Source: Marinobacter salicampi (GTDB lineage: Bacteria > Pseudomonadota > Gammaproteobacteria > Pseudomonadales > Oleiphilaceae). From it: a stretch of 64,000 bases of DNA. Within the stretch, counting starts at the first letter, position 1, and each line of letters opens with the position of its first letter. The stretch spans positions 62,001 to 126,000 of the forward strand of contig NZ_JAAMPF010000018.1 of the NCBI RefSeq assembly GCF_011074795.1. Reading direction: 5' to 3'. Under the pieces are notes generated by a model. That model searched no databases. It saw nothing but the letters and a program-made list of their open reading frames with translations, and was not told the DNA's origin. Shown in pieces: positions 1 through 64,000 of this stretch. A program made the translations under genes and the position numbers.

Positions 1-822
1 CAGGTAGAACTTCATCCAAAGGCGCGGCACCGAGAAGAACAGGGTGGGCCGCGCCCGCTGAAGATCTTCCTGGAAGGTATCGAGCGAAGTGGCGAAATAC
101 AGGTGGAAACCGTAGTAAAGCGACTGGGTCTCAACCGCTGCCCGCTCAGCCACATGGGCTAGGGGAAGGTACGACAGCATCCGCTCGTCGGGCCCGACCG
201 GAAACAGTTGCTGTAGCCCGTCCGCTACCGAAATCATGGTCCGGAAGCTGTGCATGACGCCCTTGGGACGCCCGGTACTGCCTGAGGTATAGACGATGGT
301 CGCCAGGTCATCCGGGTCTGGCATGCGGGGCTTGGCAGCCTCGGTCTTGGCGACGAGCTCGGCCCACTTAGGGGTATCGTCACGGGGCGACAGGGGCAGC
401 GAGATGATGGGGAGATCAGAGGGTATGACACCCTTGATGTCGTTCCAGCCGTCAGCCTTGCCATCCATCTTGCCCAGGAACAGCAAGCGGGCTTCACTGT
501 GCTCCAGCACGTAGGCGGCGGTTTCACCGTTAAGGGTGGGGTAAAGGGGAACCGAAACGTGTCCTGATGCCCAGATGGCGAGGTCCGACAGTATCCAGTG
601 AGCGCTGTTCTTGCCCAGGATCGCAACATTGCTACGCTCCGGCAGGTCCAGGGAGCCGATGTGGGCTGCCATCCTGGACACCTGGTCAGCGGCCTGGCCC
701 CAGGTGATTTCCTCGACCCGTCCGTCAGTAAACGGCTGGGTGAGGTAGACTTTATCCGGAGTATGCTTGGCCCAGTAGTACAGGCAGTGCAGTGAGGTTT
801 TCTTTGCGGGATCGATCGACAT
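1..822 (-). CDS. AMP-binding long-chain acyl-CoA ligase, C-terminus cut off by window edge
   Basis: Activates fatty acids (probably long-chain) to acyl-CoA through an acyl-adenylate. The 274 visible codons hold the N-terminal half of an ANL-superfamily enzyme. The adenylate-forming P-loop YTSGSTGRPKGVMH lies at about residues 178-191, and the LPLAHVAER region follows. The ATG at 822-820 has a strong ribosome site (AAGGAG) 8-9 nt upstream. The C-terminal lid domain lies outside the window, so completeness cannot be judged. The FAA1-like spacing (a short N-terminus, and a long gap between the start and the P-loop) suggests the eukaryotic-type long-chain ligase group rather than E. coli FadD; this is inference. 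It is transcribed away from the LysE-family gene behind it and probably from its own promoter. Confidence 0.9.
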   Translation of the reverse strand, partial: MSIDPAKKTSLHCLYYWAKHTPDKVYLTQPFTDGRVEEITWGQAADQVSRMAAHIGSLDLPERSNVAILGKNSAHWILSDLAIWASGHVSVPLYPTLNGETAAYVLEHSEARLLFLGKMDGKADGWNDIKGVIPSDLPIISLPLSPRDDTPKWAELVAKTEAAKPRMPDPDDLATIVYTSGSTGRPKGVMHSFRTMISVADGLQQLFPVGPDERMLSYLPLAHVAERAAVETQSLYYGFHLYFATSLDTFQEDLQRARPTLFFSVPRLWMKFYL

Positions 823-859
823 TGAAAGTCGGCTCCTTTGTTGTTGTAGTCATGCCCTA

Positions 860-888
860 TTTTTAAGGGGTTAGCGTGGGAACTGCAA
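860..888 (-). promoter_or_regulatory. possible sigma70 promoter of the acyl-CoA ligase
   Basis: On the minus strand TTGCAG (888-883) is followed after 17 bp by TAAAAA (865-860), about 40 bp before the ligase start codon. Spacing is ideal but the match is only moderate, so this is a suggestion. Confidence 0.3.
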
Positions 889-936
889 TAGCATCTGGCT
901 CCAAACGTCTGCGGTCATTGAATTTCCCCAGGGGTC

Positions 937-1566
937 TCAACCGAACGCCAGCCATGCGCCGACCAGGATCATCAGGGTGCCGGCAATACGGTTAAGTGTC
1001 CGGACGCCCGAACCCTGGCGCATGGCCTGGCGCAGCTGGCGTCCGCCGTGGGCATAGAGCTGGAGGCAGAGGAACTCAAGGGCAAGAATGATGAGGACGA
1101 GCAGGGCAAGCTGCGGAGCCATGGGCAGGCTCTGATCAATAAACGGGGGTAGCAGGGCGACAAAAAAGGCCCAGCCCTTGGGGTTGGCGATGGCCGTGAT
1201 GAACCCCTGGGCGGCAAGCTGAAGCCGGGAGGTTTCAGGGGCAGCCTGGGGGTCCTCCGGCATTGCCATTTTGCCCCGTGAGCGCCACAACTGAACCCCC
1301 AGCCAGCCCAGGTAAAGGCCGCCGGCATACTTGAACAGGGTAAAGGCGGTGGGGTAGTTCAACATGAAGGCCGCGACACCCACGGCAGCGGACGTAGCCA
1401 CCAGGCCAACCCCGATCAGTTCCCCGGCCATCATCCACATTGCCCGTCGCACACCGATGGTGATACCAAGAGACAATGCCAGGGTCATGCACATGCCCGG
1501 CGTAATCGATACCACGAAGAAGGTAGGCACAAAGGCAAAAAGAAGCTGAAGATTGATGGCTGCCAA
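937..1566 (-). CDS. LysE/RhtB family amino acid exporter
   Basis: A 209-residue inner-membrane protein of the LysE/RhtB superfamily, which exports amino acids or their analogues. It has about six hydrophobic segments. The family signature near the N-terminus (a hydrophobic helix followed by SITPGMCMTLALSLG) matches the usual TPGP motif with M in place of the second P. The family is normally 200-215 residues. The start is a TTG at 1566-1564; the next ATG codons lie inside the first helix, so TTG is the best choice. The substrate cannot be told from sequence. The gene stands alone, divergent from the YgjV-type gene. Confidence 0.85.
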   Translation of the reverse strand: MAAINLQLLFAFVPTFFVVSITPGMCMTLALSLGITIGVRRAMWMMAGELIGVGLVATSAAVGVAAFMLNYPTAFTLFKYAGGLYLGWLGVQLWRSRGKMAMPEDPQAAPETSRLQLAAQGFITAIANPKGWAFFVALLPPFIDQSLPMAPQLALLVLIILALEFLCLQLYAHGGRQLRQAMRQGSGVRTLNRIAGTLMILVGAWLAFG

Positions 1567-1678
1567 GGATCTCGATCCGCTCTGGAGTTTTAGGTGGTTA
1601 GCTTCCTAGCATAGACTGCCCTGCGTTCTTTTTCACCGTTATGAACAGATGTGTTCTGGCCTCGGACTTGGGAGGATT

Positions 1679-2224
1679 ATGCTGCCCGGAGTACTGGAGA
1701 ACATGACCTATGCCGAAATAGCCGGTCAGGCTGTCAGTCTGGTTGCGCTCGGGTTCTGCGTCGCGGGATTTGCCAGCAAGCAGGACGACCGGCTCATGGT
1801 GCTGCTGATCTCGGCCAATGTGGCGTTTGCGCTGCAGTTTGCCCTGTTCGGAAGCTGGACTGCTGCTGCCCTTACGCTCCTGGTCATAGTCAGGATAAGT
1901 CTGGCCCGGCGTTACAAAGGCAAGGTCGGGGTGATGCTTCTGGTTTTACTGGCCTGCCTGGTTGTGGCGGCGCTCACCTGGCGTGATCTGACGGATGTAT
2001 TTCCATTGGCGGCAGCGGTGCTGGGGACGGTGGGCATGTTCATGCTACGGGGCATTCCCATGCGCATTGTCCTGGCTGGAGCGGCGTTTGCGTGGATGCT
2101 CAACAACATTGTAATCGGGTCTGTGGGCGGGACGCTTGCCGAGGGGCTGGTGCTGTTGACCAACCTGATCACCATCCATCGCCTGGCCCGGATGAAGCAG
2201 CGCTATCCGGAGGTTCTGCCCTGA
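1679..2224 (+). CDS. YgjV-family inner membrane protein
   Basis: A small polytopic membrane protein resembling E. coli YgjV. It shares the length, the pattern of five to six hydrophobic helices, and a C-terminal block in which GSVGGTLAEG precedes a last helix. The family has no established function. The reading frame opens at 1649, but GGAGG at 1671-1675 and the family N-terminus point to ATG 1679 or 1703; YgjV alignment by eye slightly favours 1703 (MTYAEIAGQ). The gene is monocistronic, and about 330 bp without a convincing gene follow. Confidence 0.75.
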   Translation: MLPGVLENMTYAEIAGQAVSLVALGFCVAGFASKQDDRLMVLLISANVAFALQFALFGSWTAAALTLLVIVRISLARRYKGKVGVMLLVLLACLVVAALTWRDLTDVFPLAAAVLGTVGMFMLRGIPMRIVLAGAAFAWMLNNIVIGSVGGTLAEGLVLLTNLITIHRLARMKQRYPEVLP

Positions 2225-2557
2225 AAGCATGTTCGGGAATGGATGTGATTGCCTAAGACATAATCTACCTGCACTTTTTGCTGGTTTTACAAAATAGCAG
2301 TAAATATTTCCGGAGTTCGAGTGCTTCCTGCTGGCGCGAGTCTGTTCGGCATACGTAGCTCATCGATACGTAAGTGGTTGGAATAAAGCATTTTCCGAGC
2401 TTACTCAATCGCTTTCTCTGCATCCTGGCATGACCCTTGCTGGGGTACTTGTGCACTGCCGACACACTCAGTCGAAATGGAAGCGCAGTGCATGGTCGAA
2501 AGCGCTGATCCAGTCAACGCCGTGAAACCAACTCACTAGGACATAAAGGAAGATGCC
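2225..2557. other. intergenic region without a convincing gene
   Basis: 333 bp, visibly richer in A+T than its surroundings. A 66-codon minus-strand frame (2465-2265) has no clear ribosome site and no recognisable features. The right end must contain the promoter and the leader (CACTAGGACATAAAGGAAGATGCC) of the EF-hand gene at 2558. No hairpin terminator for the upstream gene was seen. Confidence 0.5.
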
Positions 2558-3004
2558 ATGTTTAAGAAGCTAATCCTTACTACCGCGATTTCTTCAGCTC
2601 TCGCTATCACCCCGGTATGGGCAGGCGAGGATATGGATAAAGACAAATCCATGACGGATCAGGTGACTACTGGCCAACAGACAGGTCAAGAAGGCGCTAC
2701 CAAGCTTGAGGCGCAGCCAGAGAACGAGCAGATCAACGACCGCACCGCCGCCGTTAACGAAAACGAGATGGGCTTTGATGACCTTGACCGGAACAAAGAT
2801 GGGGTTCTGGACGAAGAGGAGCTCAATGAGCTCGGCGCGACTGCCGCTGGCCAGGGTGGCACAGAGGCTGACGATCCAGCCAAGGCTGACAAGCGTGGTG
2901 AGCGCATGATGAACCGTCTTGATGCAGATGAAAGTGGCGACGTTTCCAAAGAGGAATATGAAAGTGGTCATGACAAGATGGGTAAGGGCCAGCAAACCCA
3001 GTAA
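2558..3004 (+). CDS. secreted EF-hand calcium-binding protein
   Basis: A 148-residue protein with a classical signal peptide (about 1-22, cleavage after VWA). A Gln/Glu/Asp-rich linker and two canonical 12-residue EF-hand loops follow, DRNKDGVLDEEE and DADESGDVSKEE. All the Ca2+ ligand positions (1, 3, 5, 7, 9, 12) are occupied by acceptable residues. It probably acts as a periplasmic or extracellular Ca2+ binder; its partner is unknown. The ribosome site AAAGGAAG is good. The next gene is a paralogue, and an intrinsic terminator separates the two. The protein is very acidic, as expected for a halophilic marine organism. Confidence 0.85.
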   Translation: MFKKLILTTAISSALAITPVWAGEDMDKDKSMTDQVTTGQQTGQEGATKLEAQPENEQINDRTAAVNENEMGFDDLDRNKDGVLDEEELNELGATAAGQGGTEADDPAKADKRGERMMNRLDADESGDVSKEEYESGHDKMGKGQQTQ

Positions 3005-3050
3005 CTGGTCAAAGACCTCTAGTTAGTCAGAGATGTCTAGTTAGATAGTC

Positions 3051-3099
3051 GGGAGTGAGGCCTTCTTCTTGACGAAGAAGCGCCGACCTCCCTTTTTTT
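3051..3099 (+). terminator. intrinsic terminator between the two EF-hand genes
   Basis: GGGAG (3051-3055) pairs with CTCCC (3088-3092). An inner stem CTTCTTC/GAAGAAG (3062-3068 with 3074-3080) has the loop TTGAC. Seven T residues follow at 3093-3099. It ends the first EF-hand transcript 50-90 bp before the second gene. Confidence 0.8.
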
Positions 3100-3143
3100 G
3101 CGTCTGGAATACGGACCTCATAAGCAAAAAAGAGGAAAAATCC

Positions 3144-3494
3144 ATGCACAAAGTCACTGTCGCGACTTTTATGGTTATTGTTCTCGGCGGCCTGACGGCC
3201 CCGACCCTAGCAGAGCCCCAGGCAGGCAATCAGGGTGGGGACCAGGGCGCTGACTCAGGTGATAACATCACCTTCGAGCGCCTTGATCAGAACGATGACG
3301 GCGTTCTGGATGAGCATGAGCTTAGCGCTTTCGGGGCACCGGCCGCTGGAGACGAGGGCAGCCAGAACCCCCATGTGGACGCGCACGAACGGGACCGGGG
3401 CGAGCGGGTCCTCAACCTGTACGACAAAGACGGCGACGGCGAGGTGACCCCGGAAGAGTTCAAGAAAGACAAGCCTACCGAGGAGGTCTGGTAG
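3144..3494 (+). CDS. secreted EF-hand calcium-binding protein (paralogue)
   Basis: A 116-residue paralogue of the preceding gene. It has a signal peptide (about 1-21) and a short Gly/Gln/Asp-rich linker. EF-hand loops DQNDDGVLDEHE and DKDGDGEVTPEE follow. Between the loops both proteins carry the same pattern (FGAPAAG here, LGATAAG there, then RGER). The frame stays open back to 3069, but ATG 3144 with AGAGGAAAAA just upstream and a proper signal peptide is the real start. Its transcription start must lie within or just after the upstream terminator, or arise by read-through. It is convergent with the glutaredoxin gene, with only 11 bp between the stops. Confidence 0.85.
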   Translation: MHKVTVATFMVIVLGGLTAPTLAEPQAGNQGGDQGADSGDNITFERLDQNDDGVLDEHELSAFGAPAAGDEGSQNPHVDAHERDRGERVLNLYDKDGDGEVTPEEFKKDKPTEEVW

Positions 3495-3505
3495 CCCGGC
3501 CCGCG

Positions 3506-3907
3506 CTAGGCACGGGCTGGCTCGAACCGGTTCTGAAGCCAGGTTTTAATGGCGTCGGATTCGTAGAGCCATTCTTCCTTGCCTTGCTGGTGTCTGATCA
3601 ACAGGCACGGCACCTTGACGCGTCCGCCACCGGCTTCCAGTGCCGCCCGATGGCTCTGGTCGTGCTGGGCGTCCCTGGTTTCGATGTCCAATCCCAGGCG
3701 GGCGATCTCCTTGCGGACCTTGATGCAGAATGGGCAAGCCTTGAACTGGTAGAGGGCCAGGTCAGAGCAAGCCTGGTCAGCTTCGGCCTGTGCCTGGGGT
3801 GAGCGCTGGACCCCTTGGGCGGGTGTGCTCAGTTTTTCGTTGAGCAGCACAAGGGGAGTGAGTACCAGGCGCAGGGTGCGGAAAAAATATTGGATTATGA
3901 CTCTCAT
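3506..3907 (-). CDS. membrane-anchored glutaredoxin-like protein
   Basis: A 133-residue protein. An N-terminal amphipathic or hydrophobic segment (about 1-22) is followed by a glutaredoxin fold with the active-site motif CPFC (about residues 59-62). A cis-proline VPC motif and a C-terminal helix (LYESDAIKTWL) complete the fold as in glutaredoxin/GST-N proteins. It probably handles glutathione-dependent thiol exchange at the membrane. The open frame reaches 4009. ATG 3907 (MRVIIQYFF) is preferred because the protein then begins directly with the anchor; ATG 3928 is an alternative. Confidence 0.8.
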   Translation of the reverse strand: MRVIIQYFFRTLRLVLTPLVLLNEKLSTPAQGVQRSPQAQAEADQACSDLALYQFKACPFCIKVRKEIARLGLDIETRDAQHDQSHRAALEAGGGRVKVPCLLIRHQQGKEEWLYESDAIKTWLQNRFEPARA

Positions 3908-4165
3908 GGTGCGGCTCTCATTGGACATCTCTTGATGAATTAATTGCAGAGGAAGGGAATGCGGGCGCAGTCTAACATTCTCACGGGCTACCGTGGCTTT
4001 CGCCGGCATGCCAGGGAGCCTTGCTCCGGAAGATTACGGAGCCTGCCGGACAGATTTTAGGCTGCCCATGCCCCTATGGAAAGATACGCAGCCTGGCTTC
4101 CTCGGGATCAGCATACTGGTACAGCCCAGGCCTGCCACGCTAAGATTCGCCGTCCATCCCTTCAC

Positions 4166-4852
4166 ATGAGCAGACCCATGGCCCGCTATGAACTTATCGG
4201 CACTGCAACCATTCCCGGGCAGGGGAGCGAACTACGCTTGTTGCAACGAAATGACGAATTTTCCATCAAGATCGCCGGCACCACAGGCGAGCTCATGAAC
4301 AGTCGGCTCCACGGCTCGGAAGACGCTCTGGCAGACCTTGCCTGCGAGCGTATTGCCGGCCGCGAGGGTGCACGGGTGCTTATTGGCGGGCTGGGCATGG
4401 GGTTTACCCTGGCAGCTGCCTTGAAAGGGCTTGCCGCTGACGCAGAAGTGGTGGTGGCCGAATTGGTGCCGGAGGTGGAGGAGTGGAATCAGGGCCCCCT
4501 GGGTTCGGCTGCCGGTTATCCGCTGAAGGATCCCCGTACCCGGGTCCACCTGGGCGATGTAGGCAAGCTGTTAAAGCGGGAGGTAGGCGCCTACGACGCC
4601 ATCCTGCTGGATGTGGACAACGGGCCGGAAGGCCTTACCCGGAAGGAAAACAACTGGATCTACTCCACTGCGGGTATAACCGCGGCCCAATCCGCCCTTC
4701 GCCCCGATGGCATTCTTGCTTACTGGTCGGCCGGAGCGGATCCCGAGTTCACCGAGCGTCTTCGGAAGGTTGGACTGGTTGTGGAGGCAGTGACCGTTCG
4801 TGCTCATCGCCCAGGCAAGGGCGCCCGACATGTCATCTGGCTGGCCTGGTAG
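4166..4852 (+). CDS. spermidine-synthase-like SAM-dependent methyltransferase fold protein
   Basis: About 228 residues with a Rossmann methyltransferase core. A glycine-rich motif I (LIGGLGMGFT) is followed by an acidic end of beta-2 (VAELVPEV). A GD motif (HLGDVG) and a D-rich LLDVDNGPEG then occupy the place of the spermidine-synthase active site. This marks the spermidine-synthase-like group often annotated only as a methyltransferase. The aminopropyl-acceptor residues cannot be confirmed. The start is uncertain: the frame opens at 4076, and ATG 4166 or 4178 gives a protein of family length. The stop is 6 bp before the next gene, suggesting translational coupling. Confidence 0.7.
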   Translation: MSRPMARYELIGTATIPGQGSELRLLQRNDEFSIKIAGTTGELMNSRLHGSEDALADLACERIAGREGARVLIGGLGMGFTLAAALKGLAADAEVVVAELVPEVEEWNQGPLGSAAGYPLKDPRTRVHLGDVGKLLKREVGAYDAILLDVDNGPEGLTRKENNWIYSTAGITAAQSALRPDGILAYWSAGADPEFTERLRKVGLVVEAVTVRAHRPGKGARHVIWLAW

Positions 4853-4858
4853 CGCCTC

Positions 4859-6190
4859 TTGTCATTGACTCGACCCATCCTGACCCGCCTACGGGTTCGG
4901 TCCCTGCTTGCGTACCTCGCTCTGGCCGCCGGCACGGTCGCGTTCATTCCCGGCATGGGTGTGACTGGGGCGCTGGCGGTCAGTGTGGCCGTGATCATGG
5001 GCTGGGGCGATCTGCGGCGTATCACCCGAATGCTTTCGGTTCTGGTTGCCATAGGCTTTGCCCTGGCATTGGCGACGGAGCCTGGGGCTCTGGTTCTGGC
5101 CACCGGCAATATGACCAGGCTGGCCGCCTTGATCATCAGTGTAATGTTGCTCTCGGCCATTCTCAGCCAGTCTCCCGATATCCGTGCCATTTCACGCAGC
5201 CTCTTCGGTGGCCGCGCCCTTGGTCGCTATTACCGGGTTGGTTTTGGCACCGCCTTTCTCTCCCTTCCGCTTAACTTCGGTGCTGTGGCCGTGGTTTCCA
5301 CGCTGGTGGGCGAGGAGGTCCGGGAAGGAGGGGACTCGGCCAAGACCCGCAACGTGACACGCAGCCTGCTTCGGGGCTTTGGCACCGCCCCCATGTGCTC
5401 GCCGCTTTCCATTTCTGTAGCCCTGACGCTGACCCTGGTGCCGGGGCTTCACAGTGTTGAACTGCTCAGCCTGAGCCTGCCCATTGCCCTGGTCTTTCTG
5501 CTGCTGAGTGCCCGGTATAGGGAGCCGGAGGTATCAACCAGAGAACCTGCGCTTGCCGGCGCTATCGAATGGGCGCCCTGGCTCAGGTTTGCCCTGACCA
5601 TAGGCAGTATTTGTGCGGCCACTCTGGCTCTCAGCGCCAGCATGGGTGTGAGCTACTCCCGGGCGGTCACCCTCAGTTGCCTGGCCGCCGTGATTCTGGC
5701 CGCGCTGTACCGGCTGTTAATCCGGGAAAAGGTGGGACTGCCTTCGCTCGCCCCCGTCAGTAATGAGCTTGTGATCGTCGGCGGTTCAGCCTTTCTGGGC
5801 TCACTGATCAGCACCCTGGCCCTGGCGTACATCAGTGACGGCCAGCAGTTGGCGCCCTGGGCCTACCCGGTAGCAGCCATGCTGGTGCCCTGGGCCTACT
5901 TCCTGGCCGGCATGATCGGTGTTAATCCGATCATTACCGGTACCCTGGTGGGCGGCGTGCTGGGCCCCATGTGGCCGGCTGAATCGGTACTGGCTCTGGG
6001 GCTGGTCATGGTGGTGAGCTGGGGTATTACCGCTTCTGGTACACCCTATTCGGCGACGTCACTGCTAATGGAGCGGTTATCCGGCTATAGTGCCTGGCAC
6101 GCAGCACTGCACTGGAACAGGATGCTGTCCGTCTTTACGCTCCTGCTGGTTGGGCTGGCGGCAGCAGGTATGACCATGCTGATGGGGTAA
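4859..6190 (+). CDS. polytopic membrane protein, IT-superfamily-like transporter
   Basis: 443 residues with about 11-12 hydrophobic helices. Two short polar re-entrant-like stretches occur at similar places in each half (LNFGAVAVVSTLVGEE, and GVNPIITGTLVGG). This resembles ion-transporter-superfamily carriers such as CitMHS, TRAP-DctM and NhaC, but I do not recognise the family or the substrate. The start is TTG 4859, 6 bp after the preceding stop and without a clear ribosome site, so coupled translation is likely. The pairing with a spermidine-synthase-like gene is the only context. Confidence 0.7.
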   Translation: MSLTRPILTRLRVRSLLAYLALAAGTVAFIPGMGVTGALAVSVAVIMGWGDLRRITRMLSVLVAIGFALALATEPGALVLATGNMTRLAALIISVMLLSAILSQSPDIRAISRSLFGGRALGRYYRVGFGTAFLSLPLNFGAVAVVSTLVGEEVREGGDSAKTRNVTRSLLRGFGTAPMCSPLSISVALTLTLVPGLHSVELLSLSLPIALVFLLLSARYREPEVSTREPALAGAIEWAPWLRFALTIGSICAATLALSASMGVSYSRAVTLSCLAAVILAALYRLLIREKVGLPSLAPVSNELVIVGGSAFLGSLISTLALAYISDGQQLAPWAYPVAAMLVPWAYFLAGMIGVNPIITGTLVGGVLGPMWPAESVLALGLVMVVSWGITASGTPYSATSLLMERLSGYSAWHAALHWNRMLSVFTLLLVGLAAAGMTMLMG

Positions 6191-6463
6191 GGCTGCTGTG
6201 ACAGGGCTCACCGGGCGGAGAAATGCTTTGTCAGCAAAAGTACCAACAATAGTCGTTATTTGCCGGGCACTCTGTTAAGGTGCCCTTGTTCCTACCTCGA
6301 AGGATTTCGTTACTGGCGGCAAAACCGGCAGTACGACCCCATCCGATACGACCTTTCAGAGGGCGGCGCCAGTAAGATCGCGCGACCGCAGTCGTTTTAT
6401 ATTCGATGACTTGTTCACGGTCCTCCCCCTGTAAGCGGGCAGGAACCGCAAGAGATTTAATTT
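6191..6463 (+). promoter_or_regulatory. long structured leader of rhlE
   Basis: 273 bp with no gene. A GGGCAC/GTGCCC hairpin (6265-6285) followed by TTGTT may end the upstream transcript. Further on, TACTGGCGG (6311-6319) can pair with CCGGCAGTA (6325-6333, one mismatch). It can alternatively pair with CGCCAGTA (6367-6374, 8 bp perfect). These two pairings are mutually exclusive. RNA helicase genes are often autoregulated through their leaders, so this may be functional, but it is inference. Confidence 0.4.
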
Positions 6464-7771
6464 ATGGATTTTTCTTCACTCGGTTTGTCCGAGAAGCTGG
6501 TACGTGCAACTGCGGACCAGGGTTACGATACCCCATCACCCATTCAGGCCCAGGCTATCCCTGCCGTGTTATCCGGTAAGGACGTCATGGCAGCAGCCCA
6601 GACAGGGACAGGCAAAACCGCCGGTTTTACCCTGCCGCTGCTGCAACGTCTGAACGAAACCCAGCGCCAGGGCAAGGGCATCCGTGCCCTGATCCTGACG
6701 CCGACCCGAGAGTTGGCGGCCCAGGTGGCAGCCAGCGTAGAGCTCTACAGCAAGTACATGCCCACCTCGTCAGCGGTTGTGTTCGGGGGGGTGAAAATCA
6801 ACCCCCAGATCGCCAAGCTTCGCCGTGGCGTTGATGTTCTGGTGGCAACACCAGGTCGTCTTATGGATCTGCACCAGCAGGGCGCTGTCCGTTTCGACGC
6901 GGTCGAGACCCTGGTACTGGACGAAGCCGATCGCATGCTGGACATGGGCTTTATCCGCGACATTCGAAAGATTCTTGCGCTGTTGCCGGCCAAGCGCCAG
7001 AACCTGATGTTCTCGGCTACTTTCTCGGGCGAGATCCGCAAGCTTGCCGAAGGCATGCTGAACAACCCGGTTCTGATCGAGGTTGCGGTGCGTAACGCCA
7101 CCGCGGACAAGGTCGAGCAGACCGTGTACCCGGTTGACCAGAGCCAGAAGTCGGCGCTTTTGAGTCAACTGGTGACGCACAACAACTGGCAGCAGGTGCT
7201 GGTGTTTACCCGTACCAAGCATGGTGCCAATCGTTTGACCCAGAAACTGGAGAAAGACGGCATCACGGCGGCAGCCATTCACGGCAACAAGTCCCAGGGC
7301 GCCCGAACCCGTGCTCTGCACGAGTTCAAGCAGGGCACCGTGCGGGTTCTGGTAGCTACGGATATCGCGGCCCGCGGTCTCGATATCAAGCAGTTGCCCC
7401 AGGTAGTCAACTTCGAGCTGCCCAATGTGCCGGAAGACTATGTTCACCGTATCGGTCGAACTGGCCGGGCAGGCGAAAGCGGCCATGCGCTTTCTCTGGT
7501 GAGCGCGGATGAAGGCAAGATGCTGGCGGGCATCGAGCGGCTGATCAAGAAAGAGCTGCCCCGCAAGATCGTTGAAGGCTTCGAGCCCAGCGGCAGAATG
7601 TCCGCAGCACCCAAGCCAGCTCAACGCTCCAACAGTGGACGGGGTGGCAATGGTGGCAATGGCGGCGTTCAGAACCGTGGCCGCAGCGCCGGTGCCGGCG
7701 GTGCTCGGGGGGCTGGTAACAGCAATAACCCCCAGTCGCGGCGCCCGTCGGCCAGGCGCGAAACCGCCTGA
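6464..7771 (+). CDS. rhlE: DEAD-box ATP-dependent RNA helicase RhlE
   Basis: A 435-residue DEAD-box helicase with all motifs in order. These are Q motif ([10 protein letters not shown]), motif I AQTGTGKT (45-52), Ia PTRELAAQ, Ib [35 protein letters not shown] and [10 protein letters not shown]. The C-terminal tail is rich in Gly, Arg and Asn, typical of the RhlE group, and mediates RNA binding. It acts in the cytoplasm on structured RNA, in ribosome assembly and RNA decay in known relatives. It is preceded by a 270-bp leader and followed by a strong terminator shared with ompW. Confidence 0.95.
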
Positions 7772-7814
7772 CCCGAACCTGAGCCGGAACCAGCGGTTTC
7801 GGCTCGGGACAATG

Positions 7815-7849
7815 AAAAAACCGCCCTCAGCAATGACGGCGGTTTTTTT
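7815..7849. terminator. bidirectional intrinsic terminator between rhlE and ompW
   Basis: AAAAAACCGCC (7815-7825) and GGCGG followed by seven T (7838-7849) form a stem with an A tract on one side and a T tract on the other. It can therefore end both converging transcripts. A second hairpin (GAGCCG/CGGCTC) lies just upstream around 7790-7806. Confidence 0.85.
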
Positions 7850-7880
7850 GTGGCTGCTTTCGGGCTTGCCTCGGGCGGTA

Positions 7881-8585
7881 TCAGAACCGGTAGGTGAAAC
7901 CGAGCATATATACCAGCGGATCAATATCCACATCCACTTTGCCGGTGGCCTTCAGGTTGCCGGCACTGTCATAGCCCTTGATGGTCGCTTCGGTGTCGAT
8001 GTCAGCCCACCAGATGGCAGCGTTGAAGCCAAAGCGCTCATCGAGGGCAATGTCCACCCCAAGCTCTGCAGCCAGGCCGATGCTGTCGTCCAGTTCGATG
8101 GTGGAACGGTCGGCGCCGAGTGCACCGGTCAGGGTTGGTGTCGTTTCTTCCTCGAAGAAGTTGGTGTAGTTCACCCCGATCCCCAGATAGGGCTGCACGG
8201 TACTGCCGCTGGCCAGGGGGAAATACTGCAGGGTCAGAGTCGGCGGCAGGTGCTTGGTCTCGGCCAGTTTGCCGGCGCCATTCAGTGCTGCGCCATCACC
8301 GCTGATGTTGTGCTTGAAGGGGGTCGCGGCAAGCAGACCGACCCCGAAGTGATCGCTGACAAGGTAGCTGGCCGTCAGGCCCAGCTGGCGATTGGAGTCC
8401 ACGTTCACTTCCCAGCCGTCCAGTTCGGTAGCGCCTACCCGGACATTGCCGCTGGAATCCTGGGGGTCAACTACGGCCACGCCGGCGCGCAGGATCAGGT
8501 CGCCGGCATCGTAGGCGTGGACCAGGGGCGAAGCCAGCATAGCGGTGGCAACCAGAGGAAGCAGACGAATACCAGGTGAAGTCAT
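7881..8585 (-). CDS. ompW: OmpW-family outer membrane beta-barrel protein
   Basis: A 234-residue precursor with a signal peptide (about 1-24, cut after VHA). A mature eight-stranded barrel of the OmpW family follows. Characteristic features are the N-terminal AGDLILRAG strand, the PTLTLQYF and QPYLGIGVNYTNF strands, and a C-terminal aromatic residue (YMLGFTYRF) required for BAM-mediated insertion. OmpW proteins form small hydrophobic channels in the outer membrane. The ribosome site AAGGAAAC is good. An imperfect FNR-type half-site (TTGAT, 8646-8650) lies about 65 bp upstream. OmpW is FNR-regulated in enterics, but the second half-site here is poor. Confidence 0.92.
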   Translation of the reverse strand: MTSPGIRLLPLVATAMLASPLVHAYDAGDLILRAGVAVVDPQDSSGNVRVGATELDGWEVNVDSNRQLGLTASYLVSDHFGVGLLAATPFKHNISGDGAALNGAGKLAETKHLPPTLTLQYFPLASGSTVQPYLGIGVNYTNFFEEETTPTLTGALGADRSTIELDDSIGLAAELGVDIALDERFGFNAAIWWADIDTEATIKGYDSAGNLKATGKVDVDIDPLVYMLGFTYRF

Positions 8586-8741
8586 GTTGGTTTCCTTAAC
8601 CAGAGAATGGATGTGCTCAGGTTAAGGTTTCGTGAGGGTCAGGACTTGATATAGCGCAAGACTGTGGTTGGACTCGGGCTGAGATGCGACGGGAACTTGA
8701 CCTGGCTCAACTGAACCGGAAATAGCTGCAACACCAGTGGC

Positions 8742-9224
8742 TTAGCCAACACTCCCGGCATTTTGCGAGCCGGTCTCTGGAACATCTTCCTCAGGCACGT
8801 ACACATCCCGCACCGTGAGCTCCCGACCGTCCATGCTCTGGACCGCCATGGCACGGATGGGTTGGCCGTTTTCTCGGTCTCTCAAGTTCAGGGGCGCGCC
8901 GTCCGGTGACGGATTCCATTTGTCGCCCCACTGACGCAAGGCAATAACTACCGGAAACAGGTCCCGGCCTTTATCGGTGAGCCGGTATTCCTGCCTTGAG
9001 CCGTGCTCGCCCACTTCGACTTTCTGCAATACTTCATTGTCCACAAGACGAGCGAGCCGGTCGCAGAGAATGTTGCGGGCAATGCCCAGCTCCTGCTGGA
9101 AATCCACAAACCGGCGAACGCCATACATTGCCTGTAGGACAATCAGCAGCGACCACCAGTCCCCAACTTCATTGAGGGCGCGTGCGACGGAGCAGTTTGA
9201 GTCATCAAAACGTTTTCTGGCCAT
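8742..9224 (-). CDS. HxlR-family winged-helix transcriptional regulator
   Basis: A 160-residue regulator. The HxlR winged-helix domain occupies about residues 8-100 (CSVARALNEVGDWWSLLIV, then a recognition helix around ARNILCDRLARLV and a wing SRQEYRLTDKG). Cys11 sits at the position where several HxlR proteins (YodB, HypR, QorR) carry a redox-sensing cysteine. The C-terminal 50 residues are an acidic extension. It is divergent from the Old Yellow Enzyme gene, and paired repeats in the gap are its likely operators. A quinone- or electrophile-responsive repressor of that enzyme is the obvious model, by inference. Confidence 0.88.
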   Translation of the reverse strand: MARKRFDDSNCSVARALNEVGDWWSLLIVLQAMYGVRRFVDFQQELGIARNILCDRLARLVDNEVLQKVEVGEHGSRQEYRLTDKGRDLFPVVIALRQWGDKWNPSPDGAPLNLRDRENGQPIRAMAVQSMDGRELTVRDVYVPEEDVPETGSQNAGSVG

Positions 9225-9240
9225 GGTTTCGAGTGTACCG

Positions 9241-9290
9241 AATAGGGTTGCATTTTAAAACCAGATTCAATAGGGTTGCATTACGAAACC
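9241..9290. promoter_or_regulatory. two direct-repeat operators between HxlR and OYE genes
   Basis: AATAGGGTTGCATT occurs at 9241-9254 and again at 9269-9282, exactly 28 bp apart. Each copy ends in AAACC, so each is an imperfect palindrome GGTT-N9-AACC (9246-9262 and 9274-9290). The site is just upstream of the HxlR start and about 100 bp upstream of the OYE gene. This is the layout expected of an autoregulating HxlR repressor. Confidence 0.6.
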
Positions 9291-9382
9291 AAATTAATGA
9301 GTAAACTACTCACCAAAATCGGCCGTCCCCAGACCTGAATTCTGGTTCGTGAGAAAGACGCCGATGTACTGGAGGCTTTGCC

Positions 9383-10495
9383 ATGTCCCTGAATCTTGGT
9401 CCCTTGTTCGAACCCTTTGAAGACAAATCGCTCAAGCTGCGTAACCGGGTCGCGATGGCACCCATGACCCGCAACTTCTCTCCCGGCAACGTGCCAGGTG
9501 AAAACGTCGTGGACTATTACCGGCGCCGGGCGGAAGGTGGCGTTGGCCTGTTGATTACCGAAGGCACCACCGTTAATCATGCCGCCGCCAATGGTTATCC
9601 CGATGTCCCGGCTTTTCATGGGCTTGAGGCTCTGGCTGGCTGGAAGAAGGTGGTGGACGCTGTCCATGAGGCGGGCGGTGCTATTTTCCCTCAGCTGTGG
9701 CATGTGGGCGCGGTACGTAAGGCGGGCACGGAACCGGACGCCAGTGTGCCCGGTTACAGCCCGTCCGGCTTCTATGCACCGGGCAAGGCCAATGGCAAGG
9801 CCATGAGTAAGGAAGACATCCAGGATGTGGTCAATGCCTTCGCTGATGCCGCCCAGGACGCCAAGGCCTTGGGTTTTGACGGCGTCGAGATTCATGGCGC
9901 CCACGGTTACCTGATCGACCAGTTCTTCTGGCAAGCCACCAATCAGCGCGACGACGAGTACGGCGGCTCCATGGCCAACCGCCAGCGCTTCGCTATTGAG
10001 ATCATTGAAGCCATCCGTTATCGGGTCGGCCCGGAGTACCCGATCATGTTGCGCTTCTCCCAATGGAAGATGCAGGACTATGATGCGCGTCTGGCGACTA
10101 CTCCGGAAGAGCTCGAGCAGTTCCTGCTGCCGCTGGTGGAAGCAGGTGTGGATATCTTCCATGCGTCTACCCGACGGTTCTGGGAGCCCGAGTTCGAGGG
10201 CTCGAACCTGAACCTGGCGGGCTGGACCCAGAAGCTGTCCGGCAAACCCACCATGTCTGTGGGCAGCGTGGGCCTGACCGAGGACTTCATCAGCGGCACC
10301 TTCGCAAGCAAGCAGGAAGCCGTCCAGCAGTCCGGCATTGACGAGCTGGTGGAACGCATGAATAACCGGGAATTTGATCTGGTGGCTGTCGGTCGTGCCC
10401 TGCTGCAGGATCCGGAGTGGCTGGTAAAACTCAAGGACGGCCGGGCCGATGCCATCGAGCCATTCGCCAAAAAGTCCCTGACCAAGCTCTATTGA
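9383..10495 (+). CDS. NADH:flavin oxidoreductase, Old Yellow Enzyme family
   Basis: A 370-residue FMN-dependent ene-reductase with a TIM barrel. Visible family motifs are RNRVAMAPMTR near the N-terminus, LLITEGTTVN, QLWHVG, the substrate-binding pair in GVEIHGAHGYLIDQFF, and NQRDDEYGG. The C-terminal FMN phosphate-binding stretch is VGRALLQDPEW. It reduces activated C=C bonds such as enones and quinone-like electrophiles using NAD(P)H. ATG 9383 has GGAGG at the right distance. The divergent HxlR regulator suggests induction by electrophiles. An intrinsic terminator follows about 110 bp downstream. Confidence 0.93.
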   Translation: MSLNLGPLFEPFEDKSLKLRNRVAMAPMTRNFSPGNVPGENVVDYYRRRAEGGVGLLITEGTTVNHAAANGYPDVPAFHGLEALAGWKKVVDAVHEAGGAIFPQLWHVGAVRKAGTEPDASVPGYSPSGFYAPGKANGKAMSKEDIQDVVNAFADAAQDAKALGFDGVEIHGAHGYLIDQFFWQATNQRDDEYGGSMANRQRFAIEIIEAIRYRVGPEYPIMLRFSQWKMQDYDARLATTPEELEQFLLPLVEAGVDIFHASTRRFWEPEFEGSNLNLAGWTQKLSGKPTMSVGSVGLTEDFISGTFASKQEAVQQSGIDELVERMNNREFDLVAVGRALLQDPEWLVKLKDGRADAIEPFAKKSLTKLY

Positions 10496-10602
10496 GCCAG
10501 TACCTGGCGAAGCAACCGGCCATAGCCCGATTGCCAGCTGCACAAGCTTGAAGACAGGCGTGAAAGAGCAGTGAAAGAGCGGTAAGTACACAGGTTGAAG
10601 TT

Positions 10603-10635
10603 GGCCGCCGGGCGTATGCTCCGCGGCCTTTTTTT
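10603..10635 (+). terminator. intrinsic terminator after the OYE gene
   Basis: GGCCGC (10603-10608) pairs with GCGGCC (10623-10628), followed by TTTTTTT (10629-10635). It lies in the 323-bp gap 10496-10818. The rest of that gap holds no gene I can support and must carry the promoter of the lipoprotein at 10819. Confidence 0.8.
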
Positions 10636-10818
10636 ATGCCAGCGCCGGGGGGCCGGAAACGCTGGCGTCGGTCTACGGAGCGCTACCTGAGACCCGTAGT
10701 TTTCCTTACTGTCCGGTATTTGTATCCTGTATCGAAGCCGTGCACTATCCAGAGTCCTGAGGACGCCCAGACGCGGACCGAATTGGCCCACCAGATTGAC
10801 CGACGAGAAGGAAACACC

Positions 10819-11130
10819 ATGAGATCAGTGACGTCTGCTTTTACCGTTGTGCTGCTAACGTTTGCCCTGTTTGTATCAGGCTGTGCCAACGTGGGCAATG
10901 AATTCCCGACCCGCGATATTGACCAGATAAAGATCGGTGAAACCACCCGGGCAGACATCGAACAGATGTTTGGTGAGCCCTGGCGCACCGGCCTGGAAGA
11001 TGGCAAGCGCACCTGGACCTATGGCAAATACCGCTGGTCCGCCTTTGGCGATGCCGAAACCACTGATCTTGTGGTGCGCTTCAACGAGGACGGCACAGTT
11101 TCATCCTACGTCTACAACACCACCGAATGA
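10819..11130 (+). CDS. BamE/SmpA-type small outer membrane lipoprotein
   Basis: A 103-residue lipoprotein. A signal peptide ends in the lipobox VSGC, with the lipidated Cys at residue 22. A SmpA/OmlA (BamE-like) fold follows: IKIGETTRADIEQMFGEPWRT is the typical G-x-T-x-x-E-V-x-x-L-G-x-P pattern, and antiparallel strands ending VVRFNEDG come next. It need not be the genuine BamE of the BAM complex, because many small lipoproteins share this fold. The frame opens upstream at 10636, but ATG 10819 with AGAAGGAAACACC gives a correct signal peptide. Confidence 0.85.
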   Translation: MRSVTSAFTVVLLTFALFVSGCANVGNEFPTRDIDQIKIGETTRADIEQMFGEPWRTGLEDGKRTWTYGKYRWSAFGDAETTDLVVRFNEDGTVSSYVYNTTE

Positions 11131-11198
11131 CCTGGGCCGGTCCTGACGGCTGAGCTCAGGACCGGATCTGGGGGGCATTTCTGCCCCATTGTTCCAGC

Positions 11199-11837
11199 TT
11201 ACCTCAATGACAACATCTGCATGGCACGGGCAATGTCCTGTGGTTCCAGCTGCTCCACGAACGCACCCTTGAACTGGCGATTGATGAAGCGTTCGGTTTC
11301 TTGCTGTATCTGATCCCGCTGCTGGGGCTTTTCAATGTAATCCATGGCACGGAACAGGATATAGCGGATGGTCATGCCCGAGATTTCGTGGATCACCGCT
11401 TCTGACAGCCCGGACACCAGGTTCCGGTCGATAATATCTTCCGCCATCTCCCGGGCGCTGGCGCTCAGCTGGGTTTCAAGGGCCCGTCGCAGCAGGGGCG
11501 ATGCGCCGTGAAGCTCCCTCACCGCGACTGTGGTCGCCGCGGGGTTGGCCAGGAAGTAACGGTACACGTACTGCACCGTCTCGTGGGCAGCCTGGTCTGA
11601 GCTTTCCGCCATCTGGCGCAGCTCCCGCACGCCTCGCTTCATGTCTTCTGCGATATAGCCCAGCACGAACAGCCCGAATTCGTCCAGGTTCCTGAAATGC
11701 CTGTAGAAGGTGTTGGGATTCAGGCCGGCTTCCCGGGCCAGTTCCCGCAGGCCCAGAGAGGTCAGGCTGCGGCTTTCGGTAATCAGCCTCAGGGCCGCCT
11801 GTACCAGTTTCAGTTTGCCGCCTGTTATCACGCTCAT
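11199..11837 (-). CDS. TetR-family regulator, divergent from BVMO gene
   Basis: A 212-residue TetR/AcrR repressor. The N-terminal helix-turn-helix lies at about 25-60 (LGLRELAREAGLNPNTFYRHFRNLDEF). The ligand-binding domain is all-helical. The DNA-binding helix resembles the FabR/DesT-like subset, which respond to acyl-CoAs; this is a hint, not proof. It is divergent from the Baeyer-Villiger-type monooxygenase gene, and the 173-bp gap holds two tandem palindromes likely to be its operators. It probably represses the monooxygenase and itself. Confidence 0.88.
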   Translation of the reverse strand: MSVITGGKLKLVQAALRLITESRSLTSLGLRELAREAGLNPNTFYRHFRNLDEFGLFVLGYIAEDMKRGVRELRQMAESSDQAAHETVQYVYRYFLANPAATTVAVRELHGASPLLRRALETQLSASAREMAEDIIDRNLVSGLSEAVIHEISGMTIRYILFRAMDYIEKPQQRDQIQQETERFINRQFKGAFVEQLEPQDIARAMQMLSLR

Positions 11838-11890
11838 TGGGACGCCTTGTTGTCATGGAGGGCCAAAAGGCCGGCTTCGGGACCCTAAAA

Positions 11891-11929
11891 GTATACAGTC
11901 GTCTACTTCAGGTGTATACATTTGTCTAC
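11891..11929. promoter_or_regulatory. tandem TetR operators, 23-bp spacing
   Basis: GTATACAGTCGTCTAC (11891-11906) and GTATACATTTGTCTAC (11914-11929) are near-palindromes of form GTATAC-N4-GTCTAC, repeated with a 23-bp period. They lie between the TetR start (11837) and the BVMO start (12011). The same 23-bp spacing of two palindromes occurs at the other TetR promoter at 20724-20760. Confidence 0.65.
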
Positions 11930-12010
11930 CGCCAGCAGGAACCCCTATGAGCTGGCGAACAGAACAACAGACACCTGCTCAGTACGAGCATTACGGAGAA
12001 TGAGGTGAGT

Positions 12011-13642
12011 ATGACCAAGACAATTCCCGCTCAGACCCCGATCGCCATTATCGGCACCGGTTTTTCCGGCCTCGGTATGGGCATCAAGCTCAAAGAGGCC
12101 GGCTTTACTGACTTCGTCATACTGGAGCAGAGCGATGATGTGGGCGGCACCTGGCATGAAAACCACTACCCCGGGTGCGCCTGTGACGTCCAGTCGGCCC
12201 TTTACTCATTTTCTTTCGAGCAGAACCCGAACTGGTCGCGGATGTTTGCCCAGCAGAAAGAGATCAAGGCCTACCTCAAGGCCTGCGCTGAAAAGTACGG
12301 ACTGATGGCCCACATCAGGCTCAATACCCACGTTGCCGGCGCCCGGTTCAATGAAGCTGGCCAGAGTTGGACGATCGAGACCGTCGACGGCCCAAGTCTG
12401 TGGCAGTACATGAAGAAGAGAGGCCTCAACCCCGGAGACCAGCTGGACCGTAGCGATACCGAGCTGCCGGAATTCCAGCAGTTTGAATCATCGATAGTGG
12501 TCTCCGGTATGGGTGGCCTGAGCACCCCGGCCTATCCCAATATCAAAGGGCTTGAGACCTTCACCGGGAAGAGCTTCCATTCCCAGGACTGGGACCACGA
12601 CTATGACCTGAAGGGCAAGCGGGTGGCCGTGATAGGAACCGGCGCCAGTGCCATTCAGTTTGTACCGGAAGTGGCAAAAGGCGCTGTCAGGCTGGACCTG
12701 TACCAGCGCACGCCTCCCTGGATCATGCCGAAGCCGGACCGGTCTATCACGCCCGTTGAACGTGCCCTGTTCCGCCGCGTGCCCCAGACGCTGAATGTGC
12801 TTCGCAACAGCATTTACTGGATGCTGGAGGCTCGTGTGCTGGGCTTTGTCATCAATCCACGTATCCTAAAACTGGGTGAATTGCAGGCTCGCAGGCATAT
12901 TCGCAGCCAGATCCGCGACCCGGAGCTGCGCCGCAAGGTGACACCGGATTTCGACTTCGGCTGTAAGCGGGTACTGATTTCCAACAATTATTACCCGGCG
13001 CTGACCCAGGACAATGTGAACGTGCTCACCGACGGCGTGCAGGAAGTGCGTGGCAATATCATCGTCGATAGCAAGGGCGTGGAACGGGAAGTGGACTGCA
13101 TCATCTACGGCACCGGCTTCAAGGCCCAGGACCCCATCCCCCGTGGTGTCGTTTACGGTCGCAAGGGCCTTGATCTGCTGGATGCCTGGAAAGACGGAGC
13201 GGAGGCCTACAAGGGCACCACGGTGTCAGGTTTTCCCAATTTCTTCATGCTCATGGGGCCGAACACAGGTCTCGGCCACAGTTCCATGGTTTACATGATT
13301 GAGTCCCAGGTTCAGTACGTGCTGGATGCCATCCGCAAAATGAAGCGCAAAGGCTGGCAGAGCGTTGAGGTCAAGGCCGAGGCCCAGAGCCGTTACAACG
13401 CCTCGGTCCATGCGAGGCTGGGGGATTCGGTATGGCAGACCGGCGGCTGCAAGAGCTGGTACGTCAATGAGAATGGCAGGAACACCACTCTGTGGCCGGG
13501 TTTTACCTGGCAGTTCCGCCAGCAGACCCGGTCATTTGATGCCGCCGTGTATCGATGCATGCCTGGGCATGACAGAGCGAAGGCTTCGACCGGCATCATG
13601 GCAGCTGGCTCAGAACAGGGCAAAGCCACCGTTCCGGCCTGA
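12011..13642 (+). CDS. flavin-dependent monooxygenase, Baeyer-Villiger type
   Basis: A 543-residue class B flavoprotein monooxygenase. The first Rossmann motif IIGTGFSGLGMG binds FAD, and the second (VIGTGASAIQF) binds NADPH. Between them sits the Baeyer-Villiger fingerprint FxGxxxHxxxW (FTGKSFHSQDWDHD). Such enzymes turn ketones into esters or lactones. An insertion of about 30 residues lies before that fingerprint (around QYMKKRGLNPGDQL). The C-terminal 40 residues look disordered. GTG 12005 is possible, but ATG 12011 has GAGG at the right spacing. Control is probably by the divergent TetR. It sits beside beta-oxidation genes, consistent with degradation of a cyclic or branched ketone, by inference. 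Confidence 0.9.
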   Translation: MTKTIPAQTPIAIIGTGFSGLGMGIKLKEAGFTDFVILEQSDDVGGTWHENHYPGCACDVQSALYSFSFEQNPNWSRMFAQQKEIKAYLKACAEKYGLMAHIRLNTHVAGARFNEAGQSWTIETVDGPSLWQYMKKRGLNPGDQLDRSDTELPEFQQFESSIVVSGMGGLSTPAYPNIKGLETFTGKSFHSQDWDHDYDLKGKRVAVIGTGASAIQFVPEVAKGAVRLDLYQRTPPWIMPKPDRSITPVERALFRRVPQTLNVLRNSIYWMLEARVLGFVINPRILKLGELQARRHIRSQIRDPELRRKVTPDFDFGCKRVLISNNYYPALTQDNVNVLTDGVQEVRGNIIVDSKGVEREVDCIIYGTGFKAQDPIPRGVVYGRKGLDLLDAWKDGAEAYKGTTVSGFPNFFMLMGPNTGLGHSSMVYMIESQVQYVLDAIRKMKRKGWQSVEVKAEAQSRYNASVHARLGDSVWQTGGCKSWYVNENGRNTTLWPGFTWQFRQQTRSFDAAVYRCMPGHDRAKASTGIMAAGSEQGKATVPA

Positions 13643-13654
13643 CGACGGGTATAG

Positions 13655-13676
13655 AAAAGCGGGCCCAAGGGGCCCG
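13655..13676 (-). terminator. terminator of the minus-strand beta-oxidation gene set
   Basis: CGGGCCC (13660-13666) pairs with GGGCCCG (13670-13676) around a 3-nt loop. Read on the minus strand it is followed by C then TTTT (complement of AAAA 13655-13658). It ends the transcript of the SDR gene and sits in the 67-bp convergent gap with the BVMO gene. Confidence 0.65.
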
Positions 13677-13709
13677 TCTCTGGCTGCCTGGGTAGGGCAG
13701 CGCACCTGA

Positions 13710-14483
13710 TCAGCTGACGAGAGTTCCACCGTCCACGGCCAGGCACTGGCCTGTGATGTGCCGACCGGCTTCGGAGGCCATCAACACAGCTGCGCCCTTG
13801 AGGTCTTCCTCGCCGCCGAAGCGATTGAGGGGTATGCGCTCCAGCATGGAGTCACCCTGGCTTTCAAGCAGACCCTGGGACATCTTGGAGGGAAAGAAAC
13901 CGGGGCACAGGGCGTTAACGTTGATGTTGTGGTGACCCCACTCCGACGCCAGCGCCCGGGTGAAATTCACCACCGCACCCTTGCTGGTATTGTAGGCGAT
14001 GGTCTTCATGGCTTCCGGGTTACCGGAAAGCCCGGCGATGGAGGCGATGTTGATCACCTTGCCGGACTTGCGGGGAATCATGCAGCGCTTGGCCACGGTC
14101 TGGGTCAGGAAAAAGGTGGCGTTGACGTTCAGGTTCATGACCTTCATCCAGCCTTCCGGTGGGTAGTCTTCTGCCGGTGCGCCCCAGGTTGCGCCGGCAT
14201 TGTTGACGAGAATGTCGATATCCCCCAGCCCGGCGACGATCTTCTCCACTACATCGGGAATGCCTTCCAGATTGGAGAGGTCCGCCGACAGGGTCACGAC
14301 ATCAATGCCCAGGCCCTTGAGGTGGCTCTCGGCCTCATCCAGCTCGTGCTGCTTGCGGGCGGTAATGGCAACCCGGGCACCCATTTCCCCCAGGGCTTCC
14401 GCCATCTGGAGCCCCAGGCCACGGGAGCCGCCGGTAATCAGCGCGACCTTGCCGGTCAGATCGAACAGTTGCTTGACACTCAT
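13710..14483 (-). CDS. short-chain dehydrogenase/reductase (RhlG-like)
   Basis: A 257-residue classical SDR. The cofactor motif is TGGSRGLG (18-25), followed by NNAG, the catalytic Ser in NIASIAGLSG, and the YxxxK pair (YNTSK). The C-terminal ITGQCLAVDGG strand is typical. The Arg in the glycine-rich loop and the ARK after beta-2 suggest NADP(H). It resembles RhlG/gluconate-5-dehydrogenase-type oxidoreductases. It is the last gene of a minus-strand set, 14 bp after the acyl-CoA dehydrogenase, with ribosome site AAGGAG. It may oxidise an alcohol to the ketone used by the neighbouring monooxygenase, or reduce a 3-oxoacyl intermediate. Confidence 0.9.
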   Translation of the reverse strand: MSVKQLFDLTGKVALITGGSRGLGLQMAEALGEMGARVAITARKQHELDEAESHLKGLGIDVVTLSADLSNLEGIPDVVEKIVAGLGDIDILVNNAGATWGAPAEDYPPEGWMKVMNLNVNATFFLTQTVAKRCMIPRKSGKVINIASIAGLSGNPEAMKTIAYNTSKGAVVNFTRALASEWGHHNINVNALCPGFFPSKMSQGLLESQGDSMLERIPLNRFGGEEDLKGAAVLMASEAGRHITGQCLAVDGGTLVS

Positions 14484-14497
14484 GTTTGCTCCTTGGT

Positions 14498-15646
<1,149 letters not shown>

Positions 15647-15656
15647 AACGCGCTCC

Positions 15657-16844
<1,188 letters not shown>

Positions 16845-16934
16845 GGAGCACCTCTTTCTGTTGGCTGAGGTAAATGGTTGTGACTGTTGGAGCTGCGTGA
16901 GTTTCTTTAAACCTTGCCTGAAACTTGGGCTGTT

Positions 16935-17047
16935 GCGCCGGGCGGGTATCCCCTTTCAAAACACGCTCCTTCGGCCCATCCATGGGGCGCTTGGGCTCCG
17001 CCATCCCTGGCTCCGCACAGTTTTGAAAGGGGATACCCGCCCAACGC
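16935..17047 (-). repeat. structured palindromic repeat element, copy 1
   Basis: A 23-bp perfect inverted repeat (16940-16962 with 17020-17042) encloses 57 bp. Arms extend to 16935 and 17047 with two mismatches. Inside, 16987-17019 is a 33-nt core identical (reverse complement) to 17173-17205 in copy 2. Next to the core is a 5-bp hairpin CCCAT-CC-ATGGG (16975-16986). The element lies between the thiolase and acyl-CoA dehydrogenase genes of one minus-strand set. A 13-bp direct repeat CTTGCCTGAAACT flanks it at 16913-16925 and 17060-17072. Confidence 0.85.
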
Positions 17048-17143
17048 TTCGAGTTAATACTTGCCTGAAACTGCTCTTGGCTCAGGGTGTTAAGCTCACA
17101 GTGACCAGGCCCAAAGCGTGTCTACTTTTGCTGCCAAGCTCAA

Positions 17144-17255
17144 GGAGGCTGGCGGGCAGTGGTGTCCGAAACTGTGCGGAGCCAGGGATGGCGGAGCCCA
17201 AGCGCACACGGACGTGTTTACAGCGTGTTTCGGACACCACTGCCCGCGAGCCGCC
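17144..17255 (+). repeat. structured palindromic repeat element, copy 2 (opposite orientation)
   Basis: A 21-bp perfect inverted repeat (17152-17172 with 17227-17247) extends to 17144 and 17255 with two mismatches and encloses 54 bp. The 33-nt core 17173-17205 matches copy 1 exactly. The adjacent hairpin is ACACG-GA-CGTGT (17206-17217), unlike copy 1 in sequence but identical in shape and place. Both copies end in AGCGT just before the right arm. It begins about 30 bp past the thiolase stop codon. Confidence 0.85.
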
Positions 17256-17281
17256 ATGCACCGGACGATTTAGGCCATCTA

Positions 17282-18463
17282 TCAGGCGACTTCGAACAAC
17301 CCGGCAGCACCCATGCCCGTACCAACACACATGGTAACCACAACGTATTTAACGCCACGACGTTTGCCTTCGATCAGGGCATGGCCAACCAGACGTGAAC
17401 CGGTGGTTCCGTAGGGGTGACCAACCGCAATGGCGCCACCGTTGACGTTCAAGCGCTCCATGGGAATACCCAGTTTGCGCTGGCAGTAGAGCACCTGAAC
17501 CGCAAAGGCCTCGTTGAGCTCCCATAGGCCGATGTCATCAACCGTCAGGCCAGCGCGCTTGAGTAGCTTGGGCACGGCGAATACAGGACCGATACCCATT
17601 TCGTCCGGCTCACAGCCCGCAACTGCGAAGCCCCGGAAAATGCCCAGGGGCGCGACACCGCGCTGTTCGGCAATCTTGCTGTCCATCAGTACACAGGCAG
17701 AAGCACCGTCGGAGAACTGGCTGGCGTTGCCGGCGGTTACCACACCGCCTGCCTTTGCTGAGCGGATCTTGCTGACGCCTTCAAGGTTGGTGTCCGGGCG
17801 TATGCCCTCGTCCTGACTCACAGTCACTTCCTGAGTGCTGAGCTGGCCGGTGGCCTTGTCGGCAACACCCATAGTGGTGGTGATGGGTACGATTTCATCG
17901 TCGAACTTGCCATCTTTCCGGGCTTTGGCGGACAGCTGCTGGCTGCGTACGCCGTACTCGTCCATGTCTTCTTTCTTGATGTCGTAGCGCTTGGCGACGG
18001 TCTCCGCAGTATCCAACATCGACCAGTAAAGCTCGGGCTTGTTCTTGGCCAGCCAGGGTTCCATGAAGTAGTTCTGGTTAACGCTGGCCTGCACGGTGGA
18101 GATGGACTCCACGCCGCCAGCAACCATGACAGGTACCCGGTCCACGGCAATGTGGTGCGCCGCCATGGCGATGGCCTGCAGGCCGGACGAACAGAAGCGG
18201 TTGATGGTTGCACCGGCGACCGACACCGGCAGGCCGGCACGGATGGCGCCCATGCGGGCCACATCGTTACCGGTGGAGCCTTCAGGCAGGGCACAGCCCA
18301 TCAGCACGTCTTCAATTTCGTTGGGGTCGACCTTTGAACGTTCCACGGCATGCTGAATCGCATGGCCGGCCAGGGTGGCGCCATGGGTCATGTTAAGACC
18401 GCCGCGCCAGGATTTACCCAGTGGCGTACGGGCAGTGGATACAATAACGACATCATTGGACAT
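17282..18463 (-). CDS. acetyl-CoA acyltransferase (thiolase)
   Basis: A 393-residue thiolase with the nucleophilic Cys91 in [10 protein letters not shown]. The [16 protein letters not shown] segment has the catalytic His, and the C-terminal [10 protein letters not shown] has the second active Cys. It performs the last step of beta-oxidation, cleaving 3-ketoacyl-CoA with CoA. It follows the FadB-like gene by 58 bp with ribosome site CAGGAG, so the two form a typical fadBA-type pair. It is 437 bp from the next gene downstream because of the two palindromic elements. Confidence 0.95.
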
Positions 18464-18521
18464 AACAGTTCTCCTGATACCGGCTACGCTCCTGGCGCAG
18501 CCGGAAAATTAGTCGGGGCGC

Positions 18522-20624
18522 CTACTTGGCCTTGTCGTCGAAACGCTTGCCTTCGGCGGCGCAGCGGGCCAGCAGCGGCGCGGGCTCCCAGAAGCCGGGC
18601 TCGGTGTGGGGGTTGTCGGCAAAGGGCTCCATGTCACGAACCACGTTGGCCAGGCCCACTTCTTCAGCGTAATGCATGGGGCCGCCAGGGAAGACAGGGA
18701 AGCCGTAGCCGGTGAGGTACACCATGTCGATGTCGGACGCACGCTGGGCAATGCCTTCCTCCAGCAGCCGGGCCCCTTCATTTACCAGGGCGTAGACACA
18801 GCGCTGAACGATTTCCTGGTTGGAAATCTTGCGCGGCGTAATGCCCAGCTCAGCGCGGACCTCGTCCACTACCCTGTCCACTTCCGGGTCGTGCAGGGCG
18901 TTGCGGTTGCCGGGCTCGTAGCGATAGAAGCCTGAGCCGGTCTTCTGGCCGTAGCGGCCCATTTCGCACAGCCGGTCGGCCACCACCATCTTTTTCATGC
19001 CGGGCTTTTCAGCGTATTGGCGCTTGCGGATGGCCCAGCCAATGTCGCCACCGGCCAGGTCCGCCATGCGCAAGGGTCCCATGGCAAAGCCGAATTTCTC
19101 GATGGCCTTGTCGATCTGCTGGACGCTGGCGCCTTCCTGCAGCATCAGCAGAGCTTCGCGCTGGTACTGGTTGATCATGCGGTTGCCGATAAAGCCATCA
19201 CAGACACCGGAAACCACAGCGGTTTTCTTGATGGTCTTGGCAAGTTTCATGGCGGTGGCCAGCACGTCCTTCGCCGTCTTGTCGCCGCGGACCACTTCCA
19301 GGAGCTTCATGATGTTGGCAGGGCTGAAGAAGTGCAGACCGATCACATCTTCCGGGCGTCTGGTGAAGCTGGCGATCTGGTTCAGGTCCAGAGTGGAGGT
19401 GTTGGACGCCAGGATGGCGCCGGGCTTGCAGGTTTTGTCCAGGGTCTCGAACACCGACTGCTTGACGCTCATCTCCTCGAATACGGCTTCGATCACCAGG
19501 TCCACATCAGCCAGTGGCTCATAGTCGAGGGAGGTGGTCAGCAGGTCCAGGCAGGCCCTGGCCTTGTCTTCCTTCATCTTGCCTTTCTTGACCCGGCCTT
19601 CAAAGACCTTCTGGATATGGGCGATGCCCCGGTCCAGGCCTTCCTGCTTCATTTCGACGATGGTGACGGGAATGCCGGCCATCAGGAAATTGATGGAAAT
19701 CCCGGTACCCATGGTGCCGGCGCCAATGACACCGACCTTATTGATTTCCCGGGTTGGGGTATCGGAAGGCACGTCGGCGACCTTGCTGGTCAGGCGCTCA
19801 GCAAAAAAAGCATGGCGCAAAGCCCGGGATTCAGGGGTCTGGACCAGATGGGAGAAGGCATCGCGCTCGACCTGCATGCCGGCATCAAAAGGCTTGGTGA
19901 CCGCGGCCGCTACCGCATCAACGCACTTTAGGGGCGCGGGGTAATTCTTCGCCACTGCACCCACGGTATTGCGGGCAAACATGAAGAAGCCTTCCGGGTT
20001 TGCGTGCTTTGCTTTCAGGTCCCGCACCCGCTTGAGGGGCAGGTTGTCGTCGATAATCTTGCGGGCCAGGGCCGTTGCGCCCTCCATCAGGTCCCCTTCG
20101 ACAATCTCGTCGAACAAAGGGCTGCCCTGGAACTGTTTGGCTGGCATGGCAGCACCGGAGACAATCATGTTGAGGGCATGCTCAGCACCGATCAGCCGGG
20201 GCAGCCGCTGGGTGCCGCCGGCGCCGGGCAGGAGGCCCAGCTTCACTTCCGGCAGGGAAATCTGGGCGTCCGGCTTGGCAACCCGGTAATGGCAACCGAG
20301 GGCCAGTTCAAGCCCGCCGCCCATGCAGGCCCCACTGATCGCGGCAATAACCGGCTTGCTGGAGGTTTCCAGGTAGTGGATAACGGTTGTCAGGATAGGC
20401 TCGGCCAGCATCTTTGAGGTGCCGAATTCGCTGATGTCGGCGCCGCCGGAGAAAGCACGATCGGAACCGATGATAACCACGGCCTTGATGGCGTTATCGT
20501 CTTCGGCTTTCTTGAGGCCATTAACGATACCCTGGCGCAGGGCAAGGCCCAGGCCGTTGACCGGCGGGTTGTCGAGTCGGATAACGGCGATATCACCGTT
20601 GACGTCGTAATGCGCGGTACTCAT
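18522..20624 (-). CDS. bifunctional enoyl-CoA hydratase / 3-hydroxyacyl-CoA dehydrogenase (FadB/PBE-like)
   Basis: A 700-residue multifunctional beta-oxidation enzyme. The crotonase domain occupies about 1-190, with the oxyanion stretch SGGADISEF and candidate catalytic glutamates in GLELALG and SLPEVKLG. The NAD-binding dehydrogenase domain starts at 311 (GAGTMGTGI), and two C-terminal 3HCDH domains follow. The order and length match the peroxisomal-type bifunctional enzyme group and FadB/FadJ. The frame extends 66 codons further upstream, but ATG 20624 with CAAGGAGC is the right start. It heads the five-gene set. Two tandem operators and a divergent TetR gene lie directly upstream. Confidence 0.93.
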   Translation of the reverse strand: MSTAHYDVNGDIAVIRLDNPPVNGLGLALRQGIVNGLKKAEDDNAIKAVVIIGSDRAFSGGADISEFGTSKMLAEPILTTVIHYLETSSKPVIAAISGACMGGGLELALGCHYRVAKPDAQISLPEVKLGLLPGAGGTQRLPRLIGAEHALNMIVSGAAMPAKQFQGSPLFDEIVEGDLMEGATALARKIIDDNLPLKRVRDLKAKHANPEGFFMFARNTVGAVAKNYPAPLKCVDAVAAAVTKPFDAGMQVERDAFSHLVQTPESRALRHAFFAERLTSKVADVPSDTPTREINKVGVIGAGTMGTGISINFLMAGIPVTIVEMKQEGLDRGIAHIQKVFEGRVKKGKMKEDKARACLDLLTTSLDYEPLADVDLVIEAVFEEMSVKQSVFETLDKTCKPGAILASNTSTLDLNQIASFTRRPEDVIGLHFFSPANIMKLLEVVRGDKTAKDVLATAMKLAKTIKKTAVVSGVCDGFIGNRMINQYQREALLMLQEGASVQQIDKAIEKFGFAMGPLRMADLAGGDIGWAIRKRQYAEKPGMKKMVVADRLCEMGRYGQKTGSGFYRYEPGNRNALHDPEVDRVVDEVRAELGITPRKISNQEIVQRCVYALVNEGARLLEEGIAQRASDIDMVYLTGYGFPVFPGGPMHYAEEVGLANVVRDMEPFADNPHTEPGFWEPAPLLARCAAEGKRFDDKAK

Positions 20625-20723
20625 GTGCAGCTCCTTGTGGGCAGGGCGGAGGTGGCAAGCCGGATGGCTTCGGCCCCGCCTGGTCTCAGACTCTGTGCCG
20701 GGAATCCGTGGGTGACTGTTCCC

Positions 20724-20760
20724 ATACACTGGTGTATTGTGTGCCCATACACTAATGTAT
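20724..20760. promoter_or_regulatory. tandem TetR operators, 23-bp spacing
   Basis: CCCATACACT-GGTGTAT (20721-20737) and CCCATACACT-AATGTAT (20744-20760) repeat with a 23-bp period. Each is a near-palindrome ATACAC-N2-GTGTAT. They sit between the divergent FadB-like gene (start 20624) and the TetR gene (start 20853), where RNA polymerase would bind. Confidence 0.65.
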
Positions 20761-20852
20761 GTTGTCAGGCTGGTCAACGCTTCAGGTAGAATCCGGCCCC
20801 GCTCAGTATGATCATTCAACATCGTCTACTCCGAGACCCCAGGAAGCTGTAT

Positions 20853-21464
20853 ATGACTGATCCCCAAGCTCCTGCCCGACGCAGCCGAACTGTATCGGAC
20901 AAGCCCCAGCTCACCCGGGATGACTGGCTGGACGCCGCAGCAGGGGAAGTGGCGGCAGGGGGCTTTGGCCAGCTTCGGGTACTGACCCTGGCAAAGAAGC
21001 TGGGCGTGACCCGGGGCAGTTTCTATTGGCACTTCAAGGATCATGAAGACCTGGTGGTGAGTTTTCTCAATCGCTGGCGGGACCGGCGTCTTCATGAGCT
21101 CCAGTACTGGAAGCCCCGCGGTGGCGAGGTTGAGGCCGAGCTGCGCCAGATTCTTGAGCTGCTGCTGACCGACGCCTCAAGGAATATCCGACGTCTGCAG
21201 GTGGAACTGGCAGTGCGGGATTATGCCCGTCGCAATGACTACGCCGCCGAGCTGGTGACGGAGGTGGACGCTGCCCGGATCAACCAGAACTGCACCCTGT
21301 TCGAGCGTCTGACCAAAGATCCGGAGCGGGTACGGGATCTGTCCCTGCTGCTGTATGTCGCAACCATCGGCTCACAGGTGGTGCTCACCGGCAAGAAAGG
21401 TGACGAAGAGGCTATCCGTCGCATTGAAGACCTGATGGCACGGGTGGTTCTGGGCCAGAGATGA
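20853..21464 (+). CDS. TetR-family regulator of the beta-oxidation set
   Basis: A 203-residue TetR-type repressor. A short basic N-terminal arm (RRSRTVSDK) is followed by a helix-turn-helix at about 35-65 (LTLAKKLGVTRGSFYWHFKDHEDL). The effector domain is helical. The open frame begins at 20808, but ATG 20853 with AGGAAGC upstream is preferred. Divergence from the FadB-like gene and the tandem operators in the gap point to acyl-CoA-responsive control of the degradative genes, by inference from position. The downstream ExoD-family gene starts 10 bp after its stop and may be co-transcribed. Confidence 0.9.
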   Translation: MTDPQAPARRSRTVSDKPQLTRDDWLDAAAGEVAAGGFGQLRVLTLAKKLGVTRGSFYWHFKDHEDLVVSFLNRWRDRRLHELQYWKPRGGEVEAELRQILELLLTDASRNIRRLQVELAVRDYARRNDYAAELVTEVDAARINQNCTLFERLTKDPERVRDLSLLLYVATIGSQVVLTGKKGDEEAIRRIEDLMARVVLGQR

Positions 21465-21474
21465 AGGGGATTTC

Positions 21475-22146
21475 ATGCCCCGCACTTCTAGGCGGAGAAG
21501 GATTGTGGTTGACTGGAAGCAGACTCCAAACCTGAGCCCCGAAGGAACCGGCGCCGTGGTTGAAAAATACGAACCTGCCAACCTTGAACAGATGCTGGAT
21601 CGCATTGAAAGCAAGGCACCTGGCGACAAACATATTTCCATTGGCGAGATGCTGGACGCGGTGGGTCGGCGCTCTTTCGGGCCGGTGCTGCTACTGGTGG
21701 GGCTTATCCTGGTCACGCCGCTCAGTGGCATGCCCGGCATGCCAACGCTGATGGGTCTGCTGGTGCTTCTGACTCTGGGCCAGATTCTGGCTGGTCGGAA
21801 GCACTTCTGGCTGCCCGCCCTGCTGGTCAGGCGCGAGGTGCCAAGGGACAAGCTTGTGCGTGGTCTGGAATTACTGCGGCCGACGGCGCGCCGGATCGAC
21901 CGTCTTCTGCGGCCCCGTGCAACCCTGCTGGTAAAAGGGCCCGGGCTCTATGTCACCGCTGTGGTGTGTATGGTCATCGCCATATTCATGCCGGCCACGG
22001 AAGTGGTGCCTTTCAGTTCCAGTATCGCCGGGGTTGCACTGATGGCCTTTGGGCTGGCCATCATTTCACGGGACGGCGTGCTGGCCCTGTTTGGCTGGGC
22101 CGTAACGGTCGTGGCCCCGCTGACACTCTATTTGAACCTGACCTGA
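21475..22146 (+). CDS. ExoD-family membrane protein (copy A)
   Basis: 223 residues of the ExoD family. An N-terminal cytoplasmic part is followed by four to five hydrophobic helices. The family blocks are FGPVLLLVGLILVTPLSG, PTLMGLLVLLTLGQ, RDKLVRGLE and the C-terminal FGLAIISRDG. ExoD was named for an exopolysaccharide phenotype in Sinorhizobium, but its molecular role is unknown. ATG 21475 has AAGGGG; GTG 21505 is an alternative. It is about half identical, by eye, to the gene at 26880. It probably shares a transcript with the TetR gene 10 bp upstream. Confidence 0.85.
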   Translation: MPRTSRRRRIVVDWKQTPNLSPEGTGAVVEKYEPANLEQMLDRIESKAPGDKHISIGEMLDAVGRRSFGPVLLLVGLILVTPLSGMPGMPTLMGLLVLLTLGQILAGRKHFWLPALLVRREVPRDKLVRGLELLRPTARRIDRLLRPRATLLVKGPGLYVTAVVCMVIAIFMPATEVVPFSSSIAGVALMAFGLAIISRDGVLALFGWAVTVVAPLTLYLNLT

Positions 22147-22300
22147 CCTGACCGGAGGCCGGGCCGGCTGTACCTGCTTTTATTAGAACTCGGTATTGTT
22201 CATCGGGCCCCCGTGTGTGGCAGCATAGTGCCTGTTTCGACGGGACTGTCACTAAGCGTTCCACTGCCCCCGTTCGTTTTCAGAGCACACGTTTCCGAAC

Positions 22301-22338
22301 ACTGTTTTACCAAACTGTTTCACCATACTGTTCTACCA
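22301..22338 (+). repeat. three 13-bp tandem repeats upstream of an orphan secreted-protein gene
   Basis: ACTGTTTTACCA (22301-22312), ACTGTTTCACCA (22314-22325) and ACTGTTCTACCA (22327-22338) recur with an exact 13-bp period. They end 34 bp before the ATG at 22373. They may be a regulator array or part of the leader RNA; no known operator was recognised. Confidence 0.7.
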
Positions 22339-22372
22339 CACATTGTCAGGTTGTCCTGTGTCGGGGTTCTGC

Positions 22373-23239
22373 ATGTCTGATAAAAGGTTTCCCTTACTAC
22401 ACCAGGCGCCGGCCACAGGTTACTGGTCAGCCCTGTTGCTGGTTCTGCTTAGTACGCCTCCCGGCCAGGCTAGCGAAGACGAATCCTGCCTTGCATCGGC
22501 ACAGTCCCCGAACGAGCGGGTATATTGTCAGGTGGTGAGCCAGGGTGCTGGCCAGAGCCTGCCTTCGCTGGTGGATTTCCGTCGCAATGATCCCCAGGTC
22601 CAGTTGTTATTGCTTAAAAGGCCGGCAGCGGCCCTGGGTATTGTGTTGGCAGACCAGTCAGAGTCCCCGAAACCCCCTTCTGGGCCAACTGCCGAAGCCA
22701 CCCGGCCGTTGCCCTCCCATGATCGGGACCGCTCTGTCGGCTCGGGCACAAGTGGGGGCGATCCCCTGGCCCGGTGCCAGCTCAAAGGCGCCACCATCTC
22801 CTGCCATGGCAAGACTTACAAACTTGTGGCAAACCAGCAGAACCGAGAACTTGCGGACGGTGCCCTGGCCCTCGCCAACAGACTGGACCTGCCGGGTTTC
22901 GAGGGTGGTCCGGGCGACGATGCCGAAGTGCGGGCCTATCTTTCCGGGGCCTATGACCGTTATATCGCCGGCATGCTCAGTATTGGCCTGGGTGCCAATA
23001 CCATGAGTTTTACCCGCTTCCATCGTGCGTTTTACCGGATGCAGGAAGAGCGGGTGGATTTTGCCGGCCGTATGGAAGAGACCTTTCAACTGCTTAAGAA
23101 AGACAAGCAGACCCTTGGGGTGCAGGATCATTACACCGATAAGCTGCCCCAGGACCTGAATGCCTGTGCGGAGGCGGGCAGGGGCCTCATCGTCTGCGAT
23201 GATATCGCCACCAACTGGGTCTATCGTCGCCAGCGCTGA
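22373..23239 (+). CDS. hypothetical secreted protein
   Basis: A 288-residue protein of no family I recognise. A hydrophobic signal segment (about 13-33, ending PPGQAS) is followed by a Cys-containing N-terminal part (EDESCLASAQSPNERVYCQVV). A Pro/Ser/Arg-rich linker (about 92-125) precedes a C-terminal domain with Cys pairs (ARCQLKGATISCHGK near 130, and LNACAEAGRGLIVCDD near the end). Even cysteine numbers and the signal peptide suggest a periplasmic disulfide-bonded protein. The frame opens at 22343, but ATG 22373 gives the best signal peptide. A 13-bp tandem repeat lies just upstream. Confidence 0.7.
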   Translation: MSDKRFPLLHQAPATGYWSALLLVLLSTPPGQASEDESCLASAQSPNERVYCQVVSQGAGQSLPSLVDFRRNDPQVQLLLLKRPAAALGIVLADQSESPKPPSGPTAEATRPLPSHDRDRSVGSGTSGGDPLARCQLKGATISCHGKTYKLVANQQNRELADGALALANRLDLPGFEGGPGDDAEVRAYLSGAYDRYIAGMLSIGLGANTMSFTRFHRAFYRMQEERVDFAGRMEETFQLLKKDKQTLGVQDHYTDKLPQDLNACAEAGRGLIVCDDIATNWVYRRQR

Positions 23240-23257
23240 GGCCGCGGCAATCAGGCC

Positions 23258-24130
23258 TTAGCTGACATCCAGAAAGTCGTTAAGATAGTCTGCCACCAGA
23301 GCCGGCTGCTCCTCCTGCAGAAAATGCCCGGCCTCGATCTGCTCTATCCGCAGGTCTTCGAAGCAGTCGTCGATGTGGTTCAGGTATTCAGGAATAATGA
23401 TGCGGTCTTTGTTGCCGTATAGGTACAGTGAGGGCATGGGCCATACGTGGCTTGCCAGGGTGGCCCAGCGCTTGGCATCGGCGCCAAAGGTGCGGTAGTA
23501 GTTGGCACTTGTGCCTGGAGTGCCCGGGGTCAGGAAGGTACGCACGTACTCATCCAGGGCATCCTGTGGGAAGGGTTCGCCATTCCAGGTCTTGAGGAAG
23601 TGCCCGAGCCAGGCTTCTTCGGCACCGGGGATCATGGCTTCCGGTAAGTCGGGCGTCTGCAGGAAATGCTGGTACCAGTAGGGGTTACCGCTGCTACTGC
23701 GAACTTTTTCGATGACTTCCTGGTTGCCCTTGAGATTATTGATCACGGCAATGTTCATGATCACCAGGCGCTCGACCCGTCCGGGTTCAGCCAGCGCCAT
23801 TTCCTGGGCCACAACGCCGCCCCAGTCGTGGCCGACCAGATTGAACTGGTTGATCTTCAGGCCATCCAGCAGTGCGATGACATCCTGGGCCAGCTCATGT
23901 TTGTGATAGTGCCCCAGATCCGGCGTGCGTTCGCTGTCGCCCAGGCCCCTGAGGTCCGGTGCGATAATGCGAAGCCCTGGCGCCAGGTGATGGGCGACCT
24001 GCTCCCAGCAATAGGAGCTTTCCGGCCAGCCGTGGATCATGACTAGGGGTATGCCGGCGGGGTCGCCGCCTTCACGGTAGGTGAACAGGCCGCGTTTGGT
24101 CTGGAGGGAAAGGGGTTCACTTAGGTGCAT
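23258..24130 (-). CDS. alpha/beta hydrolase, epoxide hydrolase-like
   Basis: A 290-residue alpha/beta hydrolase. The oxyanion motif is HGWPESSYCWE, followed by DLRGLGDS. The nucleophile elbow GHDWGG has Asp as nucleophile, the mark of epoxide hydrolases and haloalkane dehalogenases. A cap domain and a catalytic His in EAGHFLQEE complete the set. The HGWP oxyanion motif favours epoxide hydrolase. The frame opens earlier at 24184, but ATG 24130 with CAAGGAGC is preferred. Substrate unknown. It is divergent from the MarC-family gene. Confidence 0.85.
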   Translation of the reverse strand: MHLSEPLSLQTKRGLFTYREGGDPAGIPLVMIHGWPESSYCWEQVAHHLAPGLRIIAPDLRGLGDSERTPDLGHYHKHELAQDVIALLDGLKINQFNLVGHDWGGVVAQEMALAEPGRVERLVIMNIAVINNLKGNQEVIEKVRSSSGNPYWYQHFLQTPDLPEAMIPGAEEAWLGHFLKTWNGEPFPQDALDEYVRTFLTPGTPGTSANYYRTFGADAKRWATLASHVWPMPSLYLYGNKDRIIIPEYLNHIDDCFEDLRIEQIEAGHFLQEEQPALVADYLNDFLDVS

Positions 24131-24245
24131 GACTGGCTCCTTGTACAGGTTCATTTCCGGATATCCGTATCGGTAACTGACCATAACGCAGATCAGAATG
24201 GGTGGCTATGATGGGCGGCTCAACCTTTCTGATTCCGGACCTGAC

Positions 24246-24881
24246 ATGCTTTCAGTCTTCTTCAGTACCTATCTGAGCAGTACCATCCGCTTTCTGTTCC
24301 TGCTGGCACCGTTTTTCGTGGTCACCATGTTCCTGGCGCTCACCCGTGGCCAGTCGGCTATGGAAAAAGCGGCCATTATCAAGCGGGCCTGTATTTCTGC
24401 CCTGATCCTGGGAGTGGTGCTGTTCTTCGCAGGGCCCATCCTGTTCAACGCTATCGGCATTACCCTGGATTCGTTCCGGATCGGTGCCGGTGCCCTGCTG
24501 TTTCTGACCGCTATCAGCCTGGTCACCAGCGGCACCCGCAGCCATGCCACCGGCCTGCCGGATGAAGACAGGGATGACATCGCCGTGGTGCCGCTGGCGA
24601 TTCCGGTCATGATCGGCCCGGCCACCATTGGTGCCATACTGGTCTACGGCGCTGAACTCAAAAGCTTTTCCGAGGTGACGGGGGGGCTGCTGGGACTGGT
24701 GACCGGATTGGCAATGATGGCGTGGTTGTTATACCTGTCAGGCTATCTGGAGCGGGTCATGGGCAAGACCGGCCTCAACATCATGTCCAAGATCAGCGGC
24801 CTGATCCTCTCCGCCATGGCGGCTGAGATCATGCTGACCGGTATTGCGGGCTTTATCCGCAGTACCGGCCTGGGCAGCTAG
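24246..24881 (+). CDS. MarC-family integral membrane protein
   Basis: A 211-residue MarC-family protein with six hydrophobic helices. Conserved segments are IRFLFLLAPFFVVTMFLALT, KRACISALILG, the central AIPVMIGPATIGA re-entrant-like motif and KISGLILSAMAAEIMLTGI. The family was once linked to multiple antibiotic resistance, but that role has been dismissed and function remains uncertain. ATG 24246 is chosen because the protein then begins like other MarC proteins; the frame is open from 24198. It is convergent with the EamA gene. Confidence 0.88.
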   Translation: MLSVFFSTYLSSTIRFLFLLAPFFVVTMFLALTRGQSAMEKAAIIKRACISALILGVVLFFAGPILFNAIGITLDSFRIGAGALLFLTAISLVTSGTRSHATGLPDEDRDDIAVVPLAIPVMIGPATIGAILVYGAELKSFSEVTGGLLGLVTGLAMMAWLLYLSGYLERVMGKTGLNIMSKISGLILSAMAAEIMLTGIAGFIRSTGLGS

Positions 24882-24914
24882 TGTCCGGACCGGTTAGGCT
24901 CCTGACGGGCCCCA

Positions 24915-25805
24915 TCAGGGCGTTTCCGTGGCAGGGATCGCGCTGAACGGCCGCGCTGGCACGGACTTGCGCCGGCGCAGGCCCAACAGAACCAATGGCA
25001 CCACAATCATGGTACTGCCTACCAGGAACCACAGGTCGGGCATTTCACCGAATCCTATCCAGCCAAAGAAGACCGCCCAGATCAGCCCGGTATATTCGGC
25101 GCTGGTGACCTGGTTAGCTTCGACCTGCTGGTAGGCCAGCAAAACCGTGACGTTGTAGCCCAGAATGAACAGGGCGGAGCCGGCTGCGCTGAAAAGGATT
25201 TCGCCATCCCAGGCAGCGCCTTCCCAGAGCATCAGGGCAAGGCCCGCTGGAAGAATCAGCAAGTAATTGAGAATCAGTTTGTGGACCGTGGATTGGGTGC
25301 GGGGCAATTTGCGCACCAGCACCGCATTCAGGGCCAGGGTGGCAGCCGCCGCCAGAGCACTCAGGGCGCCCCAGCCCAACTCCACCGGCCGCAGGATCAC
25401 GATAATGCCGGCAAATCCGCTCACAACCGCCAATATGCTCAGCGGTGTCAGCCGTTCCCGGAAAAACACTACGGAAAATACCATGACCAGAATCGGCGCG
25501 GCATAAAATAGAGCATTGGCCGTTGCCAAAGGCAGGGTAATCAGGGCGACCACCATGCAGATGATCCCCACCAGGTGGATATGGGCCCTCAGCAGGTGCA
25601 CACCGAAGCCCTGGAACAGGCGGCTGGTGTCGACCATGTGCCACAGGGGCAGAAGAAGAACCAGGGTCAGCAGGCTGCGCACAAAAGCAAACTGGAAAAT
25701 CGGCGCCCCCGGCTCCAGCAACTTGATGAACACATCAGAGACCAGCGCCAGGGCGTTGCCAAGGACAAGTAATAGAATCGCGCTGTTGACGGTTTTTCCT
25801 GACAT
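24915..25805 (-). CDS. EamA/DMT-family transporter
   Basis: A 296-residue drug/metabolite transporter made of two EamA repeats, about 10 helices, with a basic C-terminal tail (LRRRKSVPAR). Such carriers export amino acids, nucleosides or drugs, and the substrate cannot be predicted. The ribosome site GGGAGG is strong. It is divergent from a LysR-type gene across 118 bp. LysR-type activators usually control the divergent gene, so the regulator at 25924 is its likely controller. A second EamA gene at 51648 is only distantly similar. Confidence 0.88.
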   Translation of the reverse strand: MSGKTVNSAILLLVLGNALALVSDVFIKLLEPGAPIFQFAFVRSLLTLVLLLPLWHMVDTSRLFQGFGVHLLRAHIHLVGIICMVVALITLPLATANALFYAAPILVMVFSVVFFRERLTPLSILAVVSGFAGIIVILRPVELGWGALSALAAAATLALNAVLVRKLPRTQSTVHKLILNYLLILPAGLALMLWEGAAWDGEILFSAAGSALFILGYNVTVLLAYQQVEANQVTSAEYTGLIWAVFFGWIGFGEMPDLWFLVGSTMIVVPLVLLGLRRRKSVPARPFSAIPATETP

Positions 25806-25923
25806 GTGGCCTCCCTTCTGCTGGTTGTTGATTGATTGCTGCGTGGTTCAATGGCGGGAGTTTAGAAAACAATAACTATCCGATAAAATGATATTTACGC
25901 TTCTGGCATGAGAAAAATAGATA

Positions 25924-26883
25924 ATGAAACTGCCCCCGCTGAATGCCCTGCCGGTTTTCGAGGCCGTTGCCCGGCTCAACAGTTTCTCCCGGGCGGCGCA
26001 GGAGCTGAATGTCAGCCAGAGCGCAGTCAGTCATCAGATCAAGAGTCTGGAAACCTGGCTGGGGGAGAAACTCTTTGTTCGCACCGGTCGTTATCTGACC
26101 CTGACCCCTGAAGGCGGCCAGTACCTGGAAACCGTCAGTTCGGCATTGATGCAGATCGAGCGTTCCACCCTGCAATTGCTGGGGCATGAAGAGGCACGCC
26201 TGAGACTGTCGGCGTTCAGTTCCTTTGCTGTCCGGTGGCTGGTGCCCCGCCTGCCGGACCTGCAGCGCCGGCACTCGCAACTGGATCTGGTGCTGGAGAT
26301 GACCAGTGAATCCCCGGCCCTGTCTGATCGGGTGGCGGACTGCTTCATCACCATTCATACCCGGTCCCCGGCGTTCAGCTACGACCTGCTCTATCGGGAG
26401 CAGCTGTTTCCGGTCTGCAGCCAGCAGTACTGGCAGACCCTGAGCCGGGAACTGGCTCTGCCGGAGCGTCAGGCAGAGGAGGGCAGGGCGAGCCTTACCC
26501 CGGGTGAGATTTCCCGGTACCCTCTGCTTTCCACCCATAGCATATACGGCCGCCACGCCGGCGACTGGCAGGAATGGTTCAAGGCGGTGGGCGAGCCCAT
26601 ACCGGCGTCGACCCGGATCCAGCACTTCAGCCATATGCTGCTGGCCCTGGAAGCCGCGCGCTTCCACCAGGGTATCGCCCTGACAAACGACTACATGCTC
26701 AGCAACCGCAGCGACTCGGATGATTTTGTCCGGGTGCCCTGTCATTCTCTGGTGACCGGCGATATATTCTATTTCGCCTTTAAAACCAGCCGCCGGAAGG
26801 AGCCCGGCATCCAGCTATTGCGACGCTGGTTGATTGAGGAGGCCATTCGCACAGGACTGCGACAGGAGGAAGATTCAGGATGA
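25924..26883 (+). CDS. LysR-type transcriptional regulator (GcvA-like)
   Basis: 319 residues. The N-terminal LysR helix-turn-helix (PPLNALPVFEAVARLNSFSRAAQELNVSQ, seen in two parts) begins in the style of GcvA/AmpR-type regulators. A substrate-binding domain of two lobes covers about 95-300. The intergenic region to the divergent EamA gene is A+T-rich and includes TATCCGATA, a possible operator half. The stop overlaps the ATG of the following ExoD-family gene in an ATGA arrangement (26880-26883), so the two are translationally coupled. Confidence 0.9.
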   Translation: MKLPPLNALPVFEAVARLNSFSRAAQELNVSQSAVSHQIKSLETWLGEKLFVRTGRYLTLTPEGGQYLETVSSALMQIERSTLQLLGHEEARLRLSAFSSFAVRWLVPRLPDLQRRHSQLDLVLEMTSESPALSDRVADCFITIHTRSPAFSYDLLYREQLFPVCSQQYWQTLSRELALPERQAEEGRASLTPGEISRYPLLSTHSIYGRHAGDWQEWFKAVGEPIPASTRIQHFSHMLLALEAARFHQGIALTNDYMLSNRSDSDDFVRVPCHSLVTGDIFYFAFKTSRRKEPGIQLLRRWLIEEAIRTGLRQEEDSG

Positions 26884-27473
26884 CCACATCGGAAGACCCA
26901 ACCACCCTTGAACAGCTGCTTGACCGGATCCGGGACAGATCCAGGGATGACGTGACTGTAACAGTGGAAGGGGTCATGGAATCGGTGGGACCCCGGTCTT
27001 TTGGCCCGATCCTGATCCTGGCCGGACTGATTGTTCTGGCCCCGCTGATCGGGGACATACCCGGGGTGCCGACGCTGATAGCCCTGCTGGTGCTGCTTAC
27101 TGTGGGCCAGATAGCGGTGCAGCGTGATCACATCTGGCTGCCATCCTGGCTGGCCCGGCGTCACATGTCCCGGGACAAGCTGGTACGGGGTACGGAATGG
27201 CTGCGCAAGCCAGCCCGCTTTATCGACCGGCTCGCCCGGCCACGGCTGACCTACCTGGTGACCGGGCCCGGGCTCTACGTCATGGTGACATGCTGCATCA
27301 TCATTGCCCTGGCAATGCCGGCCTTCGAGCTGATTCCCTTCAGTGCCAACGGCGCGGGCCTGGCGTTCGTGACCTTTGGCCTGGCTATCATCGCCAGGGA
27401 CGGCGTGATCGGAATGGTTGCCCTGCTGGTCATGGTTATCAGCGTGGGCTCGGTTATCAGGGCCTTGCTCTGA
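26880..27473 (+). CDS. ExoD-family membrane protein (copy B)
   Basis: A 197-residue paralogue of the gene at 21475, with the same family blocks: FGPILILAGLIVLAPLIG, PTLIALLVLLTVGQ, RDKLVRGTEWLR, LVTGPGLYVM and FGLAIIARDG. The N-terminal cytoplasmic region is shorter. It overlaps the LysR stop by 4 bp and is followed after 23 bp by the kinase-like gene, forming a three-gene run. The function is not established for the family. Confidence 0.85.
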   Translation: MTTSEDPTTLEQLLDRIRDRSRDDVTVTVEGVMESVGPRSFGPILILAGLIVLAPLIGDIPGVPTLIALLVLLTVGQIAVQRDHIWLPSWLARRHMSRDKLVRGTEWLRKPARFIDRLARPRLTYLVTGPGLYVMVTCCIIIALAMPAFELIPFSANGAGLAFVTFGLAIIARDGVIGMVALLVMVISVGSVIRALL

Positions 27474-27496
27474 CCCGGACAGGAGGAAAACCACCG

Positions 27497-28363
27497 ATGG
27501 TCCTTCCCACCTCTATATCCGATGCCCTCGTGGCAATTGATTACGGTCAGCCAGACAGTGTCTCCCCAGTGGCCGGCGGCAGTATCAGTGAGGCCTGGCA
27601 GCTGAATTTCGCGGATGGCCGCAAAGTGTTTGTTAAAAGTCACGGCTCGCCCCCGCCGGGCTTCTTCGAGGCCGAGGCCCAGGGCCTCAGTGCTCTGGCC
27701 AGGACAGGGGCAATCAGGACGCCGCAGCCTCTGGCAGTGGCATCGAACTACCTGGCGATGGAATGGCTTGATGGTGCCAGGGCGAGGGATTACTGGCCCA
27801 GGTTCGGGGAGCAGCTTGCAGGTTTACACCGGCATACCGCTGAGGCCTTCGGTTTTGCCGGTGACAACTACTGTGGTCTGACGCCCCAGCCCAACCCCCA
27901 GGTTGCGGATGGCTTCCGGTACTTCCGGGAGGCCCGCCTGCTGTATCAGGGCCGGCTGGCACTGGCAGCAGGACTGCTGGATCAGCACGATTTTGAAGCG
28001 CTGGCCTATGTTGCGGATCACCTTGAGGACTGGGTTCCGGCCCAGCCGGCGAGCCTGCTTCATGGCGATCTCTGGAGTGGTAACGCCCACTGTGGTCCCC
28101 GTGGGGAACCGGTGCTGGTTGACCCGGCAGCACACTTCGGCTGGCATGAAGCCGAGCTGGCCATGACCTTGCTGTTTGGCGGTTTTCCCCAGGCTTTCTA
28201 CGAGTCGTATAAGGGAGCCAGCCAGTGTGATCCCGAGTGGGCGTCCCGGGCGGATATTTACAATCTCTACCACCTGCTCAACCATCTCAATCTGTTTGGC
28301 GGCGGCTATCTGGGGTCCGTCAGGAGCACCCTTGCCCGCTACAGGAAAAAGCCCCGGCGCTGA
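27497..28363 (+). CDS. fructosamine kinase-family protein
   Basis: A 288-residue member of the fructosamine kinase/ketosamine-3-kinase family with the aminoglycoside-phosphotransferase fold. It has a GGSISEAW phosphate-binding loop, a KVFVKSH lysine strand, and the Brenner-type catalytic motif LLHGDLWSGN. A metal-binding LVDPAAHFGWHEAELAM follows. It probably phosphorylates glycated (Amadori) amines, allowing deglycation. The frame extends back to 27197, but ATG 27497 with AGGAGG is clear. The last codons overlap a terminator that serves the convergent fadE. Confidence 0.9.
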   Translation: MVLPTSISDALVAIDYGQPDSVSPVAGGSISEAWQLNFADGRKVFVKSHGSPPPGFFEAEAQGLSALARTGAIRTPQPLAVASNYLAMEWLDGARARDYWPRFGEQLAGLHRHTAEAFGFAGDNYCGLTPQPNPQVADGFRYFREARLLYQGRLALAAGLLDQHDFEALAYVADHLEDWVPAQPASLLHGDLWSGNAHCGPRGEPVLVDPAAHFGWHEAELAMTLLFGGFPQAFYESYKGASQCDPEWASRADIYNLYHLLNHLNLFGGGYLGSVRSTLARYRKKPRR

Positions 28364-28380
28364 CGGGCAGCGGCGGGGCT
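28346..28380 (-). terminator. fadE terminator overlapping the end of the kinase gene
   Basis: On the minus strand AGCCCC (28380-28375) pairs with GGGGCT (28355-28350), with an inner CGCTG/CAGCG stem, and TTTTT follows at 28350-28346. It overlaps the last five codons and stop of the plus-strand gene ending at 28363. Confidence 0.7.
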
Positions 28381-28427
28381 CAGGGTGGTTTTACCGGAGA
28401 GTCTTGCTCAACCGGTTCTGATGGAGG

Positions 28428-30941
28428 TCAGCCTCCATCTGCCAGGGGTGTTTCCCGTTCCACCAGCCGACGCTTGCCGGTGGCACACTTAGACAACTCC
28501 TTGATCCCCTCGGCGTCGAAGGCATCCACACGGATCACATCGTAAAGGGCTGTCATGGCTTCCAGCAGGTGTTCGCTCTCGCTTTCCTTGACGATATCCT
28601 GCTCCACTGCCCAGTCAACCAGCTGCTTGCGCTCATGGCCCATGAGCATGTCGATGCGGCCCAGCTCTTCCGGGTCGCGCTTGCGGATGGCATCCTGCAG
28701 GCGCTGGCGGGCGTCATTGGTCTCATTGGCAAGTCGGTAGGCGTTCAGCACCCGGCCCACCGCATCATCCGGGCTCTCATTGAAGTACACGCCCCTTGAG
28801 ATACGCTGGCGGATCGGCTCGTCCTTGACGATCAGGTTGGCGACTTTGGCCCCCAGGCGATCATCCGGTGCCTTCAGCCGGCCGCTACCCAACGGGAAAA
28901 CCAGCATTTTCATGGGTATGCGTAGCGCGGGAACGGGGAAGTTCTCGATGGCCCGTTTCATCTGGGTCTGAAAGTCAAACAGGGAAATCTGCAGGCACCA
29001 TTCCACCAATAAACGCTGATCGTCCGGGTAGCCCTCGTCATGCCACTGCTTGATGACAGCGCTAGCGTAATAGAGGTGAACCAGACAATCGGCCATGCGA
29101 CCGGACAGACGCTGGCGGGCTTTCAGGCCGCCGCCCACGGTCAGCAGGGTGACGTCTGTCATCAGGGCAAAGGCGGCCGAGAAACGGGCAAGCTGACGAT
29201 AGTAGGGCTTGATGTTGCCCTTGTCCGGCACCGGCTCCACCAGGCCATTGGTAAGGCCCAGCACAAAGGTCTTGAGGCCGTTTCGGGTGGTATGGGCGAT
29301 GTGCCGGTAGAAGACGCCGTCGAACTGCCGGGTCGCCTTCTTCTTGTCGTCCATGTTGGCGGCCTGGATCTCATCCACAATAAAGGGATGGCAGCGGATG
29401 GCACCCTGGCCGAAGACCATGAGACTGCGGGTCAGGATGTTGGCCCCTTCCACGGTGATCGCAATAGGCACTGCCTGGTAGGCCCTGGCCAGGAAGTTCC
29501 GTGGCCCGGTGATAACCCCGCGACCGGCAACCACATCCATGGCGTGGTTGATCACGTTGCGCATGATGTCGGTGTTACGGTACTTGAGCAGCGCCGAAGG
29601 CACCGACGGCCGAACGCCACGGTCCAGCATGCCGGAGGTCAGCTTGCGGGCGGCGTCCATCATGTAGGTGTAGCCGGCAATGGGCTCAAGGGCTTCCTGG
29701 ACGCCTTCGAAATTGCTGATGGAACGGCCGAACTGTTCCCGGACCATGGCATAGGAGCCAGTGGTGAGGCAGGCCAGCTTGCCGGCGCCGGTACCCAGGG
29801 CGGGCAGTGAGATCGAGCGCCCGATGGACAGGCATTCCAGCAGCATCTTCCAGCCATTACCGACCATGGCCTGGCCGCCGATGACCTGGTCCATGGGGAT
29901 AAACACATCTTCGCCCCAGGTCGGCCCGTTCATGAAGACGGTATTCATGGGCAGGTGACGTGGCCCGGCGTTGGCCCCTTCGGTATCGTGGGGCACCAGG
30001 ACGCAGGTAACGCCCACGTTGTCGGCGTCGCCGATCAGATGATCCGGATCGTAAACCTTGATAGCCAGGCCGATCAGGGTGGCCACAGGGGCGAGGGTAA
30101 TGTAGCGCTTGTTCCAGGTAACTTTCAGGCCAAGCACCTTCTCGCCGTTCCATTCGCCTTCACAGACGATGCCCCGGTCAGGTATGGCGCCCGCGTCAGA
30201 ACCGGCAACGGGCGAGGTAAGGGCGAAACAGGGAATCTCCTCGCCTTTGCTCAGGCGCGGCAGGTACCAGGATTTCTGCTTTTCGGTGCCGTAATGCATC
30301 AGCAGCTCCCCCGGGCCGAGGGAGTTGGGCACCATGACCGTAACCGCGGCCGAGACACTCCGGGTGGAAACCTTCATGACGATCTCGGAGTGGGCGGTGG
30401 CGGTGAAGCCCTTGCCCCCGTGCTCCTTGGGGATCACCATGCCGAAAAAGCCCTGTTCCTTGATGTAGGCCCAGACTTCTTCGGGCAGGTCGAACTGCTC
30501 ATGGGTGATTGACCAGTCGTCCAGCATGCTACAGAGAGTGTCCACAGGGCCATCAATGAACGCCTGTTCCTCGTCGGTCAGTCTTGCCGGCCTGTAGCCC
30601 AACAGAGTGGACCAGTCGGGCTGGCCGGAAAAAAGCTCGCCATCCCAATCCACGCTGCCGGAGTTCAGGGCCTCCTGCTCGGTATCGGACAGCGTCGGCA
30701 AGCGGCTGCGGACCCAGCCCAGCAAGGGCGTGCTTAACCTATCCCGGCGGATTTTGCTTGGGAAGATCAGTAGCAGACTGACAATCAGCAGTGCGCCGCC
30801 AAATATAATGCTGACCGGATGCCAGCCATCAATCCAGAACCCCAGAACAGTAGCCAGGGTCAGCACAACCGCGGCAACCAGGCCGCCCTTTCCCAGGTAG
30901 AGCAGAACCAGTGCACTCAGCAACAGCAAGAGTACGCTCAT
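28428..30941 (-). CDS. fadE: FadE-type long acyl-CoA dehydrogenase
   Basis: 837 residues. Two or three N-terminal membrane helices cover about 1-62, then an acyl-CoA dehydrogenase domain at about 120-520. Motifs include PKEHGGKGF, SPVAGSDAGAIPD, KRYITLAPVATLIG, MNTVFMNGPTWGEDVFIP and a QFGRSI segment. A C-terminal FadE-specific helical domain of about 280 residues follows. It catalyses the first step of general fatty acid beta-oxidation at the inner membrane. ATG 30941 has GGGAGG upstream. It is monocistronic with its own terminator, separate from the specialised dehydrogenase pair at 14498-16844. Confidence 0.95.
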   Translation of the reverse strand: MSVLLLLLSALVLLYLGKGGLVAAVVLTLATVLGFWIDGWHPVSIIFGGALLIVSLLLIFPSKIRRDRLSTPLLGWVRSRLPTLSDTEQEALNSGSVDWDGELFSGQPDWSTLLGYRPARLTDEEQAFIDGPVDTLCSMLDDWSITHEQFDLPEEVWAYIKEQGFFGMVIPKEHGGKGFTATAHSEIVMKVSTRSVSAAVTVMVPNSLGPGELLMHYGTEKQKSWYLPRLSKGEEIPCFALTSPVAGSDAGAIPDRGIVCEGEWNGEKVLGLKVTWNKRYITLAPVATLIGLAIKVYDPDHLIGDADNVGVTCVLVPHDTEGANAGPRHLPMNTVFMNGPTWGEDVFIPMDQVIGGQAMVGNGWKMLLECLSIGRSISLPALGTGAGKLACLTTGSYAMVREQFGRSISNFEGVQEALEPIAGYTYMMDAARKLTSGMLDRGVRPSVPSALLKYRNTDIMRNVINHAMDVVAGRGVITGPRNFLARAYQAVPIAITVEGANILTRSLMVFGQGAIRCHPFIVDEIQAANMDDKKKATRQFDGVFYRHIAHTTRNGLKTFVLGLTNGLVEPVPDKGNIKPYYRQLARFSAAFALMTDVTLLTVGGGLKARQRLSGRMADCLVHLYYASAVIKQWHDEGYPDDQRLLVEWCLQISLFDFQTQMKRAIENFPVPALRIPMKMLVFPLGSGRLKAPDDRLGAKVANLIVKDEPIRQRISRGVYFNESPDDAVGRVLNAYRLANETNDARQRLQDAIRKRDPEELGRIDMLMGHERKQLVDWAVEQDIVKESESEHLLEAMTALYDVIRVDAFDAEGIKELSKCATGKRRLVERETPLADGG

Positions 30942-31043
30942 TGAATGACCTCCCTTTCAAATTGAGACAAAAATCAAAATTAACCATCAATCAATCCCGG
31001 CACAGATGCAAGCTGATTGGTCGGGCCGCAGTTGAGCTGGAAC

Positions 31044-31068
31044 AAAAAAGGGCCAGTCAGACTGGCCC
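31044..31068 (-). terminator. terminator of the OmpA-like/DUF4398 lipoprotein operon
   Basis: A perfect 8-bp stem GGGCCAGT/ACTGGCCC (31050-31057 with 31061-31068) has a 3-nt loop. On the minus strand TTTTTT follows (complement of 31044-31049). It lies 59 bp past the OmpA-like stop codon. Confidence 0.9.
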
Positions 31069-31126
31069 AGGTGAGACAAAGTGTGGCGCACGACTATAGC
31101 CTGCGCCAGGGTGTGCCCGACTGCGG

Positions 31127-31936
31127 TTAACGGGACTGGATGTTGCCGTCCTGATCGGAGATGACAATCTCAACCCGGCGATTCTGTTGACGACCCGAAG
31201 CGGTGTCGTTGCTGGCGACCGGATGCGCTTCGCCGAAGCCCTGGACCTCAATGCGATCACCGTCGATGCCCCGTTCTGTCAGTTCTTCCTTGACTGACCA
31301 TGCGCGGCGCTCGGAGAGCTCCTGGTTATAGGCCGCATCGCCGGTGCTGTCGGTATAGCCTTCAACACGGACACGGCGGTCCTCATACTCTCTCATGAAT
31401 TCAGCCAGGCGCTGGACGGTCTGCTCGCCGGATTGCTTGAGTGATGCTTCGTTAACACCAAACAATACGTCGCCCAACGTCAGTACCATGCCGCGATCAG
31501 TCTGCTCGGCCTGGAGACGTTCCATTTCCCGACGCAGCTGCTGGGCTTCCTGACGGGCCTGCTGGGCTTCGTCAGTGCGCATCTGCAGCATCATTTCCTC
31601 GCGACGCTGCTCTGCGGAGTTTATCTCTTCCTGCAGTTTGGCCTGCTTGCCCTGCTCGTGAGCAATCTGGGTGTGACGAAGGGCAAGGTAAGAAACATGC
31701 TCGATCTTGTCGTCGGTGGCGTCTTCTTCCTGGAGTTCTTCCGCTTCATTGATACGCGTCTTGGCACTCCGCAGCTGAGCGGGGCCGCTGCGGACAACGT
31801 TGGTATCGTTTTCTATCTGACCGTAGAGTGAGCGGGCCTCCACAAGCCGTTCGTTATCTTCCGGGGTACCTGCGCAACCTACCATCAAAACAGACAGCCC
31901 CACTGAGATCCCTATAAGCGGTTTCCGATTAAACAT
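31127..31936 (-). CDS. OmpA-family lipoprotein with coiled coil
   Basis: A 269-residue lipoprotein with lipobox MVGC (Cys21). An N-terminal DUF4398-like helical region (about 30-90) is followed by a long Gln/Glu/Arg coiled coil (about 95-145). The OmpA C-terminal peptidoglycan-binding domain (about 150-262) contains LFGVNEASL, VRVEGYTDSTGD, LSERRAWSVKEEL and the NRRVEIVI end. It probably tethers the outer membrane to peptidoglycan. It follows a small DUF4398 lipoprotein by 22 bp, and the shared N-terminal pattern suggests the two interact or arose by duplication. Confidence 0.9.
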   Translation of the reverse strand: MFNRKPLIGISVGLSVLMVGCAGTPEDNERLVEARSLYGQIENDTNVVRSGPAQLRSAKTRINEAEELQEEDATDDKIEHVSYLALRHTQIAHEQGKQAKLQEEINSAEQRREEMMLQMRTDEAQQARQEAQQLRREMERLQAEQTDRGMVLTLGDVLFGVNEASLKQSGEQTVQRLAEFMREYEDRRVRVEGYTDSTGDAAYNQELSERRAWSVKEELTERGIDGDRIEVQGFGEAHPVASNDTASGRQQNRRVEIVISDQDGNIQSR

Positions 31937-31958
31937 AATGCTCTCCTTATCCCGGGCT

Positions 31959-32336
31959 TTACTGTTGCTCAGAGTTGAGGCGCTGGCGCAGCTTATTAAT
32001 GCTGTCGTTTACCTCTTCCACTGCCTGCCTGGCCTTATCGGTCTCGGACCGGGCGCCTGCCAGGCGGGCATCAAGCTCGGCCTGTTCCAGCAGGCGTCGG
32101 GCTTCCTTATATTCCTCGTCCTCCATCAACTCCTCGGCATCGGCCACCTTGTTGCGGGCGTCGTTGAGAAGAACCGGGTTGTACTCTCTGGCATCCGACG
32201 CTTCCGCGCGGTCTACAGCGGACTGGGCAGCCTGGAGCTCACTATCAGGTTTGGGGCCCGGCCCGGCACAGGCCGCGATCGTTGCGGAAAGACCCAGGAC
32301 TATGGCGGTGCGTCCCAAGTATTGATGTGGCTTCAT
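31959..32336 (-). CDS. DUF4398-type small lipoprotein
   Basis: A 125-residue lipoprotein with lipobox IAAC (Cys23). An almost wholly helical Ala/Glu/Arg/Asp-rich body of the DUF4398 kind follows (SAVDRAEASDAREYNP, LLNDARNKVADAEELM, EEYKEARRLLEQAELDARLA). Such proteins commonly precede OmpA-like lipoproteins, as here. The open frame reaches 32441, but ATG 32336 with AAAAAGGAG and a standard lipoprotein signal is the start. The role is probably structural in the outer membrane or periplasm; no enzyme motif is visible. Confidence 0.85.
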   Translation of the reverse strand: MKPHQYLGRTAIVLGLSATIAACAGPGPKPDSELQAAQSAVDRAEASDAREYNPVLLNDARNKVADAEELMEDEEYKEARRLLEQAELDARLAGARSETDKARQAVEEVNDSINKLRQRLNSEQQ

Positions 32337-32650
32337 AAATAGACTCCTTTTTATGGTGGTCTGGTTCAGGGACCGTTCAACCCGAAAATGAATCTCCGAG
32401 TTCTTACCAGCGTCCGGCTGGCAACGAAAAACAGGACTCAAAGCCTGAACACGTCGTCGGGCTTACGCAGAACTATAACAACCCGATGACTGCGGAGATG
32501 AACTCCTGCTCAGGTATACCCGGGCTGAACCGTCGATAGGACCGCAAAAAAATACCCTTAGTCCTACATATAGCTGTTTTTCCCCAGGTTGTAGTGGACA
32601 ACTGTCATTAAAAAATCGTCACCTCATGGAAAGGAATCGCAGTCCCGGGT
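32337..32650. other. intergenic region with the lipoprotein operon promoter
   Basis: 314 bp without a gene. The left part must contain the promoter of the lipoprotein pair. The right part, before the stop of the hydrolase at 32651, has a short GTTGT/ACAAC hairpin near 32588-32602, without a convincing T tract on the minus strand. No repeat or known operator was found. Confidence 0.45.
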
Positions 32651-33529
32651 TCAGGAGTCCGGGGCTTGCCGTAAAAACTGGAGATAGTGCCGGGTAACGG
32701 ACCCGGGCGCTTCTACCTGTGGGTAGTGACCGATTCCTGACAGTTCCGCCAGATAGTCCAGAGGCAGAGCCAGCTCCTGGAAGCGTGCCACCATATGGGC
32801 ACCGGATACCGGGTCGGCCGAGCCATTGATCAGGCAGACCGGCACCCGCGCCTGGCGGATGGCGTCGACCCAGCGCTCGCGGTGCTTCTTGCGATCGTTC
32901 ATGTAGGTGATCAGGTTATGGAAGATATGGCGGCCGTTGTTATGGCACACCAGTTGCCAGAAATACGCCAGGGTCTGGGTATCCGGTTTGGTGTTGGGGC
33001 CGAATACCCGGCTCATGGCGCTGTCGAACTTCTTCCTGTTCGAAAGCCGGTTGAATAGAGGCCCCAGTGGGCTTAGCAGCAACTTCTGGGTCAGCAGGGC
33101 CCGATGGGTTTCCGGAAACAGGCCGCCGTTCAGGAAGGCCACCGTTGCCCAGTCACCGGCACCCATGTTTCTGTTCTGTCTCGCCAGCAATTCCTGGGCG
33201 ACGGTGTCACCGTAGTCGTGGGCCAGTACATGAAAGCGCTCCAGGCCCAGCCTGCGAACCACAGCCTCGACCAGATCCGCCTGCTCGTGGATGGAATAAC
33301 GGTGTCTGGTCGGTTTATCGGAAAATCCGAACCCCAGCATGTCCATTGCCACCACCCGGTAGTGCGCCCGGAGGGCCGGCCAGATCCCGTGCCAGTCCCA
33401 ACTCGAGGTTGGGAAACCATGAATAAGCAGGACGGTTTCCTGCCCGGGTTCGCCGTCATCAATGACAAACAGTCGATATTGCTCGACATCGTGTAGCTGA
33501 CCTTTACTGAACCATTGATCGGGAGTCAT
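32651..33529 (-). CDS. alpha/beta hydrolase (MEST/haloalkane dehalogenase-like)
   Basis: A 292-residue alpha/beta hydrolase. The oxyanion motif is HGFPTSSWDW, followed by DMLGFGFSDKP. The nucleophile elbow is AHDYGDT with Asp, then a helical cap (about 150-210). The acid residue lies in NGSADPVSGAH and the catalytic His in GIGHYPQVEAP. The HDYGDT elbow is characteristic of the MEST/PEG1-like group related to haloalkane dehalogenases and epoxide hydrolases. The ribosome site AAAGGAG is strong. Substrate unknown. It is monocistronic and divergent from the amidohydrolase gene. Confidence 0.85.
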   Translation of the reverse strand: MTPDQWFSKGQLHDVEQYRLFVIDDGEPGQETVLLIHGFPTSSWDWHGIWPALRAHYRVVAMDMLGFGFSDKPTRHRYSIHEQADLVEAVVRRLGLERFHVLAHDYGDTVAQELLARQNRNMGAGDWATVAFLNGGLFPETHRALLTQKLLLSPLGPLFNRLSNRKKFDSAMSRVFGPNTKPDTQTLAYFWQLVCHNNGRHIFHNLITYMNDRKKHRERWVDAIRQARVPVCLINGSADPVSGAHMVARFQELALPLDYLAELSGIGHYPQVEAPGSVTRHYLQFLRQAPDS

Positions 33530-33717
33530 AAAAGCTCCTTTGTGGGAGGCGTTACCGGTAAGTCAGCGATTGTGAGATTGTGAGCTAAACTGTGAACTCG
33601 GCTTCAAGTCTAGGAGCGATCCCTGGAATATCAATTGACGGTAGTCTGCCAGCTTCCTGAAGCTGGCAGCACCAACCCAAAGAGTAAGGTCGAGTTCCGG
33701 CCAGGAGAAGATAGGCA

Positions 33718-35598
33718 ATGAGTGATCATCAGTGGGACTTTCTGATTCAGGGCGCCAAGGTATTTGACGGCTCCGGTAACGCCAACGCCGCTGTTGAAGA
33801 CATCGCGATTGCCGATGGCAAAATTGCCGCCCGCGGCAGGCTCCTGGATGCCAGCAAGGCCAAAAAAGTCATTGATGGCCAAAACCGTTGGGCAATGCCG
33901 GGCCTGTTTGACATTCATACCCACTATGACCTCGAACTGGAAGTAGCCCCGGGCCTGCCGGAGTCTGTGCGCCATGGCACCACGACGGTGGTGATCGCCA
34001 ACTGCAGTCTCGGGCTGGCGTTCGGGTCCCAGCGTAAAGCCGGGGCGGATCCTATCGTGGACTGCTACGCCCGAGTCGAGAACATTCCAAAGTCGGTGCT
34101 CAGGGCTACAGCCGACAAAGTCGATTGGGAAACGCCCCGGCAGTACATCGAACACCTCAATCGCCTGACCTTGGGGCCCAACCTTGTTACTCTGGTGCCC
34201 CACTCCATGTTGCGCATTGAAGTCATGGGGTTTGAAGAGAGCATTTCCCGGGACCCCACCGAAGCGGAGTTGGCGGCAATGGAGTCCATGCTCGCCGATG
34301 CCCTGGATGAGGGCTATGCCGGGTTTTCCACCGATGCCCTGCCGTTCCATTACCTGGCCAACCAGCCCAACACCGGCAAGACCATTCCCACCCAGTTTGC
34401 CGGCTATCAGGAAATCCGTCGCCTGACCGAGGTGGTCCGGCGCAAAGGTGCCACCTGGCAGGCAACGCCGCCCAAGGACAGCACGATCGGTACCATTCGC
34501 ACCTTCCTGCTCACCAGTGGCCGCCTGCATGGTAAGCCCCTGAAAACCACCGTGGTGGCAGCGCTGGATGTGCACAGTAACCGCAAGATCGTCCGGCTTG
34601 CCCGCCTGTTGGCCCGGGTGCTGAACTCCCGGGCACTGCAGGGCAATTTCCATCTTCAGGCCCTGGCGGCGCCGTTCAAGACCTGGTCGGACGGGGCGAT
34701 CACACCTCTGGCGGAAGAAATAGCCGAGTTGCGCGCCCTCAACGAAAAAGAACTCGAAGACCGGGACGGGCGCCGCGCCCTGCTGGATGACCCGGTCTAC
34801 ATTGCCCAGTTCAAGGCCATGTGGATGACCGGCAAGCAGGGCTATGGCATGGCGCGCCTTAAGCGCCTGCTCAGGCTGGAGGACTACGCCTTCAACCGGA
34901 CAATGGAAGACATGACCGTCGAGGTCTGTCCGCTGGAGCTCTGGCAGGGCTGGACCTTCGCCGCGATCTTTGATCGGGTGAAGGCCCTGAACTCAGGCGG
35001 CGCCACCTTCAAGGATGAACACGAGAAACAGATCGTTCAGGACTACTTCAGCGACGTAAAGGACGAGGCAGACTTCGTTCTGGCCATGTTGCGGGCCTTT
35101 GATCTTGACGTAAAGTGGTACACGGTCTCCGCCAATCGCAACCCGCAGATGACCCGCCGCCTGCTGATGGACCCCCAGCTTTTGCCCGGGTTCAATGACA
35201 GCGGGGCACACCTGACCAATATGGCATTTTATGACGGCAATCTCCGGGCCCTGCGGTTAGCTTCCGAAGGCGGAGATGCGGATGTGGCCTATATGGTTCG
35301 GCGGCTGACCCGAGACCCGGCCGAGGTATTCGGAGTCAAGGGCGGCACCATTGAAACAGGCGATGTGGCCGACATCATTCTGGTGGACCCGGAACAGCTC
35401 CAGCGCTTCGACCCCGACACCAGTGCCCGACGCATCTATCGGGACGAGTTCCAGCATGAGCAACTGGTGAACCGGTCCGACGGCGTTGTGCCTCTGGTCA
35501 TGATTGCGGGCCAGCCGGTCTGGACCGGCGACCGGTTCGACGAGCGCCTGGGCCGCGATAAGCTCGGCCGGGTGCTGCCAACGACATTCCAGTCCTGA
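33718..35598 (+). CDS. divergent amidohydrolase, N-acyl-D-amino-acid deacylase-like
   Basis: 626 residues with a metal-dependent amidohydrolase barrel of the D-aminoacylase subfamily. The first metal motif is FDIHTHYDLE (about residues 62-71). HGTTTVVIANCSLG carries the Cys that helps bind metal in D-aminoacylase. The late catalytic Asp lies in FNDSGAHLTN, and the C-terminal beta-sandwich returns in GTIETGDVADIILVDPE. Other metal-ligand loops are less standard. It is longer than typical D-aminoacylases (about 480-580). The ribosome site AGGAG is clear. The true substrate is uncertain. Its position before the arginine operon may be coincidental. Confidence 0.8.
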   Translation: MSDHQWDFLIQGAKVFDGSGNANAAVEDIAIADGKIAARGRLLDASKAKKVIDGQNRWAMPGLFDIHTHYDLELEVAPGLPESVRHGTTTVVIANCSLGLAFGSQRKAGADPIVDCYARVENIPKSVLRATADKVDWETPRQYIEHLNRLTLGPNLVTLVPHSMLRIEVMGFEESISRDPTEAELAAMESMLADALDEGYAGFSTDALPFHYLANQPNTGKTIPTQFAGYQEIRRLTEVVRRKGATWQATPPKDSTIGTIRTFLLTSGRLHGKPLKTTVVAALDVHSNRKIVRLARLLARVLNSRALQGNFHLQALAAPFKTWSDGAITPLAEEIAELRALNEKELEDRDGRRALLDDPVYIAQFKAMWMTGKQGYGMARLKRLLRLEDYAFNRTMEDMTVEVCPLELWQGWTFAAIFDRVKALNSGGATFKDEHEKQIVQDYFSDVKDEADFVLAMLRAFDLDVKWYTVSANRNPQMTRRLLMDPQLLPGFNDSGAHLTNMAFYDGNLRALRLASEGGDADVAYMVRRLTRDPAEVFGVKGGTIETGDVADIILVDPEQLQRFDPDTSARRIYRDEFQHEQLVNRSDGVVPLVMIAGQPVWTGDRFDERLGRDKLGRVLPTTFQS

Positions 35599-35615
35599 GG
35601 TAGTGCCCGGGAGGG

Positions 35616-35705
35616 TTACAGGGCCGGGGCTGCTGGCATGAGTGTTTCATCCACATCTACCCGGTTGGGGCCTCGGCCAAGTGCATGGTTGGCAACCAAA
35701 TACAT
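35616..35705 (-). pseudogene. possible gene remnant (C-terminal fragment)
   Basis: On the minus strand an open stretch from 35747 to the stop at 35618-35616 reads like the end of a real protein. A hydrophobic helix (LAWLNVASVAMYLVANHA) is followed by a polar tail (LGRGPNRVDVDETLMP). The only ATG is at 35705, with no ribosome site. An in-frame stop lies at 35750-35748. It may be the remaining 3' end of a membrane protein gene, or a very small protein. No family is recognised. Confidence 0.3.
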
Positions 35706-35741
35706 GGCCACACTGGCCACGTTGAGCCACGCCAGTATTGG

Positions 35742-35807
35742 AACACTTCAACTTTAAACAAGTGTTAAATATTCACCGCAGTGATCATAGGCAGTTTCCC
35801 TGATCAC
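35742..35807. promoter_or_regulatory. two perfect 7-bp inverted repeats upstream of the arginine deiminase operon
   Basis: AACACTT (35742-35748) is mirrored by AAGTGTT (35760-35766). GTGATCA (35781-35787) is mirrored by TGATCAC (35801-35807). Both lie upstream of the ANR-type box and may bind a second regulator such as ArgR or a CRP-family protein. Neither matches a consensus I can name. Confidence 0.4.
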
Positions 35808-35817
35808 GGTTATGTGA

Positions 35818-35856
35818 TTGACCTGCATCAACCGGTGCCTCTGCGGGCAGTGATAG
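35818..35856 (+). promoter_or_regulatory. ANR/FNR box and -10 of the arginine deiminase operon
   Basis: TTGAC-CTGC-ATCAA (35818-35831) differs from the FNR/ANR consensus TTGAT-N4-ATCAA at one base. A -10-like TGATAG lies at 35851-35856. This puts the box centre about 41 bp before the expected start near 35865, the class II activator position. ANR control of arc operons is established in Pseudomonas. Confidence 0.75.
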
Positions 35857-35895
35857 CGTGAGCTCCACCCTGCCATTGCCGTCAAGGAACCCGTC

Positions 35896-37329
35896 ATGGC
35901 CACGTCCTCTGAAGAAAAACCGAGCCGATTCCGCTTTCCGTCGGCCTTTACCATTCTTTTCTTGCTGATTGTCGTGGTCGCTGCCATGACGTGGATTGTG
36001 CCTGCCGGTCAATACGAGCGCGTGGCAAGCGATGAGCTTGGTCGGGATGTGCCGGTGCCGGGCACCTACCAGGAAGTCGAAGCGAATCCCCAGGGTCTGT
36101 TTGATGTGCTGATGGCACCTATTGCCGGTCTGTACAGCCCGGACACCTACGAAGCCAATGCCATTGATATTGCCCTATTTGTGCTGGTTATCGGGGGGTT
36201 TATCGGTGTTGTAACCGCCACCGGGGCCATTGACGCGGGCATTACCCGGGCCATGAAACGCATGACCGGCCACGAGAAATGGATGATTCCCATCTTGATG
36301 GGTCTGTTTGCGCTCGGCGGCACCACCTATGGCATGGCCGAGGAGACGCTGGCGTTCTACATGCTGCTCATTCCGATCATTATCGCCGCTGGGTATGACG
36401 CCGTGACCGCAGTGGCGATCATACTCCTCGGTGCCGGTGTCGGGGTGCTGGGCTCCACAGTCAACGCCTTTGCCACGGTTATTGCTTCGGACGCTGCGGG
36501 CATCCCGTTTACCGAAGGTATGGTGCTGCGGCTGGTCATTCTTGTGCTCTGTTTTATTGCCTGCGTCGCCTATGTCATGCGTTACGCAGAGAAGGTTCGC
36601 AAGGATCCTTCAAAATCAATCGTGTACGACCATCGGGAAGAGGACAAGCAGAAGTTCGCCACCTCCCGCCCCCTGGAGGAAGTCGAGACTTTCACCGGTA
36701 TCCACAAGCTGGTGCTTGTGCTTTTCGGCCTGACGTTTGCCGTAATGGTTTGGGGTGTGCTGATGGGGGGCTGGTGGATGGGCGAGATGACCGCCCTGTT
36801 CCTGGCCGCCAGTATTGTGGTGGGGCTTGTGGCGCGGCTGGGTGAAAGCCGGCTGGTGACAAGCTTCGTGGACGGCGCACGGGACCTTCTGGGGGTGGCC
36901 CTGATCATTGGCCTTGCCCGTGGCATCGTGGTCATCATGGATGCGGGGATGATCACCGATACTATCCTGCACTGGTCGGAAGAGATGGTGACCGGCTTCT
37001 CCACCGTGGTCTTTATCAATGTGATGTACTGGCTCCAGGTCATGCTGTCCTTTTTCGTGCCATCGTCTTCCGGCCTTGCGGTTCTGACCATGCCGATCAT
37101 GGCACCCATGGCAGACTTCGCCGGTGTCGGCCGGGAACTGGTAGTGACCGCCTATCAGTCGGCCAATGGCCTGGTCAATCTGATCAACCCCACCTTTGCA
37201 GTGGTCATGGGAGCGCTTGCCATCGGGCGCATTCCCTATGAGCGCTGGCTTAAATTCATGGGGCCCCTGTTGCTGATACTGACGGTGATCATCTCGGTCT
37301 GCCTCAGCGTCGCGGCCCTGTTGGCCTGA
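35896..37329 (+). CDS. YfcC-family basic amino acid antiporter (ArcD role)
   Basis: A 477-residue polytopic carrier of the YfcC/DcuC-like group, with about 12 hydrophobic helices and a central cytoplasmic loop (about 235-265). The family stretches [28 protein letters not shown] and [19 protein letters not shown] form the substrate site. At the head of an arginine deiminase operon it most likely exchanges arginine for ornithine, replacing the classical APC-type ArcD. Its stop lies 14 bp before arcA. It is preceded by an ANR-type promoter with a short leader. Confidence 0.88.
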
Positions 37330-37343
37330 TCAAGGAGCGAAAT

Positions 37344-38570
37344 GTGACTATACAGTATGGAGTTCATTCGGAAATCGGCAAGCTGCGCCGGGTGCTGGTA
37401 CACAGACCCGGGCTTGCACTTACCCGCCTGACCCCGGCCAACCACCAGGACTTGCTGTTCGACGACCTGGTCTGGGTCAAGCAGGCGCGTATCGAGCATA
37501 TGGCGTTTACTGATGCCATGCGCTACCGGGGTGCCGAGGTGGTTTACCTGCGGGAACTGCTGGAGCAGACACTGAACGATCAGGAGGCCAAGCGCTGGTT
37601 ACTGGATCGCCGGATCTCCGACAATACCGTCGGTGTGGGGCTGTCAGACGACCTTCATGCCTGCCTGATGGAAATGGACGCCAAGCCGCTGTCGTCCATT
37701 CTGGTGGGTGGTATGAGCCGGGCTGAGCTGCCAGTGGCGGCCACGGGGGTATTTGCCCCGTCGCTATTGCCAGAGGATTTCGTGCTGTCACCTCTGCCCA
37801 ACCACCTGTTCACCCGTGACACCAGCTGCTGGGTCTTCGGTGGCGTGCTGCTTAATCCCATGCGCTGGAATGCCCGGCGACTGGAAACCCTGAACGTCAC
37901 GGCCATCTACCGCTTCCATCCGGACTTCCGGGACGCCGGTTTTACTGAATGGTGGGGCGATCCGGATGCCGACCATGGCCTTGCGTACTGTGAGGGTGGT
38001 GATGTCATGCCCGTGGGTAATGGTGTGGTGCTGATCGGCATGGGGGAGCGGACCACACCCCAGGCCGTGAGCCAGATCGCCCGGGCCCTGTTCGCCCAGG
38101 GCGCTGCCGAGCGCGTGATCGCCTGCAAGCTGCCCCGGGAGCGTTCCTACATGCACCTGGATACGGTGTTCACTTTCTGTGACCGGGACCTGGTGACGGT
38201 CTTCTCAGAGGTGGTCAACCGGATAGAAGCCTATTCCATCCGCCCCGGCGACCGGCCCGACAGTCTCGAGTGTACTGCAGAGTCACGACACTTCCTGGAG
38301 GTGGTCGCTGAGGCTATCGGCGTTAAACAGCTGAGGGTCATTCCTACCGGTGGCGATGCCTATGAAAGCCAGCGGGAACAATGGGACGACGGCAATAACG
38401 TGATTGCCCTCGAGCCCGGGGTGGTAGTGGCCTACGACCGCAATACCCACACTAATACCATGCTGCGCAAAGCCGGTGTCGAGGTGATTACCATACCGGG
38501 CTCGGAACTGGGCCGGGGCCGGGGCGGTGGTCATTGCATGACTTGCCCACTGGTACGTGATCCGGTCTGA
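37344..38570 (+). CDS. arcA: arginine deiminase
   Basis: 408 residues. Converts L-arginine to citrulline and ammonia. Guanidino-group-modifying fold with [30 protein letters not shown] and the C-terminal [11 protein letters not shown] carrying nucleophile Cys398; the acidic and His residues of the triad lie in these segments. The length matches bacterial ArcA (about 405-420). The start is GTG 37344, with AAGGAG upstream; an overlapping ATG one frame off is not used. It is the first enzyme of the anaerobic ATP-yielding pathway completed by the next two genes. Confidence 0.97.
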
Positions 38571-38614
38571 GCTGCTACCGGCTCTGATTCAACTTCCTAA
38601 TTCTGAGGTCTGTC

Positions 38615-39616
38615 ATGCCTGTCAATATTCACGGCCGTAGCCTGCTCAAACTGCTCGATTTCACGCCTCTGGAGATTCGCTTCCTGCTCAAGCTGGCTGC
38701 CTCTCTCAAGACTGCCAAGTACGGCGGCTTTGAGGAGCCCCGACTCAAGGGCAAGAACATTGCCCTGATCTTTGAAAAAGACTCTACCCGGACCCGCGCC
38801 GCCTTTGAGGTGGCGGCTCATGACCAGGGCGCCCACGTCACCTACCTGGGCCCTTCCGGCAGCCAGCTCGGCTCCAAGGAAACCATGAAAGACACCGCCC
38901 GGGTTCTGGGCCGTCTCTACGATGGCATCGAGTACCGGGGCTTCGAGCATGAAAAAGTCGAGGAACTGGCCAGCTACGCCGGAGTGCCGGTATACAACGG
39001 CCTGACCGACAAGTTTCACCCCACCCAGATCCTGGCCGACTTCATGACCATGCGGGAGTTCACCCACAAGCACCTGTCGGAGATCCGCTTCTGCTTCATG
39101 GGCGACGCAAGGAACAATATGGGCGACTCCCTGATGACCGGCGCCGCGCTGATCGGTATGGATATCCGACTCTGCGCCCCAAAGGCGTGCTGGCCGGACC
39201 CTGAGCTGGTGGACACCTGCCGCGCCATTGCTGCTCGTACAGGCAGGCGGATAACCCTGACCGAAAGCGTTGCGGATGCGGTTCAGGGCTGCGACTTCAT
39301 TTATACCGATGTCTGGGTGTCCATGGGTGAACCGGACGAGGTCTGGGCCAGTCGTATCAAACTGCTTGAGCCCTATCGGGTGACTTCGGAAGTCATGGCC
39401 GCCACCGGCAATCCCCACACCAAGTTCATGCACTGCCTGCCGGCCTTCCATAACCGCGACACCAAGGTCGGGCAGCGAATCTATGAGCAGTTCGGATTGG
39501 AGTGCATGGAAGTGACAGAGGAAGTCTTCGAGTCGCCGGCGTCGGTGGTATTCGATCAGGCTGAAAACCGCATGCACACCATCAAGGCCGTTCTGGTCGC
39601 CACCCTGGGAGGCTGA
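38615..39616 (+). CDS. arcB: ornithine carbamoyltransferase, catabolic
   Basis: 333 residues. Splits citrulline by phosphorolysis into ornithine and carbamoyl phosphate. Carbamoyl-phosphate site DSTRTR (about 56-61) and HPTQILAD are followed by the ornithine-binding DVWVSMGE and the catalytic HCLPAFHN. The length and position between arcA and arcC indicate the catabolic form rather than ArgF. It starts 44 bp after arcA, and its stop is 3 bp before arcC. Confidence 0.97.
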
Positions 39617-39619
39617 CAC

Positions 39620-40531
39620 ATGCGTATTGTCGTGGCACTAGGGGGTAATGCCCTGTTGCGCCGGGGTGAGCCCCTGAGCGCGGAAAACCAGCGCCGGAAT
39701 GTCCGAGTCGCGGCAAAGGCGCTGGCAGAGCTGGCCGTAGATCATCAGATCATTGTCACCCATGGCAATGGTCCCCAGGTGGGCCTGCTGGCGCTGCAGG
39801 CCCTGGCCTACACTGAAGTCGCTGCGTACCCGCTGGATATCCTGGGCGCTGAAACTGAAGGCATGATCGGCTATGTGATTGAGCAGGAGCTGATGAATGC
39901 ACTGCCTGAAGGCGCGCGTTGCGCGACTCTGCTGACCCAGATTCAGGTGGATGGCAATGATCCGGCCTTTGCCAGCCCCAGCAAGCCGATCGGTCCGGTG
40001 TATGGCGAAGAGGCCAGGAGTCGGCTTGGAGACGAGCGAGGCTGGAGCTTTGTGGAAGAGGCAGCTGGCCAGTGGCGCAGGACCGTTCCATCGCCCTTGC
40101 CCCGTGCCATTCTTCAGCTTGATGTGTTACAGCAGCTGGTTGAGGCGGGCGTCGTGGTTGTGTGCGCCGGCGGCGGGGGCATTCCGGTCATACGCAGGGC
40201 CGACGGCCAGTTTGAAGGCGTTGAAGCGGTGATCGACAAGGACCGGGCCGCCGGTCTGTTGGCAGAAAACCTGAAAGCGGATGCCTTCCTGATGCTGACG
40301 GATGTGGAGGCAGTCTTCGCCGACTGGGGCGGCCCGGACCAGCACGCTATTTCCCATGCCGACCCGGATCAGCTTGCCACCATGGATTTTGCCGCCGGTT
40401 CCATGGGCCCCAAGGTGACCTCAGCCTGCGACTTCGCCAGCCGCACCGGCGGTATGGCGGGCATCGGCCGGCTGGAGGACGCCGCCCGTATTCTGGTCGG
40501 TGAGGCAGGAACCACCGTGCGCCGCCGCTAG
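39620..40531 (+). CDS. arcC: carbamate kinase
   Basis: 303 residues. Transfers phosphate from carbamoyl phosphate to ADP, giving ATP, ammonia and CO2. It belongs to the amino-acid-kinase fold. N-terminal [50 protein letters not shown] and the C-terminal [13 protein letters not shown] are all typical. It starts 3 bp after arcB with GGAGG overlapping the arcB end. No strong terminator follows, so read-through into ybiT is possible. Confidence 0.97.
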
Positions 40532-40655
40532 GACAGCACGGTTTTTCCCTATCCGGATTCTTGTTGCCGGACTGACACTGACTGTCGGAAATCTGTACAA
40601 TTGCGTCTTTTCCGCGCCGGTACCACGCCGGCGCCCGACGTCTACAGGTTTATCT

Positions 40656-42242
40656 TTGATCTCCACAGCCAATATCACCATGCAGTTCGGGGCCAAGCCC
40701 CTGTTTGAAAACGTTTCCGTCAAGTTCGGCAATGGCAACCGTTACGGTCTGATCGGCGCCAACGGTTGCGGCAAGTCCACCTTCATGAAAATCCTCGGGA
40801 GTGATCTGGAGCCGTCCAGTGGCCACGTAATGCTGGAGCCCAACATCCGTCTGGGCAAGTTGCGCCAGGACCAGTTCGCGTTCGAAAGCCACAGCGTCAT
40901 TGATACCGTTATCATGGGCCACGAAGAGCTGGCCCGGGTAAAAGCCGAGCGGGACCGTATCTACTCCCTGGCCGAGATGTCTGAAGAAGACGGCATGGCG
41001 GTGGCAGACCTGGAGGTCCAGTTCGCTGAAATGGACGGCTACACCGCTGAATCCCGGGCCGGCGAGCTGTTGCTGGGACTGGAAATTCCGCTGGAGCAGC
41101 ACGAAGGCCCCATGAGCGCCTTGGCGCCGGGCTGGAAGCTCCGCGTCCTGCTGGCCCAGGCCCTGTTTTCGGACCCGGACGTTTTGCTGCTGGACGAGCC
41201 CACCAACCACCTGGACATCAACACCATCCGCTGGCTGGAAAACATCCTCATTGCCCGTAACAGCACCATGGTGATCATTTCCCACGACCGCCACTTCCTC
41301 AACAGCGTCTGCACCCACATGGCCGACCTGGACTACGGAGAGCTGCGGCTGTTCCCCGGCAACTATGATGAGTACATGACCGCCGCCACCCAGGCCCGCG
41401 AGCGCATGTTGTCGGAGAATGCCAAGAAAAAGGCCCAGATTGCCGAGCTTCAGCAGTTTGTCAGCCGCTTCTCTGCCAACGCCTCAAAGGCCAAGCAGGC
41501 GACCTCCCGGGCCCGCCAGATCGACAAGATCCAGCTGGACGAGGTGAAACCCTCCAGCCGGGTGAGCCCGTTTATCCGCTTCGAGCAGAACAAGAAGATC
41601 CATCGCCAGGCAGTGACCCTGAAGAATCTGCATAAGGGCTTTGGTGACGAGCAGGTGCTCTGTGGCTTCGACCTTCAGGTGGAGGCGGGCGAACGTATTG
41701 CCATCATCGGCCCCAACGGTATCGGCAAGACCACCCTGCTGCAGTGTATGGCGGGCAAGCTGACGCCGGAGAAGGGCGAGGTGAAATGGACCGACAGCGC
41801 CGAGGTGGGCTACTTCGCCCAGGATCATACGGAAGACTTTGCCCAGGACGATAATCTCAGCGACTGGATGGCCCAGTGGACCCAGGGCGGCGAGCAGCTC
41901 ATCCGCGGCACCCTCGGACGCATGCTGTTCTCGGGAGATGACATCGCCAAGTCGGTGCGGGTGATTTCCGGTGGCGAACAGGGGCGTATGCTGTTCGGCA
42001 AGCTCATCCTGCAGAAGCCCAACGTGCTGCTGATGGATGAGCCCACCAACCACCTGGACATGGAATCCATAGAGTCCCTGAACCTGGCGCTGGAGAACTA
42101 CCCCGGTACCCTGATTTTCGTCAGCCACGACCGGGAATTTGTGTCCTCCCTGGCCACCCGCATCGTGGAAATGCGACCGGATGGCGTTATCGATTTCAGC
42201 GGTAGCTACGACGATTACCTGCGCAGTCAGGGTTACCTCTAG
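40656..42242 (+). CDS. ybiT: ABC-F family ATPase YbiT
   Basis: 528 residues with two ABC domains joined by a charged linker ([20 protein letters not shown] region). First Walker A is GANGCGKST, second GPNGIGKTT. Walker B in both is followed by the ABC-F hallmark DEPTNHLD. The second signature appears as ISGGEQGRM. The sequence tracks E. coli YbiT nearly residue for residue, including the start. ABC-F proteins act on the ribosome E site rather than in transport. The frame opens at 40500, but alignment to YbiT places the start at TTG 40656. Confidence 0.93.
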
Positions 42243-42402
42243 AAGGTTTCCGGATACCAGCGGCGACTGCCCACCAACACAGCCCGCCGCCGATTGAAGT
42301 TGGCTGATTCATCATGTTAGTTGTAAGGCACGTCTCTTTTGCTGTGGGACAGGGGCGCTGAAGGTTCAGCGCTCACAACTCATGGACGAAGCGAGGTGCC
42401 TT

Positions 42403-43191
42403 ATGACCAGCAAAGCCGGACGTATGAATGATGCCCGCCCAGTGGTTATCGGCGAAGGCAGCAACCAGCTGAACGCCGACCTCACCCTGCCAGAAGGTGA
42501 TCCCCAGGGCCTTGTCCTGTTCGCCCACGGCAGCGGCAGCAGTCGCTTCAGCAGCCGTAACCGGCAGGTGGCCAGTTCCCTGGTCAGCCGGGGCATGGCA
42601 ACCCTGATGCTGGATTTGCTTACCGAAGAGGAAGAGCGGGAAGACGTGGTTACCCGCGAGTTTCGCTTTGACATTCCCATGCTTGCAGGCCGGCTCGTGG
42701 GGGCCCTGGACTGGATGGCGGAGAATGGCGAACTGGCCGGCCTCCCTGCCGGGCTCTTCGGCGCCAGCACTGGCGCAGGTGCAGCCCTGATTGCAGCCGC
42801 GGAAAGGCCGGCCAGGGTGGCGGCTGTTGTGTCCCGTGGCGGACGTCCTGATCTGGCCGGGGAAGCCCTGGTCCGGGTCCGGGCGCCGACCCTGCTGATT
42901 GTGGGCGGTAACGATACGCCAGTGATCGGTATGAACCGGGACGCGGCCTCCCAGATGCAGTGCCAGGTCAGGACCGAGGTTGTCCCTGGCGCCACCCACC
43001 TGTTCGAGGAGCCGGGCAAACTGGAGACAGTGTCCGAACTTGCGTCGGACTGGTTTCTCGAGCACTTCCAGAAGAGCCTCAGGCCTCGGCCGGCGTTCGG
43101 AACTGCAGGTCTGCCAGTCGGGCATAGAGGGCGTCGGTCTTCACCAGTTCGTTGTGGGGGCCGAGGCCCTGTAGCCGCCCCTGATCAATGA
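42403..43191 (+). CDS. dienelactone-hydrolase-like alpha/beta hydrolase with extended tail
   Basis: 262 residues. An alpha/beta hydrolase of the small dienelactone-hydrolase-like kind: LFAHGSGSSRFSSRN oxyanion region, nucleophile elbow GASTGAG with Ser, and APTLLIVGGNDTPVIG with the acid Asp. The His lies in PGATHLFEEPGKL. The natural domain end is near WFLEHFQ, but the frame runs on about 40 codons (rich in Arg, Pro and Gly) into the convergent ABC transporter gene, overlapping it by 113 bp. The true stop may have been lost. ATG 42403 with GAGG is preferred to 42382. Confidence 0.75.
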   Translation: MTSKAGRMNDARPVVIGEGSNQLNADLTLPEGDPQGLVLFAHGSGSSRFSSRNRQVASSLVSRGMATLMLDLLTEEEEREDVVTREFRFDIPMLAGRLVGALDWMAENGELAGLPAGLFGASTGAGAALIAAAERPARVAAVVSRGGRPDLAGEALVRVRAPTLLIVGGNDTPVIGMNRDAASQMQCQVRTEVVPGATHLFEEPGKLETVSELASDWFLEHFQKSLRPRPAFGTAGLPVGHRGRRSSPVRCGGRGPVAAPDQ

Positions 43192-44851
43192 CCGCGATGC
43201 GATCCGCATGTTTCACCGTTGCCAGCCGGTGGGCGATCACCAGGGTTGTGCGGCCGGCCATCAGCCGGGGCATGGCTTCCTGTATCAGGTGCTCACTCTG
43301 GGCATCCAGGGCACTGGTGGCCTCGTCCAATAGCAGGATCGGTGCATCCACCAGCAGGGCCCGGGCAATCGCCAGGCGCTGTTTCTGGCCTCCTGACAGG
43401 CCCTGGCCGGCGTCGCCCAGGCGGGTCTGGTAGCCGTCCGGCATCTGACGAATGAACTCGTCGGCATGGGCTACCCGGGCCGCCTCTTCAATCTGGGCCT
43501 GACTGGCGTCCAGCCTGCCGTAGCGGATGTTGTCAGCGATGGTGCCGTAGAACAGGGCCGGCTCCTGGGACACGAACGCGAAGCAACGCCTCAGTTCCGC
43601 CGGATCGAGCTGCCGGATGTCGATACCATCAATTCGAAGCGTGCCTTGTTGCGGATCGAAAAACCGCAACAGAAGATCAAACAGGGTGGACTTGCCCGCC
43701 CCTGAAGGGCCCACCAGGGCCAGGCTTTCCCCCGCGTTTACCTCAAGACTGAAGTCATGAATCACGGTCACGTCCGGACGGCCGGGGTAGGTGAACCGCA
43801 CCTTGTCGAAGCTGATCGCACCTTTCACCTTGGCTGGCAGATGTTGCAGGCCCTCCTTGGGTGCCCGGATTTCGCTCTCGGTACGGAGCAGCTCGACAAT
43901 CCGGGCGGCGGCTCCTGCGGCCCGCTGGAGTTCGCCGATAACCTCGCTCAGCGAACCCACGGATGAACCCACAATCAGGCTGTAGAACACGAAGGCGGCC
44001 AGTTCGCCCCCGGTAATCCGACCGGCGATCACGTCCAGTCCGCCCACCCAGAGCATCACCCCCACCGCGCCCAGGATCAGCAGGATCACCACGGCAATCA
44101 GCCAGGCCCGCTGGCGGATGCGCTGCCGTGCCACCCCGAAGGCCTGCTCCACCACGCCGGAGAAACGGGCCTCATCCTCGGGCTGGTGGTTATAGGCCTG
44201 CACGGTCTTGATCTGACCGAGGATCTCGCCCACATAGCTGCCCACATCGGCAATGCGGTCCTGGCTCAGCCGGGACAGACGCCGCACGCGGCGGCCGAAA
44301 ATCAGGATCGGTGCCACCACCAGGGGAACCGCCAGCAGCACAATCATGGTGAGTTTGACGTTGGTGATGAACAGCAGAACAATGCCACCCACCAGCATGA
44401 CGATGTTGCGCAGGGCCACGGACACGGTTGAGCCGATGACCGACTGCAGGACCGTGGTGTCAGTGGTCAGCCGGGACTGGATCTCGATGCCACGATTGGT
44501 TTCGAAAAAGCCGGGATGCAGTTCGATCAGATGGTTGAATACCTGCTTGCGGATGTCTGCCACGACCCGCTCACCGATCCAGGACACCAGGTAGAAGCGG
44601 GCGAAGGTGCCGATAGCCAGCCCTAGAATCAGCACGAAAAAAAGCATGACCGACTGGTTCAGCAGTTCCGGCGACCGGGTAACGAAGCCCTGGTCCACCA
44701 GCAGCCGGATTCCCTGACCCAACGACAGGGTGATGCCGGCAGTGAAGACCAGGGCCAGCAGGGCGCCCACCACATACCGGCGGTAGGGACTGAGGAAATG
44801 CAGGATCATGGCCAGCGTCTGTTTGCGCTCGCCAGTGGTATCAGTGGTCAT
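43079..44851 (-). CDS. ABC exporter, fused permease and ATPase (MsbA-like)
   Basis: 590 residues, a half-transporter that would work as a dimer. Six transmembrane helices (about 25-320) are followed by a nucleotide-binding domain (about 350-585). The domain has Walker A GPSGAGKST, Q-loop FVSQEPALF, signature LSGGQKQR, Walker B ILLLDEAT, and the H-loop IAHRL. It resembles the lipid/multidrug exporter group (MsbA, LmrA, BmrA). The substrate is unknown. It lies 53 bp after the cyclodeaminase-like gene, possibly within a long liv transcript. Its 3' end overlaps the convergent hydrolase frame. Confidence 0.92.
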   Translation of the reverse strand: MTTDTTGERKQTLAMILHFLSPYRRYVVGALLALVFTAGITLSLGQGIRLLVDQGFVTRSPELLNQSVMLFFVLILGLAIGTFARFYLVSWIGERVVADIRKQVFNHLIELHPGFFETNRGIEIQSRLTTDTTVLQSVIGSTVSVALRNIVMLVGGIVLLFITNVKLTMIVLLAVPLVVAPILIFGRRVRRLSRLSQDRIADVGSYVGEILGQIKTVQAYNHQPEDEARFSGVVEQAFGVARQRIRQRAWLIAVVILLILGAVGVMLWVGGLDVIAGRITGGELAAFVFYSLIVGSSVGSLSEVIGELQRAAGAAARIVELLRTESEIRAPKEGLQHLPAKVKGAISFDKVRFTYPGRPDVTVIHDFSLEVNAGESLALVGPSGAGKSTLFDLLLRFFDPQQGTLRIDGIDIRQLDPAELRRCFAFVSQEPALFYGTIADNIRYGRLDASQAQIEEAARVAHADEFIRQMPDGYQTRLGDAGQGLSGGQKQRLAIARALLVDAPILLLDEATSALDAQSEHLIQEAMPRLMAGRTTLVIAHRLATVKHADRIAVIDQGRLQGLGPHNELVKTDALYARLADLQFRTPAEA

Positions 44852-44904
44852 AGGAAGTCCGGACCTGGGGCAGCGGATGATCGTGTCAGATCATCGCATT
44901 CTGG

Positions 44905-45849
44905 TCAGGTGCTGGCCACTCCTACCCGTTCCCAGACCTCAATGGCGGCGGCCAGGTCTTCCAGGGATGCGCCGACGGACTTGAACAGGGTAATGGCGTT
45001 ATCATCGGTCCGGCCTTTACCCTCACCCCGTAGCAACTCAGCCAGTTCCGCCCGGATGTCCTGCTCCCTGAAAACGCCTTCCTGGATTGCCTGGAGTATG
45101 TCGCCGCCTTCGCCCAGGGCGCCGGCGTAGGTATCTACGTACACCTCAGCGTTGGCAAAACAGTCACTGTCGCTTTCGCGCATGGTCGGTCGAAAGGCAC
45201 CCACCAGGTCCAGATGGCTCCCGGGTTTCAGCGCCCGGCCGTGCACCAGGGCTTCGGTTGAAAGGGTGGCACAGCTGATGATGTCCGCTTCGGACACGGC
45301 TTCATCCAGATCCCCGACGGCTGCCGAGTCGAAACGGTCAGCAAAGGTGCGCGCCAGCTCGGCAGCCTTGCCCGGGTTGCGACCCCAGATGCGCAGGCGG
45401 GTTATGGGTCGCACGGCAGCATGGGCCTCCACCAGCATGGGGGCCAGTTTGCCGGTGCCCACCACCAGCAGGGAGCTGGCGTCTTGCCGGGCAAGCTCGC
45501 GGGCTGCCAGAGCGGAGGCGGCTGCGGTCCGTCGCCGGGTGAGCTCGCTGCCATCGATGCAGGCCAGGGGCCGACCGTGCTGGCCTTCGCAGAGCAGATA
45601 CACGCCTGAAATTGCGGGCAGTCCATGGTCGGCATTCTGGGGGAAAACGTTGACCATTTTCATGCCGATGTAACCGGCTTTTTCCCAGGCCGGCATTAAC
45701 AGCAGGGTCGCTTCGCCGTCCGGCCGGTGCATGGCGTGGTGATGGCGGGGCGGAGCTTCCACGCCCTGGCGAAAGGTCTCGGCGAGACGCTCGATCAACG
45801 CCTGCCAGGGCAGGGATTCGGCCACTTCCCGGGCTGAGATGACTTGCAT
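44905..45849 (-). CDS. ornithine cyclodeaminase / mu-crystallin family protein
   Basis: 314 residues. Ornithine cyclodeaminase/mu-crystallin fold with an N-terminal substrate domain (GYIGMKMVNVFPQN carries the conserved Lys) and an NAD(P)-binding Rossmann part. The Rossmann motif SLLVVGTGKLAPMLVEAH has GTGxxA-like spacing with a Lys. LDLVGAFRPTMRE and VYVDTYAGALGEGGD near the end fit the family. Members act as cyclodeaminases, imine reductases or opine-type dehydrogenases, so the exact reaction is open. It follows livM by 30 bp (ATG 45849, GGGAG), suggesting use of an imported amino acid. Confidence 0.88.
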   Translation of the reverse strand: MQVISAREVAESLPWQALIERLAETFRQGVEAPPRHHHAMHRPDGEATLLLMPAWEKAGYIGMKMVNVFPQNADHGLPAISGVYLLCEGQHGRPLACIDGSELTRRRTAAASALAARELARQDASSLLVVGTGKLAPMLVEAHAAVRPITRLRIWGRNPGKAAELARTFADRFDSAAVGDLDEAVSEADIISCATLSTEALVHGRALKPGSHLDLVGAFRPTMRESDSDCFANAEVYVDTYAGALGEGGDILQAIQEGVFREQDIRAELAELLRGEGKGRTDDNAITLFKSVGASLEDLAAAIEVWERVGVAST

Positions 45850-45879
45850 GAACAGGCTCCCGTTTTGTTGGTCGGGCAA

Positions 45880-46797
45880 CTATCTGCGTTTTTGGAACTG
45901 GCGCTCCAGCTCTCCGATAATGCCCCGGCGGAATACCATTACGCAGATGACGAAAATAGTGCCAAGAATCACCTGCACCCAGGAACCGTACGAACTCAGT
46001 TCGTGACTGAGCGCACCGACGGTCAGTGCCCCGAGTACAGGCCCGAAGACGGTACCCAGGCCGCCAACCAGGGTCATCAGGATGACCTCGCCGGAGGTTT
46101 GCCAGTGGGCACTGGTCAGTGACGCAAACTGGAACACCACGGCTTTGGTGGCCCCGGCAAGCCCCGCGAGGGTGGCTGAGATGACAAAGGCGAAGAGTTT
46201 GAACCGATTGACGTCGTAACCCAGGGACAGGGCCCGGTCCTCATTCTCACGAATGGCCTGGAGCACTTCGCCGAAGGGCGAATGAATGGTGCGGTAGATA
46301 ATGCCGAAGCCCACCAGGAAGATGGTGAAGACGAAATAGTACATGGCCAGCGAGCTGTTCAGATCAATAAAGCCGAACAGCATGCCCCGGGGTACGCCCT
46401 GGAGGCCGTTCTCACCGCCGGTGAACGGCAGCTGGAGCGCCATGAAATAGATGATCTGGGCCAGGGCCAGGGTGACCATGGCGAAGTAGATGCCCTGGCG
46501 GCGGATGGCCAGGTAGCCGAAGCCGATGCCCAGTATCAGGGCGAAACCGGTGCCGGTCAGAATGCCCACCAGGGGCGGAAAGCCCCAGGCCTTGATGGCG
46601 TAGCCCGCAATATAGGCGCCGCCGCCAAAGAAGGCCGCGTGGCCGAACGACAGCAGACCAACATAACCCAGCAGCAGGTTGAAGGCACAGGCAAACAGGG
46701 CAAAGCACAGCAGGTCCATGACAAAGACGGGATAGGCATAGAAAGGCGCAGTGAGGCCTGCGATCAGCATAAGGGCGAAAAGGATACGGTTCATCAT
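45880..46797 (-). CDS. livM: branched-chain amino acid ABC transporter permease LivM
   Basis: 305 residues with eight to nine hydrophobic helices. LivM-type signatures are FNLLLGYVGLLSFGHAAFFGGGAY, the cytoplasmic coupling helix EVLQAIRENEDRALSLGYD, and GGLGTVFGPVLGA near the end. It pairs with LivH to form the membrane pore of the branched-chain amino acid uptake system. The start is one of two adjacent ATG codons (46797 or 46794), 7 bp after the livH stop, so translation is coupled. Confidence 0.93.
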   Translation of the reverse strand: MMNRILFALMLIAGLTAPFYAYPVFVMDLLCFALFACAFNLLLGYVGLLSFGHAAFFGGGAYIAGYAIKAWGFPPLVGILTGTGFALILGIGFGYLAIRRQGIYFAMVTLALAQIIYFMALQLPFTGGENGLQGVPRGMLFGFIDLNSSLAMYYFVFTIFLVGFGIIYRTIHSPFGEVLQAIRENEDRALSLGYDVNRFKLFAFVISATLAGLAGATKAVVFQFASLTSAHWQTSGEVILMTLVGGLGTVFGPVLGALTVGALSHELSSYGSWVQVILGTIFVICVMVFRRGIIGELERQFQKRR

Positions 46798-46804
46798 GGC
46801 TGGC

Positions 46805-47701
46805 TCACTTCTCCTTGCCAAACAGGCCGGCGGGGCGGAACAGAAGCACCAGGACCATCAGGAAAAAAATGACCGTGCTGGCGGCCGGTGGGTAGATTAC
46901 CTTGGTCAGGCCTTCCACAAGGCCCAGGGCAAGGCCCGACAGGATGGCGCCCATGATGGAGCCCATGCCGCCAATCACCACCACCGCGAACACAACGATG
47001 ATCAGGTCGGCACCCATAAGCGGGCTGACCGAGTAGATGGGCGCTGCCAGAACCCCGGCAAGGCCCGCCAGACCACAGCCAAACCCGAAGGTGAGGGTGA
47101 TCATCAGCGGTACGTTGAGCCCGAAGGCCTGGGTCAGTTCCGGGTTCTCGACTCCGGCCCGCAGGCGGGACCCGAGCTTGGTGTGCTCGATGAAGTACCA
47201 GGTGGCAAAGCACACCACCAGCGAGAACACGATGGCGAACAGCCGGTAGGTGGGGAAATACATGAAGCCCAGGTTGACCACGCCACTCAGGCTTTCAGGC
47301 TGGCCGGGGTAGGGGGTACCGGAAACATTGAAATAGTTGGCGAACAGGCCCTGGAGAATCAGGGTGATGCCGAACGTCAGCAACAGCCCATAAATATGGT
47401 CCAGCTTGTACAGGCGTTGGAGCATGGTTCGTTCGATCAGAATACCAAGGGCGCCCACAAGAAGGGGCGCCAGGATCAGCGACGGCCAGAAACCGATTTC
47501 CATACTGATGCCGAACCAGCGTTCGATGAACGAGTAACCGATCAGAGCAATAAAGGCACCCAGCATATACATGGCGCCATGGGCGAAGTTGATGATGTTG
47601 AGCAGGCCGAAGATAACGGCCAGGCCCAGGCTCAACATGGCATAGAACACCCCGACATTCAGACCCAGCAGAGCCTGGGAGAGCACGACCGTCATTGACA
47701 C
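46805..47701 (-). CDS. livH: branched-chain amino acid ABC transporter permease LivH
   Basis: 298 residues, eight hydrophobic helices. Typical LivH stretches are GVFYAMLSLGLAVIFGLLNIINFAHGA near the N-terminus (seen across two helices), the coupling helix TKLGSRLRAGVENPELTQAFGLNV, and GGMGSIMGAILSGL. GTG 47701 has GAGGAG 8 nt upstream and is preferred to ATG 47695. It is separated from the binding-protein gene by 106 bp holding a strong hairpin. Confidence 0.93.
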   Translation of the reverse strand: MSMTVVLSQALLGLNVGVFYAMLSLGLAVIFGLLNIINFAHGAMYMLGAFIALIGYSFIERWFGISMEIGFWPSLILAPLLVGALGILIERTMLQRLYKLDHIYGLLLTFGITLILQGLFANYFNVSGTPYPGQPESLSGVVNLGFMYFPTYRLFAIVFSLVVCFATWYFIEHTKLGSRLRAGVENPELTQAFGLNVPLMITLTFGFGCGLAGLAGVLAAPIYSVSPLMGADLIIVVFAVVVIGGMGSIMGAILSGLALGLVEGLTKVIYPPAASTVIFFLMVLVLLFRPAGLFGKEK

Positions 47702-47746
47702 GTGAATGACTCCTCACCGGATTGGTGGCAGTTCAGAAGGTTGTTG

Positions 47747-47775
47747 CCGGGGCCCGGCGTGAGCCGGGTCCCCGG
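47747..47775 (-). other. strong hairpin between binding-protein and permease genes
   Basis: CCGGGGCCCGGC (47747-47758) pairs with GCCGGGTCCCCGG (47763-47775) with one bulge and a GTGA loop, and no T tract. It lies between the high-demand binding-protein gene and livH. Such hairpins protect upstream mRNA or lower downstream expression. Confidence 0.6.
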
Positions 47776-47807
47776 GTAGTCAGCTTGCTGATCTAAACAG
47801 CCGGTCC

Positions 47808-49025
47808 TCAGTTAACCAGCGCGCACTTGGTCTCTTCCATGGTGATGTAGGCTTCTTCTGCGGGAATCGTTGATACCACTTTCAGCAGGTCCCACTCTTC
47901 GGTGGATTCGTCCGGCTTTTTCACTTCCACCAGGTACATGTCGTGCAGCATGGAACCGTTAGGGGCGATGGTGCCGTCTTTTACGAAAAAGTCGTTGAGG
48001 GTCATTTCACCCAGCTTCTCGCGCACCTTGTCACTGTCGTCGCTCTCTACGGCCTTGACCGCTTCGAGGTAGTGGGTGACGGCCGAATAGACACCGGCGT
48101 GGACCATGGTGGGCATGGCGCCGTGGCGGTCATAAAACTTGCGGGACCAGGCTTCGGCTTCTTCGTCCTGGTTCCACACGAAGGCACTGGTGAACTGAAG
48201 CCCCTGGGCGGTTTCCAGGCCCATGCTCTGGATGTCTGTGATAAACACGAGCATGCCGGCCAGCTTCTGACCGCTCTGTACGATCCGGAACTGGTTCGCC
48301 TGCTTGATGGCGTTCACGGTGTCCTGACCCGCGTTCGACAGGCCGATAACATCTGCTCCCGACGACTGGGCCTGAATCAGATAGGAGGAGAAATCGTTGG
48401 TGCCCAGCGGCGCGTTGACGTTGCCGACCACTTCGCCACCGAGGTTTTTGACCACCTCGGAGGTGTTATCTGTCAGTGAGTGGCCAAAGGCATAATCCGC
48501 GGTAATGAAGAACCACTTCTTGCCGCCGTTCTGCACTATGGCAGTTGCGGTGCCCACAGGCAGGGCATGGGTATCGTAGACATAGTGGATACCGTAAGGC
48601 GTGCACTGCTCTTCTGTCAGGGCTGTGGTGCCCGCCCCGGTATTCATGGTGATGATTTTCTTGTCGTTCGCCAGGCCCTGTACCGCCAGCGCGACGGACG
48701 AGTTGTCCAGCGCCGTGATCATGTCCACGTCTTCGGCGTCAATCCATTCCCGGGCCGTGCTCGCGCCTATGTCCGGCTTGTTCTGGTGATCGGCGGAGAT
48801 GATTTCGATTTCCTTGCCGAGCACCGTGCCGCCAAAATCCTCGATCGCCATTTCAGCGGCAATGACAGCACCCGGGCCTTCCAGTGACTTGTAGACCCCC
48901 GACATATCGCTCAGTACACCAATCTTGACCTTGTCGTCAGACAACTCGGCAGCTGAGGTCAACGGCAATGCCAGACTGGCCAGCCCGACAGCGCCTGCGA
49001 TCCCCTTCGTCCATTTGTTAAGCAT
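47808..49025 (-). CDS. branched-chain amino acid/amide ABC transporter substrate-binding protein
   Basis: A 405-residue precursor with a signal peptide (about 1-26, cut after TSA). A type I periplasmic binding fold of the LivJ/LivK/UrtA superfamily follows (KIGVLSDMSGVY, AAEMAIEDFGG, TREWIDAEDVDMI region, TMNTGAGTTALT). It captures the ligand in the periplasm for LivHMGF. Ligand class cannot be fixed: members bind branched-chain amino acids, amides, aromatic acids or urea. It sits between the ATPase and permease genes in the operon. Confidence 0.92.
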   Translation of the reverse strand: MLNKWTKGIAGAVGLASLALPLTSAAELSDDKVKIGVLSDMSGVYKSLEGPGAVIAAEMAIEDFGGTVLGKEIEIISADHQNKPDIGASTAREWIDAEDVDMITALDNSSVALAVQGLANDKKIITMNTGAGTTALTEEQCTPYGIHYVYDTHALPVGTATAIVQNGGKKWFFITADYAFGHSLTDNTSEVVKNLGGEVVGNVNAPLGTNDFSSYLIQAQSSGADVIGLSNAGQDTVNAIKQANQFRIVQSGQKLAGMLVFITDIQSMGLETAQGLQFTSAFVWNQDEEAEAWSRKFYDRHGAMPTMVHAGVYSAVTHYLEAVKAVESDDSDKVREKLGEMTLNDFFVKDGTIAPNGSMLHDMYLVEVKKPDESTEEWDLLKVVSTIPAEEAYITMEETKCALVN

Positions 49026-49061
49026 AATCCTTACCTCTGTTGTTATTGGTTTCGAGTCCGG

Positions 49062-49772
49062 TCAGACACTCAGGTGTCTGTTTAACTGCTCTTGCTTGGC
49101 TTCGAGTTCTGCCGCTTCTATGCACTCCACAACACGGCCGTGCTCGATCACGTAATGCCGGTCGGCTAGCGGCGCCGCAAAACGAAAGTTCTGCTCCACC
49201 AGCACGATGGTAAAACCCTGTTCCCTGAGGTCATGGATCACCTTGCCCAGGGATTTCAGGATAACGGGGGCCAGCCCTTCGGTGATCTCATCCAGCAACA
49301 GCAGGGTAGCCCCGGTTCTCAATATGCGGGCGATGGCCAGCATCTGCTGCTCGCCCCCCGACAGCTTCGAGCCCTGGCTGGCGCGACGCTCCTTGAGGTT
49401 GGGAAACATCCGGTAGATCTCGTCGACAGACATACCACCCTTGGCGAGCACCGGCGGCAGCTCAAGATTCTCGTCTACGTTGAGGCTGGCGAAGATTCCC
49501 CGCTCTTCCGGGCAATAACCCAGACGCCCCACGTGGGCGATGCGGTGGGTTGGCATGTCGATCACTTCGGTGCCATGCAGGCGTATTGATCCAGTGCGTC
49601 GGCCTACCAGCCCCAGAATGGCCTTGAGGGTGGTGGTACGGCCGGAACCGTTACGGCCCAGCAGGGTAATCACTTCCCCCTCCCTGACCGTCAGCTCCAT
49701 GCCATGAAGGATGTGAGACTCGCCATACCATGCGTGCAGGTTCTCGATACGCAGTAATTCCTCATTCGGCAT
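49062..49772 (-). CDS. livF: branched-chain amino acid ABC transporter ATPase LivF
   Basis: 236 residues, a single ABC domain of LivF type: signature KLSGGEQQMLAIARIL, Walker B LLLLDEITEGLAP and VLVEQNFRFA. Walker A reads GRNGSGRTT, so the invariant Lys is Arg45 (codon 49640-49638). The same Lys-to-Arg change is, from memory, found in other LivF proteins, so it may be a subfamily trait rather than damage. It overlaps the end of livG by 11 bp. Confidence 0.92.
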   Translation of the reverse strand: MPNEELLRIENLHAWYGESHILHGMELTVREGEVITLLGRNGSGRTTTLKAILGLVGRRTGSIRLHGTEVIDMPTHRIAHVGRLGYCPEERGIFASLNVDENLELPPVLAKGGMSVDEIYRMFPNLKERRASQGSKLSGGEQQMLAIARILRTGATLLLLDEITEGLAPVILKSLGKVIHDLREQGFTIVLVEQNFRFAAPLADRHYVIEHGRVVECIEAAELEAKQEQLNRHLSV

Positions 49773-50553
49773 CGACGGTCCCCATGTATGCTTCCATCAC
49801 CAATGGATTGTTGGATACGGTCTGGTAATCCCCTTCCGCCAGGATCTCGCCACGGTTAAGCACCGTGATGGTGTCCGCTACTGAGGCCACCACGCTCAGG
49901 TTGTGTTCGACCATGATGATGGTCCGGCCTTCCACCACCCGTTTGATCAGTTCCGTTACCGTCCCAACGTCCTCGGCACTCATGCCCTGGGTCGGCTCGT
50001 CCAGCAGCATCAGTCTGGGTTCCAGGGCAACGGTGGTGGCAATTTCGAGGGCGCGTTTCCGGCCATAGGCCAGTTCAACGGCAGGCGTGTCGCCGAATTC
50101 AGCCAGCCCCACCTGTTCCAGCAAAGCCTGGGCCTGGTCGTCGAGCTGGGTCAGAATCTTCAGGGGGCGCCAGAAGTGGTAGGACACCCCGAGCTTGCGT
50201 TGCAACGCAATACGCACATTGTTGCGGGCGCTTAAGTGGGGAAATACCGAAGAAATCTGGAACGATCGGATGATGCCGTTCTGGGCAATATCCGCCGGCT
50301 TGCGATGGGTTATGTCCTGGTCTTCAAAAATGATGGACCCTGAAGTTGGGGTCAGGAACTTGGTCAACAGATTGAAGAAGGTGGTCTTGCCTGCGCCATT
50401 GGGACCGATCAGGGCATGAATGCTGCCTTGCTTGACCGCCAGGTTGATGTCCTTGATCGCGGTAAATCCCTTGAAATCCTTGGTTAAGCCCCGGGTTTCC
50501 AGAATGGTACGGGCGTTCTGACTCGGGTCATTCGACGGACTCTGGTCATTCAC
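49762..50553 (-). CDS. livG: branched-chain amino acid ABC transporter ATPase LivG
   Basis: 263 residues, a LivG-type ABC domain. It has Walker A GPNGAGKTT, and the long helical insert with IIRSFQISSVFPHLSARNNV. The LivG-style signature is ELAYGRKRALEIA instead of LSGGQ. Walker B is LMLLDEPTQGMS, and VEHNLSVV carries the switch His. The frame opens at 50640, but GTG 50553 with GGAGTG upstream gives the standard length. It is the first gene of the livGF-binding protein-livHM operon. Confidence 0.92.
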   Translation of the reverse strand: MNDQSPSNDPSQNARTILETRGLTKDFKGFTAIKDINLAVKQGSIHALIGPNGAGKTTFFNLLTKFLTPTSGSIIFEDQDITHRKPADIAQNGIIRSFQISSVFPHLSARNNVRIALQRKLGVSYHFWRPLKILTQLDDQAQALLEQVGLAEFGDTPAVELAYGRKRALEIATTVALEPRLMLLDEPTQGMSAEDVGTVTELIKRVVEGRTIIMVEHNLSVVASVADTITVLNRGEILAEGDYQTVSNNPLVMEAYMGTVDAE

Positions 50554-50707
50554 AAAAAGACACTCCGGTCTGTTTGGGCACTGCGCTTCTACGCGTCTCG
50601 GCCTTTTATTGTTATTCGGAGACAAGGGTGCACAAATCACCTGTCGCCGGCTTCAGTTAAGTCGGTGGTTGCTCATACTGTCAAGCCGACGATGACTAGA
50701 CGTTCGG

Positions 50708-50732
50708 CCAGACCCGATAAACACGGGTCTGG
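50708..50732. other. perfect 9-bp hairpin between tpx and the liv operon
   Basis: CCAGACCCG (50708-50716) and CGGGTCTGG (50724-50732) form a perfect stem with a 7-nt loop. It lies in the 242-bp gap between the tpx stop and the livG start, both minus strand. No T tract follows, so it may be a weak or Rho-assisted terminator of tpx. Confidence 0.5.
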
Positions 50733-50795
50733 CAGCGAGCGGCAGAGGAGGCAGGCGAGTGGGGGGAAGCTAGGGGTCCAGGGCCTATGGCGGCC

Positions 50796-51293
50796 TCAGA
50801 GGCTGGCAAGGGCCTGGTCGTAGTCCGGTTCCTGACCGATTTCCGGTACCTGCTCGCTGTGAATGACTCGGCCCTCGCTGTTGATGACCACCACAGCCCG
50901 GGACAAGAGCCCCTTGAGCGGCCCGTCGATCATGGCTACGCCGTAGTCTTGGCCGAATTCAGGATTACGGAAAGTTGAAACATTGATCACCCGGTCCAGC
51001 CCCTCGGCGCCGCAGAATCTGGCCTGGGCGAAAGGCAGGTCCGCAGACACACAGAGTACCTGGGTGTTGTCCAGCGAGGACGCCAGTTCGTTGAAACGGC
51101 GTACGGATTTCGCGCAGGTGGGGGTATCAATGCTGGGGAAGATATTGAGGATCACATTGCTGACCTTGAGGTCCGCAAGCGACAGCTCGCTCAGGTCAGA
51201 CCGGGTGAACCGGGCCTGCGGCGCAGTCTGGCCAGGGGCCGGGAGTGTGCCTGTGGTATGAAGTTCAGCGCCTCTTCGGGTAATGGTGGTCAT
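50796..51293 (-). CDS. tpx: thiol peroxidase Tpx (copy 1)
   Basis: A 165-residue atypical 2-Cys peroxiredoxin. The peroxidatic Cys60 is in PSIDTPTC and the resolving Cys94 in ARFCGAEGL. It reduces hydroperoxides with electrons from thioredoxin. An extra Cys81 occurs at QVLCVSAD. The frame opens at 51428, but ATG 51293 with GAGGAAAACAC is the start. A paralogue with both active cysteines at the same numbered positions lies at 58452. Confidence 0.95.
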   Translation of the reverse strand: MTTITRRGAELHTTGTLPAPGQTAPQARFTRSDLSELSLADLKVSNVILNIFPSIDTPTCAKSVRRFNELASSLDNTQVLCVSADLPFAQARFCGAEGLDRVINVSTFRNPEFGQDYGVAMIDGPLKGLLSRAVVVINSEGRVIHSEQVPEIGQEPDYDQALASL

Positions 51294-51447
51294 GTGTTTT
51301 CCTCGATACTTGATGATGGATAGGGTCCCGGCAACATGGCACAAAGCTGTGGGCCATAACAACCTGGCCCCTGATGCGCTGTTATTGGCACCTGCGGCGC
51401 TTGTTCCGGTCTCTGGTGTCACGCACATTTACGGGTCGTTATAGCCA

Positions 51448-51651
51448 ATGGATCCGTTAAATGAACGGCCCAGCCAGCTGCTGGTGCTGGAACGGGATGC
51501 CTTTGTCCGGCCTCAGGTATTCGATGGCCTTGAGAAGTACGTCCGTGATCTGGTACGCATACCTGTCGATGCCAACCACTGGGCCCAGCGGGAACGACCC
51601 GAGCGCATCACCGAACTGGTACGCCGACACGCCCTGGCCCACGGTGTCTAG
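51448..51651 (+). CDS. small hypothetical protein
   Basis: A 67-residue frame filling the gap between tpx and the EamA gene. The protein looks ordinary rather than low-complexity (SQLLVLERDAFVRPQVFDG, then RERPERITELVRRH), acidic-basic mixed and probably helical at the end. There is no clear ribosome site at ATG 51448. Overlapping frames of 81 and 61 codons exist in this stretch, so the call is tentative. If not real, 51294-51647 holds only the tpx promoter. Confidence 0.4.
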   Translation: MDPLNERPSQLLVLERDAFVRPQVFDGLEKYVRDLVRIPVDANHWAQRERPERITELVRRHALAHGV

Positions 51652-52574
51652 GAGATCACTGCCTTACCGGCAGACGCCGGTCGGGTGGTCATCAGCAGAC
51701 CAATGAGGATAAGCGCGCCGCCGGCCAGGTGGAACAGGCTGAGGCGCTCACCCAGGAACAGGCCGGCAAGCACGGAACCGTATACCGGCGTCAGGTACAT
51801 GAAAACCGCCGCTTTGGCGGGCCCGATCCGATGCACGCCGTTATTCCAGAAGGCGTAAGCCAGGATGCCCGGGAAGATGGCGACGTAGAGCAGGGGCGGA
51901 ATCGTGCCCGGGGTAAGCTCAAAGCCGCCGGAGAAAAACAGCAGGTCAAGCAGGTAGAACGGCAGCACCACCACCACCCCCAGGGCGATCTGGACCGTCA
52001 GGAACGCGATCGGGTCCAGCGGCACTGATTGCCGCCTGAGAAGCACAGAGAACAGCCCCCAGCTGGCCACCGCCGCCACCATGATTAGGTCACCGGGCTG
52101 GAAGGCCAGCCCGCCCAGTACCTGCCAGGAGCCCTGGCCCACAACCACCAGGATACCGGCCAGCGCCAGCGCAATCCCCATGGCCTGGATCGGCCGGGTC
52201 CGGTCGCCCAGGATGAGCCAGGCCAGTAGGGCAACCATGATGGGTATGGTGGAATTAACCAGGGTGATGTTGAGGGCGGTGGTGGTGACCGCGGACAGAT
52301 ACAGCAGGGTATTGAAGGCGCCGACACTGAAGGTGGCCAGGGCGAGCATAGAACCCTTGTGCTTCATGATCACCGACCAGTGGGCACGAACCTTCGGCAG
52401 CCCGATGGGCAACAGGATCACCAGGGCGATGCACCAGCGCCAGAAAGCCAGCGACAGGGGTGGGATGGTATCCACCATGCCACGGGCCACCACAGCGTTC
52501 CCGGCCCAGAACAGCGGAGTCAGGATCAGGCCGATATAGGCGAGCCAGATAATACGGCGACTGTTGCCGGGCAC
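51648..52574 (-). CDS. EamA/DMT-family transporter
   Basis: 308 residues, ten hydrophobic helices in two EamA repeats (VVARGMVDTIPPLSLAFWRW in the first, AYAFWNNGVHRIGPAKAA in the second). Inner-membrane exporter of the drug/metabolite superfamily, substrate unknown. The start is GTG 52574 with GGGAG upstream (ATG codons lie well inside). Its stop overlaps the small plus-strand frame ending at 51651 by 4 bp. Confidence 0.88.
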   Translation of the reverse strand: MPGNSRRIIWLAYIGLILTPLFWAGNAVVARGMVDTIPPLSLAFWRWCIALVILLPIGLPKVRAHWSVIMKHKGSMLALATFSVGAFNTLLYLSAVTTTALNITLVNSTIPIMVALLAWLILGDRTRPIQAMGIALALAGILVVVGQGSWQVLGGLAFQPGDLIMVAAVASWGLFSVLLRRQSVPLDPIAFLTVQIALGVVVVLPFYLLDLLFFSGGFELTPGTIPPLLYVAIFPGILAYAFWNNGVHRIGPAKAAVFMYLTPVYGSVLAGLFLGERLSLFHLAGGALILIGLLMTTRPASAGKAVIS

Positions 52575-52613
52575 GGAGCGCTCCCACTATGGAAAAGTTA
52601 GCTGGTGAGCATA

Positions 52614-54131
52614 CTACTCTTCTCCCGGAACTTCCGCTTTCGCCCCGATATGGTAGGCGGCAAAGCCCGCCATCACGACCTGGTCCACCGCCATGCCGAT
52701 GACCCGGCCGTCCCGGGGGGACCGCACAGGATGCTGGGCGTTGGTTATGGGGTCGGCCACGACCCCAAGGATCTGGCCGGTTGTCACCAGGTCGCCGAGC
52801 TTCACATCGCTGAACAGAATGCCGCCGTGCCCGGCCCGGATCCACTGAGAATCATAGTAGACCGGTTCCGGTTTGCCCCACACGAACAGCCGGGAGATCA
52901 TGCCGTGACGTTCCATCAGACTGGTGAGGCTGTGTACGCCAGCGTCAATCTGGTCATCCTGAACGCGTAGGGACTCGCCAGCTTCCATGGTCACCGCGAC
53001 GATACCTGCTCTTACCGCTGCGGTACGGAGCATGCCTGCACTGCCGGAGCTATGGACCACCGCCATAGCGTCAAAGCCCCGGGTGAACTCGGCCACATCC
53101 GGGTCATTCATATCGGCCCTTAGCTGGGGCAGGTTGGTGCGCTTGAGGGAGCCGGTGTGTATGTCCACCAGCATGTCACAGTGGCGTACGACCTCCTCGA
53201 ACAAGGAGTGGGCAATACGGTCCGCCAGGCTGCCGTCCGGGTGCCCCGGAAAGTGCCGGTTTAGGTCCCGGCGATCTGGAAGGTAGCGTGACCCCTGCTG
53301 AAAACCCTGGACGTTGACGATTGGCACGCCAATCACCCGTCCTGACAGCTTGTCGGGTTCCAGGTCGTAAACCATGCGCCGGACAATCTCGATGCCGTTC
53401 AGCTCATCCCCGTGCACGGCGCCGGTCAAGCACAGGGTGGGGCCGGGCTGCTCGCCGTTGACCACCAGCACCGGCGTGGGCGGAGCCAGCCCTGAAATAG
53501 CTATGTTGGGTGACCAGGCCAGGCGGGTTGAGGTGCCCGGCAGAACCTCCGCACCCAGCAGGCGTAAAGGCTCTGCTCTGGCAGGCTCAGACTCAGGTGC
53601 GACCTCGGTAACGGAGCCGGGCGGTATGTTGTTTGCCGGGACATCGTCCGGGGCCGGTGGCTCGTTCAGTTCGGGAACAGTGCCAGCGGAATCCGGGCTG
53701 ACCAGTTTGCTTGCGGAAGGGCTCGAAACAGGCCTTGATACCGGGCCCTTTGATGAGTCCGTCGGAGTTTCAGTGGCGGTCGTATCGTCTGTTGCCCCGG
53801 AAAGGGTCTCAGGAACCGTTTTGATGGGCTCTGGTGGCGGCGCCACCAGCTTCAGGTCGATGTTGGGGGCCACAATATTGGGCTCGGCATCGGTCTGCGG
53901 TTGCCCGCTGGCTGCTGTTTCCCGTTCACCGGCAGCTGCGCCAGCCTCCTCCATGTGCGGGTCATCAGATGAGACGCTGCCCCTGGGCACGGAGGCTTCG
54001 ATATCATCGACACTTTCATCTTCTCCGGGCTCCGCTTCCACCCCCATGGCAACCGCGGGCATGCAGATCAGACCCAGAGCCAGGGCGAAAGCCATGAGCC
54101 GTGTCGGGAAGCCCTGCTTGCTGTTGAACAA
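52614..54131 (-). CDS. periplasmic succinylglutamate desuccinylase/aspartoacylase-family protein with long acidic linker
   Basis: 505 residues in three parts. A signal peptide covers about 1-29 (AVAMGVEA). An Asp/Glu/Pro/Ser/Thr-rich linker of about 150 residues follows. The C-terminal half (about 195-505) is a zinc-dependent AstE/AspA domain with the metal motif HGDELNG, the RDLNRHFPG loop, the third ligand in VDIHTGS, and a catalytic Glu in TMEAGES. The last 80 residues form the beta-sandwich (VKLGDLVTTGQILG, PRDGRVIGM). Family members are normally cytoplasmic and lack the linker. Substrate unknown, likely an N-acyl amino acid or related amide. Confidence 0.82.
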   Translation of the reverse strand: MFNSKQGFPTRLMAFALALGLICMPAVAMGVEAEPGEDESVDDIEASVPRGSVSSDDPHMEEAGAAAGERETAASGQPQTDAEPNIVAPNIDLKLVAPPPEPIKTVPETLSGATDDTTATETPTDSSKGPVSRPVSSPSASKLVSPDSAGTVPELNEPPAPDDVPANNIPPGSVTEVAPESEPARAEPLRLLGAEVLPGTSTRLAWSPNIAISGLAPPTPVLVVNGEQPGPTLCLTGAVHGDELNGIEIVRRMVYDLEPDKLSGRVIGVPIVNVQGFQQGSRYLPDRRDLNRHFPGHPDGSLADRIAHSLFEEVVRHCDMLVDIHTGSLKRTNLPQLRADMNDPDVAEFTRGFDAMAVVHSSGSAGMLRTAAVRAGIVAVTMEAGESLRVQDDQIDAGVHSLTSLMERHGMISRLFVWGKPEPVYYDSQWIRAGHGGILFSDVKLGDLVTTGQILGVVADPITNAQHPVRSPRDGRVIGMAVDQVVMAGFAAYHIGAKAEVPGEE

Positions 54132-54314
54132 TGTACGGATAGAGCCACACTCCTGCCGTAAAGGCTGTGGGAAACCGGGCGATGCATTCGCCGCTTCGAC
54201 CTGACTGGAGCCTAGCTTAAAGTAGGGGCCCGGCAGGGGGAACGGTCTGGAGGAAGTTTAATTTCGGCACTGCTTTTAACCGGACATAGCCATCAGAGTA
54301 TGCGTGAACGCAGG

Positions 54315-54725
54315 TCAGGAGCTGCCCCGGTGGGAAAACCTGCCCGTTCCACTGGCACCTTTAGCTCGGCCACGTTTGCGCCAGAACAGACCGTAAATCA
54401 AAAGGTTGATAGCAAGCACGCCCAGGCCAAGCAGTATCTGCACCGGTCGTGTAAGCCCCGGTGGGTAAATAAGCTGGATCAGGTAATGTTCGAGAAAGCT
54501 GCCGCTGTAACCGGCCTCTCCAGCCAGCTCGCGCAAATGAATTTCCAGGGGTGTCAGTGGACAGGGCCAGCCCATGATGACCACCAGGGCCGCCCATGCC
54601 ATCGCGGGCAGGTGCAGCCAGATCAGCCATCGCCGCCAGAAGCCAAGCAGTCCGCCAAGCACGGCATAGAGAATAAAAAGGCCGTGCACGACCAGAACAA
54701 GGTCCGCCGCCAGGCTCCAGATCAT
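54315..54725 (-). CDS. DUF2784 membrane protein
   Basis: 136 residues with four hydrophobic helices. It has the DUF2784 pattern WPCPLTPLEIHLRELAGE between helices 2 and 3, then GYSGSFLEHYL and LIYPPG. The C-terminus is basic. The family has no known function. The ATG lies 2 bp after the stop of the Nudix/metallo-beta-lactamase gene, so the two are co-translated. Confidence 0.88.
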   Translation of the reverse strand: MIWSLAADLVLVVHGLFILYAVLGGLLGFWRRWLIWLHLPAMAWAALVVIMGWPCPLTPLEIHLRELAGEAGYSGSFLEHYLIQLIYPPGLTRPVQILLGLGVLAINLLIYGLFWRKRGRAKGASGTGRFSHRGSS

Positions 54726-54727
54726 GG

Positions 54728-56383
54728 TTACGCCCCGGAGACCAGTTGCCAGTGATCGCCCTCTGCCCGGGCCCGGCCGTCCTGTACCAGCTTGTTAAGA
54801 TGCGCCAGAAGGGAGCGGCTGGCGATGCCATGGATGGCGCTCGGCACGTCGTCGTAGACGTGGGGCGTCAGGTCAGCCAGTCGCGACGGTCCCTGGGCCT
54901 TCAGAGCCTCGACCACCTTGTGTTCCCGGGCCAGACGGTGGGTCGACAGATAGTCGATCACCGCATGGGCATGGCCCATCAGGAAGCCGTGGCCCGGGGC
55001 AATGTGGCGGATGTCTTCCTGCAGCAGCCTGTCGAGGGATTCAAGGTAGGCTTTCATATCGCCGTCCGGTGGGTTAATCACCACCGTGGAGCCCTGCATG
55101 ATGTGGTCCCCGGAAAACAGCAGCTGTTCATCCTCTAGCAGATAGCACAGGTGATTGGAGGCGTGCCCTGGTGTATGCAGCGCCCGGAGGCGCCCTGCAT
55201 CGGTTTCAACCTTGCTGCCATCCTGCAGGGTCTGGTCGGGCCGGAAGCTGCCATCCTGGGACGGCTCGTCGGGTCCTGCAATGCCCAGCAGGCGGGCTCC
55301 GGTCCGGGCCTGAAGGGGACCCGCCGCCGGCGAATGATCCCGGTGGGTATGGGTTACCAGTATTTGCTCAATACGGCCTCCGGTATATTCCAGTATGCGT
55401 TCCAGGTGGCCTTCGTCGGCGGGGCCCGGATCGATGACCGTAAAGCTGTCAGTGCCCAGAAGGTAGGTGTTGGTGCCTGGCCCGGTCATCATGCCGGCGT
55501 TGGGCGCTGTTAACCTCACCACGCCCGGGGCGATGGCAACCGGCTCACCGGTCCGGATGCTTGCCCGGGCCGAGCCAGAAGCGTTCGGGTCGAGCTTGCG
55601 TACTTCATCGTAGGCGGGTGCGCCGGGCTCCAGCATCTGCCGGCTGCCTGTACGATCCTGCGCCGGCCAGGGCTCGCTGGGGAAGGGCTCCGGTGGCTGG
55701 GCATGGGTATGGGCCAGCAGGGCGCTGGTGGTCCGGAACTCCGCCAAAATGCGCAAGGTCCTCAGGGTCGGGGAGCCAAACAGGCGCCGACCTTCGCGGT
55801 GATCCGCCAGGGCCTGGTCCGGTGAAAGCCAGACGTGTTCGATGGTTTCTACGCCGTCATGCTCCGGTACCTGGCCAGAGGGCGCCGCCGCCACAAAGAA
55901 GCGGGTATCGAAACGCCGGGGCGCACCGGGCGGCGTGATCCAGTGGCTAAGGTACGCCAGCCGGTCCAGTGGAAGCTTCAGGCGATGACGGCGGCACAGG
56001 TCCGCCAGCGGGACGTCGCCACAGCTGACGGCGTCGCGCTCACGGTGGATGTTGGGGTGGTTGGCACCTATCAGATGGCCCCCGGCATCCAGCGCCAGCA
56101 GAATACCGGCTTCCTCGAAACACTCTCTTATGGCCGCGATGAGATAGCCGGCCCCGCCGGAATCCAGGCCGAGCATGGCGCTGGCGGATTGGTCATCGTG
56201 GCCTTCCAGCCAGGGCAGGCAGTCCTGGTCGGCGGCGTCTACAGCCCCTCCCGGGAATACATAGAAACCGGGCAGGAAAACCGCGTCCCAGGTTCGCTGT
56301 AACAGCAGAACCTCAAGACCCTCGTTGGTGTCGCGGGTCAGAGCCAGGGTGGCGGCCGGTCTTATCTTGGTCTTTGGGTCCAC
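54728..56383 (-). CDS. Nudix hydrolase / metallo-beta-lactamase fusion
   Basis: 551 residues with two enzymes in one chain. The N-terminal Nudix domain (about 1-215) has FPGGAVD and a Nudix box AIRECFEEAGI, separated by the roughly 30-residue insertion typical of the NUDT19/CoA-type group. The C-terminal metallo-beta-lactamase domain (about 280-550) has THTHRDHS, HTPGHASNH, FSGDHIM and PGHG, ending in a LACTB2-like winged helix. The start is GTG 56383. It may handle acyl-CoA-related or nucleotide damage products; both activities are inferred. It is followed by a DUF2784 gene. Confidence 0.88.
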   Translation of the reverse strand: MDPKTKIRPAATLALTRDTNEGLEVLLLQRTWDAVFLPGFYVFPGGAVDAADQDCLPWLEGHDDQSASAMLGLDSGGAGYLIAAIRECFEEAGILLALDAGGHLIGANHPNIHRERDAVSCGDVPLADLCRRHRLKLPLDRLAYLSHWITPPGAPRRFDTRFFVAAAPSGQVPEHDGVETIEHVWLSPDQALADHREGRRLFGSPTLRTLRILAEFRTTSALLAHTHAQPPEPFPSEPWPAQDRTGSRQMLEPGAPAYDEVRKLDPNASGSARASIRTGEPVAIAPGVVRLTAPNAGMMTGPGTNTYLLGTDSFTVIDPGPADEGHLERILEYTGGRIEQILVTHTHRDHSPAAGPLQARTGARLLGIAGPDEPSQDGSFRPDQTLQDGSKVETDAGRLRALHTPGHASNHLCYLLEDEQLLFSGDHIMQGSTVVINPPDGDMKAYLESLDRLLQEDIRHIAPGHGFLMGHAHAVIDYLSTHRLAREHKVVEALKAQGPSRLADLTPHVYDDVPSAIHGIASRSLLAHLNKLVQDGRARAEGDHWQLVSGA

Positions 56384-56562
56384 AAGCGTTTCACTGTGCT
56401 GTTTGATGAAGTTTCAACATAGCGGAAAATCAAGCCTTCTGTCTGCCCCCGGATGGCTCAACAAATGCCTGAGATCGGGTTATCATTAGCGCATCCAGCT
56501 GTCAGCAGGCGTTCCTTGGGCTCTGCCCTGGCGCCCTTTTTATTCATCCTTCGAGTATCCCC

Positions 56563-56988
56563 ATGGCCCGTATCAAATTATCGTTCCCGGACGATGCCTT
56601 TACGTTCGTCACCGAAATGCCTGTCCGTATCAGTGACATCAATGGCGCCAACCATCTGGGTAATGATGCCCTGATCTCGATGCTGTCGGAAGCCAGGGCG
56701 CAATTCCTGGTCAGCCATGGCATCCAGGAGTCCGACCGCGACGGTACCGGTATCATTGTCACCGACCTGGCAACCATGTATCAGTCAGAATCGTTTTTTC
56801 CGGAAGTCCTGCGGTTTGAGGTGGGGCTCATGGATTTCAACCGCTACGGCGGCGACTTCGTGTTCCGGGTCAGCAAGGCGGAAAGCGGCCAGCCGGTGGC
56901 ACTGGCGAAATACGGCTTTGTGTTTTTCAACTATCTCAAAAAGCAGGTGGTGCCCATGCCTGACTCTTTCCGTTCACGCTTCGCCTGA
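56563..56988 (+). CDS. acyl-CoA thioesterase, 4HBT hotdog family
   Basis: A 141-residue single-hotdog thioesterase of the 4-hydroxybenzoyl-CoA/YbgC type. N-terminal strand VRISDINGANHLGNDALISML (read in two parts) contains the Asp at the usual catalytic position, and a long helix and five-strand sheet follow (LRFEVGLMDFNRYGGDFVFRV). It hydrolyses short or medium acyl-CoAs in the cytoplasm. ATG 56563 gives standard length, and its ribosome site is weak. It overlaps the convergent MATE gene by 15 bp. Confidence 0.82.
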   Translation: MARIKLSFPDDAFTFVTEMPVRISDINGANHLGNDALISMLSEARAQFLVSHGIQESDRDGTGIIVTDLATMYQSESFFPEVLRFEVGLMDFNRYGGDFVFRVSKAESGQPVALAKYGFVFFNYLKKQVVPMPDSFRSRFA

Positions 56989-58317
56989 GCGGCGCCTGGT
57001 GACGATCAGCCGCTCCATGCCATGGCGGTAGAAGCTGTAGGCCATGACTCCGGCCAGCAGGTTACCAATCAGGGCTCCGGTCATCAGGCCCTCAATGCCG
57101 GCCAGTTGCGCCCCGAGCCAGAGAAAAGGCAGAAAGCACAGGAACAGCCGCAGTAAAGACACCAGCAATGCCCGCAGGGCCAGCCCCAGGGCATTGCAGA
57201 TCGACACCATGAGCATGCAGACGCCAAGGCCGCTGTAGCTCAGCGGTACCCGCACCAGGTAGTCCCGAAGCACCGCCTGTACACTGGTGTCGGTACTGAA
57301 CAGCTGGGACACCAGCCCGGAGGCGATGAGCCACAGCAACCCCAGACAAAGCTGCCACAACACCACAAACCGAACCGCGATGCGGACCAGCTTACGGATG
57401 GTGGCAAGATCGCCGGCCCCGAGCAATCGGCCGATCATGGGTGGCAGGGACATGGTGAGGGCCAACACCACCACGATGGAGAAAAACTCCAGCCGGGTAC
57501 CAAGCCCCCAGGCGGCTACTGCTGCCGAGCCGAAACCGGCCACCATAGCGGTGGCAACCATGGCCGCCACCGGCGGCATCAGTTGGCTCACCATGGCCGG
57601 CGCCATGATGCCGTTAAGCTGGCCCAGGGCCCTGGCAAGAGCCAGTTGGGAGAAGTCGAAACGAATCCAGCCGTTACGCCGCAGCCGGGGGTAGACAAAG
57701 GCACAGCCAAGGCCGAATGAGGTCACCGTGGCCCAGCCAGCGCCCGGCAGTCCCCAGCCAAAAACGAATATGTACAGCGGGTCCAGTGCGATATTGAGCA
57801 GGCTGGTGGCCACCATGACGTAGCCGGGGGTCCGGGTATCGCCATGGGAGCGGCAGACGCTGTAGCCAAAATACAGCATGGCCCCGGTCCATGCCGACAA
57901 CAGCCAGGGAATCCAGTAGCTGCGAATCAACGGCAGTAGCTCGGGCTCGGCCCCCAGCATTGCCATGGTCCAGTCCCTGAGCAACCACATGACAATGGCA
58001 AGGGCCAGGACCAGAATACCCCCGACACAGACCACCAGACCGCCGAGGCGCTCGGCCCGACGCTCATCCCCGGCCCCAAGGGTGCGGGACACGATGGCAG
58101 TGGTCGCGATGCCAAGGCCGACCTGGAGGCCGATCACCAGCTGCTGCATGGGCAGGGTAAACCCCAGCGCGGCCAGGGGGTCCTTGCCCAGTTGGCCGAT
58201 AAATGCACTGTCCGCCAGTTGGAAGCTCATCAGCGCCAGCACCCCGAACAGCATCGGCCAGGTCATGGCGGCGAGCTGGCGCGCCAGGCTGGTGTGCGGG
58301 TCTATGACGTTACTCAC
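56974..58317 (-). CDS. MATE-family efflux transporter
   Basis: 447 residues with 12 helices in two pseudo-symmetric halves (FQLADSAFIGQLGKDPLAALGF in the first and WGLGTRLEFFSIVVVLALTMSL in the second). It resembles the NorM/DinF-type Na+- or H+-coupled drug exporters. The start is GTG 58317 with only a weak ribosome site. Its 3' end overlaps the convergent thioesterase by 15 bp. Confidence 0.9.
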   Translation of the reverse strand: MSNVIDPHTSLARQLAAMTWPMLFGVLALMSFQLADSAFIGQLGKDPLAALGFTLPMQQLVIGLQVGLGIATTAIVSRTLGAGDERRAERLGGLVVCVGGILVLALAIVMWLLRDWTMAMLGAEPELLPLIRSYWIPWLLSAWTGAMLYFGYSVCRSHGDTRTPGYVMVATSLLNIALDPLYIFVFGWGLPGAGWATVTSFGLGCAFVYPRLRRNGWIRFDFSQLALARALGQLNGIMAPAMVSQLMPPVAAMVATAMVAGFGSAAVAAWGLGTRLEFFSIVVVLALTMSLPPMIGRLLGAGDLATIRKLVRIAVRFVVLWQLCLGLLWLIASGLVSQLFSTDTSVQAVLRDYLVRVPLSYSGLGVCMLMVSICNALGLALRALLVSLLRLFLCFLPFLWLGAQLAGIEGLMTGALIGNLLAGVMAYSFYRHGMERLIVTRRRSGEA

Positions 58318-58451
58318 GGGTCAGGCTGGCCTTGCGGTCTGGATCGGGCTGGGGAGTTTACCAGAGTGGTTCCGGGCGCAGGAAATGCCGCCCGATGGTC
58401 CGATTATGCTCAGCCGTTCTCAAGACTCTCCGGCGACTGCACAGTCGGCGC

Positions 58452-58952
58452 TCAGGAAAGCGCTTTCAGGGCCGCGTTGTAGTCAGGCTCATTCTTGATC
58501 TCGCTGACGAGCTCGCTGTGCAACACGTTGTCTGCTTCATCGAGCACCACCACCGCGCGGGCGCAAAGTCCAGCCAGGGGTCCGCTCTGAATAGCGATGC
58601 CGTAGTCTTGCTGGAAGCTGTAGTTGCGAAACGTGGACAGGGTGATTACGTTCTTGAGGCCTTCGGCGCCGCAGAAACGGCCGGCGGCAAAAGGCAGGTC
58701 TCCGGATATTACCAGCACCACGGTGTTGTCCAGGCTGCCGGCTTTTTCGTTGAACTTGCGTGTAGAAGCGGCGCAGACGCCGGTATCAATGCTGGGAATG
58801 ATGTTCAGTATTTTGCGCTTGCCGGCGTATTCCGCCAGGGTCACCTCTTCCAGGCTCTGGTTGGTCAGAACAAACGGTGCTGCCTTCTCGCCCGGGGCGG
58901 GGAAGGTGCCGCTGATTTCTATGGGGTTTCCGTCAAGTGTGACCTGGCTCAT
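58452..58952 (-). CDS. tpx: thiol peroxidase Tpx (copy 2)
   Basis: 166 residues, the second Tpx in the window. Peroxidatic Cys60 is in PSIDTGVC and resolving Cys94 in GRFCGAEGL, the same numbering as copy 1. It lacks copy 1's additional Cys81 (VLVISGD here). It reduces hydroperoxides, probably with thioredoxin. The ribosome site AAGGAG is strong. Sequence by eye is about half identical to copy 1, so the duplication is old or one copy came by transfer. Confidence 0.95.
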
Positions 58953-59120
58953 CCGGCAATCTCCTTGGTTGGTTCAATCTTCTTGGTTTCAGGGTAGTAC
59001 AGACGGGACACTACTGTGTTGTGGTCGATAACAGTGGCTAAGTCATGGCTATACGACCATGGTGGCGAAGTCAGCCACTTCTGAATCCAGAATGGGCTGG
59101 GTGGCGCTGATTGGCAGGGT

Positions 59121-60341
59121 TCAGCCCTGCGTCGCGGGCAGCGGCTCGAAGTCCGGGGCCGGATAGCGCTGGACCAGCACAAGGTAGGTCAGCAGGGCCC
59201 CGAGGCCACAACCGGCAATGACCGAGGCCATGACCAGGGAGGTGCCGGTGTGCATATGACCGACCAGCATGCCGATCAGGGCGGCAAAAGTCATCTGGAC
59301 AAAGCCGAACAGGGCTGACGCTGATCCTGCCATATGGGGGAAGTTGGCCAACGCCCCGGCCATGGTCTGGGGTAGCACCATCCCGACCCCGGCCATAAAC
59401 ACGGTCTGCGGCACCATCACCGCCGTGATATGGAACATCTCAGCCGCAGCCAGTGCTGCCATCAGCGCCCCGGATGCCGCGCAGATACCTATCCCCAGCA
59501 GCAGAATACGGTCCGGTGCCTGATAGCGCCCAAGCCTGACCGCAACCAGATTGCCCCCTATATAGCCGGCAACCATAGCGGCGAAATAAAACCCGAAGAA
59601 CTCGGGCCTGACCCCCATGAAATCGATCAGTACAAAGGATGAACCCGACAGGAAGGCAAACAGGCCCGAGAAAACCAGGGCATTGGTCAGGGTATAGCCC
59701 AGAAAGCTTTTGTCGCGGGCGATGGCGCTGTAGTTGGTCCACAGGCTGCCCAGGCGCAGGGATTGGCGGTGCTTCGGTGCCATCGGCTCAGGTATGCCAA
59801 AGGCAACCACCACGGCCATCACCAGGGCATAGCCGCCTAGGGCGAGGAAAATGGCGGGCCAGCCGAATCCGGTCAGCAGCAACCCTCCTATGGACGGGGC
59901 AACGGCGGGCGCCAGGGCCATGATACTGGCCAGAATGGCCATGATGCGGGCCGCTTCCCGAGGCGTGTAAATGTCCCGGATGGCGGCCCGCCCGAGCACC
60001 GGCCCGGCGGAGCCGCCCAGGGCCTGCAGGAAACGGCAGAGAATGAGGGTCTCAATATCTGTGGCCAGGGCGCAGCCGATGCTGGCAGCCGCAAACAGGA
60101 CAAAACCCCCGATCATGATGGGCTTGCGCCCGAACCGGTCGGCCAGAGGGCCGCAGACCAGTTGCGCCAGGGCCAGGCCTGCCATGTAGCTACTCAGGGT
60201 GAGCTGGACCTGATTGGTGCCGGCGTTGAGCATGGCGCCCATGGAGGGCAGGGCAGGCAGGTACATGTCCGTTGCCAGCGGACCCAGCGCCACGGCCGCG
60301 GCGAGCAAGATGGTGGTCCAGACACTGGTGAGGGCAAGCAT
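59121..60341 (-). CDS. Bcr/CflA-family MFS drug efflux transporter
   Basis: 406 residues, 12 helices of the major facilitator superfamily. The Bcr/CflA motifs are LGPLATDMYLPALPSM at the first helix, GPLADRFGRKP (motif A) and ALGGSAGPVLGRAAIRDI. It exports hydrophobic drugs such as bicyclomycin or chloramphenicol in known relatives. ATG 60341 with AGGA is preferred to TTG 60347. The LysR gene upstream on the same strand (60446-61348) may regulate it. Confidence 0.92.
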   Translation of the reverse strand: MLALTSVWTTILLAAAVALGPLATDMYLPALPSMGAMLNAGTNQVQLTLSSYMAGLALAQLVCGPLADRFGRKPIMIGGFVLFAAASIGCALATDIETLILCRFLQALGGSAGPVLGRAAIRDIYTPREAARIMAILASIMALAPAVAPSIGGLLLTGFGWPAIFLALGGYALVMAVVVAFGIPEPMAPKHRQSLRLGSLWTNYSAIARDKSFLGYTLTNALVFSGLFAFLSGSSFVLIDFMGVRPEFFGFYFAAMVAGYIGGNLVAVRLGRYQAPDRILLLGIGICAASGALMAALAAAEMFHITAVMVPQTVFMAGVGMVLPQTMAGALANFPHMAGSASALFGFVQMTFAALIGMLVGHMHTGTSLVMASVIAGCGLGALLTYLVLVQRYPAPDFEPLPATQG

Positions 60342-60445
60342 GAACAATCCTGTTCGTAAGTTAGCTAAGGATGTTCATTGTACGCCTGCAATCGGGGAAG
60401 ATAAGGGCTCGCCAGCTCATACCATTGATGACGAAAACTAATAGG

Positions 60446-61348
60446 TCAGGCGTCGCAGGCTTCGGCGACTTCCACCAGCATCCGCCGCAACCATCGGTGG
60501 GCCGGGTCGTTCTGGTTGCGATGATGCCAGAGCATGAGAAGGGAAAACGGCTTGTGCCGGAACGGCAAAGCACAGCGCCCGAAGCCTTTCAACAGATGGT
60601 CACCCATGCGCGAGGGGGCGGTGGCCAGCAGATCGCTGTCGCGCAGGAAACCGGGTAGCCCGGAAAAGTTGGACACGGTAATCACGCTGTTACGGCTCAG
60701 CCCCAGGGCCTGAAGCGAGCCTTCAAGGGCCATTCGCTCGCCGGCACTGAACAGAATGCCAATGTGGCGGCTGCGAAGATACTCAGCCAGATTCCGGGGC
60801 GCTTGCCGCTGGTCGGCATCAAAAAAAACTTCCATGTGATCGTCCAGCAGGCGCTTCTGCAGTATATCGCTGGCGTCCGGTGGGTGAGGTGAAATGATGA
60901 GATCGCAGACATCCTTGCGCAGCATGTCGGCCGAGGGAATGCCCGAGGGCATGACATGGAGATGGATGCCCGGCGCGGCGGTCACCAGACGCGCCATCAG
61001 CGGTGGCAGCAGAAGGTCCCGCTGGTAATCGTTGGCGGCGACGGTGAACGTGAACTCCGCTTGCTTAGGGGAAAACGGCGGGCCGGCTGAAAGCGTTCGC
61101 AGGTCATCCAGTATCTGCCGCACATGGGGGCCCATCTGGACCGCATAACGGGTCGCGGCAATACCGCGCCCCGATTTGACGAAAAGCGGATCACCCAGGA
61201 TCTTGCGAAGACGCTCCAGGGTGTGGCTGACGGCGGACTGGCTGACCCCAAGGCGAACGGCGGCCGCCGAGACACTGCCTTCATCGAGAACGGTGATAAA
61301 GACCGACAGCGCCCGCACATCCAGATTTAAAACATCATGACTGTTCAT
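60446..61348 (-). CDS. LysR-type transcriptional regulator
   Basis: 300 residues. An N-terminal helix-turn-helix (LSVFITVLDEGSVSAAAVRL then GVSQSAVSHTLERLR) and a two-lobed effector domain (about 90-295, beginning FTFTVAANDYQRDLLLPPL). The style resembles the NodD/PcpR-like group. It lies on the same strand as the exporter at 59121, with 104 bp between them. Unlike most LysR genes it is not divergent from its likely target. The function is inferred from context only. Confidence 0.9.
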   Translation of the reverse strand: MNSHDVLNLDVRALSVFITVLDEGSVSAAAVRLGVSQSAVSHTLERLRKILGDPLFVKSGRGIAATRYAVQMGPHVRQILDDLRTLSAGPPFSPKQAEFTFTVAANDYQRDLLLPPLMARLVTAAPGIHLHVMPSGIPSADMLRKDVCDLIISPHPPDASDILQKRLLDDHMEVFFDADQRQAPRNLAEYLRSRHIGILFSAGERMALEGSLQALGLSRNSVITVSNFSGLPGFLRDSDLLATAPSRMGDHLLKGFGRCALPFRHKPFSLLMLWHHRNQNDPAHRWLRRMLVEVAEACDA

Positions 61349-61424
61349 GAATCCAGTCTAGGGCTTTCGGGGCTGTGTCACCACAGCTGACCGGTAAAGT
61401 TTTCCTGTCACTCAGGCAGAGACC

Positions 61425-62603
61425 TCAGGCGGAAGCGCGCTTAGGTATCTGCCGGCCGGAGCGGGCAGCCAGCCAGTCTGCCATTTCAACCCAACTGGCC
61501 CGTGGCGCATTGCTGCCAGCCAGAATGCCCATGTGGCCGCCGGGGATAACCCGGAAGGTTTTGTCCCTGGAGCTGACATGATCCATCACCCGGCGTGCTG
61601 CATCCGGAGTCACCATGGTATCGCTGTCCCCGGCGATAGCCAGCAGATTGGCGTTGACGTTTTCCAGGTGGGCATAGTCGTCCCCCACCTGGATCTTGCC
61701 CCGCGACAGTTGATTGCCCAGCCATACCCGGACCATGGTGTCCTGAACAATACCCCCCGGGTAGGCCACCATGCGATCGAGAAACGCAGACGTGGTGGCA
61801 TGGCTGGTAACAAACTCACGGTCGCTCAGGCGTACCACCAGCTCCCAGTAACCCGCCAGACTACCGATCGGATTGGTCAGTTTGAACCCGATGGTGTTGA
61901 GCCAGCCCGGTGAATGAAACCAGTCGGGACGCATGTCATGGAGTAGCAGTCCGGTGCGTCTGTGGACCGCCCTCGCCAATTTGTCGAAGCCTTGGGACAT
62001 CAGCCCCATCAGCCCGGAGGCATGAGTGTCGATGGGTGAGCCAAGAATAATGGCATTGCGGATATGCTGATCCCGGCTCAGGGCTGCGTAAAACAGCGTG
62101 AACATGCCGCCCAGACTCCAGCCGTGCAGGGATAGCGCAGGCTCACCACTGTGGGCGCGGACCCGGTCCAGGTACTGGGGCAGCAACTCGGCAACGTAAG
62201 TATGAAGATTGTAATGACTGTGGTCGCGGGTAGGGGTTCCCCAGTCGATCAGGTAGACCTCGAAGCCCCGGGCGCGCAGGTAGCGTACCAGCGAGCGCTG
62301 GGGAAACAGGTCGTAGATCAGCATGTTGATCGCAAGAGGAGGAACGATGACGATGGGCGTCAGATAGGTGCCTGCCTCAACCGGGATCATCTCGCCGTCG
62401 AACTCGATGGTAGCGTCCAGAAAAGGTGGGTAGTAGCGCAGGCTTACCAGCGAGTCCCGGTGTATGACCTCAAAAGGGGTCTGGCCAGCCTGGACAAGTG
62501 AGGCTGCGCGGAACACCCGGTCAAAGGCATTTCCGGTATAGTTGCGAACCTGGTGTGAGACTGCCCGGCTTTGCCGGATAGCCGACTGGATCAGACTGGC
62601 CAT
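61425..62603 (-). CDS. PHA-synthase-like alpha/beta hydrolase with Ser nucleophile
   Basis: 392 residues of the PhaC-like alpha/beta hydrolase group. VIVPPLAINMLIYDLFP and YLIDWGTPTRDHSHYNL are typical PHA-synthase stretches. The elbow, however, is HGWSLGG, with Ser163 where PhaC enzymes have Cys. Asp in AGDSDTMVTP and His in PGGHMG complete a triad. It may act as an acyltransferase or lipase rather than a polymerase. The frame reaches 62720, but ATG 62603 with AAGGG is preferred. Confidence 0.8.
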   Translation of the reverse strand: MASLIQSAIRQSRAVSHQVRNYTGNAFDRVFRAASLVQAGQTPFEVIHRDSLVSLRYYPPFLDATIEFDGEMIPVEAGTYLTPIVIVPPLAINMLIYDLFPQRSLVRYLRARGFEVYLIDWGTPTRDHSHYNLHTYVAELLPQYLDRVRAHSGEPALSLHGWSLGGMFTLFYAALSRDQHIRNAIILGSPIDTHASGLMGLMSQGFDKLARAVHRRTGLLLHDMRPDWFHSPGWLNTIGFKLTNPIGSLAGYWELVVRLSDREFVTSHATTSAFLDRMVAYPGGIVQDTMVRVWLGNQLSRGKIQVGDDYAHLENVNANLLAIAGDSDTMVTPDAARRVMDHVSSRDKTFRVIPGGHMGILAGSNAPRASWVEMADWLAARSGRQIPKRASA

Positions 62604-62805
62604 GGGAATCCCTTGCGGTTTGCTTGTGGTTGGCTTGCGGTGTGAATCTGTTTGCGATGCTAACAGTATAGGGCCCGTACCGGTCGTTGCAGTGGCGAAG
62701 GTGTCACAGGCCCGGGGCAATTAGGTCAGTCGGTAGCTGCCCACCGGGCTCAAGCATTGGTATGATCGACCTCTACGAATGCCCAATAATAACTGGATGT
62801 ATAAC

Positions 62806-63699
62806 ATGCTCAGCTTTCTTCCCCCGCCAGTACTTGGTGTCATCGCTTCGATACTTCTGGCCATCAATACCCTGTTCTGGTGTGTGCTTCTGTACATACC
62901 TGCACTGCTCAAGCTTGCCATACCCCATACCGGGTTCCGCGTGCGCTGTACCCGGGTGATTATCTGGATTTCCGAATCCTGGGTAGCATGCAACACCGGC
63001 TGGATGAAGCTGACCCAGGATACCCGCTGGCGGGTTGAGGGTGACGACCAGCTCAAACGTGAGGGCTGGTATCTGGTGCTGAGCAATCACCAGAGCTGGG
63101 CGGACATCTTTGCCATGCAGCGGGTATTCAACCGCAAGGCGCCCTTTCTGAAATTCTTTCTCAAGCGTGAGCTGATCTGGGTGCCGGTCATCGGCCTGGC
63201 CTGGTGGGGCCTCGACTTCCCGTTCATGAAGCGCTACAGCCGCGAGTACCTGATTAAGCATCCGGAAAAACGGGGTGAGGATTTAAGGTCGACCCGACGG
63301 GCCTGTGAAAAATTTCGCTATACCCCCGTAAGCGTGATGGTGTTCGTGGAGGGAACCCGGTTCAGCCAGGTCAAGCACGACCAGCAGAAGTCGCCCTACA
63401 AGCATCTGCTTGCCCCCAAGGCAGGCGGGGTCTCATTCGTGCTGGATGCCATGGGGAACTCCATGCAGACCCTGGTGGACGTGACCATCGCTTACCCGGG
63501 TGGCGCGCCCGGCTTCTGGGATTTTCTGTGTGGCAGGGTCAAGGAAGTGGACATGATCATCGAAACCGTGACCATTCCTGAGGACCTGAAAGGCCGGGAC
63601 TACGCCACCGATCCTGAGTTCAGGCGCAAGGTGAAGCAATGGCTGGGCGAGCAGTGGCGGAACAAGGACCTGAAACTGGAAAAGCTGCTGAACGACTGA
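62806..63699 (+). CDS. YihG-type membrane acyltransferase (LPLAT family)
   Basis: 297 residues. An N-terminal membrane helix pair (about 1-45) precedes a lysophospholipid acyltransferase domain with NHQSWAD (HX4D), LDFPFMKRYSREYL, VFVEGTRFS and an APKAGGVSFVLDAMG segment. It matches E. coli YihG in order and spacing along nearly the whole length. YihG-like enzymes acylate lysophosphatidic acid. The frame opens at 62779 and ATG 62797 is also possible; 62806 puts the membrane helices at the N-terminus. Convergent with the following small gene, whose stop directly abuts its stop. Confidence 0.92.
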   Translation: MLSFLPPPVLGVIASILLAINTLFWCVLLYIPALLKLAIPHTGFRVRCTRVIIWISESWVACNTGWMKLTQDTRWRVEGDDQLKREGWYLVLSNHQSWADIFAMQRVFNRKAPFLKFFLKRELIWVPVIGLAWWGLDFPFMKRYSREYLIKHPEKRGEDLRSTRRACEKFRYTPVSVMVFVEGTRFSQVKHDQQKSPYKHLLAPKAGGVSFVLDAMGNSMQTLVDVTIAYPGGAPGFWDFLCGRVKEVDMIIETVTIPEDLKGRDYATDPEFRRKVKQWLGEQWRNKDLKLEKLLND

Positions 63700-63903
63700 T
63701 CAGGGTGTGTCGGACTCCGAAGGATCAACCTCATCCGGGTGTTCCTTGCGGAACCGCTCCCACTCCTCCCAGTCATGGGGCGTGCCGGCGTGGGGCCGCT
63801 TGAGATGCCGGGCATGTTCAAGGGCATTCTTTCTCAGGCTGTGATCGGGCTCCTCGTCTTCCTTGTCGAAGCCGTACTTCTTCATAAACTCATCAGGGCG
63901 CAT
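63700..63903 (-). CDS. small acidic hypothetical protein
   Basis: 67 residues, strongly charged (EDEEPDHSLRKNALEHARHL, then WEEWERFRKEHPDEVD), no signal peptide or membrane segment. Its ATG at 63903 has CAGGAG at 6-7 nt, and its stop abuts the acyltransferase stop without overlap, so it is probably real. No family is recognised. About 97 bp remain to the window end, with no feature seen. Confidence 0.65.
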   Translation of the reverse strand: MRPDEFMKKYGFDKEDEEPDHSLRKNALEHARHLKRPHAGTPHDWEEWERFRKEHPDEVDPSESDTP

Positions 63904-64000
63904 AGGAAACTCCTGCCGCCGATACGGCGGTAATCCACCGTATCGCAGTTACAAGAGTGGTGGTTCCGGGCCGCTGTTTCAAGCGTCTGTCGGGTCTGTT

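Follow-up and report, generated by a model that had tools for sequence, protein, structure and literature searches.

A dispersed gammaproteobacterial repeat predicted to form a two-site RNA clamp for CsrA (RsmA), of the TwoAYGGAY kind

REP sequences are intergenic palindromes that lie close to stop codons and occur as inverted doublets. CsrA sites carry GGA in the loop of a hairpin, with the SELEX consensus RUACARGGAUGU, and a CsrA dimer can bridge two sites that are 10 to 63 nt apart, with an optimum of 18 (excerpts of PMC3856055). According to the same excerpts, the CsrB RNA holds 22 such sites and CsrC 14, each set within one RNA. For TwoAYGGAY (Rfam RF01731), binding by CsrA was predicted earlier and independently (PMC4333381, in excerpt); TwoAYGGAY has so far been an orphan motif whose link to CsrA is only predicted.

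The window analyzed here (the whole stretch of 64,000 nucleotides from Marinobacter salicampi) contains, between genes for a thiolase (393 aa) and an acyl-CoA dehydrogenase (395 aa), two palindromic elements that we call A and B (Table 1). The palindromes noticed in the initial annotation are real: the inverted repeats span 16935-16962/17020-17047 in A (28 nt, 93%) and 17141-17172/17227-17258 in B (32 nt, 91%). The core that the two elements were said to share is indeed identical in both (100%), but it is longer than the 33 nt originally given, at 37 nt (16987-17023 versus 17169-17205). About 9 or 10 of 21 arm positions differ between A and B with pairing kept (by eye, in a gapless alignment from the inner end), as had been described. 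Two details of that description need correction: instead of all five hairpin pairs, four of five differ in the frame probably meant (CCCAT/ATGGG in A, ACACG/CGTGT in B), or one of three in the family consensus frame, and the supposedly fixed loop of hairpin 2 differs in the consensus frame at its second and sixth bases. In each element one strand bears a pair of hairpins whose A-N-G-G-A-Y loops lie about 21 nt from each other; this strand, hereafter called the GGA strand, is sense to both flanking genes in A and antisense to both in B. Hairpin 1 of A is bordered by a GGA/GGA internal loop.

Table 1. Elements A and B, their parts and the flanking genes (window coordinates; loop bases in square brackets)
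Feature	Position	Strand	Basis or remark
Intergenic gap, thiolase versus acyl-CoA dehydrogenase gene	16845-17281		contains elements A and B
Acyl-CoA dehydrogenase gene	15657..16844	-	flanking gene
Thiolase gene	17282..18463	-	flanking gene
Element A	16936..17046	-	model R1 positions 1-108, 107 bits
Element A, 5' arm	17020..17046	-	
Element A, 3' arm	16936..16962	-	
Element A, hairpin 1 GCC[AGGGAT]GGC	17000..17011	-	sequence; family consensus frame
Element A, hairpin 2 CCC[ATGGAT]GGG	16975..16986	-	sequence; family loops
Element B	17146..17253	+	model R1 positions 1-108, 117 bits
Element B, 5' arm	17146..17172	+	
Element B, 3' arm	17227..17253	+	
Element B, hairpin 1 GCC[AGGGAT]GGC	17181..17192	+	sequence
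Element B, hairpin 2 CAC[ACGGAC]GTG	17205..17216	+	sequence; energy model prefers shifted ACAC[GGAC]GTGT
Outward-facing doublet A(-)/B(+)	16936..17253	.	

Both strands of A and B fold far better than shuffled sequences (z -7.1 to -7.9), and the energy model favors the GGA strand by about 5 kcal/mol in both elements. The two-hairpin fold is absent from the energy-model optimum of A, while that of B contains hairpin 1 and a shifted hairpin 2 with GGA still in its loop; the two-hairpin frame comes from the family alignment, not from energy.

Element A scored 31.7 bits against the TwoAYGGAY model (16927-17055, minus strand; cut-off 43), and B gave no match up to E 10. A copy in the urease operon reached 32.8 bits, again below 43, and the window genome as a whole had one matching place and none above the cut-off. 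Three of 20 related loci matched at E 0.5, one of them above the cut-off (L133, 45.2 bits) and two below it (L131, 36.8; L149, 34.7). The hairpin 2 loops, ATGGAT in A and ACGGAC in B, fit the AYGGAY pattern on one outer stem; the hairpin 1 loop is AGGGAT, so that the overall pattern is ANGGAY. The initial annotation had recognized no described family, which is half right: A and B fall below the cut-off and are not formal members, but they have the TwoAYGGAY architecture and a relative passes, so their kind is known. Matches to Rfam microRNA families (mir-642 and others) were below cut-off, look like chance matches to long hairpins and were discarded. Among the literature titles and abstracts listed as matches, we recognized no CsrA-related or Marinobacter repeat family.

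The elements belong to a large family. The core pattern GGAGCCANGGATGGCGGAGC (at most two mismatches) turned up in 94 of the 100 genomes surveyed within the genus, the window's own included, with up to 63 copies per genome (G014) against zero to two for the reversed pattern; a DNA search with element B matched 96 of the same number, again including its own. The 4.35-Mb window genome has only three copies by core pattern and 10 matches at E 0.001 or better by covariance-model search. The core recurs there, for instance, twice among the urease genes of another contig, where gene names are our reading of the ORFs; the same region (L007:9264-9550) also holds a 99.5-bit match to the 5' ureB sRNA family (RF02514), on the strand opposite to a urease ORF (7993-9696). 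With R1, a covariance model derived from 53 aligned divergent copies, the element was detected in 51 of 274 gammaproteobacterial genomes and 46 of 222 genera; at most 14 candidates were scored per genome, so that copy numbers are lower bounds and negatives are soft. Every match listed spans the full model length. Exact matches listed for a hairpin 2 pattern include Rheinheimera, Microbulbifer, Stenotrophomonas and Halopseudomonas, as well as bins named Cellvibrio and Alcanivorax. We read 113 unique copies from the genus, of which 111 entered the arm count (two with poor arms were left out) and 109, with at least 17 of 24 pairs, the counts of context, loops and strand. A further 122 copies came from other genera (some 30 genomes, a number of which contributed ten or more), with arms from 121 of them. 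Gene contexts rest on our own ORF heuristics, and copies at one locus across species are not independent, so p values below are indicative.

The arms measure about 26 bp; their sequences vary widely while 97 to 98% of positions pair, and sequence conservation is limited to about 35 bases beyond either inner arm end. The 22-bp arms of the 111 genus copies contain 2313 Watson-Crick pairs, 74 G-U, 10 A-C and 45 others. When 53 copies were aligned, 97.7% of cells paired, compared with 68.8% after shuffling and 37 to 45% after sliding, and changes on both sides were seen at 26 of 27 arm pairs. Covariation in these copies was 0.754, compared with 0.181 in shuffles; an alignment of 111 distinct copies from other genera, fitted to the model, gave 1.079 compared with 0.197. 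Arm changes are thus compensated well beyond the window. Neither of the two findings named in the initial annotation as speaking against it, a lack of further copies or arm changes left uncompensated, was obtained.

Wherever one strand forms a G-U pair, its complement has an A-C mismatch, and an excess of one over the other therefore reveals which folded strand is under selection. In the 26-bp arms of the 109 genus copies, which were selected by core sequence and not by arms, the GGA strand has 101 G-U against 12 A-C. Among copies from other genera it has 96 against 27, and in 102 of 122 each of the two hairpins carries an ANGGAN loop closed by 3 bp or more; both results are inflated to some degree, since the model that picked these copies favors such loops and prefers G-U to A-C. 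The excess identifies the GGA strand as the folded, selected strand, and this bias and the compensated arms together lend strong support to the proposed selection on a single folded strand. Relative to co-directional neighbors, the GGA strand is sense in 58 cases and antisense in 61, a random orientation. Its G-U to A-C ratio is 62:9 where it is sense to both neighbors and 48:16 where it is antisense to both (p 0.08 for the difference); the bias is present in antisense copies, and is perhaps weaker there than in sense copies.

The loops resemble CsrA sites. Hairpin 1 reads GCC[ANGGAT]GGC in 108 of 109 genus copies, a constancy that is partly by construction since the search pattern includes it, and stands atop a GGA/GGA internal loop in 101 of the 109, the rest having GAA/GAA or GTA variants. 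For hairpin 2, which lies outside the search pattern, 101 of 109 copies show an ANGGAY loop, N being any of the four bases, on stems of CAC/GTG (52), TAC/GTA (45) or CCC/GGG (4). In the other genera there are 10 stem types for hairpin 1 and nine for hairpin 2, and 20 of the 122 copies lack one ANGGAN loop; the exact SELEX consensus is present in 21 of the 122 and ACANGGAYGT in 82. The distance from GGA to GGA is 20 to 22 nt in the 99 copies, of 109, in which it could be measured. The family therefore has what the sequence of a CsrA/RsmA site calls for: GGA in hairpin loops, surroundings near RUACARGGAUGU and a spacing within 10 to 63 nt. CsrA itself was found in 47 of 51 bearer genomes and in 188 of 223 non-bearers, which is not a significant difference (p 0.18); the bearers outside the CsrA match list are G107, G168 and G199 (67 to 88% complete) and G295 (98%). 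A longer variant with an insert in the core occurs at L054:848-1039 and L058:947-1138 (about 192 nt in both), at L123, and at three orthologues of a convergent-gene locus (L361, L367 and L383). In these last three the insert lies within hairpin 1 and brings a further ANGGAY hairpin and a GACGCAGGAGCA stretch (by eye); the insert matched no Rfam family.

Two loci show how the elements behave over time. At the thiolase locus, we took the 30 best-matching loci and analyzed 29, the last ending at a contig edge (L120). Both elements are present in 20 of the 29 orthologous gaps, in constant order and orientation, whereas five gaps have one element or remnants and four are only 93 to 97 nt long, with a plain hairpin and no elements (both by eye). 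In comparisons between species pairs, which are not counts of events, differing arm pairs of A were changed on both sides and still paired in 1756 cases, against 149 that were one-sided or broken; for B, in which one copy (L123) carries an insertion, the tally was 1804 against 330. For the convergent-gene locus we compared 30 orthologues, those that matched best among the 60 genomes where a match existed: in 10 of them the element points one way, in five it points the other way, and 15 lack it. In a tree built from the flanking genes, the minus state requires five changes, all forced by well-supported branches. In two genomes (L362 and L363) the place is taken by repeated GGGGTCAGA(T/A)GAAAG hairpins, which form a different repeat family.

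The core has inverted between intact arms during evolution. Loci L377 and L380 agree at 24 of 26 bases in one arm and share the outer flank, but have inverted cores, and among six copies with common arms and flanks in genome G166, the core alone is inverted between the arms in L207, as far as the fragmented assembly of that genome can be trusted. The nested inverted-repeat modules around the element in G166 (L142 and L203 to L207) are swapped left to right in three of the six copies. Core inversion would explain the random orientation to genes; the constant orientation at the thiolase locus argues against frequent flipping. Of 12 loci with doublets within about 350 bases, with likely orthologues taken once and two more outward pairs (L032 and L035) left out, 11 have members that point away from each other, minus first and plus second (p about 2e-6 against random orientation); the exception is L142, where both members lie on the same strand. 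Neither exact ends nor a target duplication could be defined, from the remnants and unalignable gaps of the thiolase locus or from the absences and deletion scars of the convergent one (by eye).

We propose that the element is a two-site RNA clamp for CsrA (RsmA), of the TwoAYGGAY kind, carried on a dispersed repeat; going by sequence, we would put the chances of this being right at about even. The long outer helix, almost free in sequence, would present two short ANGGAY-loop hairpins, the shape known for CsrA/RsmA sites. If the GGA strand is transcribed, one CsrA dimer could clamp both loops, which would tether CsrA to the 3' end or an intercistronic part of the mRNA and add to a genome-wide pool of CsrA decoy sites, while the long arms may insulate the clamp and protect the RNA. 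Copies would have spread as MITE-like repeats and then been kept, with arms re-evolving under selection for pairing; recombination or template switching between the inverted arms may flip the core, giving both orientations. A bolder extension is that core flipping makes genome-wide invertible RNA switches, in which core orientation would decide whether a transcript has a CsrA-binding face or an inert complement, putting each locus heritably in or out of CsrA control; we consider this quite unlikely.

The main objection to the clamp comes from the antisense copies. Half of the co-directional copies are antisense and yet strand-biased, so an ordinary cis-acting mRNA element cannot explain every copy, and mobile single-stranded DNA would explain them equally well. 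The element might then be selfish foldback or MITE-like DNA, read as one folded single strand by a trans-acting mobility enzyme, with the ANGGAY loops as its recognition signal and CsrA irrelevant. This is a real possibility, if on the doubtful side. Random orientation, an intergenic position near stop codons and patchy presence (the 51 of 274 genomes) all fit it, and G-T is a mild mismatch in DNA as well. So do bursts of copies: several copies at different sites have common arms in G166 and G200, and less clearly in G285, so that the element spread there, in G166 within a larger inverted-repeat unit. The earlier idea of MITE-like dispersal holds for G166 and G200, the only genomes with near-identical dispersed copies bearing terminal inverted repeats, and weakly for G285, but not for the window's genus, where, in four genomes from which 10 to 23 copies each were fetched, paralogues are no more alike in their arms than shuffled sequences and the copies are therefore old. 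That old copies at one locus nevertheless stay paired speaks against selfish DNA, as do loops that fit a known RNA-protein recognition rule and a search for Y1 transposases that found no mobility enzyme. The same search bears on REP-like palindromes dispersed by a Y1 (HUH) transposase, or RAYT, as the initial annotation had suggested. Doublets in fixed inverted order recall REPINs, and the two urease-operon copies have a Y1_Tnp-like ORF in their vicinity (L007:433-1404, 323 aa; 22.6 bits, cut-off 23). However, Y1_Tnp occurs in 56 of 100 genomes, with no match in copy-rich G024 (59 copies), G090 (51) and G022 (38). Since the divergent ORF of the window genome falls just short of the Pfam cut-off, the survey was repeated with that protein, whose matches, gene pieces included, fall in 22 of the 100 genomes, again with none in the same three, and mostly in the copy-poor or copy-free relatives G030, G057, G086 and G087 (six matches in G030, with no elements, and seven in G057, with one). 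The distribution of Y1 transposases thus does not match that of the element, and we regard this origin as very improbable. Two further mobile systems were dropped. Inverted elements about 700 to 800 bp apart at L058, L084, L090, L097 and L098 recall a composite transposon, but the DUF1415-like gene between them in the three loci inspected (assigned by Pfam for L084) is an ordinary host gene. Integron attC sites conserve their ends, not their loops.

A strong hairpin could also act without CsrA and in either orientation, blocking 3' exonucleases or marking mRNA ends. The median distance to the near stop codon is 23 to 52 nt, many copies lie in convergent gaps (31 of 109 and 21 of 122, by our own ORF calls), both strands fold, and the four element-free thiolase gaps have their plain hairpin. 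A strand-neutral role, however, leaves the one-strand G-U/A-C bias and the loop pattern unexplained; by eye, several orthologous gaps lack any hairpin, and no intrinsic terminator (a hairpin followed by a T-tract) was found in 16600-17600. We judge this reading unlikely. That A and B are a local inverted duplication without function would account for their 37 identical bases, but is refuted by recurrence and compensation across genomes, and we give it practically no credence.

If the CsrA clamp is correct, the RNA landscape that CsrA meets in many gammaproteobacteria is shaped by a repeat element. Since the family reaches dozens of copies per genome and occurs in culturable genera, the CsrA prediction becomes directly testable. 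Pairing kept while identity is lost, together with a flipped core, also makes the family a natural system for studying compensatory evolution and inverted-repeat recombination.

Among known systems, the strand opposite the GGA strand of related elements weakly matches Ysr224 (RF02770; at most 38 bits, cut-off 70), a family that differs in being modelled on the complementary strand. REP, BIME and REPIN elements share the intergenic position, the palindromes, the nearness to stop codons and the inverted doublets, but here there is no matching RAYT distribution and the arms are almost free in sequence. CsrB, CsrC and the Rsm sponges also expose GGA in hairpin loops, and one element would act like a one-dimer sponge; in contrast to CsrB and CsrC, it offers two sites in each dispersed copy and has no promoter-like site beside A or B (none was found in 16600-17600, and so none between them). 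The closest relative is TwoAYGGAY (clan CL00106), which likewise has an outer stem with two adjacent AYGGAY-type hairpins, a GCGU-like stretch before the 3' arm and a GA-rich internal loop, and whose model aligns end to end, with gaps, to A and to a second copy. The present family differs from TwoAYGGAY, as portrayed in the excerpts of PMC4333381, PMC2864571 and PMC11701678, in four features that are absent there: a high number of copies, 26-bp arms whose sequence is almost free, bursts of MITE-like copies and core inversion. What is new, then, is a high-copy, in places MITE-like dispersed element of this architecture, whose core is inverted between intact arms.
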